From contig JARQTN010000231.1 in the NCBI GenBank assembly GCA_029976695.1, forward strand, positions 1 to 38,097: a stretch of 38,097 nt of DNA, read 5' to 3'. Position 1 is the first letter of the stretch. Each line of letters starts with the position of its first letter. Made by a program: the position numbers and the translations under genes. The DNA is from Lewinellaceae bacterium. GTDB lineage: Bacteria > Bacteroidota > Bacteroidia > Chitinophagales > Saprospiraceae. This document shows, in pieces, positions 1 to 38,097 of this stretch. A model generated the notes under the pieces. The model did no database searches, was not told the origin of the DNA, and was given only the letters and a program-made list of their open reading frames with translations.

Positions 1-138
1 AGTGGTAAGGTCCATTACGCAGACCGGGTATACCAGGTCGAAAGTAATGCCGCATTTGCATCGTTATTGGTAGATATTGACAGGATCGGGGAAACAAGGG
101 TACGCAGAAAGTTTGCCAAAGGAAGGGAAGTGAATTAG
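1..138 (+). CDS. 3' end of an unidentified protein (partial)
   Basis: The frame is open from the first base to a TAG at 136-138 and encodes about 45 residues ending in a basic tail (RVRRKFAKGREVN). The 5' part lies outside the window. I do not recognise the family from this fragment. It is convergent with the methyltransferase gene on the other strand: the two stop codons overlap at 136-137. The clean termination at the neighbouring stop supports it being a real gene end, but it could be chance. Confidence 0.5.
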   Translation, partial: SGKVHYADRVYQVESNAAFASLLVDIDRIGETRVRRKFAKGREVN

Positions 139-797
139 TCCTTCTTGCGCTTCTTCTCCACACCGCCCAGGAACGGGACAAACCTGAAATGCCCAAACCG
201 TTCGGTTTCAAATTTATGTGCACTCCGCTTGTGGACCACCAGCATTTCCTGGAAATCCGCGCGCCCGACAGGAATTACCAGCCGTCCGCCGACCTTGAGT
301 TGGTTGAGTAATGGCTTCGGGATCTCCGGGGCCCCTGCGGTCACCAGGATGCCGTCGTACGGTGCAAACCTGGGAAGTCCTAACGATCCGTCACCAAGAA
401 AAGTCCGGATACGCTGATAACCAAGTTGTTCAAGTAACTTGTTCGTCTTCTGGAAAAGGGATTCCTGCCGCTCAATGGTATACACCTTGGCACCCATCTC
501 GGCAAGAACACAGGCCTGGTAGCCACTACCGGTCCCGATCTCCATCACCTTGTCCCCTTTTTTGACTTCTAACAGCCATGTCTGGAAGGCCACAGTATAC
601 GGCTGGCTGATCGTCTGTTCAGCTCCGATTGGAAAGGGCACATCCTGGTAGGCCCATTCTTCAAACGCCCGGTCCAGGAAACAATGGCGCGGGATCTTCC
701 CGATCGCCCCGAGGATCGCCTCATCCCGGATACCCTTTTGCCGCAAGCCATCCACAAGTTGTTTCCTGAGTCCTTTATGCCGATACGTATCTTCCAT
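135..797 (-). CDS. pcm: Protein-L-isoaspartate O-methyltransferase
   Basis: This 220-residue SAM-dependent methyltransferase repairs proteins by methylating abnormal L-isoaspartyl residues in the cytoplasm. The sequence shows the family's QTISQP motif (residues 61-66), the SAM-binding loop EIGTGSGYQ (86-94) and a later DG-ILVTAGAPEIP segment typical of Pcm. I chose the ATG at 797 (MEDTYRH), which gives the normal family length. An in-frame ATG at 884 would add 29 residues unlike the family and would run into the divergent promoter region. The gene diverges from the phosphohexomutase gene, with 98 bp between starts, and its stop overlaps that of the partial gene at the window edge. The C-terminus is a short lysine/arginine-rich tail. 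Confidence 0.93.
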   Translation of the reverse strand: MEDTYRHKGLRKQLVDGLRQKGIRDEAILGAIGKIPRHCFLDRAFEEWAYQDVPFPIGAEQTISQPYTVAFQTWLLEVKKGDKVMEIGTGSGYQACVLAEMGAKVYTIERQESLFQKTNKLLEQLGYQRIRTFLGDGSLGLPRFAPYDGILVTAGAPEIPKPLLNQLKVGGRLVIPVGRADFQEMLVVHKRSAHKFETERFGHFRFVPFLGGVEKKRKKD

Positions 798-865
798 TGG
801 GGGTGCACACCCAAAAAAGGTGGCCGGATTCGATTTTATCCGGAAAAGAAAGCATAATTTTTCAT

Positions 866-881
866 TTATTTGTACAAATAA
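866..881. promoter_or_regulatory. 16-bp perfect palindrome between divergent pcm and phosphohexomutase genes
   Basis: Bases 866-881 read TTATTTGTACAAATAA, a perfect inverted repeat. It lies 14 bp before the phosphohexomutase ATG and 68 bp before the pcm ATG. Each half contains TATTTG, which resembles the Bacteroidota -7 box TAnnTTTG without the two spacer bases. It could be an operator or part of a bidirectional promoter. The symmetry is observed; the function is inferred. Confidence 0.4.
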
Positions 882-895
882 CAAAAAAATACAAT

Positions 896-2293
896 ATGAC
901 GACGATCAAATTCGGTACCGATGGATGGAGAGCCATCATCGCAAAAGATTATACGGTTGACAATGTCACCAGGGTCGCTGAGGCAACAGCCGTCTGGATG
1001 CAGGAAAAGAACATGAAAAAAGTTGTCATCGGATATGATTGTCGTTTTGGGGGAGAAATGTTTGCCCAACAATCCGCGAGGGTCTTCGGTACCCACAATA
1101 TCCATGTGATCCTCTCCACAGACTATGTATCCACGCCAATGGTATCATTGGCTGTTGTCAAGGAAAAAGCGGATATGGGCGTCGTGATCACGGCTTCGCA
1201 CAACCCGCCGGACTACAATGGATTCAAACTGAAATCAGCATACGGTGGGCCTACCATCCCCTCCGAGATTGCAGAGGTGGAGGACCTGATCCCGTCAAAG
1301 GCCCTGACACGGCTGGTGACGCTTTCGTCCATGGAGGAAAAGGGCCTCCTGGAAACAAGGGACCTCGAGCAAATGTATTATGACCATGTGGTGGCTAACT
1401 TTGACATGGACCTCATCCGTATGGCTGGCACGCAGCTTGCATATGACGGAATGTACGGCGCCGGACAGCGTATCCTGCCCCGGATCCTTCCGGATGCAAA
1501 GGCGATCCACTGCGATTTCAATCCTTCCTTCAAGGGCCAGGCTCCCGAACCGATTGAACGGAACCTGTTAGGGCTGTCAAATATGATCAAGGCTGACCCG
1601 AACCTGAAGATCGGCATGGCCAATGACGGTGATGCCGACCGGATCGGGATGTTTGATGAAGACGGCAATTTTGTGGATTCCCACCACCTGCTGCTTCTCC
1701 TCTTATTTTACCTGTACGAATACAAGGGCCAGAAAGGCAAAGTCGTGTACACATTCTCGGTAACGGACAAAATGCAGAAGCTGGCAGACAGCTACGGCCT
1801 TGATTCCGAGGTGACAAAAATCGGATTCAAGTATATCGCTGAAATCATGACCCAGGAAGATGTGCTCGTCGGAGGTGAAGAATCCGGCGGGCTGGCAGTA
1901 AAGGGCCATATCCCGGAGCGGGACGGCATCTGGGTCGGACTGCTTGTCCTTGAATTCATGGCGAAAACAGGCAAAAGCATTAAAGAACTGATCCAGCTGC
2001 TGTATGAAAAAACAGGTTCATTTTCATGCGACCGGGATGACCTGCATATCACTCAGGAAGTCAAGGAACAGGTGATCCAGAATTGCAAGGAAAACAAATA
2101 CACACAATTCGGGGACTATACAGTCCAAAAAGTGGAAACCATCGACGGTTTCAAGTTCTGGCTGGCAGATGATATCTGGATCATGGTGCGCCCGTCTGGC
2201 ACGGAACCTGTCCTGCGGGTATACTGCCAGGCGCCAAATGCAGATAAAGTCAGGGAGGTCCTGGACATCGCAAACAAGGTGTTGTTAGGCTGA
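896..2293 (+). CDS. Phosphoglucomutase/phosphomannomutase family protein (alpha-D-phosphohexomutase)
   Basis: This 465-residue enzyme interconverts hexose 1- and 6-phosphates, feeding sugar nucleotide and envelope precursor synthesis. All four hallmark regions are visible: the phosphoserine loop TASHNPP with catalytic Ser101, the Mg-binding loop DGDADR (244-249), the sugar-recognition GGEESGG loop, and the phosphate-binding RPSGTEP loop (432-438). I chose the ATG at 896 (MTTIKFGTDGWR) because the family begins with FGTDGWR. The open frame extends upstream to 797, but those 33 residues are unlike the family and cover the divergent promoter region. Whether it prefers glucose, mannose or glucosamine phosphate cannot be decided by eye. 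It converges with the dgkA-type gene with 9 bp between. Confidence 0.93.
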   Translation: MTTIKFGTDGWRAIIAKDYTVDNVTRVAEATAVWMQEKNMKKVVIGYDCRFGGEMFAQQSARVFGTHNIHVILSTDYVSTPMVSLAVVKEKADMGVVITASHNPPDYNGFKLKSAYGGPTIPSEIAEVEDLIPSKALTRLVTLSSMEEKGLLETRDLEQMYYDHVVANFDMDLIRMAGTQLAYDGMYGAGQRILPRILPDAKAIHCDFNPSFKGQAPEPIERNLLGLSNMIKADPNLKIGMANDGDADRIGMFDEDGNFVDSHHLLLLLLFYLYEYKGQKGKVVYTFSVTDKMQKLADSYGLDSEVTKIGFKYIAEIMTQEDVLVGGEESGGLAVKGHIPERDGIWVGLLVLEFMAKTGKSIKELIQLLYEKTGSFSCDRDDLHITQEVKEQVIQNCKENKYTQFGDYTVQKVETIDGFKFWLADDIWIMVRPSGTEPVLRVYCQAPNADKVREVLDIANKVLLG

Positions 2294-2302
2294 TCCCTTT
2301 TA

Positions 2303-2677
2303 TCAATTATAAAAACCACCGGAAATCAATGTCCAGATCCTGGGCATAAAAATGATGATCCCGATCACCAAAGAAATCACTGCAGCGCACAACACCGCCC
2401 CAGCCGAAACATTCTTGATCAGCCTGACCCGGTCATGGGTATCCGGATGCAGGTGATCCATGATGGACTCGATGGTTGTATTGATCATTTCCATGGAGAT
2501 CACGAGGGCGACACAGAAAAGGATAGCCACCCATTCCCAGGCTTCGATCCTGAACCAGGTCCCTAAAAGGATCACGACCAACATGGCCACAAAATGGATT
2601 TTCATATTCCGCTCTGATCGGAAGGCTTCAAGCAGGCCATCTAGAGCAAAGCCGATGCTCCTGATCAGCCGCTTCAT
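2303..2677 (-). CDS. dgkA: Diacylglycerol/undecaprenol kinase family membrane protein
   Basis: This 124-residue integral membrane protein has the normal DgkA length and the family signature EMINTTIES (part of the kinase site), followed by a D-H-V/I-type segment and a final transmembrane helix. Three hydrophobic helices are visible. The family phosphorylates diacylglycerol or undecaprenol with ATP in the inner membrane; which lipid is used here cannot be told from sequence, and both are known within the family. Its ATG overlaps the stop of the upstream EEP-like gene in an ATGA arrangement, so the two are probably translationally coupled. It is last in a minus-strand operon starting at 6220. 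Confidence 0.88.
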   Translation of the reverse strand: MKRLIRSIGFALDGLLEAFRSERNMKIHFVAMLVVILLGTWFRIEAWEWVAILFCVALVISMEMINTTIESIMDHLHPDTHDRVRLIKNVSAGAVLCAAVISLVIGIIIFMPRIWTLISGGFYN

Positions 2678-3633
2678 TGGGCCAGGTTGGCAGTTTTTAA
2701 CTGATAAGACCCATAAATGCCCAAATGGCTGTAATTGTCATTGAGGAGGACTTTAAAATTCGTGCACTCCAGTCCTTCAGAGAAAAAGATATGGTCTACG
2801 GGGACCCCGAAAAAGGATGCGATTCCTTTAGAGGGCCTTGGCAACCCGTCCCGCCGGCTGTCTTTCAGCCCGGCACTGAATTTATACGCCTGGATTTCCG
2901 GTGCCCATGACGGAAGCCGGTAATTGCCAACAGTAATCACGGGCCCATCCAGGCTGGCCAGGTATCGGGACATTTTTCGAAAATGGGCCTCAATATCAGC
3001 ATAGGCCTCCTGATTTACGGGCGCTTCGGAAATGGAATGTATGATGTGGAAAGGGAAGTCTTCGACCACATTGACTGAAGTCACGAGGTTTGGGATCTGG
3101 CCAAAGTAGAACGTATCGATTTCTGTCATCGGAAGTTTTGAATACACCCCCATCCCGAACGGATCGATGCGTGCCATTGTATAATGGAATGGATAATCCT
3201 TGCACAACAGGTCATTCAGCACCGGGAGCCAGTTGGGCGTGAGTTCCTGAACGGATATTACATCTGCATCGGTTTTCCTGATATGCTCTATTGTTTTCTC
3301 ATATCCGTCTTCTGCAAGGGAAAGGTCAACAAGGCTCACGGATAAGCGGGGGCCGGCATTTATCTGGGCAAGGCGCAGGTCCTGGTTGGACGCATTTTTC
3401 AGAAACAGGCAGAGGGTACCACAACATGCCAGGCTTACGATGACCAGCCGCTTCTGGTCATACAGGAAAAAAAACATGCCGGTCAGCAGGTAGAGCAGCA
3501 TGATGTGCACAGAGAAATTCGAGAGCCTTTTTAAAAACCCCACCATTGGAGTGAAAAAGATCAGCACCACACCGGCCACAAGTGCAATCGAGACTGCATA
3601 TTCTACAATCCTTTTATGTAATATCCGCTCCAT
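2674..3633 (-). CDS. Membrane-anchored endonuclease/exonuclease/phosphatase-fold protein, probably catalytically altered
   Basis: This 319-residue protein has three N-terminal hydrophobic helices (about residues 12-33, 41-58 and 62-79) and then a periplasmic EEP-type domain. Supporting motifs are ISVQEL with Glu130, a DYPFH...PFGMGVYS segment, His199 in HIIHS, and VDHIFFS (279-285). Several residues that are catalytic in the family are replaced: the first Asn region reads LVDLSL, the usual GDxN motif reads GNYR (236-239), and the usual SDH reads YSH (301-303). It may therefore bind rather than cleave, or represent a divergent subfamily. It overlaps dgkA by 4 bp and follows the lamin-tail gene by 22 bp, so all three are likely one operon. 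Confidence 0.8.
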   Translation of the reverse strand: MERILHKRIVEYAVSIALVAGVVLIFFTPMVGFLKRLSNFSVHIMLLYLLTGMFFFLYDQKRLVIVSLACCGTLCLFLKNASNQDLRLAQINAGPRLSVSLVDLSLAEDGYEKTIEHIRKTDADVISVQELTPNWLPVLNDLLCKDYPFHYTMARIDPFGMGVYSKLPMTEIDTFYFGQIPNLVTSVNVVEDFPFHIIHSISEAPVNQEAYADIEAHFRKMSRYLASLDGPVITVGNYRLPSWAPEIQAYKFSAGLKDSRRDGLPRPSKGIASFFGVPVDHIFFSEGLECTNFKVLLNDNYSHLGIYGSYQLKTANLAQ

Positions 3634-3655
3634 AGTTCAGATCTGAGAACAATGA

Positions 3656-6220
3656 TCAGAATTTCCCGGCAAGAACGCAAACATCTGTGAATCTTTGCAC
3701 ACTTCCTTCAGGTGTAAAGATCTCTATGCGTACAAGATACGTTCCAACTCTCTGAATTTCACCATTTTCATTCGTCCCATCCCAAACAAAGACTTCGTTC
3801 GCAGCGATCGTGGCATTCCGGGCTATGCTTCGGACAAACCTGCCGGCATGGTCATGGATAAATATTGAAGCTGTGGCATCCTGCATATCAGGACTAAAAT
3901 TGATCAGCAGGGCATCCTCATAGCCATCCTGGTCAGGTGAAAAGGTAGTAGATGCGAACTGAAATGGTACTGGCGGTTGCAAAATGGGAACAGACTGGGA
4001 ATTCTCGCCTGTTGGCGTTGCAAACCCGACCGTGGATGCAGCGCTGTGCCATGTATCCTGCCGGTGCGATGGTGCATCCTTGCTGACCCTTTCAAGGGAT
4101 ACACCATTGACATCCTCCAGCAGGGGGTGATGCCACTCCGCACGATAGGAAAAAGAGTCTATGACAATGCCTCGCGAGAGGATCGACACATTTCCTTCAT
4201 CGTTTCCCCAACGTGGCAGGTCAGCCTCGAGAAGTCGTTTCGGATTTGGCACATCGTATCTGTGCATGATATCCCTCCTGTCACCCGCAAATGCAATCAT
4301 CTCTCCGGGCAGGATCAGCTTTCGACCGGTAGCCTGCACAAGGTCTTCTCCGGACCGGTTGATTTGTCCCAGCACAAGGTCTTCAGAGCTGAAAACCTTC
4401 CCGGAACGGTTCAGGATCTCAACAAATCGTGCCCCGCCTGTCCCCGGATTGAAAAGGATCTCGTTGATCACGAGATCCCCTTTCCATATTGGTTGAGGGA
4501 GTCCGAATTGAATTGACTGTTTTGATGAAGAGTTTCCAATACAATCCTGGATCCCGTCTACGGACATGCTGTACATGACAGATGGCTGGAGAGGAGGCGT
4601 GAGAGTCACTGCAATATCGTGCGGGCCGGATGTATGAATATCGAGTATGTCGACATCCGGGACACAGGTAAATAACATAGGGTCAATCTGGTGATGGGTC
4701 AAATCCTCATCAAAGCTGAGCACTATCCTGGTAGAATCAAGGGGGAATACATCCAGCAATACCGGACCATTGAGGTCAGGCCATGTTTCCTCCACTGAAT
4801 TTGGCCTTCCGGGTGTTCCACCGCTCAGGTCGTTTGAGGCAAGCCAGTTCTCGCCACCTGCACAGATATTGGCCGTATTGATCATCTCCAGAGACCACCC
4901 TCCGTCATCCTTGTCCGGATCCCGGTACCAGCCTTTTTCATACTGCACCCTGTGGATCAGGGAATCCTGTGGATCTACAATCTCTATGGTTGTCCCTGTA
5001 TTCGGCAATGCCGGCAGTCCATCCACTCCTGCGACAATTCCGAATTGCCGAAAACCGGTTGTGTCTTCAGGAGAACAGAGGATCACGCAGGTACCCGGAA
5101 GAATCACTTTTTCGGGGAGGGGCAGGATCCTGTTCCCAATCCTGATCCGGTAATCACCAAGATTGAATGTAAAGAGGCCATTCTGGTACAATTCGATGTA
5201 TTCTGCAGCCGGAAGGGAAATGGCTGGAGTTGGGTCAGCCATGATCTCATGGACCAGCCATTCATATCTTTCGGCCATCTCAATGCGATGATATTGGAAA
5301 GGAATAGTAAGATCACGGGCCGTATTCCCGGAAAGATCAGAAACGGCCCTGATGTGCATGACATACGCGTTCCCGTCTATCAAGGTCTCTTTCAGAAGCA
5401 ATATGGCCTTGTTACGGGAAACTTCCAATTGCACTGGCCGGATATCCCCAGGCCGGATGCTGAAATCCTCCACACCGATTTCTGACTGCGAAATTGCTTC
5501 ACTGAAGGTTGCTTCCAGTGATTGTGGATCACGAACGGACAGGGAAACAATGGCCGGCGGGACAATATCCGGCACATATGGACCGATACAAATATTGTCG
5601 AAATAAAATTTATCCCTTCTTGAGGCAGAATATGTACAGTGCAGACCAAAAAAACCATGTCCCTCGATTCCGGGATGTTCCTCTCGCACTGAAAAAAGCA
5701 ATTCCATCAATCCGCCCTGCATTCCTGCATACATATTCCAGTGCAATCCAGTATACGTAACTTTCAATTTCATCTCAACTGGCTGAATAGCCACGACAGC
5801 AGGTTCGCTTTCACCCATGAGGATATCATGGCCATTTTCCCTTCGGAAAAGCCTGACCGGGTCCGCATTGCCCGTTTCCCCGATTTCAAGGAACCAGGCA
5901 TCACCGGTTTCCAGATCAGGCATTGCAGCCTTCAGGAAGATGATCAACCTGTTGCCAGCTGATGGCGCAAAGTCAAGCCGGATGTCCAGTTCCCATTGCA
6001 TTTCAAATGAAAATGGCAGCTCAGCAAAGAGGAATGATCCCCCGCCTGAGTCAGCGTTCAGCTGAAGCTGAAATTCGTTATTCACCATAAAATCCATGGT
6101 ATCTCCTGTCCATTGCGTTTGATGGAGCAGGTCCTGATTACTGAAATCGTCACAAACACTTTGCGACAAATTGTTCCCGGAAAGGAAATAACACAACATG
6201 ACAAGGAACAGCGTTTCCAT
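3656..6220 (-). CDS. Secreted multidomain surface protein with lamin-tail domains and FlgD-like C-terminus
   Basis: This 854-residue exported protein starts with a short hydrophobic segment followed by SLSQS-like cleavage-type residues. Next come a LamG/concanavalin-like region (about 25-215), an Ig-like module (PPAIVSLSVRD), a lamin-tail domain beginning near residue 318 (VHEIMADP, EYIELYQNG), a second Ig-like module (NGPVLLDVFPLDS), a second lamin-tail domain from about 587 (NEILFNPG, RFVEILN), and a C-terminal FlgD/gliding-type Ig domain from about 759 (FSPDQDGYED, VFVWDGTNENGE, GTYLVRIEIF). Such architectures are common in large exported Bacteroidota proteins, often T9SS clients. No enzymatic motif is visible; adhesion or surface structure is an inference. 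The only ATG start gives a signal peptide without the usual N-terminal lysines. Confidence 0.82.
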   Translation of the reverse strand: METLFLVMLCYFLSGNNLSQSVCDDFSNQDLLHQTQWTGDTMDFMVNNEFQLQLNADSGGGSFLFAELPFSFEMQWELDIRLDFAPSAGNRLIIFLKAAMPDLETGDAWFLEIGETGNADPVRLFRRENGHDILMGESEPAVVAIQPVEMKLKVTYTGLHWNMYAGMQGGLMELLFSVREEHPGIEGHGFFGLHCTYSASRRDKFYFDNICIGPYVPDIVPPAIVSLSVRDPQSLEATFSEAISQSEIGVEDFSIRPGDIRPVQLEVSRNKAILLLKETLIDGNAYVMHIRAVSDLSGNTARDLTIPFQYHRIEMAERYEWLVHEIMADPTPAISLPAAEYIELYQNGLFTFNLGDYRIRIGNRILPLPEKVILPGTCVILCSPEDTTGFRQFGIVAGVDGLPALPNTGTTIEIVDPQDSLIHRVQYEKGWYRDPDKDDGGWSLEMINTANICAGGENWLASNDLSGGTPGRPNSVEETWPDLNGPVLLDVFPLDSTRIVLSFDEDLTHHQIDPMLFTCVPDVDILDIHTSGPHDIAVTLTPPLQPSVMYSMSVDGIQDCIGNSSSKQSIQFGLPQPIWKGDLVINEILFNPGTGGARFVEILNRSGKVFSSEDLVLGQINRSGEDLVQATGRKLILPGEMIAFAGDRRDIMHRYDVPNPKRLLEADLPRWGNDEGNVSILSRGIVIDSFSYRAEWHHPLLEDVNGVSLERVSKDAPSHRQDTWHSAASTVGFATPTGENSQSVPILQPPVPFQFASTTFSPDQDGYEDALLINFSPDMQDATASIFIHDHAGRFVRSIARNATIAANEVFVWDGTNENGEIQRVGTYLVRIEIFTPEGSVQRFTDVCVLAGKF

Positions 6221-6302
6221 GACAACACGGTTTAATTTGAAAATGAAATCTTCAGGAGAATGGAACTACCGGGTGGATCTATGCTACCAACCCAGTTTTT
6301 GA

Positions 6303-6310
6303 TAACTTTG
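6303..6310 (+). promoter_or_regulatory. Candidate -7 promoter box for asd
   Basis: TAACTTTG at 6303-6310 exactly fits the Bacteroidota -7 consensus TAnnTTTG and ends 30 bp before the asd ATG, a suitable distance. I see no clear TTTG -33 element about 20 bp upstream, so this is only a candidate. Confidence 0.4.
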
Positions 6311-6340
6311 AATGAAAGGCATGACTAAAATACAGAAAAA

Positions 6341-7348
6341 ATGAAAGTCGCAGTAGTGGGTGCCACCGGCCTTGTCGGCCGGACCATGATTGAAATCCTT
6401 GCGCAGCGGAATTTTCCGGTCAGTGAGCTGATTCCCGTTGCTTCGCAACGGAGCGCGGGGAAAATGGTTTCCTGCCGAGGCCAGGATTATCGGGTACACA
6501 CGATGGAAGAGGGCCTGGAGAGAAAGCCGGACCTCGCCCTGTTTTCAGCGGGGGGAAGTACTTCAAAAGAATGGGCTCCTTCATTTGCCCGGATCGGATG
6601 TTATGTCGTGGACAATTCCTCCGCCTGGCGGATGGATCCTGACAAGAAACTCATCGTCCCTGAAATCAATGCACATATACTGGAAAAAGATGACCTGATC
6701 ATTGCCAACCCGAACTGCAGCACCATCCAGATGGTCGTTGCGCTGGGCCCGCTCCATGAAAAGTTTGGTATCAAAAGACTCGTGATTTCAACCTACCAGG
6801 CCCTAACGGGAACCGGGAAAGTGGCGGTCGACCAGTACAACGCCGAAAGAGAAGGAAGGCCACCCGGGGAAGGTCAATCTGCATACCCGCATCCCATTTT
6901 TGAGAACTGTATTCCACATTGCGACGTTTTTTATGATAATGGGTATACCCGGGAGGAACTGAAACTCGTCAATGAAACGAGGAAGATCCTTGGTGATGAT
7001 GATATCGCGATCACGGCAACGGCCGTTCGTGTACCTGTACTGGGCGGGCACAGTGAATCTGTAAACATCGAATTCAGAAATCCCTGTGCAAAGGCGCAGC
7101 TCATAGAATTGCTGGAAAATGCACCCGGGCTTGTTGTGCTGGACAATCCGGAGCAAAACATTTACCCGATGCCACTCATGGCACAAGGCAAGGATGAAGT
7201 GTATGTCGGCCGGATCCGTGTGGACGAATCGCAGCCAAATACGTTTAATCTTTGGGTAGTGGCCGATAATCTGCGCAAAGGCGCGGCGACAAATGCGATC
7301 CAGATTGCAGAATACCTTGTTGAAAAGAGTTTTTTACCGCTGGGCTGA
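6341..7348 (+). CDS. asd: Aspartate-semialdehyde dehydrogenase
   Basis: This 335-residue NADP-dependent enzyme reduces aspartyl phosphate to aspartate semialdehyde, the branch point to lysine/diaminopimelate, threonine and methionine. The N-terminal Rossmann motif GATGLVG (8-14), the active-site segment NPNCSTIQ with Cys126, and the catalytic HSES segment with His237 are present. The start ATG is fixed by the Rossmann strand MKVAVVGATG. Length and domain order match the bacterial family. It diverges from the lamin-tail gene across 120 bp and is followed after 46 bp by the coiled-coil gene on the same strand. Diaminopimelate supply links it to the peptidoglycan theme of the window, but the operon relation is uncertain. 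Confidence 0.96.
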   Translation: MKVAVVGATGLVGRTMIEILAQRNFPVSELIPVASQRSAGKMVSCRGQDYRVHTMEEGLERKPDLALFSAGGSTSKEWAPSFARIGCYVVDNSSAWRMDPDKKLIVPEINAHILEKDDLIIANPNCSTIQMVVALGPLHEKFGIKRLVISTYQALTGTGKVAVDQYNAEREGRPPGEGQSAYPHPIFENCIPHCDVFYDNGYTREELKLVNETRKILGDDDIAITATAVRVPVLGGHSESVNIEFRNPCAKAQLIELLENAPGLVVLDNPEQNIYPMPLMAQGKDEVYVGRIRVDESQPNTFNLWVVADNLRKGAATNAIQIAEYLVEKSFLPLG

Positions 7349-7394
7349 CAAGCCGGGCGCTGAGAGATAATTTGATGAATAAAATACGTTACGG

Positions 7395-8852
7395 ATGAAA
7401 ACCAGAATTGTCATTTGGGGAACAAATGAAAAAGACGAGAAACTCCTGATCGGAATTGCGCTCAATGCTGCAGAGAACAAGGTAGACATTTACACTTTCC
7501 CTGAAAAACAGGCTACAGAAGTTTTTTACAACCTGATGATGAACCAGTGGAGGGAAGGCTCTGAACTCGAATTTCCCGAGGAATATTCCCACATCGAGCG
7601 GCCTCTGACCATGACAGAAAGCCTGCTTCCCGAGAATCTCAGGGTGGAGCGGACAGACCTGATCCAGCGTGCCCAGACGGAGTGGCACTTTGTGGTCCTG
7701 TCTGCCAAATTGCACCGGTCCTTCAAGGAGGAGATTGCAGAGATCAGGGAAAGGATCCAGGAACTCGAATCTTTTGACCGCCAGGTCTGGGATGAGCTGA
7801 AGGATTTCTGGCAGAAGGTCCAGGGGCACATCCGGGACAAAAACCTGTTCCGGGACCATGCGCGCAGCCTGAAAGAAAATGTCAATGAACTCTTCAGCGA
7901 GCTGAAAAAGTTTCGCCGGAAGATGGATGAAGAATTCAAGGAAACATCGAAGGAAAATGCAGCCCGTTTTCATGAGAAGCTGCAAGATATTGAAGAACGG
8001 ATCAAGGAGGGCCTGGGGCTTCAGCCTATTTTCAATGAGCTCAAGGAAATCCAGCGGGATTACCGGGGCACCAAATTCACACGCGAAGACAATAAAAAGG
8101 TTTGGGACCGCCTGGACAAAGCCTTCAAGAAAGTAAAGGAAAAGAAATATGGCCCGGGAAAAAGTGGGCAGTCCTCCGCATTGAATCGAATCACACGGCG
8201 GTATGAGGGTCTCCTTGCTGCCATCCAGAAGATGGAGCGCAGCATCAACCGAGACAAGCGCGACCTTGAGTTTCAGGATCGCAAGATCGCGGATTCCGAA
8301 GGTCAGCTTGAAGCCCAGATCAGGCAGGCAAAAGTCAAGATGATCGAAGAGCGCATCCATTCCAAGGAAGAGAAGCTGGCGGACATGCACCGGACAAAAG
8401 AGGATCTTGAATCGCGGATCAAAAAGGAAGAAGCCAGGGAAGAACAGCGGATGAAAGAGGAAGAAAAAGAGAAAGTCCAGCAAGGGATCAAGGAGAAGAT
8501 CGCTGAGGAGATCAAAGAAGCTGCTGAAGCGCGGGATGTGGAGGTGGATGCTGAAAAACTCGAAAAGGCTGCTGAAGAGATCAGTGAGTCCATCAAGAAA
8601 CAGAAGAAAACCGCTGAGTCAGTCCTGGATTCACTCGAAAACACGATCGGGGAATCCATCAAGGATATGGGGGATACGATCCGCGCAGTGGCCGCTGTGG
8701 TGGCAGACAAAATTGAGGATGCGCTTCAATCTGGTGACGGCCAGGAAGAAGGAAAAGAATCACCGATCGGTAAAATGCAGGGGAAAAGCGACCTTGAAGC
8801 TGGCAAAACATCACCCATCAAAAAGATGCAGGGGAAGAGCGAGGAGGAGTGA
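7395..8852 (+). CDS. Long coiled-coil protein with DUF349-like segments and C-terminal repeat (unknown function)
   Basis: This 485-residue cytoplasmic protein has no signal peptide or membrane segment. The first ~110 residues look like a small alpha/beta domain (MKTRIVIWGTNEKDEKLL, VDIYTFPEKQ). Residues ~127-176 and ~216-260 contain W/L/F-spaced helical segments (LKDFWQKVQ; NELKEIQRDYRGTKFTREDN, KKVWDRLDKAFKKV) that resemble DUF349 helices; I hold this only moderately. A highly charged coiled coil rich in E, K and R follows (~270-440), and the C-terminus carries two near-identical copies of SPIxKMQGKS (456-465 and 473-482). I do not recognise a characterised family. It lies 46 bp after asd and is followed by a candidate terminator. 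Confidence 0.82.
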   Translation: MKTRIVIWGTNEKDEKLLIGIALNAAENKVDIYTFPEKQATEVFYNLMMNQWREGSELEFPEEYSHIERPLTMTESLLPENLRVERTDLIQRAQTEWHFVVLSAKLHRSFKEEIAEIRERIQELESFDRQVWDELKDFWQKVQGHIRDKNLFRDHARSLKENVNELFSELKKFRRKMDEEFKETSKENAARFHEKLQDIEERIKEGLGLQPIFNELKEIQRDYRGTKFTREDNKKVWDRLDKAFKKVKEKKYGPGKSGQSSALNRITRRYEGLLAAIQKMERSINRDKRDLEFQDRKIADSEGQLEAQIRQAKVKMIEERIHSKEEKLADMHRTKEDLESRIKKEEAREEQRMKEEEKEKVQQGIKEKIAEEIKEAAEARDVEVDAEKLEKAAEEISESIKKQKKTAESVLDSLENTIGESIKDMGDTIRAVAAVVADKIEDALQSGDGQEEGKESPIGKMQGKSDLEAGKTSPIKKMQGKSEEE

Positions 8853-8860
8853 TTTTAATT

Positions 8861-8881
8861 GATAGTGGATAGTGGATAGTG
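8861..8881. repeat. Three tandem copies of GATAGTG
   Basis: Three exact 7-bp copies run from 8861 to 8881, just after the coiled-coil gene stop. This is a simple tandem repeat in a convergent intergenic spacer; no function is evident. Confidence 0.8.
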
Positions 8882-8897
8882 GAAAATGTTTGGTAAC

Positions 8898-8918
8898 GGC
8901 TGCTTCAGCTGCCTTTTT
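8898..8918 (+). terminator. Candidate intrinsic terminator of the coiled-coil gene
   Basis: GGCTGC (8898-8903) pairs with GCTGCC (8908-8913) around a TTCA loop with one internal T-T mismatch, followed by five T (8914-8918). It lies 46 bp after the stop codon of the plus-strand gene. The stem is short, so confidence is moderate. Confidence 0.45.
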
Positions 8919-9166
8919 GATAGGATCACTTTAATGCGTCGTCATCTTACTCCGGCTACAATCATTTTCCAGTAAGGCGAGGGGTATCCAGTTTAATAAC
9001 GAATGTTTTAGTTATTCGTAACGATAAACTAAAACTTTAGTTACTCCCTTTCCCTTCGATCTATTCCGAAACCTGATCGGTCCCGTTTTCAAATCTTACA
9101 ATGAACCTTCATATACGAGGCAGATATCAGATCGCAGATCCTTCGATTTCAGATATCAGATCACGG
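8919..9166. other. Gene-free convergent spacer with an imperfect palindrome and a direct repeat
   Basis: No credible coding frame is present between the coiled-coil gene and the M36 peptidase gene. An imperfect palindrome spans 9005-9035: GTTTTAGTT (9005-9013) pairs with AACTAAAAC (9027-9035), with TCGT/ACGA pairing inside and two mismatches. Part of it, TTTAGTTA/C, recurs directly at 9037-9044. A 13-bp direct repeat CAGATATCAGATC occurs at 9121-9133 and 9150-9162, 29 bp apart. Only two copies are present, so this is not a CRISPR array. Confidence 0.6.
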
Positions 9167-9205
9167 AAAAAAAAGAGCCGGAAATGCATCGTGCATTTCC
9201 GGCTC
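9167..9205 (-). terminator. Strong Rho-independent terminator of the M36 peptidase gene
   Basis: A perfect 14-bp stem is formed by GAGCCGGAAATGCA (9175-9188) and TGCATTTCCGGCTC (9192-9205) with a 3-base loop. Read on the minus strand, it is followed at once by eight T (9174-9167). It lies 24 bp after the peptidase stop codon at 9230. Confidence 0.92.
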
Positions 9206-9229
9206 CAATCATTTTATCTTGCCGGCTCC

Positions 9230-12200
9230 CTATTGGACTACGAAACGTATGATGCGCTGTTTATTCCCTGCCGTCAGCCTGGTAAAATACATGCCGGGAG
9301 CAAATCCCCGGACATCGAGCTGGAGGTTTTCAGTACCCTTCGTGAGGAATATCGGCTGATCCCAGAGTCGTTCACCTGTGACAGAGGAAATCGAAAGCTG
9401 TGCATCACCCTGGATTTTTGAAGCGATCGTGATGTTGAGCCTTTCCTTTGCCGGGTTAGGAAAAACATCCAGAATGGCTTCGTCGTCCGTGAGTTCTTCA
9501 ACACTTACCGTTGACGACTCGCCCGTTTCTATGATGGTCCCCTTGAAAGGCGCATTCGCACAGGACTGGTCTCCTTCGGCAGAGGTCACACAAACCTCCG
9601 AATTATAATTTTTCAGATCCATGATCTCCACATCATCGACAAACCACCCAAAGGCGTCCGTATTGTCATCTGAACCGAACCGCCAACGGATATTGACTTC
9701 CTCCCCGATGAAATCAGACAGGTCTACATAACTCGCAATAAAATCATCGCCGGAAGACCCCCAGAAGGCATTCAGGTTCGGGATCGCGAAAGTCGTGTAC
9801 TGGATCCTGCCGGGATAGCCATTCCGGATAAATTCTTCATCCAGGATCTTCCAGCTGTTACCCCCATCCGTTGAAATGGAAATGAATCCTGCGTCTGCCC
9901 TTGGCTCAGTGTCATAATTGTGGTAGAACCTCAGCACAGGCTGCCCTTCCTCGATCAGGATCGGATCGCGAAACTGGATCCAGTGATCTGACTCTTCGGC
10001 CGTATTCTGCACAAACCAGGCATTTTCACCGCTGTTTGCGAACACATCAACAACCTCCCAGATCTGCAGTCCGCCCGTCTCGTCAAAGAAAATATCCCAG
10101 CGCAGATCACCCTCTTCCATATCATCCAGGAACAGGCTTTCGGAAAAGACTTCCCCGGATGTTTGCAGGGTATAGGTAATATCAAGTTCTTCCATGGATT
10201 CCATGGATCCGACTGCAAAGACGATTTCATTGCCTTCCATCTCAAAAGGCATGGAAGCTGAGCCCATAATCACAGAAGTTCCTTCCGGGATCACGTCCCG
10301 CACCTCGACCTCTGTGACGGATGAAGGCTTGTAATTGCCCACTTTCAGGGTCACGTCTACAGGGTCGCCGGCATTGATGAAATCTGTCATCTCTTTCCTG
10401 ACAGAAAGTGCTTCCGTGCATGCCGGGCATATTTCAAAGGACAGCTTCCCATCGTTCACCTGGTCTGGATCACCCTGATCTGCTCCCCAGCCCAGTCCCC
10501 TGCGGGCAAAAACTTCCCAGATCAGGGCCTGGTTGGCACCATCATGGTTGACCTGGTCAGCTATCAAAATGGCATCGCGGGCATCAGTGAAACCAGGATC
10601 GCAGGGCTGGTATTTCATGGCATCCACAATCAGTTGTACAGCCATGATATTCCCTCCGTCCCCGTCAAAGATGTCCTCATCAAAACCATATTTGTCTGTG
10701 AGTGCCCAATAAAGATCCCAGAGCATGGCACACCAGACTGATCCGACACCGTGGGGTACCGATTCAAATGCGATATCTTCATACGTATGCGGGTTGATCG
10801 CCATGTCAGTAGAATATGGAAAAGGCCTGATCCCCCTGCCGGTTGGACCTTCCCTCTGGGCATATGTCCCGATGCCCCTCGGAAGGCTTCCATTGTCCCC
10901 TGTGCGGACAGTTGCAATCAGGGCAACAAAATCACTCCACCCTTCACCCATTCCACGTGCCTCTGCATTTGAAAGGCAGCCTGCTGAAAACGATCCTCCT
11001 GTAAGCCTGTTTGAGATTCCATGCGTGTATTCATGCGCGATTACGCCGTTGTCAAAATCACCATCGACACGCTCAGGACCCTCGACAGTCGGGGGAGCTA
11101 CAAGGGAAACAACAAGGCCGTTGCCAACCGCATCCCTGATTCTTGCACAATCAGAGGAGGAGATAAAAACTGAAGGGATTGTTACGTTGGGAGCCCCTAA
11201 TCCAGCCCCCATATTGATGATCGCATCCTGAAAATTGCATATGATGGCGCCGATCGCCCCTGCATTTTGCGCATTCAGGATCTTCTGGCTGAAATCACAA
11301 CTCCCCCGGTCGATCAGGGCTATTTTGCCAGTTAGGTCTATTGCAGAACTGTTGCAACCAAGCGTACCCTGACCAGTTCCGTCATCAGCTATCACGACTT
11401 CCCCTGTAACCGGTTCTTCCGTGATCGATTGTCCAAATTCCAGTGCCAGGCCTGTTTCAATCAGGCCAGCCAGTGCGGCTGGTTCATCAACGCGCAGATA
11501 CTTGTTCCCAGACTGACTTGTCCAGAGAAACATGCGCATGGCAGGATTTGACCCATCCGGAGGCGTGCTAAAATTTGCATTATTGATGCAGGGCACATCA
11601 TTATTGGTTTCAGCGCCACATTGCTGCGGATCGTCAGCCCCTCTTTGGGCCATGGCAAAAACATAATCTGTATCCACGCCATCGACACCGTAATTCTTTT
11701 CCTGGAAGTTACCTGATCCCTCATCAAAGCCATAGCGATCCGCGAGGTCATGCATGATATTATTCCAGTAAAAAAGATTGGTCACCGCTGCTTCCTGGTA
11801 ATCTACCGGCTCACGCGAAAAATCCAGGTCAAAGTCAAAAAGCAGTGCATCACCCCCGTCAACTGTAATCCCTTCATCCGGGCCTCCATCCCAGTTTCGG
11901 TCCACATATGCAAACACATTATTTCCCCGGGTGATTGTGTATTCAGGTCCCTCGATCCCGTCCGTATCATGCCAGCCGAATGGCGAAGCTTCCGGGTGAG
12001 CAGGATTGACCACCATGCTGCGCTCCCCGTGGGAGGGGCTCTCATAGGGCATTGGGAACACATTGTATTGCGCCCCGTCAGCAACGAGCATTTCTGAAGT
12101 CAGCGGTTGGGTTGTGGACCTTAGCCTCGATGTCTCATGAAGGCAGGATTCTGTATGCGCTCCCCGGGGATGGCTCAGGTAGCCATCTTCAAACTGGCAA

Positions 12201-12835
12201 TGCAGGGTCATGCGCTTCTTGGCAAGCAAATCGCCTGATGCTGCATCGATCTGCAATTCCCAGAGGTCTTCCTTTCCCTGGAGGATGTATACCCAGGCAA
12301 GCTGATATTGCCCGGATTTATCCTGAATGTATTTCAATTGGCCTTCAATCGCCGTGCTGGAAATGGCGCCGGGTTCAAAGCGGTACCTGTATGCATCTGA
12401 TCTTTCCAGGAGTGCAGGTACGGTCCGTGACCGGATGCCAAGTTCTGCAGCTGCGAGTTGCAGACCACTTTCTACGGTGATAGCAGGAGCTTTCGCCCTG
12501 ATTTTTGCCGACAGGTCAGAGACGAGCCTGTCTCCGACATTGAAGACCTTTCCTCCCGGGGTAACATGCACACTGATGCGGGCCTTGTCAACATCCACAC
12601 CATTGATTTGCTGGTTGAGGTAATAGTGTGTCACCCCATTGTGTTTTGTGTGCACAACCTGGGCAACGCGGAGATCGTTGACATCCTGGCTGGTCAGCTG
12701 CCATTCTGCCTGGTGTACCCGGATATAATCGTACACTTTGGACACGGATGCCTCCTGGGCATGCAGGTAAAATGCGGTCAGAAGCAAGAAAAAGATGGGT
12801 ATCGTTTGCTTTAAGGAGTAACCTGTGCTATTCAT
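9230..12835 (-). CDS. Secreted M36 (fungalysin) metallopeptidase with PA domain and T9SS sorting domain
   Basis: This 1201-residue exported zinc peptidase begins with a signal peptide (MNSTGYSLKQ... to LHAQ at residue 26). An FTP-type propeptide (~50-105) and the M36 catalytic domain follow, with zinc ligands in HEYTH (601-605; catalytic Glu602) and Glu631 in GMGEGWSDF. A PA domain is inserted before the HEYTH motif (ALIDRGSCDFSQK, GAIGAIICN). After the catalytic domain come a DUF11-like module, a jelly-roll/MAM-like module (LFLDDMEEGD, FISISTDGGNSWK), and a C-terminal type A sorting domain (DVFPNPAKERLNI ... GMYFTRL ... RFVVQ). It should leave the cell via T9SS and degrade extracellular protein. 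I chose the ATG at 12835; the open frame continues to 13117 but would bury the signal peptide under 94 extra residues overlapping rlmB. Confidence 0.95.
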   Translation of the reverse strand: MNSTGYSLKQTIPIFFLLLTAFYLHAQEASVSKVYDYIRVHQAEWQLTSQDVNDLRVAQVVHTKHNGVTHYYLNQQINGVDVDKARISVHVTPGGKVFNVGDRLVSDLSAKIRAKAPAITVESGLQLAAAELGIRSRTVPALLERSDAYRYRFEPGAISSTAIEGQLKYIQDKSGQYQLAWVYILQGKEDLWELQIDAASGDLLAKKRMTLHCQFEDGYLSHPRGAHTESCLHETSRLRSTTQPLTSEMLVADGAQYNVFPMPYESPSHGERSMVVNPAHPEASPFGWHDTDGIEGPEYTITRGNNVFAYVDRNWDGGPDEGITVDGGDALLFDFDLDFSREPVDYQEAAVTNLFYWNNIMHDLADRYGFDEGSGNFQEKNYGVDGVDTDYVFAMAQRGADDPQQCGAETNNDVPCINNANFSTPPDGSNPAMRMFLWTSQSGNKYLRVDEPAALAGLIETGLALEFGQSITEEPVTGEVVIADDGTGQGTLGCNSSAIDLTGKIALIDRGSCDFSQKILNAQNAGAIGAIICNFQDAIINMGAGLGAPNVTIPSVFISSSDCARIRDAVGNGLVVSLVAPPTVEGPERVDGDFDNGVIAHEYTHGISNRLTGGSFSAGCLSNAEARGMGEGWSDFVALIATVRTGDNGSLPRGIGTYAQREGPTGRGIRPFPYSTDMAINPHTYEDIAFESVPHGVGSVWCAMLWDLYWALTDKYGFDEDIFDGDGGNIMAVQLIVDAMKYQPCDPGFTDARDAILIADQVNHDGANQALIWEVFARRGLGWGADQGDPDQVNDGKLSFEICPACTEALSVRKEMTDFINAGDPVDVTLKVGNYKPSSVTEVEVRDVIPEGTSVIMGSASMPFEMEGNEIVFAVGSMESMEELDITYTLQTSGEVFSESLFLDDMEEGDLRWDIFFDETGGLQIWEVVDVFANSGENAWFVQNTAEESDHWIQFRDPILIEEGQPVLRFYHNYDTEPRADAGFISISTDGGNSWKILDEEFIRNGYPGRIQYTTFAIPNLNAFWGSSGDDFIASYVDLSDFIGEEVNIRWRFGSDDNTDAFGWFVDDVEIMDLKNYNSEVCVTSAEGDQSCANAPFKGTIIETGESSTVSVEELTDDEAILDVFPNPAKERLNITIASKIQGDAQLSISSVTGERLWDQPIFLTKGTENLQLDVRGFAPGMYFTRLTAGNKQRIIRFVVQ

Positions 12836-12862
12836 CCTAAACTGATTAATTGTAATTTGTCG

Positions 12863-12897
12863 CAAAAATAGAATAATGCTCCGGAAATATTCCCAAA
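12863..12897 (-). promoter_or_regulatory. Candidate promoter of the M36 peptidase gene
   Basis: On the minus strand, TATTTTTG (12870-12863) fits the Bacteroidota -7 consensus TAnnTTTG, and TTTG (12897-12894) lies 23 bp upstream as a possible -33 element. The -7 box is 27 bp before the ATG at 12835. Fit to consensus is seen; activity is inferred. Confidence 0.45.
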
Positions 12898-12940
12898 GAC
12901 CATATTTAAGAATACGCAACAGCAGACATTTGTTCACATC

Positions 12941-13690
12941 ATGAAGAGAAAACAGATCACCATGCTCATCGGGCGCAATGTCGTTATTGAAGCCCTGCGG
13001 GAAGGCCGGCCAATCGACAAGGTATTTATCCAGCAAAACCTGGGCGGGGAGGCAACCCAGGAGATCAGGCAACTGGCCAGCACGCAGGCAATCCCTGTCA
13101 GCAAAGTACCCGTGCAAAAGCTTGATCGCTTATCCCGCGGAAACCACCAGGGGGTCATTGCCATGACCGCCCCTGTCGCCTACCAGAAACTGGAAGACCT
13201 CATTCCGTTTCTGTATGAAAAGGGTACTACGCCGCTCTTCCTCTTGTTGGATGGAATCACGGATGTCCGGAATTTCGGCGGGATTGCCAGGAGTGCAGAG
13301 GTTTTGGGTGCCCATGCGATCGTCATTCCGACAAAGCAAAGCGCCCCTGTCAGCAGTGATGCGGTCAAAACATCTGCTGGCGCACTATTGCGCATTCCCG
13401 TTTGCCGGACAAACAACTGGAAAGCAACATTGGAGACCTTGCGCATGAATGGGATTCGCATCTATGGGGCGGAAGGCAAGGCACAGAAGCAAATCAGGGA
13501 TGTGGACTGGACTCAACCGGCTGCCCTGATCCTTGGAGCAGAGGATAAAGGCCTGTCTGGCGATAGCCTGCGCCATGCTGATGAACTGGTTAAAATCCCG
13601 CAGACAGGCGATACTGAATCGCTCAATGTATCGGTCGCATGCGGTATCATTCTCTATGAAGCTACCCGCCAGCGGGGCGAAAAAACCTGA
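12941..13690 (+). CDS. rlmB: 23S rRNA (guanosine-2'-O-)-methyltransferase, SpoU/TrmH family
   Basis: This 249-residue SPOUT enzyme is predicted to methylate the 2'-O of a ribosomal guanosine using SAM. The N-terminal substrate-binding domain starts with IGRNVVIEALREG, the usual RlmB opening. The SPOUT domain shows the three family motifs: LDGITDVRNFGGIARSAEV, LILGAEDKGLS, and the knot segment KIPQTGDTESLNVSVACGI. The ATG at 12941 gives a slightly basic leader; the alternative ATG at 12962 (MLIGRN) is equally possible. It diverges from the peptidase gene with 105 bp between starts. The exact methylated base is inferred from the family; other SpoU members modify tRNA. Confidence 0.92.
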   Translation: MKRKQITMLIGRNVVIEALREGRPIDKVFIQQNLGGEATQEIRQLASTQAIPVSKVPVQKLDRLSRGNHQGVIAMTAPVAYQKLEDLIPFLYEKGTTPLFLLLDGITDVRNFGGIARSAEVLGAHAIVIPTKQSAPVSSDAVKTSAGALLRIPVCRTNNWKATLETLRMNGIRIYGAEGKAQKQIRDVDWTQPAALILGAEDKGLSGDSLRHADELVKIPQTGDTESLNVSVACGIILYEATRQRGEKT

Positions 13691-13774
13691 AACATGCCGG
13701 AGCAAATCCGGTTTATGGGAAACTTTCAAATAAAATAGGCGTTTTTTGTAGACAGATTAAAGTGAATATCGAAT

Positions 13775-14749
13775 ATGCAGCAAGCCATCAAAGTGGTCTT
13801 TTTCTTCCTTTTCGCCACTTCTTTAGCGTTACCAGGTTGTAAAAGTCAAAAAGCGGCCCTCAATGAAAACACTGCTCCATCTGTTGAGATGTCGGCTCCG
13901 CTTGAGAAAGCACTATTGTGGAAAATCGAAGGGAAGCAGACAAAAAAGCCTTCATACCTGTACGGTACGATCCACCTGATCCCGGGCGAGGAATTTTTCC
14001 TTCCGGAAGGAGCAGACAACGCCCTCAAGAACGCATCACGGGTCTATTTTGAAGTGGATATGGATGACATGATGAACCTGGGCAAGCAGATCAAGCTCTT
14101 GACGAAGGCATTCATGCAGGATGGCATGCGCATCAGGGACCTCCTGACTGAAGAAGACTATGGCCTCGTCAGGCAAAAGTTTGAGCAGATCGGCCTGCCT
14201 TTCGCCATGTTTGAGCGGATCAAGCCGATGTTTCTGAGTATGTTCATCCAGGGCGACATGAACCCGGGAGACCTTCAGGATGGCAAGATTTCTTCCTACG
14301 AAATGGTCTTCTGGGAAAAGGCAAAAGAAAATGAAATCCCGGTAGATGGCCTGGAAACACTTGAATTTCAAATGAGCATCTTCGACAGTATTCCCTATCC
14401 CGACCAGGCAAAAATGCTCGTTGAAACAGTCAAATCCGCCGATGCCGGATCTGAAGAATTCCAGGAAATGATCGATATCTATAAATCCCAGGATATTGAC
14501 GGGATGTATTACAAGTTCAGGGATGAAGAAGATGACCTCAACGCATACGAAGATTTGTTCCTGACGAAGAGAAATGAAAACTGGATTCCTGTCATGGAGT
14601 CTGTCTTGCCTGAGGGCAATGTCTTTTTCGCTGTGGGTGCGGGCCATCTCGGAGGCCCGCATGGTGTGGTCCGGCTCCTTCGCAAAGCCGGTTATACCCT
14701 CACTCCGGTATTCTCTGAAATACCGGCCCGCAAGAGCAAAAAACTCTGA
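13775..14749 (+). CDS. TraB/GumN family lipoprotein (TIKI-like)
   Basis: This 324-residue protein has a lipoprotein signal peptide with lipobox LPGC (Cys22) and the TraB/GumN fold: an N-terminal LLWKIEG segment, YLYGTIHLIP containing the first GxxH motif (GTIH, 64-67), and GAGHLGG containing the second (GAGH, 288-291), ending in a VVRLLRKAGYTLTPV strand. In the related TIKI/TraB superfamily these paired GxxH motifs are thought to form a metal-dependent hydrolase site; the bacterial substrate is not known to me. It should sit in the periplasm or on a membrane. It starts 84 bp after rlmB and is followed after only 3 bp by the gamma-carbonic anhydrase gene, suggesting co-transcription. Confidence 0.87.
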   Translation: MQQAIKVVFFFLFATSLALPGCKSQKAALNENTAPSVEMSAPLEKALLWKIEGKQTKKPSYLYGTIHLIPGEEFFLPEGADNALKNASRVYFEVDMDDMMNLGKQIKLLTKAFMQDGMRIRDLLTEEDYGLVRQKFEQIGLPFAMFERIKPMFLSMFIQGDMNPGDLQDGKISSYEMVFWEKAKENEIPVDGLETLEFQMSIFDSIPYPDQAKMLVETVKSADAGSEEFQEMIDIYKSQDIDGMYYKFRDEEDDLNAYEDLFLTKRNENWIPVMESVLPEGNVFFAVGAGHLGGPHGVVRLLRKAGYTLTPVFSEIPARKSKKL

Positions 14750-14752
14750 CCC

Positions 14753-15283
14753 ATGGCTGTCATCTGTTCCGTTCGGGGCTTTACGCCACAAATTGGCGAG
14801 GCCTGCTTCCTGGCAGAAAATGCCACGATCATAGGTGATGTCGTGATCGGTAATGAATGTTCCATCTGGTTCAATACCGTGATCCGCGGAGATGTGAATT
14901 CGATTCGTATTGGCAACCAGGTGAATATCCAGGACGGAGCCGTACTCCACTGCACGTTCGAAAAATCAAAAACGATCCTGGCTGATCGCGTCTCGATCGG
15001 GCACAATGCTGTGGTGCACGGCTGTGAAGTGCATGAAAATGTACTGATCGGGATGGGCGCCATCGTGATGGACCTGACGGTCATCGAGTCGAATGTGATC
15101 GTGGCTGCAGGCGCTGTGGTTCCGGAAAACCAGGTGCTTGAATCAGGCTATATCTATGCCGGGATACCCGCACGAAAACTGAAGCCGCTCAACCCCGAAA
15201 ATGCGGATTTCTTCATCCGGAGGACAGCAGAAAATTACATCAAATATGCCGGGTGGTTCATGGATGCGAAACATCAGGGCTGA
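14753..15283 (+). CDS. Gamma-carbonic anhydrase family protein (left-handed beta-helix)
   Basis: This 176-residue hexapeptide-repeat protein belongs to the YrdA/PaaY/CaiE-type gamma-carbonic anhydrases. The three zinc-ligand histidines of the family are at His66 (VLHC), His84 (IGHN) and His89 (VHGC), and the conserved RGD (45-47) and IGMGA are present. These proteins form trimers with metal at the interfaces; carbonic anhydrase activity has been shown for some members and not for others, so the exact activity is uncertain. The start lies 3 bp after the GumN-family stop. At its 3' end it overlaps the convergent pdxH gene by 10 bp. Confidence 0.92.
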   Translation: MAVICSVRGFTPQIGEACFLAENATIIGDVVIGNECSIWFNTVIRGDVNSIRIGNQVNIQDGAVLHCTFEKSKTILADRVSIGHNAVVHGCEVHENVLIGMGAIVMDLTVIESNVIVAAGAVVPENQVLESGYIYAGIPARKLKPLNPENADFFIRRTAENYIKYAGWFMDAKHQG

Positions 15284-15912
15284 AGCCGTTCAATCACCCA
15301 TTTCCTCCCATTCCTGGTATACGTAAACCGGTCATGAAGCCTGTTCGGCCGGCCCTGCCAGAATTCAAACCAGGTAGGCTTGAGGATGTAGCCTCCCCAG
15401 AATTCAGGTTTGGGCAGGACTTCATGTCCCTCAAAGCGTTTTTCGATTTCTTGCTTCTTGTGCTCGAGTTCCTGCCTGGACGCGATCGGGTGGCTTTGGT
15501 GGGAGACCCAGGCACCTATCTGGCTGCCCCTCGGCCTGCTCTGGAAATAAGCCGTTGCAGCCTCTTCGCTCACCTTGCTCACCGTCCCCTCGATCCGGAC
15601 CTGGCGTTCCGTGATAAACCAGAAAAACAGCATGCTTGCATGGGGATTCAACGCGATGTCCCTGGCTTTCCTGCTCAGGTAACTTGTGTAAAAGACAAAT
15701 CCGTGGTCTTCAATGCCCTTCAACAGGACCATCCTGCTACTTGGCTTCCCTTCAGGTGTCGCGGTGGACAGGCTCATCATGTTCGGTTCTGGATGACCTT
15801 GTGCAACGGCGTCTTTCCACCAGGACATAAACATATCAAACGGATCACTTGAAAGATCTGAGCGCTCCAGGCTGGAGTGCTCATAATCTTTCCGCATTTC
15901 ATCGATTCGCAT
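15274..15912 (-). CDS. pdxH: Pyridoxamine/pyridoxine 5'-phosphate oxidase
   Basis: This 212-residue FMN-dependent oxidase makes pyridoxal 5'-phosphate from PNP or PMP in the last step of de novo and salvage B6 synthesis. Family motifs are clear: SSRMVLLKG and YLSRKARDI near the FMN site, RQVRIEGTV, the SRPRGSQIGAWVS segment, and the C-terminal RLHDRF...W-ERLQP block. Length is normal. Its ATG follows the TAG of the RND pump gene with no intervening base (TAGATG, 15915-15910), so it should be co-transcribed and translationally coupled with the efflux operon. That is an unusual place for a cofactor gene. It overlaps the convergent carbonic anhydrase gene by 10 bp. Confidence 0.96.
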   Translation of the reverse strand: MRIDEMRKDYEHSSLERSDLSSDPFDMFMSWWKDAVAQGHPEPNMMSLSTATPEGKPSSRMVLLKGIEDHGFVFYTSYLSRKARDIALNPHASMLFFWFITERQVRIEGTVSKVSEEAATAYFQSRPRGSQIGAWVSHQSHPIASRQELEHKKQEIEKRFEGHEVLPKPEFWGGYILKPTWFEFWQGRPNRLHDRFTYTRNGRKWVIERLQP

Positions 15913-18900
15913 CTATTGGGTTGGTTGTGTGGTTGTCACAAATTCCGGTTTCTTGCTTCTTGCATGCCTGATGGCATAGTTCATCCTGTACAGCAGCCAA
16001 TACATTGCCGGGACCACAACGAGGGTGAGGAACGTGGAAAAGACCAGCCCGTAAATCACGGTCCATGCCATCGGGCCCCAGATCGCCGTGTTGTCGCCCC
16101 CTGCAAAGTAATTCGGATCGAGGTCTGAAATCAGGGTGAAGAAATTGATGTTGATCCCCAATGCCAGCGGGATAAGACCTAAAACCGTGGTAATGGCGGT
16201 CAGCAAGACAGGCCTGAGCCTTGTCGCCCCCCCTTTTATAATCGCCTCTTTGATATCACTCTTCTCCATTTCAAATTTATCTTCGATCCCAAGTTCCTTT
16301 CCTTTCCTGCGGATCAGAAGCTCCACGTAATCTACCAGGACAATGGCGTTGTTTACCACGATCCCGGCAAGTGAAACGATCCCGATACCCGTGAAGATCA
16401 CGGAAATATCCCTTCCCGTAAAGACATAGCCAAGCAACACGCCGATCAGGCTGAACAGGACGCTGATCAGGATAATAAAAGGCCCGCTGATGGAATTGAA
16501 CTGGGTCACCAGGATGATGAAGATCAAAAAGATCGCAACACCAAAAGCCGTCGTAAGAAAGCCCATATCTTCCGCTTGTTGTTCCTGTTCGCCCGTAAAC
16601 TCGTAAGTATACCCGCGTGGCAGGTCAAAATCCGGCATGGCTGCCTTGATCTCGGAAACGATCTCGTTTGCATTGTACCCCGGTAGCACATTGGAATAGA
16701 TGGTCAGTACCCGGTCAAGGTTTTTGCGCTTGATGGAACTGTATGTCGATGTATAGCGTACATCTGCAACTGCAGATATCGGGACCTGTACGATCCGCCC
16801 GTTCGCCGGGTTTCGGAACGTCACACGCTGGTTGAGCAGGTCCGTCACATTATACCGGTATACATCCTTGAGCCGCACCTGGATGGGATATTCATCCTCA
16901 CCATCCTTGAATTTGGATACCTCCTTCCCAAAGACTGCGGTACGGATCGCATTCGCAATCGAGTAGGTCGAAAGCTCATACCTGCGTGCTGCCTCCCTGT
17001 CAATTTCGATGAGCAGTTCCGGTTTACCCAGGCTGACATCCGCTTTCAGTTCCTCGATGCCGGCAATATTCAATCCGTTGATAAAATTGACCAAACGTTC
17101 ACCCATGACGGCGAGTGTATCGATACTTTGACCGGAAATCTCAATATTTACGGGCTTCCCTGCAGGCGGTCCGTCCGCATTTTTGTCCACAACGATTTGT
17201 ACACCTGGATACCCATCAAGGGCTTTTCGGATATCCTCCATCGCATCGCGCGATGAAAGATCCCCGCGTTCTTCAGACGGGACAAAAGACACAGTCAACC
17301 TTGCCTTGTGGGGTGTGACGCCAGGTTCGGGCGGACTGTTGGGATCAGAGGTGTTTTCACCGATCTGGGACAATACCGCTTCCACGATCTCTTCATAGGG
17401 TTCCATGGCGCGCATCACTTCCTCCTCCACTTTTTTCATCACGTCATTCGTTGCCTCGATATCCTTTCCGAGGGGGAGATCGACAAAAACGTTGACATAC
17501 AGCGGATCAGCAGCCGGAAAAAATTCAATCTTCGGCATATTGCTCCCCAGCAGGAAGAAAGAGAAAATCAACAGGAGGAAAGTCCCTACAAAGATGAACA
17601 CTGGCGTGAGTTTCCTCAGTGCAGCACGAATGAACCTGTCATAAAAATTCTCCAGGATGACAAGGACCTTGTTCTGGAAATAAAAAGAAGAAGGCCGCAG
17701 GACAAAATAATTCAGGAGCGTGATCAGAGCTGCAAATCCGAGCAGGTTGCGAAACCACTCGATCCCAATGATATGGGACAATGAGGCCACGAGGATCATG
17801 ACAAGGACTCCGGTCAGGATATTCCTTCTTTTTCGTTTCCGCCTGGCAACCTCATCAACCCTTTCATCTACGACCATGAATGACGCCGTGAGCACCGGAT
17901 TGATGACGAGTGCAACAAAAAGCGAGGATGCCAGCACAATGATCAGGGTGATCGGCAGATACTTCATAAACTCTCCCATGATGCCTGGCCAGAATGCAAG
18001 CGGGAGGAATGCGGCAAGCGTGGTGGCTGTAGATGCAATGATCGGCAAGGCCACCTCCCCGGCCCCGTATTTAGCGGCATCCTTTCCACTGTATCCGTTC
18101 TGCATATACCGGAATATATTCTCCACCACAACGATCCCGTTGTCCACCAGGAGCCCGAGTGCAAGAATGAGGGAAAACAGGACCACCATATTCAGGGTCG
18201 TACCGGTCAGGTTCAGGATCAGGATGCCCATCAGCATGGAGAGCGGGATGGCGATCCCGACGAACATGGAATTGCGTATGCCCAGGAAAAACAGGAGGAC
18301 AAGCACAACAAGGATCACCCCCGAAATAATGGAGTTCTCCAGGTTCTGGACGAGCGTCCTTGTGTAGACAGACTGGTCATTGAAAAGGCTGACCTTGAGG
18401 TCATCGGGAAAATAGTTCTGTTCCGCTTCGTTTACGACAACTTTGATCTTGTCCGCTGCATCGAGCAGGTTCTCCCCCTTTCTTTTGATGACATCCAGCG
18501 ACACGACTGGAAACCCGTCACTCCGCGCAATGCTCGTACGCTCCTCCCACCCCATTTCAACATCCGCAATATTCTTCAGGTAAATCGGGCGCTGGTTCTC
18601 GCTTTTCACAATGATCTGCTCGATGTCCCTGACATTATCAAACTGTCCAACGACACGGATTGCCCTGCGGAAATCGTTATTCACGATCTCACCTGCAGAC
18701 ATATTGAGGTTTTCAGAGGCGACCGCATTTTCGATATCCTGGAATGTCACTTGCAGTGATTGCATACTGGGCAGGTCCACATTGATCTTGACCTCCCGCT
18801 CGAGGGCACCCTTGATATCGACTTTGGATACCTCGTCTATATTTTCAATCTCGTCTTCCAGGTACTCGGCAAATTTCCGCAGCTGGTCCATTGGATAATC

Positions 18901-19380
18901 TCCTGAAAGATTGACCGATACAATCGGCACTTCGGAAAGGTTTACCTCGAGCACAAGCGGATCAGAGTCAAGGTCGGTAGGCAGTTCACTTTTCGCCAGG
19001 TCAACGGCATCCTTTACCTTCCTGGTGACCTCCTCCATCTCCATGTCCGGGTTAAATTCAGCAGTGATCACCGAGAAGTCCTGGATGGAGGTGGACCGGA
19101 TATCCTTCACACCCGTGATATCCTGGATCTCTTTCTCGATCGGCCGCGTGATCAGGTTCTCGATATCCTTGGCCGAGTTTCCGAAATAAGGTGTGTTCAC
19201 AAAAACAGTCGGGAAGCTCGCCTCCGGAAACTGTTCTTTCGGCATGTTTTGATAAGAAAGGATCCCGAAAAGCAGGATCATGATGGTCAGGATGAAAATG
19301 CTTGTCGCATTATCTACCGCCCATGTGGTAATCCCGAATTCCCTGAGCCCTTCCCTGAGTTTTTCAATCTTTTGCTTCAT
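15913..19380 (-). CDS. RND family efflux pump permease (AcrB/HAE-like) with two extra membrane helices
   Basis: This 1155-residue inner-membrane proton-driven pump is longer than AcrB (about 1050). It begins with a cytoplasmic amphipathic stretch and TM1 (28-42), then the porter domain with FPEASFPTV. TM4 carries GLLVDNGIVVVENI with Asp413; the second position of the usual DD pair is Asn414. Residues 515-562 hold a basic patch and two additional hydrophobic helices between TM6 and TM7, and an extra loop precedes the last helix (DLDPNYFAGGDN). The C-terminal half repeats the pattern (GIVSLAGIVVNNAIVLVDYVE). It overlaps the adaptor gene by 17 bp and abuts pdxH. Substrate is unknown; drugs, bile-like compounds or metabolites are possible. 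Confidence 0.93.
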   Translation of the reverse strand: MKQKIEKLREGLREFGITTWAVDNATSIFILTIMILLFGILSYQNMPKEQFPEASFPTVFVNTPYFGNSAKDIENLITRPIEKEIQDITGVKDIRSTSIQDFSVITAEFNPDMEMEEVTRKVKDAVDLAKSELPTDLDSDPLVLEVNLSEVPIVSVNLSGDYPMDQLRKFAEYLEDEIENIDEVSKVDIKGALEREVKINVDLPSMQSLQVTFQDIENAVASENLNMSAGEIVNNDFRRAIRVVGQFDNVRDIEQIIVKSENQRPIYLKNIADVEMGWEERTSIARSDGFPVVSLDVIKRKGENLLDAADKIKVVVNEAEQNYFPDDLKVSLFNDQSVYTRTLVQNLENSIISGVILVVLVLLFFLGIRNSMFVGIAIPLSMLMGILILNLTGTTLNMVVLFSLILALGLLVDNGIVVVENIFRYMQNGYSGKDAAKYGAGEVALPIIASTATTLAAFLPLAFWPGIMGEFMKYLPITLIIVLASSLFVALVINPVLTASFMVVDERVDEVARRKRKRRNILTGVLVMILVASLSHIIGIEWFRNLLGFAALITLLNYFVLRPSSFYFQNKVLVILENFYDRFIRAALRKLTPVFIFVGTFLLLIFSFFLLGSNMPKIEFFPAADPLYVNVFVDLPLGKDIEATNDVMKKVEEEVMRAMEPYEEIVEAVLSQIGENTSDPNSPPEPGVTPHKARLTVSFVPSEERGDLSSRDAMEDIRKALDGYPGVQIVVDKNADGPPAGKPVNIEISGQSIDTLAVMGERLVNFINGLNIAGIEELKADVSLGKPELLIEIDREAARRYELSTYSIANAIRTAVFGKEVSKFKDGEDEYPIQVRLKDVYRYNVTDLLNQRVTFRNPANGRIVQVPISAVADVRYTSTYSSIKRKNLDRVLTIYSNVLPGYNANEIVSEIKAAMPDFDLPRGYTYEFTGEQEQQAEDMGFLTTAFGVAIFLIFIILVTQFNSISGPFIILISVLFSLIGVLLGYVFTGRDISVIFTGIGIVSLAGIVVNNAIVLVDYVELLIRRKGKELGIEDKFEMEKSDIKEAIIKGGATRLRPVLLTAITTVLGLIPLALGININFFTLISDLDPNYFAGGDNTAIWGPMAWTVIYGLVFSTFLTLVVVPAMYWLLYRMNYAIRHARSKKPEFVTTTQPTQ

Positions 19381-20533
19381 TATCCTGTGTTGTCAGTGTG
19401 ATCAATTCATTTTCAGTCAGTCCCAGCGAACCCTCGTCGATCATTTCATCACCCGCTTCAAGTCCGCTGGTAATCACGACATTGCCATCGTAGGTGTCAC
19501 CGGTTTCCACGATCCTTTTCAAAGCGATGAGTTCGCGGTCCTTGACTCCTTTCAAAAAGACATATTCCTTACCCGTAATATCCTGCTGCACCATTGCCTG
19601 GGGTAGTACAATGACATCATCGATTGCAAAATCCTCAAACGTCATCTCGGTCAGGAGGTTTGGCTTCAGGTCACCGGATGTATTGTTCAGGTTCACTTCC
19701 ACTTTGAATGTCCTGTTGGATGGATCGATCTTCCTTCCGATGAGGGTAACAGGGGCCTCGATTTCCCTTTCAAGTGCAGGGAATTTGATTTTCACCTTTT
19801 CGCCCCGGGTAATTTTCCCTAAATAGTTTTCCGGCACATCGGCGACCATTTTCAGGCGGTAGGTATTCAGGATGGTCACAATGGGCATGCCCGGGCTGGC
19901 TGTCTCCCCGGACTTGAGGTGCACCATGTCCACCACCCCGGAGATCGGCGCATACAGGTTGGACTTGGAGATCTGGGTATTGAGTGTTTCCATTGATTTC
20001 TCAAGGCGGTCCACCGTATTCTTTGCCTCCAGGTACTGGATCTCGGAACCGATATTCTGGTCCCACAGCCGCTTTTGTCGCGCATAGACATCCTTCGCAA
20101 GGTCAAGCTGTGTTTGCAGCTCGGCTAACTGTTTGTTCATGGATTCCACGTCAATCTTTGCCACCAGCTGACCCTTTTTGACCGGGTCACCCTCTTCAAG
20201 ATACATAGCTGTCAGGCGCCCGCCCATTTCGGAAGAAACAGACACCACGTCGTCTGATTCGATCGCTCCTTGTACCGTTGAATAATGCCTGAATTCCTGT
20301 GTTTCCAGGATCCGGGTTTTCACAAGCTTCCTGAGCACAACCCTGTTTTCATCTACCTCATAGATCTTCAGGTCGATCTCGTCAATATCCTTGTTGAGTT
20401 GCTTGATTTCCTCTACCTTGGCTCGCCTGAGGGCCTTGAGTTCCGAGAGGTCATCAGGAAGCGCCATATTCTCATTCCGGGGTCCCGCACAGCCAGCAAG
20501 GATGGCGAGGGCCAATAAGAGCATATATTTCAT
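19364..20533 (-). CDS. RND efflux periplasmic adaptor (membrane fusion) lipoprotein
   Basis: This 389-residue adaptor connects the RND pump to the TolC-type channel in the periplasm. It has a lipoprotein signal with LAGC (Cys15), an N-terminal coiled coil (about 25-65), and then the lipoyl/biotinyl halves: VSSEMGGRLTAMYLEEGDPVKKGQ and LYAPISGVVDMVHLKSGETASPG, separated by an alpha-hairpin (about 130-190). Beta-barrel and membrane-proximal segments follow (VPENYLGKITRGEKVKIKF; GLEAGDEMIDEG). The additional coiled coil ahead of the first lipoyl half is notable for its length. It lies 17 bp after tolC and overlaps the pump gene, forming the central part of the efflux operon. Confidence 0.92.
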   Translation of the reverse strand: MKYMLLLALAILAGCAGPRNENMALPDDLSELKALRRAKVEEIKQLNKDIDEIDLKIYEVDENRVVLRKLVKTRILETQEFRHYSTVQGAIESDDVVSVSSEMGGRLTAMYLEEGDPVKKGQLVAKIDVESMNKQLAELQTQLDLAKDVYARQKRLWDQNIGSEIQYLEAKNTVDRLEKSMETLNTQISKSNLYAPISGVVDMVHLKSGETASPGMPIVTILNTYRLKMVADVPENYLGKITRGEKVKIKFPALEREIEAPVTLIGRKIDPSNRTFKVEVNLNNTSGDLKPNLLTEMTFEDFAIDDVIVLPQAMVQQDITGKEYVFLKGVKDRELIALKRIVETGDTYDGNVVITSGLEAGDEMIDEGSLGLTENELITLTTQDNEAKD

Positions 20534-20550
20534 TCGTTCAGTTTTAAATG

Positions 20551-21933
20551 TTAAAGATTACCCAGGGCAATATCGAGATCTGTTTTTGCCACGATCAGGT
20601 CATAGAGTGAATTGATGTATTTGTTTTGCGCTGCATACAGGTCGGTTTCGGCCTGGGACCTTTCAAGGCTGGAGCCGACACCTTCCTTGTACTTGATATT
20701 TGCCACGTCGTATATTTTTTGTGCCAGATCGAGTGCTCTTCTGTTTGCGATCATGGTCTGGCGGGCATTGATAAACTGAATGCGGCTGTTCTGGACTTCC
20801 AGGGTCATGCCCCGTTCAAACTCCCTTTTCTGGATGACCGTCTTGTCCATATCGATCTTTGCCCGGTCAAGGCGCGTCTTCCTGTTGAGTCCGTCAAAGA
20901 TCGGAAAGGTCAGGTTCAACCCGACAACAGATGTCGGAAACCAGCCTGCTTCATTACTGTCGAACAGGTCATTCCGCTGCAACGTCCCGGAATATGAAGC
21001 AAATGCATCGAGCCTGGGCAAGGCTCCACTTCGGATCAGTTGCTGATTCACCTCCTGGAGTTCGAGTCCTTTCAGGATGGCTTCGTATTCAGGCCGTTTT
21101 GAAAAATTGACAGGCTCGTTCAAATCGATGGATTCTGTTATTGTATGGTCGACAAGGTCATCAAATCCATCCTTCAATTCGATTTCTTCCGCAATGGGAT
21201 AGCCCATCTGGAATTTGAGCAAGTTTTTGGATACCCCGATCAGCCGCTGGATGTTGTCTCTCTCTGTGGTCAGGTTTTCAAGTGAAAGGTCCAGCCTGTC
21301 CACATCCAGTTGTTCTGCAAATCCGTTTTCGTACAATGCACTGGTCTCCTCCCTGATCCGGGACAGGTTATTTATGTTATCCTGCAGCAATTCGACATTG
21401 CGTTCAGCGACAAGCACCGCGAGGTAGGCCTTGGTGATATTTGCCCGGATATCAAATTCGGACTGCTCCAGTTGTTTCTGGACGAGGTCCCGGTACATCT
21501 GCTGGGCTTTCAACCCTTTGAACCAACCATAGTCAAAGACCATGGTGCTGAGGTTGACGCCTGCCGTCAGGTTCTGGTTACGCCCGAACTGGACAGGTGC
21601 CGTTGCGTCCGTGTTGATATCCCGCTCCGGCAGGAGGTCTTCTTCAAACAGGATGCCGTATACAGTAGGTGACAGGAAGTCCGGTAGGATCTGCGTCGGG
21701 ATATCCAGAAAATACTGGTACTCCACCGAGGCATTCACTTTGGGAATTCCTGTCGTTTTATATTCCATGATCTGCTCGTCAGCATCAAGGATGTTCAATT
21801 CCTGCAACCGGATTGTCGAGCTGTTTTCAAGGCCGTAAGCAATGGCTTCAGGCAACGAGAAACTGACCTGCCCTTGCAGGAAAGCCGTCATCATAAGCCA
21901 GCTGAAAGCCGTGATCAAAATGCGATTGGTCAT
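20551..21933 (-). CDS. TolC family outer-membrane channel protein
   Basis: This protein of 460 residues has a signal peptide (MTNRILITAFSW... to FLQGQ) and two TolC-type repeats built of long helices, with internal similarity such as SFSLPEAIAYGLENSSTIRLQEL in the first half and GLELQEVNQQLIRSGALPRLDAFASY in the second. It forms the outer-membrane exit duct for the RND pump encoded downstream. I prefer the ATG at 21933, 13 bp after the tetR stop, since it starts a compact signal peptide; an in-frame ATG at 21966 would overlap tetR and add 11 residues. It is the second gene of the operon. Confidence 0.92.
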   Translation of the reverse strand: MTNRILITAFSWLMMTAFLQGQVSFSLPEAIAYGLENSSTIRLQELNILDADEQIMEYKTTGIPKVNASVEYQYFLDIPTQILPDFLSPTVYGILFEEDLLPERDINTDATAPVQFGRNQNLTAGVNLSTMVFDYGWFKGLKAQQMYRDLVQKQLEQSEFDIRANITKAYLAVLVAERNVELLQDNINNLSRIREETSALYENGFAEQLDVDRLDLSLENLTTERDNIQRLIGVSKNLLKFQMGYPIAEEIELKDGFDDLVDHTITESIDLNEPVNFSKRPEYEAILKGLELQEVNQQLIRSGALPRLDAFASYSGTLQRNDLFDSNEAGWFPTSVVGLNLTFPIFDGLNRKTRLDRAKIDMDKTVIQKREFERGMTLEVQNSRIQFINARQTMIANRRALDLAQKIYDVANIKYKEGVGSSLERSQAETDLYAAQNKYINSLYDLIVAKTDLDIALGNL

Positions 21934-21946
21934 TGTATGGATCAAT

Positions 21947-22561
21947 TTATAATTGTTGTGCTTCAAAATATTTTTCGAGTTGCATCAGGCCCTTTTCCGA
22001 AGCCAGTCCATGGATGTGGTACAGGATCAGTTGACGGAAAAGATCTGCTTTGGGGTATTGGTGCATGGGGAACATGTCCTGGTCAGTGATGAGCATGGAC
22101 TTGCCCACATAGAGCCTTGCCAGGATCTCCGCATCGGCATCTGCCCTGTAAAGGCCTTCTTCCTTCCCGCGTTCAATGTTTGCATAGATGGTGTTGTAGA
22201 TAAATTCCTTGTGAAACCGGTCGAAATGATTCCAGCAACCATGGTAATATTTCTTCATATCGTACAAGGCAATCTCCGGCACCTTGCGCAATGTCTGGAT
22301 CACGTAGGCCGCAACCTGTACGATCTCGTCCAGTGCGTTTTCCGAATTCTTGCTGATCCGCTCGATTTCCTGTTTATCCACTTCGATAAACTTTACCGCT
22401 ATTGTTTCGACGAGCCCCTGTTTGGTCCGGAAATGTGTATACAGGGTCTTTTTAGACATCCCCAGATCGCGGGCAATGTCATCCATACTCACACTGCGGA
22501 TACCGTAGCGCATGAACTTTTCCTTTGCCAGGGTCAATATTTTTACTGCGGTTTGCTTCAT
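21947..22561 (-). CDS. TetR/AcrR family transcriptional regulator
   Basis: This 204-residue one-component regulator has an N-terminal helix-turn-helix (about residues 22-50: SVSMDDIARDLGMSKKTLYTHF), followed by an all-helical ligand-binding domain that I cannot assign to a ligand. It is the first gene of the tetR-tolC-adaptor-pump-pdxH operon, so it most likely represses its own operon and is released by a pump substrate or effector. An inverted repeat 33 bp upstream of its start (22594-22619) is a natural operator candidate. Autoregulation is inferred from position, not seen. Confidence 0.93.
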   Translation of the reverse strand: MKQTAVKILTLAKEKFMRYGIRSVSMDDIARDLGMSKKTLYTHFRTKQGLVETIAVKFIEVDKQEIERISKNSENALDEIVQVAAYVIQTLRKVPEIALYDMKKYYHGCWNHFDRFHKEFIYNTIYANIERGKEEGLYRADADAEILARLYVGKSMLITDQDMFPMHQYPKADLFRQLILYHIHGLASEKGLMQLEKYFEAQQL

Positions 22562-22593
22562 TCGCGGGACGAAATTAGGCTAAAAAAACATAG

Positions 22594-22619
22594 GAAACTT
22601 TAGAAGGTTTAAAAGTTTC
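22594..22619. promoter_or_regulatory. Candidate TetR operator upstream of the efflux operon
   Basis: GAAACTTT (22594-22601) and AAAGTTTC (22612-22619) form a perfect 8-bp inverted repeat separated by 10 bp, 33 bp upstream of the tetR ATG. Size and symmetry suit a TetR-family dimer pair. It lies in the 148-bp gap between pbpC and tetR, which shows no good terminator. Confidence 0.5.
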
Positions 22620-22709
22620 GTAAGTTTTCGATGAACTGTACGTAAGGTCCGGTGAAATGGGATAAAACGATGCCAGGTTGTGAGCACCGGGGAAAATATC
22701 CTGCCTGCC

Positions 22710-25097
22710 TCAATTGCGTCCAGGTGCGGAGAGGATCTGAAAATGCCGTGTTGAACGGTCACCTGAAGGATGTACCACGGTCAACATGTGGTCACCTTCA
22801 GCAGGTGTGATCTTCTGGGTATGGAAGTTACTGGTCACACCAAGAAAATCATTGTCAAGGTACCAGTACAGGGTATCCGCAGCCTGGCTTGCGGTGGCCC
22901 TGCAGACCAGTTCGTTTACATGCTGGTCCAGGTCCACCGGCAAATAGATCCCGGCGTTTTCAGGCGGATATGCAATTTCAACCTGCTGACCGGCGGAACC
23001 AAACGTTTTATCCTGACACGCGGGATGGAAAGGTGGCGGGTCAGCATATTCCGGGTGTACTTTCCGGTAATACCAGGCGGAAACCGGGTCAAGGGTAAAG
23101 TGACCATAACGGATCGTCTCTTCCTGACCCGCACATGAAAGGGAATACTGGAATTCCCGGCCGGTATCCGAAAGGACCGGCTGATGATACGGGCACACAT
23201 CCACCTGCATAAAGACATCCGATACAAGCATCGTATCTGCGTCTGCGCAAAAACTGCCGGCCGGGTGGCCCGAGGTCCTGCAAATCCGTTTTTCCACGAG
23301 CGCATCATGGGGCGGCTCAAATGCACTGGTGGCAGGAAGCGCACGAAACACATCAAAGAGAACGGGAGCTGCGGCCCTGACGCCAATGATCCCCGGCCGC
23401 CCTTCACCATCCGCATTCCCGACCCATACCCCGACAGTAAACCGTGGGGTGACCCCGATCGCCCAGGCATCCCTGAATCCATAGCTCGTCCCGGTCTTCC
23501 AGTGGATCTGCCGGGCATTGCGGAAAATTTCCCAGGAACCGTCTTCGCGGGGCCTGCTCACTTCTTTCATGGCCTCGAATACAGACCAGATCGCGCCGTA
23601 ATGAAAGAATGTCGGTTCATCCTGCAAAAAGGGGCTTGAGTCATAACCATCTATCCCCAGATAGTGGAGGGGACGTAAATCCGAGGAAGCATATTTATGG
23701 CCGAATGCGTATGCGTGATCCAACGCCCTTCCCATGGAGGCATATACCCCTGCAAGGTCCCACAGGGTCACTTCCGCACCACCCAGGATCAGGGGCAAGC
23801 CATAGTGCTCGGCAGAAAAATGAATGCTGCTGAACCCGAGCTCAATCAGTTTCCTGTGAAACCTTTCCACTCCATAATCCCTCAGAAGGTTTACCGCAGG
23901 TACATTCAGGCTCCTGGAAAGTGCCTCGCGGGCTTTCACCTTCCCTTCATAAGCACGGTTGAAGTTCTCGGGTTTGTAGCCTGCAATCGTGGTGGGCACG
24001 TCGGGCAAAAGCTGGTCTGGCATGATCATGCCATCTTCGAGGGCCGCTATATAGAGGAGCGGTTTAAGGATACTGCCCGAACTCCTTTCAGCCTGGACCA
24101 TATCCACATCATTTTCATGGCTTTTCAGGTCATCGGTTGTATTCCCGAAATACGCAAGTACGGCCCCCGTTTCGGTATCCGATACGATGACTGCCATATT
24201 GTGTACTTCATTCTGTGCATAAACCTTGTGATACCCTGATGCAATCATGGCGACAGCTTCCTGCAATTGCAGATCCAGGGTAGTATGGACCTGCCCGGAA
24301 TGGGTTTTCCCGACAAGCGATGTAAAATGCGGTGCTGCATCGGCTAACCGATAGGGTTTCTCAGGTATCGGTTCCAGTTTTGCCAGCCTTGCTGCTTCTC
24401 TTTGCAGTACGCCTTCCGCCACCATCCGGTCTAGGAGCATATCCCGCTTCTCCCTGAGGGCTTGCCTGTTCCTTCCCGGGTGGATCAGTGCCGGGCTGTT
24501 TGGAAGGACCGCCAGGGTAGCCGCTTCGGCCCAGCTCAGGTTGGCAGCCGGCTTGCCGAAATACCGCCAACTTGCCGCCTCGAGGCCGACCACGTTGCCG
24601 CCGAAGGGCGCATGGGCCGCATACATCCGGATGATTTCTTTTTTCGAATAGCGCAATTCCGCACGGAGGGCCTGAACGGTCTCGATCAATTTCTGGGTTA
24701 TATTGCGCACACGGTTCTTCCGGGCCATGCGCATCAACTGCATGGTCAGGGTACTTCCGCCGCTGACAATTTTCCCGGCCCTGATATTGCTGGCCATCGC
24801 CCGGGCAACCGCCCTGATGTCTACACCGGGGTGCCTCCAGAATCGCTTGTCCTCATAGGCAACAAGGGCCTTGACAAACTTTTCAGGCACAGGCCCGGTC
24901 ATTTCAAATCGCCATTGCTCATCTGTGGCAATCCGCGCACCTACAAATTTGCCTTCCCTGTCGAGGACCATGAGGCTGAACGGATCTTCGAAAAGGGGAT
25001 CCGGCACGCAAAACCAGAATGCCATGAATGACAGGCCTCCGATTGCCATGAGCCGCTTCCAGCTCATTCGTAATTTGTATTTGATCCCTTTGCTCAC
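22710..25097 (-). CDS. pbpC: Penicillin-binding protein 1C (bifunctional peptidoglycan synthase)
   Basis: This 795-residue class A PBP has one N-terminal membrane anchor (about 15-30), a GT51 glycosyltransferase domain with catalytic Glu82 (EDKRFWRHPG) and GGSTLTMQ (113-120), and a transpeptidase domain with SILK (Ser342 nucleophile, Lys345), SLN (396-398) and KTGTS (534-538). The C-terminal region from about 640 corresponds to the BiPBP_C extension found in PBP1C. It polymerises and may crosslink peptidoglycan on the periplasmic face. It starts 14 bp after the alpha-2-macroglobulin gene's stop, the classic YfhM-PbpC pairing. All catalytic motifs appear intact. Confidence 0.96.
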   Translation of the reverse strand: MSKGIKYKLRMSWKRLMAIGGLSFMAFWFCVPDPLFEDPFSLMVLDREGKFVGARIATDEQWRFEMTGPVPEKFVKALVAYEDKRFWRHPGVDIRAVARAMASNIRAGKIVSGGSTLTMQLMRMARKNRVRNITQKLIETVQALRAELRYSKKEIIRMYAAHAPFGGNVVGLEAASWRYFGKPAANLSWAEAATLAVLPNSPALIHPGRNRQALREKRDMLLDRMVAEGVLQREAARLAKLEPIPEKPYRLADAAPHFTSLVGKTHSGQVHTTLDLQLQEAVAMIASGYHKVYAQNEVHNMAVIVSDTETGAVLAYFGNTTDDLKSHENDVDMVQAERSSGSILKPLLYIAALEDGMIMPDQLLPDVPTTIAGYKPENFNRAYEGKVKAREALSRSLNVPAVNLLRDYGVERFHRKLIELGFSSIHFSAEHYGLPLILGGAEVTLWDLAGVYASMGRALDHAYAFGHKYASSDLRPLHYLGIDGYDSSPFLQDEPTFFHYGAIWSVFEAMKEVSRPREDGSWEIFRNARQIHWKTGTSYGFRDAWAIGVTPRFTVGVWVGNADGEGRPGIIGVRAAAPVLFDVFRALPATSAFEPPHDALVEKRICRTSGHPAGSFCADADTMLVSDVFMQVDVCPYHQPVLSDTGREFQYSLSCAGQEETIRYGHFTLDPVSAWYYRKVHPEYADPPPFHPACQDKTFGSAGQQVEIAYPPENAGIYLPVDLDQHVNELVCRATASQAADTLYWYLDNDFLGVTSNFHTQKITPAEGDHMLTVVHPSGDRSTRHFQILSAPGRN

Positions 25098-25111
25098 CTG
25101 TCACTCATTTT

Positions 25112-28100
25112 TCAGTTTGTGCCAGCTATTTGCTGATCAGCAAAGACCTCAACCCATCTGCCGGGCCGGACCGCGCTGATGGAATGGTCATACATGGCTT
25201 CACATTGCTGGGCGGGCATGAGAAAGCGGCCCGCATACGTGGCATTCAGCCCAACGCGGAATACGGCTGTATTCCTGTTGTCCAGGTCGAAAAAAGTATT
25301 GACCCTGTCATCCCTGATGTCCTGGTAGTCAAAAGCATCGCTTTTCAGGGCATCGGCAAAGACATCCATCCGCTGATTCAGGATTTCCCATCCCGAGGGA
25401 AACACCTGTGCGAGTGCCAGTTCTTCTATGGAGGCTGCACGGGTCCCCGGGTTTCCGACCGTGATTTCCGCGATAAAATCGGTCCCCTGCCTGAGCGTAG
25501 ACACATTCAGTTCCTTTCCGTCCATGGTCAGGTACCGGACCTGCATATTGAGGTGGTTGTTTCTTTTCAGGGTGACCGGTCCGGCCGGCTGTCCCCTGCG
25601 TACGACCCGGGCAAACAACTCTGCCTTCCCGGTATTTTGCACCGTAAATCGATATTTCCCAATTTCGGGGGACTCAAGTTCGGTCCGGTAAACAGGTTTG
25701 CCGTGATGCACCTGTTCTTCCTGGCCGTCCCCCATTTGAACTGCGAATTGCATTTCACCGCCCTTATCACCATCCAGAAACCCGGCGATTGCCTTCAGCG
25801 CAAATGCCGTGGATTGTGTACTGTACCAACTCCCGCTACCGAGGTCTTCCACGATCTTGCGGACAACTGGTGCCGCCTCACTCCTTTGATCCATCAATGA
25901 AAGGGATTCAACCAATAGCGCCCTGTCCCGTAGATCACTCCCATAGGTCCTTCCTGTGGAAGTGTATGCTTCGATTGACAATCCGCCTTTACGCACCAGG
26001 TCCATAGCCACTTCATGCTGGCCAGTCAATTCGTATGCCCCGGCCAGCAGCAGGCGTGCGGCATTGGGCAGGATGGGCATATTGCGCATCCGGTTCATTT
26101 CACCATAGGCCGCAGTGCTGTGAAGCGCCATTGTATACAAGCGGTATGCCTGGTCCAGCATGGCATGGAAATCACTCTCCCCCTGGCCAAACCTGCGCGC
26201 AGCATTCCGCTGGTATGACAGCCAGTGTTCCAGCATATCTGCCGGAACATAATACCCGGCCTTCCGCGCTTCGATGAGAAAATGCCCGGCATAAGAATTT
26301 GTCCAATCATTCACTTCGCTTCCCCCCTGCCAGTAAGTAAACCCACCGCCATGATGATAAAAATTCCGGATCTTCCTGATGGCCGCCTGCACATTCGAGC
26401 GAATCAAATTCTTTTGGTTCTGATCCAGTTCAATCAGGGATTCCACATACAATTGCGGAAAAACCGATGAGGTCGTTTGTTCCAGGCAGCCATAGGGATA
26501 CCTGATCAGGTAGCGGAGGCGTACGTCCAGGTTGAAGGGAACAATGCGATACAGTTCCAGCACAGCCTCCCGTGTGCCTTCCATTCCAACTGGATCAAGC
26601 AACGGATCCCACATGCCTCCCGGGGGAATCACATAATCGGTCACTTCACTGATCACGGGATTCGGGTTCAGGATCTCAATTTCAGTTTTGGCAGAGGCCC
26701 CGTACCTGCCGCTTTCCGCCGTGAAGCGGACCTCCCCTTTTCCAATCTGTTCCCTGACCAGGATTTCAAAATGGATGAGCTGGTCACCCGGCCTGTCAAA
26801 AACAAGTTCCTTTTGGGATGTGCCAAGGATCTCAAGTTGATCATTCACATCGCACCTGATATCCACTTTTTTCACACGAGGGTCCATGGCAAAAACGTTG
26901 ACGGGCACAATGATCTGTTCACCCGGTGAAAGCACCCTGGGCAAGGTGGGCAGCAGCATCAGGGGCTGCTTTACAGCAACTGTCTTTTCCGCAGAACCGT
27001 ATTTCCCGGACCCGGCAGCAACCACCATGGCCCGCACAGAACCAACATAATTCGGCATCACAAGGTCGTGTTTGGCACTTTCACCGGGTTTCAGATAAAA
27101 GGGACCAAGGTGCAGGACTACGGGTTTGAATCGGTTTACCTCCTCGAGGTCCTGGATTTGCGGTCCTGCACCGTCACCACCGATCGAAATGATCCTGTCC
27201 ACCTGGCTGCCGTAATTTCCGAGCACATAATCATACACATCCCAGGTCCGGATGCCAAGTGCCTCCCTTGCAAAGAAATGGCCGCCCGGATCCGGGGTGC
27301 GGAACCGCGTCAGGTCGAGCAAGCCTTCATCCACAATGGCGAGCGTGTAGGCCATCGGTCGGCCATCCCTTTCAGACACGGAGACTGAAAAAGGCTTGTT
27401 TGGAGAAAGTTCATCCGGCATTTCAAGCGAAGGCAAAAGCACCCTTTCCGGGTCTTCAACCATGACCGGAATCACGCCGTACATCCTGACCGGCAGGTCA
27501 TTTGCATGGCCGGCATGGGGCTGCAGCAGGCTGACATGAGCGTAAATATTGGGCATCATTTCCCCGGTCACCTGAAACGAATAGTCCGTTTGCGTGGATA
27601 TCGCCATGATCCGCCCTTCAGTGAGCACACCTTCCTGGTTCTCAAGGCTGACCAAAACCGTACTGCCCGGTGCTGAAGGGATATGCAGTGTTGCAAAGTC
27701 GCCGATCGAATATTTTTCACGGTCGGAAGAAAAAACAAGCTTCACAGCCGCATGCCTGTCCTCATTTTCATTCCAGAGTTCTCCTGCATAATAAAAATCA
27801 CCGGTGCAATGGCCGCTTTCGGCATCGCATACACGGACCAGGTATGCACCGTACTGTTTCGGGGTGATGGTGTACGTTGCTTTTCCGGATTTGTCGGTCA
27901 GGATCGTGTCCTGGATAAAGGAACCGGTATGCATGCTGCTGTTGAATTGTGCCAATGACCGGTTCGTCCTGTCCCACCACCAGCGCCATTCGGCCTGGTA
28001 TAGGCCGACCGTCAGTGTCCGGTTGGCGGTACCTGACCCGTCATGGGTAATTGACCTGATCTCAACTTGATTTTCCTGATCCAGCTCAAGCTGCTTTGAG

Positions 28101-30628
28101 CCCCACCGGGATTCGGGCAACTTTACGCCGACATAGGATTCATAGGGATGCCATGGGACCCTGAACTGGTCAGAACTGAAGGCCCCGCCAGGTTCGAACA
28201 CACGTGTTTTGAACGAGGCAATCATCGGGCCGGGCAAATCTTCTGCCCGTACTTCCCTGAGGCTGACCTTTGCCTCCCCATCCGGATCGAGAGCACCTTC
28301 ATACACCGTATTGATGCGGCTGTCCGTCATCCGGGTGGGATCCTGGAATACATACCCGCTTGCCCCGCCGTCCCAGGCTTTGTTCCTGATCAGCTGCATT
28401 TCCACCTTGGCATCCAGTCCGCCTGCCGGGGCTCCGTGGAGCCAGTTTGACCTGAGGCCCAGGACAGGAGACCCGGCGTATGCCCCGATCTCTTCATCTG
28501 CATCTATCCGGATTTTGAGGCGGTTGGGACGAATTGTTTCCAATTTGATGACCTTGCTGAAAGTAGCACCTCCGACCTGTACTTCTGCACGCCAGTTCCC
28601 TGTCAGGTCTTCATTCCGGGTATCAAAATGGAACGGGTAGATGGGGCCGATACTTTCGGAAATCGTACTGGTATACAGTTCCTGCCCCCTCGGATTGATC
28701 AGGGTGCAAGTTACGGGATGGTTTATTCCGGTTGCGCCCGCCTCATCAAGGATAAAATTCAGGAATACCGTATCACCGGGCCTCCACACGTCCCGTTCGC
28801 CGTAGAGGAAACCTTTCATGCCTGCTAATGGCTGTACGCCGGAAACATCAAATTCGCCCATCTGCCGTGCACTCGCATCACCCAGCTTGAGGTACCCTTT
28901 TTCTGCGCCACGTGATGCGATGACAAATGACGGTTTGCGTTGCTGGGGGATGGCACATTTTCCGGCATCGTCCGTATGCGCTGTCCCGATCTGCTGCTGC
29001 TGGAAATCATACAATGCCACCTCTGCATCAGGAACCGGATCAGTCGTCCGTAGGTCAAGTACAGTGATCTGCATGTTCCCTTTTTCCCCTGCTTTTGCAA
29101 CCAGTCCCAGGTTGCTTGCCAGGATATTGCGCTGGATGAAATTCTCCTCGCTGTAATATGCCGGAAAGCACGGGTTTTCTGACTGCCCGTACCGGTATCC
29201 CGGGTAATCCCAGGGGTAGCGCATGATCGTCTCAAAACCGTCCCCTGACGACCTGTCCATTTCATTGTTTGCCGGCTCATTGTCACAGGCATATATGACA
29301 TCCTTGCGTTCGAAACCGACCCGGACCTGGTAAATGGATCCGGGTGAAAGTGACGTATATTTCCGCAGATCCAGCCCGATATGCTTCCATTGGTTGCGGT
29401 CATCCCCGGTAATTTCAAGCGGTACGTATTCCTGGGCAATGATGCGCCCGACAGGCTCCATGCCCCAGGTCCTGTGGAGGTCCTGATATTGCAGGAACTG
29501 GAGCACATTGCTCTCGAAAAGCTGGAAAATCTCGACGGTCACCGCACGTATGTTGATGGCCTCGAATGGGAAGATCACCTGGTCTGTATGCGGCACGATC
29601 ACACCACGGCCCACAAGCTTTAGCCGGGGAAGCATGTCCTCGAACGAAAGGTGGTAGTTCTTTGCCGTGCCCAGCAGGCGGCCGCCCCGGCTTTTTATCG
29701 CCCCCTCAACGATGAGTTCGAAAGAGCCATTCAGGCGTTCGCCCGTATAGACGGTCAATTCATTTCCGTCACGCTCAAGCCTGACCGGGTCCTCGGCATC
29801 AGGGATCCGGACCAGACCATTGATTTGCTGGCTTGGATCAAGCAAGTCCGAAAACAGGATTCTGACCTGCTTTCCGCCCGCCTGCACAACATCGACTTGC
29901 GTAATGACAAACGCATCCCTGGCCGGGATGGTCACCCTGTGCATCCCCTTTTCCTTTGACTCCACAACGGACTCGCTCCAGGAAATTTCGAGAACCTCAG
30001 GGCCTTCAGACTGCCTGATCCCGGAGATGGTGAATAAATGCGTGCGCTTGTCCGGCAAATGTTCCCAGGCCACGACAGGCGTTGATGGCCCGTATTTTAT
30101 TGAAAAGGTCTTTTCCACCTTTCGTTCATCTGCAGGGATCCCTGCATACAATGTCCCGCTCAGCTGCATCTCACCAGCATTTCGGGCGGGCTGGATCCCC
30201 CCGAACTCGATCTGCATATTTGCCGGCAGCACGGAAAACGGGAATACCAGCCTGGGGGCAAACTGCGCATTCCCCGGAATGACCTCGCCCGGGTTGAATG
30301 TAAGCGTGTAGTCCTTCCCGGGATGAAAATACCGGGCAGGCGTAAACAAAAAGGTATTTGGATCCTCCCACACCGCTCTTCCTTCAATGAAAGGATGAAT
30401 ACTCCAGGCTTTCGTTTCTACCTCTGTTCCCGCTTTTTCAGGGATAACGGCCGGTTGTACAAACCTGACCCTGATCTGGTCTGCGGGCCGGATCGCATCA
30501 GGCATATGGCCGGAAACATATTCCCTGAGCAATTCAGGATCCGTTCGAACGGTTTCCTTTTTCTGATCACACGAAAGGATGGAAATCAGGGTGAGGAGGG
30601 CAAGGAGGAAGCTGATGCGCTTTATCAT
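25112..30628 (-). CDS. Bacterial alpha-2-macroglobulin lipoprotein (YfhM-like) with CLEQ thioester motif
   Basis: This 1838-residue envelope protein has a lipoprotein signal (MIKRISFLLALLTLISILSC, Cys20), an MG-domain array with a bait-region stretch, the A2M domain (VVLHLGPFYLKPGESAKHD), and a thioester domain with PYGCLEQTTS, the reactive CLEQ at residues 1381-1384. Family members trap attacking proteases by covalent thioester capture and are thought to guard the periplasm, helped by PBP1C repairing the wall. Asp follows the lipidated Cys, which in E. coli would favour inner-membrane retention; that rule may not hold in Bacteroidota. I start at 30628, since the longer frame to 30682 would bury the signal peptide. 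pbpC follows after 14 bp. Confidence 0.95.
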   Translation of the reverse strand: MIKRISFLLALLTLISILSCDQKKETVRTDPELLREYVSGHMPDAIRPADQIRVRFVQPAVIPEKAGTEVETKAWSIHPFIEGRAVWEDPNTFLFTPARYFHPGKDYTLTFNPGEVIPGNAQFAPRLVFPFSVLPANMQIEFGGIQPARNAGEMQLSGTLYAGIPADERKVEKTFSIKYGPSTPVVAWEHLPDKRTHLFTISGIRQSEGPEVLEISWSESVVESKEKGMHRVTIPARDAFVITQVDVVQAGGKQVRILFSDLLDPSQQINGLVRIPDAEDPVRLERDGNELTVYTGERLNGSFELIVEGAIKSRGGRLLGTAKNYHLSFEDMLPRLKLVGRGVIVPHTDQVIFPFEAINIRAVTVEIFQLFESNVLQFLQYQDLHRTWGMEPVGRIIAQEYVPLEITGDDRNQWKHIGLDLRKYTSLSPGSIYQVRVGFERKDVIYACDNEPANNEMDRSSGDGFETIMRYPWDYPGYRYGQSENPCFPAYYSEENFIQRNILASNLGLVAKAGEKGNMQITVLDLRTTDPVPDAEVALYDFQQQQIGTAHTDDAGKCAIPQQRKPSFVIASRGAEKGYLKLGDASARQMGEFDVSGVQPLAGMKGFLYGERDVWRPGDTVFLNFILDEAGATGINHPVTCTLINPRGQELYTSTISESIGPIYPFHFDTRNEDLTGNWRAEVQVGGATFSKVIKLETIRPNRLKIRIDADEEIGAYAGSPVLGLRSNWLHGAPAGGLDAKVEMQLIRNKAWDGGASGYVFQDPTRMTDSRINTVYEGALDPDGEAKVSLREVRAEDLPGPMIASFKTRVFEPGGAFSSDQFRVPWHPYESYVGVKLPESRWGSKQLELDQENQVEIRSITHDGSGTANRTLTVGLYQAEWRWWWDRTNRSLAQFNSSMHTGSFIQDTILTDKSGKATYTITPKQYGAYLVRVCDAESGHCTGDFYYAGELWNENEDRHAAVKLVFSSDREKYSIGDFATLHIPSAPGSTVLVSLENQEGVLTEGRIMAISTQTDYSFQVTGEMMPNIYAHVSLLQPHAGHANDLPVRMYGVIPVMVEDPERVLLPSLEMPDELSPNKPFSVSVSERDGRPMAYTLAIVDEGLLDLTRFRTPDPGGHFFAREALGIRTWDVYDYVLGNYGSQVDRIISIGGDGAGPQIQDLEEVNRFKPVVLHLGPFYLKPGESAKHDLVMPNYVGSVRAMVVAAGSGKYGSAEKTVAVKQPLMLLPTLPRVLSPGEQIIVPVNVFAMDPRVKKVDIRCDVNDQLEILGTSQKELVFDRPGDQLIHFEILVREQIGKGEVRFTAESGRYGASAKTEIEILNPNPVISEVTDYVIPPGGMWDPLLDPVGMEGTREAVLELYRIVPFNLDVRLRYLIRYPYGCLEQTTSSVFPQLYVESLIELDQNQKNLIRSNVQAAIRKIRNFYHHGGGFTYWQGGSEVNDWTNSYAGHFLIEARKAGYYVPADMLEHWLSYQRNAARRFGQGESDFHAMLDQAYRLYTMALHSTAAYGEMNRMRNMPILPNAARLLLAGAYELTGQHEVAMDLVRKGGLSIEAYTSTGRTYGSDLRDRALLVESLSLMDQRSEAAPVVRKIVEDLGSGSWYSTQSTAFALKAIAGFLDGDKGGEMQFAVQMGDGQEEQVHHGKPVYRTELESPEIGKYRFTVQNTGKAELFARVVRRGQPAGPVTLKRNNHLNMQVRYLTMDGKELNVSTLRQGTDFIAEITVGNPGTRAASIEELALAQVFPSGWEILNQRMDVFADALKSDAFDYQDIRDDRVNTFFDLDNRNTAVFRVGLNATYAGRFLMPAQQCEAMYDHSISAVRPGRWVEVFADQQIAGTN

Positions 30629-30721
30629 ATCGTTTTCTTTTGATCCTGAACAAATGTGGGCAGAAATATGGAATTCTTCCACTGCCAGCGAGTAACCGCC
30701 GGCCGGAGCCGAGCATGTGCT

Positions 30722-31342
30722 TCAATCCGGTCCGGAACCGTTCAACAGCCTGCGGAATAAATCATAATCCGCGGGGGTATCGAGGTCAAATGCAGCTGAT
30801 GGTACAGGTACCCGAAAAAGCTGGTCCGGATACATCCTGAAGAGTACCGCAGCGCCTTTACGCGGATCCAGGTCAAGGAGATCGGGCCAGAATTTTCGAG
30901 GAAACAGAACAGGAGGCCCGGCAGACTGATCAAATGAGGAAGCGATGATGGATTCCGGATTTTCTGACCCGGCCTCCAGGAGTCTCATGAGGTGTGCAGG
31001 GCCTACAAAAACCTGGTCGAGCAGGACAAGGAGACATGCCCCTGCCGACGGGAATGCATCCCGGACATATCCGACGGCAGTTGCGATCGAACTCCCCAAA
31101 CCTGCTTCCCATCCGGGATGATGCACCCAGCGGACAAGCTGTGCGCGGGAAGCTGCCCTCACCTCCCGGGCGTGTGCTCCTGTCACAATGACTGGCGGCG
31201 GCGTGAATAACTTTTGCCACCTGGGCAATTGGTAATCGATCAATGGTACGCCATTGACGGGAAGGATCTGTTTCGGCCTGCCCATCCGGCTTGCTTCCCC
31301 GGCAGCCATCACGATCAGCACGGTATCTTTTCCTTTCTCCAT
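30722..31342 (-). CDS. MobA-like nucleotidyltransferase family protein
   Basis: This 206-residue NTP-transferase has the Rossmann-like nucleotide-binding opening VMAAGEASRMGRPKQILP and the acidic metal-site segment LLVLLDQVF, and closes with FDLDTPADYDLF, typical of the MocA/MobA-like group. Relatives load CTP or GTP onto molybdopterin, but others act in unrelated pathways. No molybdenum-enzyme gene is in this window, so I do not assign MocA. It overlaps the upstream PLP-enzyme gene by 1 bp (TGATG) and precedes the A2M gene by 93 bp on the same strand. Confidence 0.85.
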   Translation of the reverse strand: MEKGKDTVLIVMAAGEASRMGRPKQILPVNGVPLIDYQLPRWQKLFTPPPVIVTGAHAREVRAASRAQLVRWVHHPGWEAGLGSSIATAVGYVRDAFPSAGACLLVLLDQVFVGPAHLMRLLEAGSENPESIIASSFDQSAGPPVLFPRKFWPDLLDLDPRKGAAVLFRMYPDQLFRVPVPSAAFDLDTPADYDLFRRLLNGSGPD

Positions 31343-32481
31343 CAGGTCAGTTTCATGCGGGTTTTGCTCCGGGTAAAATGATCCATGATCCGGCCGTCGA
31401 GCGTGCGATAGCAGCCCATCAGGTTTGCCGTCATACAGGAGTGAACGGGCAAAATCAAGGCCAGGTCCCCAATTCCCAACTTTTCAAAATCAGTTGGTGC
31501 ACAATGCAGGACACCATGTTCCTGCGAGAGGCTTTTCAGCCATGAAAGATCACTGCTTGCTTCCCATCCTTCACCATTCCAGCGGGCCAGCTGCCCATAG
31601 TTCCTGCCTCCGCCTTTGTGTGAGGTGAAATCCTTTGAAAAGTGGATGCCGCCGCCATACAGGATGGCATCCATCCTTTCCCGGTGGAGGGCCACAACAG
31701 GGCACGCCATTGCTACGGCGATATCTTCCGTCATGCAAGAACCAAGCATGGCCTGCATGAGGTCATAAAAAACAAAATTGCCCGGCCGGATCTCGTCAAC
31801 TCCTTTCATATGGTCAATCCGGCTATAACAGGGAGTATCCCCGGCAGAGATCTGTAAATCAGGATACCGGTCAGAGAAATGTCGTGCCAGCCCGCCAAGG
31901 ATTCGGATCGTCTCTTCGTGTACTTTTTCCATCTGGCAATCGGATCCTCCAGCGTATGTATGCCCGGCATGGGCCATAAAACCCCCGACCCGGATATGCC
32001 TTGCCTGTTCCATGAGGTTAAGCAGCCCGGCAATTTCATCCACCTGCTCAGGGAGGAGGCCCGTGCGTCCGGTTCCCACATCGATCTTGATCCATCCTTC
32101 AACAGGATACTTGAGCTCCCGGATAAGTGCGTGAACAACTTCCGGATGCTGGCAGAGGATTTGGAGCTTTGCTTTGGATGCCAATTCATTGACAAGGTCC
32201 ATTTCCCGGATATTCAGGGGAAAGGCCACCGTGATATCCTTCCAGCCGGCATCGGCAAAATAGGCCGCCATGGCAAGGGATGATACGGTTATCCTGTCAA
32301 TCCCGAAATCGCGAAACCAATGCCCAATCGCAATGGACTGATGTGTTTTGAAATGCGGGCGCAGAATGACCTGGTCCTTCCTGGCCTTTTCGGCCATGCG
32401 CTGGATATTGCGTCTGCATTTTTGCTCATCGACAAGCAGGGTCGGCACCTGGATATCCTCCAGGGAGTGTATCAAATTCAT
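31342..32481 (-). CDS. D-serine dehydratase-like / D-threonine aldolase-type PLP enzyme (alanine racemase fold)
   Basis: This 379-residue fold-type III PLP enzyme has the cofactor lysine in RPHFKTHQS (Lys45), a GWIKIDVGTGRTGL strand, GGFMAHAGHTY, and a C-terminal metal motif HSC with His347 and Cys349. The His-x-Cys pair matches the zinc site of eukaryotic-type D-serine dehydratases; D-threonine aldolases have His-x-Asp. It should therefore act on a D-amino acid, most likely D-serine or a beta-hydroxy D-amino acid. Substrate is inferred. It is the first gene of a unit with the nucleotidyltransferase (1-bp overlap) and diverges from the cytochrome gene. Confidence 0.88.
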   Translation of the reverse strand: MNLIHSLEDIQVPTLLVDEQKCRRNIQRMAEKARKDQVILRPHFKTHQSIAIGHWFRDFGIDRITVSSLAMAAYFADAGWKDITVAFPLNIREMDLVNELASKAKLQILCQHPEVVHALIRELKYPVEGWIKIDVGTGRTGLLPEQVDEIAGLLNLMEQARHIRVGGFMAHAGHTYAGGSDCQMEKVHEETIRILGGLARHFSDRYPDLQISAGDTPCYSRIDHMKGVDEIRPGNFVFYDLMQAMLGSCMTEDIAVAMACPVVALHRERMDAILYGGGIHFSKDFTSHKGGGRNYGQLARWNGEGWEASSDLSWLKSLSQEHGVLHCAPTDFEKLGIGDLALILPVHSCMTANLMGCYRTLDGRIMDHFTRSKTRMKLT

Positions 32482-32562
32482 GCAATCGACTGATTTTTTA
32501 AACCAAAAGCGGAACCGATTGTGTTTTTACTCATAATATTGCACTCAATTCCAAAAAAGCTG

Positions 32563-32904
32563 ATGATGAAGTTAAGAATAACCGTGGCGTTCTTTTTATT
32601 TGGCATCTTCCTGATTGCCTGTTCTGAAAATAAGGTGCGAAACCAGCCGGACGAAGCATCCCTGAAAACAACCAGCTCAATTTCGGTGGGGGAACAGATC
32701 TATGACAAATACTGCAAGCTTTGTCACGGAAAGGACGGCAAACTCGGCCTAAACGGGGCAAAAGACATCACTGCGTCCGTACTCACCCTGGAAGAGCGTA
32801 TCCTGCTGATCAAAAACGGGAAAAACACCATGACTCCATTCGAAGGCATCCTGTCAGAAGAAGAAATCAAGGCGGTTGCCCGTTATTCGATGAGCCTGCA
32901 ATGA
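32563..32904 (+). CDS. Small c-type cytochrome lipoprotein
   Basis: This protein of 113 residues has a lipoprotein signal with lipobox LIAC (Cys20) and a single class I cytochrome c domain. The heme-binding motif CKLCH is at residues 51-55, and Met90 in NTMTPF is the likely sixth ligand. It should be an electron carrier held on a membrane facing the periplasm. The start is taken at 32563 (the next ATG at 32566 is equally good); the frame opens at 32521 but that part lacks a signal-like start. Its TGA overlaps the anmK ATG by 4 bp. The pairing of a cytochrome with a murein recycling kinase has no obvious biochemical link. Confidence 0.9.
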   Translation: MMKLRITVAFFLFGIFLIACSENKVRNQPDEASLKTTSSISVGEQIYDKYCKLCHGKDGKLGLNGAKDITASVLTLEERILLIKNGKNTMTPFEGILSEEEIKAVARYSMSLQ

Positions 32905-34028
32905 CAGAGAAGGAAGGACAATGGCACCATCTCCTGGGCGCGATCTCCGGTAGTTCACTGGATGGCCTCGATGTTGCTCTTGTTTCATTCCTCCTTTCTG
33001 CTGGCGACGGAAACCCTGTCATTCATGAGTGGAAAATTGTACAATCCGCAACCATCCCTTTTCCGGACGTTCTTGAAGGACGCTTGCGGAATGCGCCTTT
33101 CATCAGCGGCAAGGAACTCTGCATCCTCGATGCTGACCTGGGAAAGTGGATCGGCACCCAGGTGGACGAATTTCTCCGCCTGACCGACCATCAAAAGCCA
33201 GGACTTGTTTGTTCTCATGGCCACACGGTCTTCCATGAACCCCGTCAGGGCATGACTTGCCAGATCGGTCACGGAGCCCATATTGCAGAGATCACCGGCC
33301 TGCCAGTCGTATCAGACCTGCGCTATGCCGATATTGCAGCCGGGGGGGTAGGTGCCCCCCTTGCCCCGCTTGCGGATGTATACCTGTTCAAGGGGTATGA
33401 CTATTACCTCAACCTTGGCGGCATATCAAATCTCACACATACATTGGGGAAAGCCCCGCTTGCGTGGGACATCAGCGGCTGCAACCAGTTGTTGAATCAC
33501 CTTTCGCGAAAACTCGGGATTGCGTATGACAAAAATGGAGAAATTGCGCGGGGCGGAAAGGAAGACATCAATTTAACCTCAGCCTTGCACAATCTCCTCC
33601 CCTTCCGCATAGATGAGCCAGTCGCACTGGACAATCAGCAGGTCGTAAATCTCTATTTCCCGGTCCTTGATGATGCTTCCCGCCCGGTCGAGGACCTGCT
33701 CCGCACGTCCACAGGATACATTGCAGCACAAATCTCCAGGACGATTTCAGAACTTCAAAAAAAGTACGCGATCAGGCGAAAAACCAGGCTTCTTGCCACT
33801 GGTGGCGGCGCATTGAACGGGTTTATGATGGAGTTGCTTGGAGCACAACTTGGCGAAATGGATGTAGAACTGGTCATTCCCGAAAGGACCATCATCGAGT
33901 TCAAGGAAGCAGCGCTGATTGCACTGGCAGGTCTTTTCAGGAAAGCAGGACTGCCAAATAGCCTGCCTTCTGTTACCTTTGCCCGGCATCCTTCTATCGG
34001 CGGTGCACTACATCTACCAGGAAAATGA
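32901..34028 (+). CDS. anmK: Anhydro-N-acetylmuramic acid kinase
   Basis: This 375-residue sugar kinase phosphorylates and opens 1,6-anhydro-MurNAc, returning turnover products of peptidoglycan to metabolism. The ATPase-fold phosphate loop GAISGSSLDGLDVAL (about 13-27) matches the family GTMSGTSLDG block, and LNLGGISNLTH and LLATGGGALNGF are present. The active-site block usually reading FDTGPGN reads WDISGCN here; the Asp is kept. The ATG at 32901 overlaps the cytochrome stop (ATGA); the open frame upstream of it overlaps the cytochrome gene and is unlike the family. It overlaps the downstream SDR gene by another ATGA. Confidence 0.92.
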   Translation: MTEKEGQWHHLLGAISGSSLDGLDVALVSFLLSAGDGNPVIHEWKIVQSATIPFPDVLEGRLRNAPFISGKELCILDADLGKWIGTQVDEFLRLTDHQKPGLVCSHGHTVFHEPRQGMTCQIGHGAHIAEITGLPVVSDLRYADIAAGGVGAPLAPLADVYLFKGYDYYLNLGGISNLTHTLGKAPLAWDISGCNQLLNHLSRKLGIAYDKNGEIARGGKEDINLTSALHNLLPFRIDEPVALDNQQVVNLYFPVLDDASRPVEDLLRTSTGYIAAQISRTISELQKKYAIRRKTRLLATGGGALNGFMMELLGAQLGEMDVELVIPERTIIEFKEAALIALAGLFRKAGLPNSLPSVTFARHPSIGGALHLPGK

Positions 34029-35059
34029 ACAAAGACAGCAGGATACTGATTACCGGAGCTACCGGACTTGTAGGTTCATATGTAGCAAGGCTGCTGCATC
34101 AACAGGGCTATAGACATCTGGTGGCTACGAGGAGAGAAGGCAGCCGAACTGAATTGCTCGATGGACTGGAAGGGAAAATCGAATGGCTGACGGGAGATTT
34201 GAGTGACCCCTATTTTTCGAACAGGATCGTGTTCGGGAGCGATATCATTATTCACTGCGCCGGTTTCATTTCATTCAGCAGCAGTGACGAGGACCGGATG
34301 ATTGCCGTAAACAAGGAGGCCACAGCCAACCTGGTCAATGCCTCACTTGCATCGGGAACACGGCATTTTATCCATGTCAGCAGCATTGCAGCACTGGGTC
34401 GGACAGAAAGCGAACAAACCATAGACGAACATGCCATCTGGGAGAGGAACGAACTCAATTCAAATTATGCAATCTCCAAATTTCTTGGGGAGATGGAGGT
34501 ATGGCGGGGTTATGCCGAAGGGTTGCCAGCCGTGATCATCAACCCTTCCACAATCCTCGGGGGCGGATTCTGGGGAACAGGTTCGCTCGAAATCCTGGAG
34601 AAAGTCTGGAACGGGCTGATTTTTTACACGGAAGGCGCGACGGGATTTGTCGATGTCCGCGACGTGGCAAAAGCTGTCCTGATCCTCCTTCAGCAGGAAA
34701 TCACCGGCAGGAGGTATATCGTGAGCGGTGGCAATATGACTTTTCGCGACATGTTCGGGAGAATCGCCAGGGGCATGGACAAGAAAGCGCCGTATCTCAA
34801 GGTCCGGCCGTGGATGGCTGAACTGGTTTGGCGCGGATCCAGCCTTGTTTCGAGGATTACAGGCAAAAAACCGTTTGTAGAACGTGAAGTCGCGCGGATG
34901 ACCCAAAGGCGGTACACCTATGACAACGAAAGGTCTGTCCGGGACCTGGGGCTGGAGTATCTCCCGCTTGAACAGACAATCAGTGAAACGACCGCAGCAT
35001 ATGTGGAGAGCATGAAAGAGAAAAGGACTTATGCTGTCCTGCCCCTTGCGCCTGTCTAA
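34025..35059 (+). CDS. NAD-dependent epimerase/dehydratase family protein (extended SDR)
   Basis: This 344-residue enzyme has the extended-SDR Rossmann motif TGATGLVG (10-17), the HCAGF segment, VSSIAALG, and the catalytic YxxxK as YAISK. Domain order resembles dihydroflavonol-4-reductase/3-beta-HSD-like members; substrate is unknown. The ATG overlaps the anmK stop by 4 bp, making it the third gene of the cytochrome-anmK-SDR unit. A 187-bp spacer without an evident terminator follows. Confidence 0.9.
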   Translation: MNKDSRILITGATGLVGSYVARLLHQQGYRHLVATRREGSRTELLDGLEGKIEWLTGDLSDPYFSNRIVFGSDIIIHCAGFISFSSSDEDRMIAVNKEATANLVNASLASGTRHFIHVSSIAALGRTESEQTIDEHAIWERNELNSNYAISKFLGEMEVWRGYAEGLPAVIINPSTILGGGFWGTGSLEILEKVWNGLIFYTEGATGFVDVRDVAKAVLILLQQEITGRRYIVSGGNMTFRDMFGRIARGMDKKAPYLKVRPWMAELVWRGSSLVSRITGKKPFVEREVARMTQRRYTYDNERSVRDLGLEYLPLEQTISETTAAYVESMKEKRTYAVLPLAPV

Positions 35060-35153
35060 TAGCGTTTTCCCTAAAATTCAATAGCTTACACATACACCAT
35101 TTTTGCTATCCATTTCAGGCCATTCTTTTTCAATCCGAATTCCAACTTTATCC

Positions 35154-35183
35154 TTTGTAATTATCCCCATAATGGCTATTTTG
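35154..35183 (+). promoter_or_regulatory. Weak candidate promoter for the fusA2-type gene
   Basis: TTTG (35154-35157), a 19-bp spacer and TATTTTG (35177-35183, one base short of TAnnTTTG) resemble a Bacteroidota promoter, 63 bp upstream of the ATG at 35247. The 187-bp spacer 35060-35246 shows nothing else recognisable. Confidence 0.3.
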
Positions 35184-35246
35184 ATTTCCCTGTCAAATCG
35201 TCAGGACGCGACAAGCGTTTTCTTCAACCAATCAAAAAAGTGATTT

Positions 35247-37373
35247 ATGAGTTTCGCAACAAAAAATATCAGGAACATTGTCTTGCTTGGACACTCGGGT
35301 AGCGGGAAAACCACCTTTGCAGAGACGATGTTATTCGAATCAGGTGAGATTTCCCGCCGCGGAACGGTGGAAGCCGGTAATACAGCTTCCGACTATACGC
35401 CAATCGAACATGAGCGTGGGAACTCCATTTTCAGTTCATTGCTCCATGTGAACTGGAGGGGCAACAAGATCAATATCATTGATACACCCGGGCTGGATGA
35501 CTTCGTTGGTGAGATCGTTTCCTCACTAAAAGTTGCCGACACGGCCGTTATGGTCATCAACTCGGTCTCGGGTGTTGAGGTAGGTACAGAATTGATCTGG
35601 GAACACATCAATGACCTGGAGACACCCACAATTTTTGCGATCAACCAACTTGATCACGAAAAAGCGAATTATGACCAGTCACTGGAGCAGTTGCAAAACA
35701 GGTTCGGGCCCAAGGTCATTCCGATCCAGTATCCGCTCAATATCGGGTCAGAATTCAATACCATCGTCGATGCGCTGAGGATGACCATGTATGTTTTTCC
35801 TCCTGAGGGAGGCAAACCGGAAAAAGTGGCCATTCCCGAAAGCGAGATCAACCGGGCACAGGAGATGCACAATATGCTGGTAGAGGCAGCTGCAGAGAAT
35901 GATGAGGAACTCATGGAAAAGTTTTTTGACGAGGGCTCGTTAACCGAAGAAGAACTCGCTCAGGGGCTCACCATTGCCCTCGCGAATCATGAGATCTATC
36001 CCGTATTTTGTGTCTCATCAGTCAATAACATGGGGAGCGGACGCCTGATGGGATTCCTAAATGATATCGCCCCGTCACCAGCAGACAGGCCTCCTGCAAA
36101 ACTGGTCGGGGGAGGATCACTCAAACCGGACAGCGAGGCAAATCCGGTCCTGTTTATTTACAAAACGATATCCGAACCACAGATCGGGAATGTTTCCTAT
36201 TTCAAGGTTTATTCCGGAACCGTCCGGAACGGGGCGGAATTCGTCAATTCGAAAAATGATAATTCAGAACGGATCAACCAGCTTTTCGTGGCCAACGGGA
36301 AGAACCGTGATTCAGTGGATGAACTGGTCGCCGGGGATCTCGGCGTTACGGTCAAGCTGAAAGATTCACATACAAACAATACACTGTATACCAAGGGTGA
36401 TTCAAAAGGGATCGTGCCGATCAAGTTTCCTGAGCCTAAAATGCGTGTTGCAGTCGTGCCGCCAAGCAAGAATGACATGGAAAAATTGACCAAGGCACTC
36501 CATGTCATGCGTGAAGAAGACCCGACACTCATTTTTGAGCAATCCAAGGAGTTGAAACAAATGCTGCTGCATGCGCAGGGCCAGTTGCACCTGGATATCA
36601 CGCGGTACAGGATCGAGCAGGTCTTCGGTGTCAGCATGGAATTCACTGAACCACGCATCCCTTACAGGGAAACGATCACAAAAGTGGCAAATGACAGCTA
36701 CAGGCATAAAAAACAGACCGGAGGAGCCGGCCAGTTTGCCGAAGTCCATATGCGCATTGAACCCTATTATGAAGGCATGCCGGATCCCGCCGGTTTGAGC
36801 GTCCGAAACACTTCCGTCGAGGATCTGCCATGGGGCGGAAATCTCGCCTTCTACTGGTGCATCGTAGGTGGATCCATCGACGCCAAGTTCAGCAATGCCA
36901 TCAAAAAAGGGGTAATGAACAAGATGCAGGAAGGTCCGTTGACCGGATCCTATTGCCGGGATATCAGGGTCTGCATTTATGATGGGAAAATGCACCCGGT
37001 TGACTCTAACGATATGGCATTCCAGCTGGCCGGCCAGATGGTTTTCAAGCATGCCTTTGAACAGGCTGGCCCAAAGCTGATGGAGCCGATCTACGAATTG
37101 TCGATCCTGTGTGATGATGAGGTGATGGGAGATATCATGGGTGATCTCCAGACCCGGAGGGCAATGATCATGGGCATGTCCGCTGAGGGCCATTACCAGA
37201 AGATCACCGCAAAAGTCCCGCTTGCAGAACTGTATAAATATTCTTCAACGCTGAGATCCCTTTCACAGGGCAAAGCGAAATTCAGCAGGAAGTTCATTGA
37301 ATACGCACAGGTGCCGCCGGATATCCAGCAAAAACTGGTACAGGCCCACAAGGAAGAACTGCAGGAAGCTTAG
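35247..37373 (+). CDS. Elongation factor G-like protein (FusA2 type)
   Basis: This 708-residue translational GTPase has the EF-G layout: G domain with P-loop GHSGSGKT (15-22) and DTPG (79-82), then domains II-V, with domain IV segment YRETITKVANDSYRHKKQTGGAGQFAEV and a clear domain V (MGDIMGDLQTRRAMIMGM ... LRSLSQGKAKFS). Two GTPase motifs differ from canonical EF-G: the switch I ERGITI reads ERGNSI, and the guanine-specificity NKxD reads NQLD (133-136). This fits the EF-G-like paralog group rather than the main FusA. Its role is unclear. The ATG is preceded by no Shine-Dalgarno. It is followed by a palindrome and a terminator. Confidence 0.9.
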   Translation: MSFATKNIRNIVLLGHSGSGKTTFAETMLFESGEISRRGTVEAGNTASDYTPIEHERGNSIFSSLLHVNWRGNKINIIDTPGLDDFVGEIVSSLKVADTAVMVINSVSGVEVGTELIWEHINDLETPTIFAINQLDHEKANYDQSLEQLQNRFGPKVIPIQYPLNIGSEFNTIVDALRMTMYVFPPEGGKPEKVAIPESEINRAQEMHNMLVEAAAENDEELMEKFFDEGSLTEEELAQGLTIALANHEIYPVFCVSSVNNMGSGRLMGFLNDIAPSPADRPPAKLVGGGSLKPDSEANPVLFIYKTISEPQIGNVSYFKVYSGTVRNGAEFVNSKNDNSERINQLFVANGKNRDSVDELVAGDLGVTVKLKDSHTNNTLYTKGDSKGIVPIKFPEPKMRVAVVPPSKNDMEKLTKALHVMREEDPTLIFEQSKELKQMLLHAQGQLHLDITRYRIEQVFGVSMEFTEPRIPYRETITKVANDSYRHKKQTGGAGQFAEVHMRIEPYYEGMPDPAGLSVRNTSVEDLPWGGNLAFYWCIVGGSIDAKFSNAIKKGVMNKMQEGPLTGSYCRDIRVCIYDGKMHPVDSNDMAFQLAGQMVFKHAFEQAGPKLMEPIYELSILCDDEVMGDIMGDLQTRRAMIMGMSAEGHYQKITAKVPLAELYKYSSTLRSLSQGKAKFSRKFIEYAQVPPDIQQKLVQAHKEELQEA

Positions 37374-37387
37374 TAAAAAAGTTGTAT

Positions 37388-37407
37388 CTTTAGTTGCGCA
37401 ACTAAAG
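37388..37407. repeat. 20-bp perfect palindrome after the FusA2-type gene
   Basis: CTTTAGTTGCGCAACTAAAG (37388-37407) is its own reverse complement. It lies 14 bp after the stop codon and 9 bp before the terminator stem. It may add to transcript-end stability or be a protein-binding site; function is unknown. Confidence 0.75.
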
Positions 37408-37416
37408 CGTATCAAG

Positions 37417-37457
37417 CCCGCTGGCTCATGAGATTGATTATCCCAGCGGGTTTTTTT
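37417..37457 (+). terminator. Rho-independent terminator of the FusA2-type gene
   Basis: CCCGCTGG (37417-37424) pairs perfectly with CCAGCGGG (37443-37450) around an 18-base loop, followed by seven T (37451-37457). It lies 43 bp after the stop codon. Confidence 0.88.
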
Positions 37458-37458
37458 A

Positions 37459-38097
37459 TTGCATCATGCCAGGCAACCCTTGGCCGTGCACTGGCGGGCA
37501 CACCGCATCCCCTACAATCCGGCATTCCGAAACCTGGATGTTTTTCATGGACACAGCCATGAACTTCCGTATGGGATTTTCAGGGCAACTGCCTTCAAGG
37601 TCATCACCATCCACGACCTGATCTTTGAATATTATCCACAGGATTATGCTGCAGAGGACAGGAGGATTTACAAGTCAAAATTCAGGTACGCCTGCCTACT
37701 TGCGGATGCCATCATCGCAATCAGGAACGAGACAAAGGATGATATCATTAAATATTTAGGGATATCCCGGGACAAGATCCGGGTGATCTACCAGAGTTGC
37801 GATCCGCAATTCCATGGCCCGGTAGCTGATGCACAAGTGTGCGAGGTCAGGGAATTGATCCGAGTCCGGCATCTTGAAAATGCCCGCCACTGGATCAGCC
37901 CCGCATTTGATGAATTTCCGGCGATCTACAAAGGGACGCGCCTGTTCATCCTGCCCTCCTATTACGAGGGTTTCGGTATCCCGCTATCAGAGGCGATGAG
38001 CACAGGAACACCCGTGATCACCTCAGATCAGTCAGCCCTGACAGAAGTTGTCGGGGATGCCGGGATCAAAATACCGCCAGACCAGCCAGAGGCAATT
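37459..38097 (+). pseudogene. Decayed family 4 glycosyltransferase (5'-truncated, internal deletion, 3' end outside window)
   Basis: One frame is open from 37438 (after a TGA at 37435) to the window end. It encodes recognisable GT4/GT-B blocks: LDVFHGHSHELPYGI, ITIHDLIFEYYP, KFRYACLLADAII, IRVIYQSCDPQFHG, then FDEFPAIYKGTRLFILPSYYEGFGIPLSEAMSTGTPVITSD. No ATG opens this frame; only TTG (37459) or GTG (37486) are available. The usual ~90-100 N-terminal residues are absent, since the terminator and FusA2 gene lie directly upstream. Between CDPQF and the EFPAIY block the family normally has a ~50-60 residue stretch with a VGTIExRKN motif; only about 30 residues connect the blocks here (junction 37815-37880), without frameshift. 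I read this as a pseudogene; an assembly artefact remains possible. Confidence 0.72.

Follow-up and report, generated by a model that had tools for sequence, protein, structure and literature searches.

A GT4 glycosyltransferase frame with three losses, one of them a scaffold gap, in a draft genome of Lewinellaceae: assembly damage or recent deletion?

Is the glycosyltransferase (GT) frame at the end of this stretch of DNA a gene in early decay, an unusually short enzyme, or a normal gene that was damaged while the genome was being assembled? The window, i.e., the whole stretch that was analysed (38,097 nucleotides), comprises bases 1–38097 of scaffold C231 (97,208 bases), which belongs to a draft assembly (G000) of 263 contigs and 4.12 Mb with a completeness of 97%. 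Three short contigs of this assembly (C1, C3 and C230; L056, L058 and L141) consist entirely of N. The frame at 37459–38097 of the forward strand is identified by Pfam and by alignment as a GT4 glycosyltransferase gene lacking an ATG start. As a member of this family, the product of the whole gene would be expected to pass a sugar from its nucleotide-bound form to a glycan, of the envelope or elsewhere. An in-frame stop at 37435–37437 precedes the frame, which is then open through 38097; as the sequence-only reading had stated, it contains no internal stop. No ATG occurs before the SEAM block, the possible starts being TTG and GTG codons only, and from the first TTG (37459) the open frame runs for 213 codons up to the gap described below. 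The match to the family profile starts at 37441.

The GT4 motifs that were first noticed in the sequence alone are supported by both Pfam and the alignment. The match to Glyco_transf_4 (PF13439) scores 46.9 bits against a cut-off of 28.5 but takes in only the later part of the model, at residues 25–117, while Glyco_trans_1_4 (PF13692) and PF00534 are matched over the spans given in Table 1. Six intact homologs begin at positions 3–43 of PF13439 and at positions 3–34 of PF13692. The EGFGxPxxEA block, which we take to be of the E-x7-E type, is kept as YEGFGIPLSEAMS at residues 169–181 of the window protein. A complete C-terminal Rossmann domain with its RKN region was not found, the VGxxxxRKN block being absent. 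On either side of the losses, the coding frame is otherwise clean.

Table 1. Features at and around the GT frame, in positions of the window.
Feature	Position	Strand	Evidence
fusA2 (EF-G2 of Bacteroidota), intact upstream neighbour	35247..37373	+	NF058620 EFG2_Bacteroid, 1007 bits, positions 4–716 of 717
Intrinsic terminator behind fusA2, hairpin and T7 run	37414..37457	+	fold −20.2 kcal/mol, z −3.6, 0/200 shuffles as good
5′ junction, with GT coding sequence taking over from the T-run about 11–13 codons ahead of the conserved WR	37451..37491	+	spacing against three syntenic relatives
N-terminal GT domain, of which the second half is left, and linker	37459..37845	+	PF13439, positions 72–169 of 170; alignment
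Internal junction	37843..37860	+	alignment with 53 homologs, in which the gap falls between residues 129 and 130
What is left of the C-terminal nucleotide-sugar domain, EGFGIP block included	37846..38097	+	PF13692, positions 48–132 of 142; PF00534, positions 63–147 of 172
Last base before the 100-N scaffold gap	38097..38097	+	L027 2099–2198 all N

The GT frame stands behind fusA2 and its terminator, a hairpin that a pattern scan with a loop limit of 8 did not list. It had been claimed that the 5′ edge lies directly after this terminator; the terminator is present, but the same arrangement precedes an intact GT in three relatives. In these relatives (G034, G032 and G019), a full-length GT lies directly behind fusA2, after a terminator hairpin with z values of −5.6, −5.6 and −4.7, respectively (0/200 shuffles in each case). 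The gene order in G034 is epimerase–fusA2–GT–…–ahcY followed by the same small gene as here, in G019 it is epimerase–fusA2–GT, and in G032 it is fusA2–GT. In the MAG B8_G4 (L036), a full-length GT is located upstream of ahcY, followed by the small gene and by what are presumably an rpoE-like gene and uvrA, these two names having been assigned by eye. When 28 loci of relatives with a close fusA2 match were considered within at most 1.5 kb of flank, several of them being cut by contig ends, a GT match was found in three; that is to say, the fusA2–GT arrangement is shared between relatives, though not widespread. In G017, fusA2 and a GT are convergent and about 3 kb apart. In G016, the search between fusA2 and ahcY (L074 3625–4316) found no GT (best E 0.11, none below 0.1); the two genes are about 690 nt apart there, and the interval holds another small frame, which runs on the opposite strand. 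The GT slot between fusA2 and ahcY therefore varies. Since relatives carry full-length GTs at the same locus, the GT gene of the window, flanked by fusA2 and ahcY, is in its native position, and the proposal that its front was never copied is not supported.

As assembled, the gene shows three losses, of which one is a marked assembly gap. At the N-terminal end, the front is indeed absent, but the loss amounts to about 60–75 codons plus the leader, not to the 90–100 residues first supposed. In homologs, the distance from the D-A/S-K/R motif, found in 51 of 53, to the conserved-W column is 57–77 residues, and in the window only 11 codons separate the TTG at 37459 from the conserved W. The W codon follows the fusA2 stop by 118 nt here; the corresponding spacings in G034 (which has Q, not W, at this column), G032 and G019 are 262, 341 and 348 nt. 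The internal loss agrees with the earlier claim of a missing region of about 50–60 residues around VGTIExRKN: measured against 53 homologs, a median of 54 residues (162 nt) is lost in frame, and this block contains the VGxxxxRKN segment. The distance from QSC to EGFG is 58 residues in the window versus 102–121 in 52 of the 53 aligned homologs, the 53rd (L108) being truncated by its contig end; L039 (Omnitrophota, residues 76–212 only) was excluded from this alignment. The exact position of the internal junction is ambiguous, for the residues EVREL fit on either side and two alignments (A1 and A3) differ. The sequence runs continuously across both junctions. A family-profile search (E ≤ 10) for the missing segments, covering the unmasked contigs of the assembly, returned only paralogs (C36, C78, C157 and C71) and weak hits (C20 and C210).

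The third loss begins one base beyond the window, and the sequence from that base on changes how the GT frame is read. A gap of 100 N occupies positions 38098–38197 of the scaffold, so position 38097 is not the end of the GT gene: the frame resumes past the gap for 36 residues, with a stop at about 38309 of C231, and ahcY (TIGR00936) comes after it. The tail peptide matches the C-terminal end of the homologs weakly (best E 0.001), and measurement on four homologs indicates that the gap hides about 10–11 residues (about 32 nt) of the GT. In 612,334 sampled non-N bases there are 21 gaps, i.e., one per 29 kb, which gives a chance of about 2.6% that a gap falls within a given stretch of about 750 nt. 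All 21 gaps are exactly 100 N long. One of them, on C157, has an exact 55-bp overlap between its two sides that was left unmerged; this single gap suggests a de Bruijn assembly at k=55 in which joining was imperfect. This gap (C157 27106–27205; L046 7106–7205) splits a bifunctional aspartokinase/homoserine dehydrogenase gene, which is probably whole in reality.

Whether a short GT of this form exists as a family was judged from homologs and from structure. The name-based search for close relatives gave five loci, L039 among them, the best segment being 34% identical; no second genome of the same genus appeared in the first homolog search or among the matches listed in the family survey. In that survey, a GT match at E ≤ 1e-22 was found in 136 of 398 genomes of the family. 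The best-hit frame is shorter than 350 aa in six of the 136, namely in the present genome and in five where it lies near a contig start or end (in G305 this position was checked against the length of the contig, in the other four it was judged from the coordinates); genomes outside the alignment were judged on frame length alone. None of the 52 uncut homologs in the alignment has the short architecture. In an AlphaFold model of the intact GT of L036 (pTM 0.80; pLDDT 77.9 on average, though below 50 in parts of the first 92 residues), the lost internal block corresponds to residues 207–260 of the C-terminal domain, with a strand (218–221), a helix (229–239), a second strand (248–251) and a second helix (254–257), and the lost front corresponds to a strand (22–26), a helix (38–51) and a strand (56–61). 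Because these parts are core Rossmann elements, the product as written, judged on the intact model, should neither fold nor bind its donor.

Four explanations were weighed against these results. A functional short GT-B-like protein, starting at TTG or GTG and having a reduced fold, could be argued from the 213-codon open frame with its 36-residue tail and from the retained EGFGIP block; however, the lack of this form among the aligned uncut homologs and the loss of core strands and helices predicted from the L036 model make this alternative, which the sequence-only reading had also offered, very improbable, and a new short GT family was rejected. Equally far-fetched is a partial GT copy pasted behind fusA2 whose front was never copied. 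The 5′ edge at the terminator would suit such an event, but the synteny with G034, G032, G019 and L036 contradicts it, the unmasked contigs of the assembly yielded no near-identical copy more complete than this one, and this candidate was likewise rejected. A genuine young pseudogene deserves serious, if tentative, consideration: the native GT would have suffered two deletions too recently for stops or frameshifts to accumulate. The start and the N-terminal part would have been lost in one deletion ending at the T-run of the terminator, and the in-frame segment of about 162 nt would have been lost separately, perhaps via short repeats, as EVREL fits either side; the scaffold gap would then be a coincidence or the result of strain variation at a decaying locus. 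The continuity of the sequence over both junctions is consistent with this, as are the G016 locus without a GT, by which GT presence varies, and the conserved positions, which are altered more often than in the majority of homologs (in 5 of the 45 columns that count at the 90% level, a share equalled or exceeded by 4 of 52 homologs). Decay would also give such departures. At the 80% level, however, the departure rate is 0.25 in each of the intact GTs of G034, G032 and G019 versus 0.15 in the window, so the raised rate does not mark decay. The pseudogene also requires two separate deletions with no other lesion visible, and a coincidence with the gap at the chance given above. In a more particular version, which is unlikely, the GT would have been lost recently in two steps, with the terminator and a short repeat as deletion ends, and intact and deleted forms would coexist and break the assembly.

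A slight preference is given to the remaining explanation, that a normal GT4 gene was damaged by local assembly failure. A single cause would then account for all three losses: a stretch poorly covered or poorly resolved by short reads, in which contig tips were silently joined at two points and a marked gap was left at the third. Tip joining by short-read assemblers is a possible cause of such losses. The organism itself would carry a normal GT gene of about 375 aa when whole. Assembly loss is favoured by the gap inside the same gene together with its small chance of occurring there, by the one unmerged 55-bp overlap that resembles imperfect joining at k=55, and by the clean frame on both sides, an intact gene being the rule in homologs and syntenic relatives; the failure to find the lost segments elsewhere in the searched assembly is counted on the same side. 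Assembly loss is opposed by what was seen near the sampled gaps. Leaving the GT aside, 28 proteins encoded no more than 1.2 kb from such a gap were surveyed, of which 16 had an informative NCBIfam match as judged from protein span against profile span (the other 12 had none, a partial one or a loosely related model); none of the 16 was short by at least 20 residues, the largest shortfalls being 12 and 9. This lack of silent deletions near gaps counts against assembly loss and for a real deletion. Moreover, joins in a k=55 graph normally have to be spanned by reads, so that 162 nt of unique sequence would not easily be lost silently. Within the window, ten proteins and anmK were scanned, and none of the six with usable models (glmM-like, asd, RND permease, adaptor, epimerase and anmK) was short by at least 20 residues. 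The RND permease gene (15916–19380, reverse strand) matches NF000282 with 1102 residues against 1016 model positions, i.e., about 86 extra. A strain-variable locus could both break the assembly and carry real deletions. In summary, the sequence-only reading of an early-stage pseudogene from two deletions keeps a real share of probability, but the scaffold gap in the same gene makes assembly loss at least as likely.

In line with assembly loss, errors of assembly are reported to lie behind many of the supposed pseudogenes in public bacterial genomes (PMC11017572). The cases there are likewise ones of apparent gene damage in fragmented draft assemblies, as here at a gap; the abstract concerns frameshifts and internal stops, whereas the present frame shows large losses, one of them in frame. 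The lesson is one of caution, for a gene that could pass for an early pseudogene, or for a short enzyme of a new kind, sits at a scaffold gap just past the window end. If the deletions are real, one more glycosyltransferase has been lost in Bacteroidota, which is of local interest.

Among solved structures, the GT4-like enzymes MshA (3c48, 3c4q), BshA, PimA, WaaG and HepE are matched by the intact L036 model with Foldseek E values from 2.9e-18 to about 3e-13, at an identity of only 14–19%, from which donor and acceptor cannot be inferred; the GT remnant itself gives sequence hits to 7qsg, 6kih and 6tvp. The closest known system is the Bacteroidota GT4 group, which has a GT-B fold, PF13439 combined with PF00534 or PF13692, and an N-terminus of the type DAKR…TGLGNYSR, and to homologs of which the GT frame is at most 50% identical over the N-terminal block. 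Unlike this group, the frame in the window lacks the N-terminal strand–helix–strand and the VGxxxxRKN block of about 54 residues, and it is interrupted by a gap; like this group, it has the EGFGIP block and its place behind fusA2 and before ahcY.
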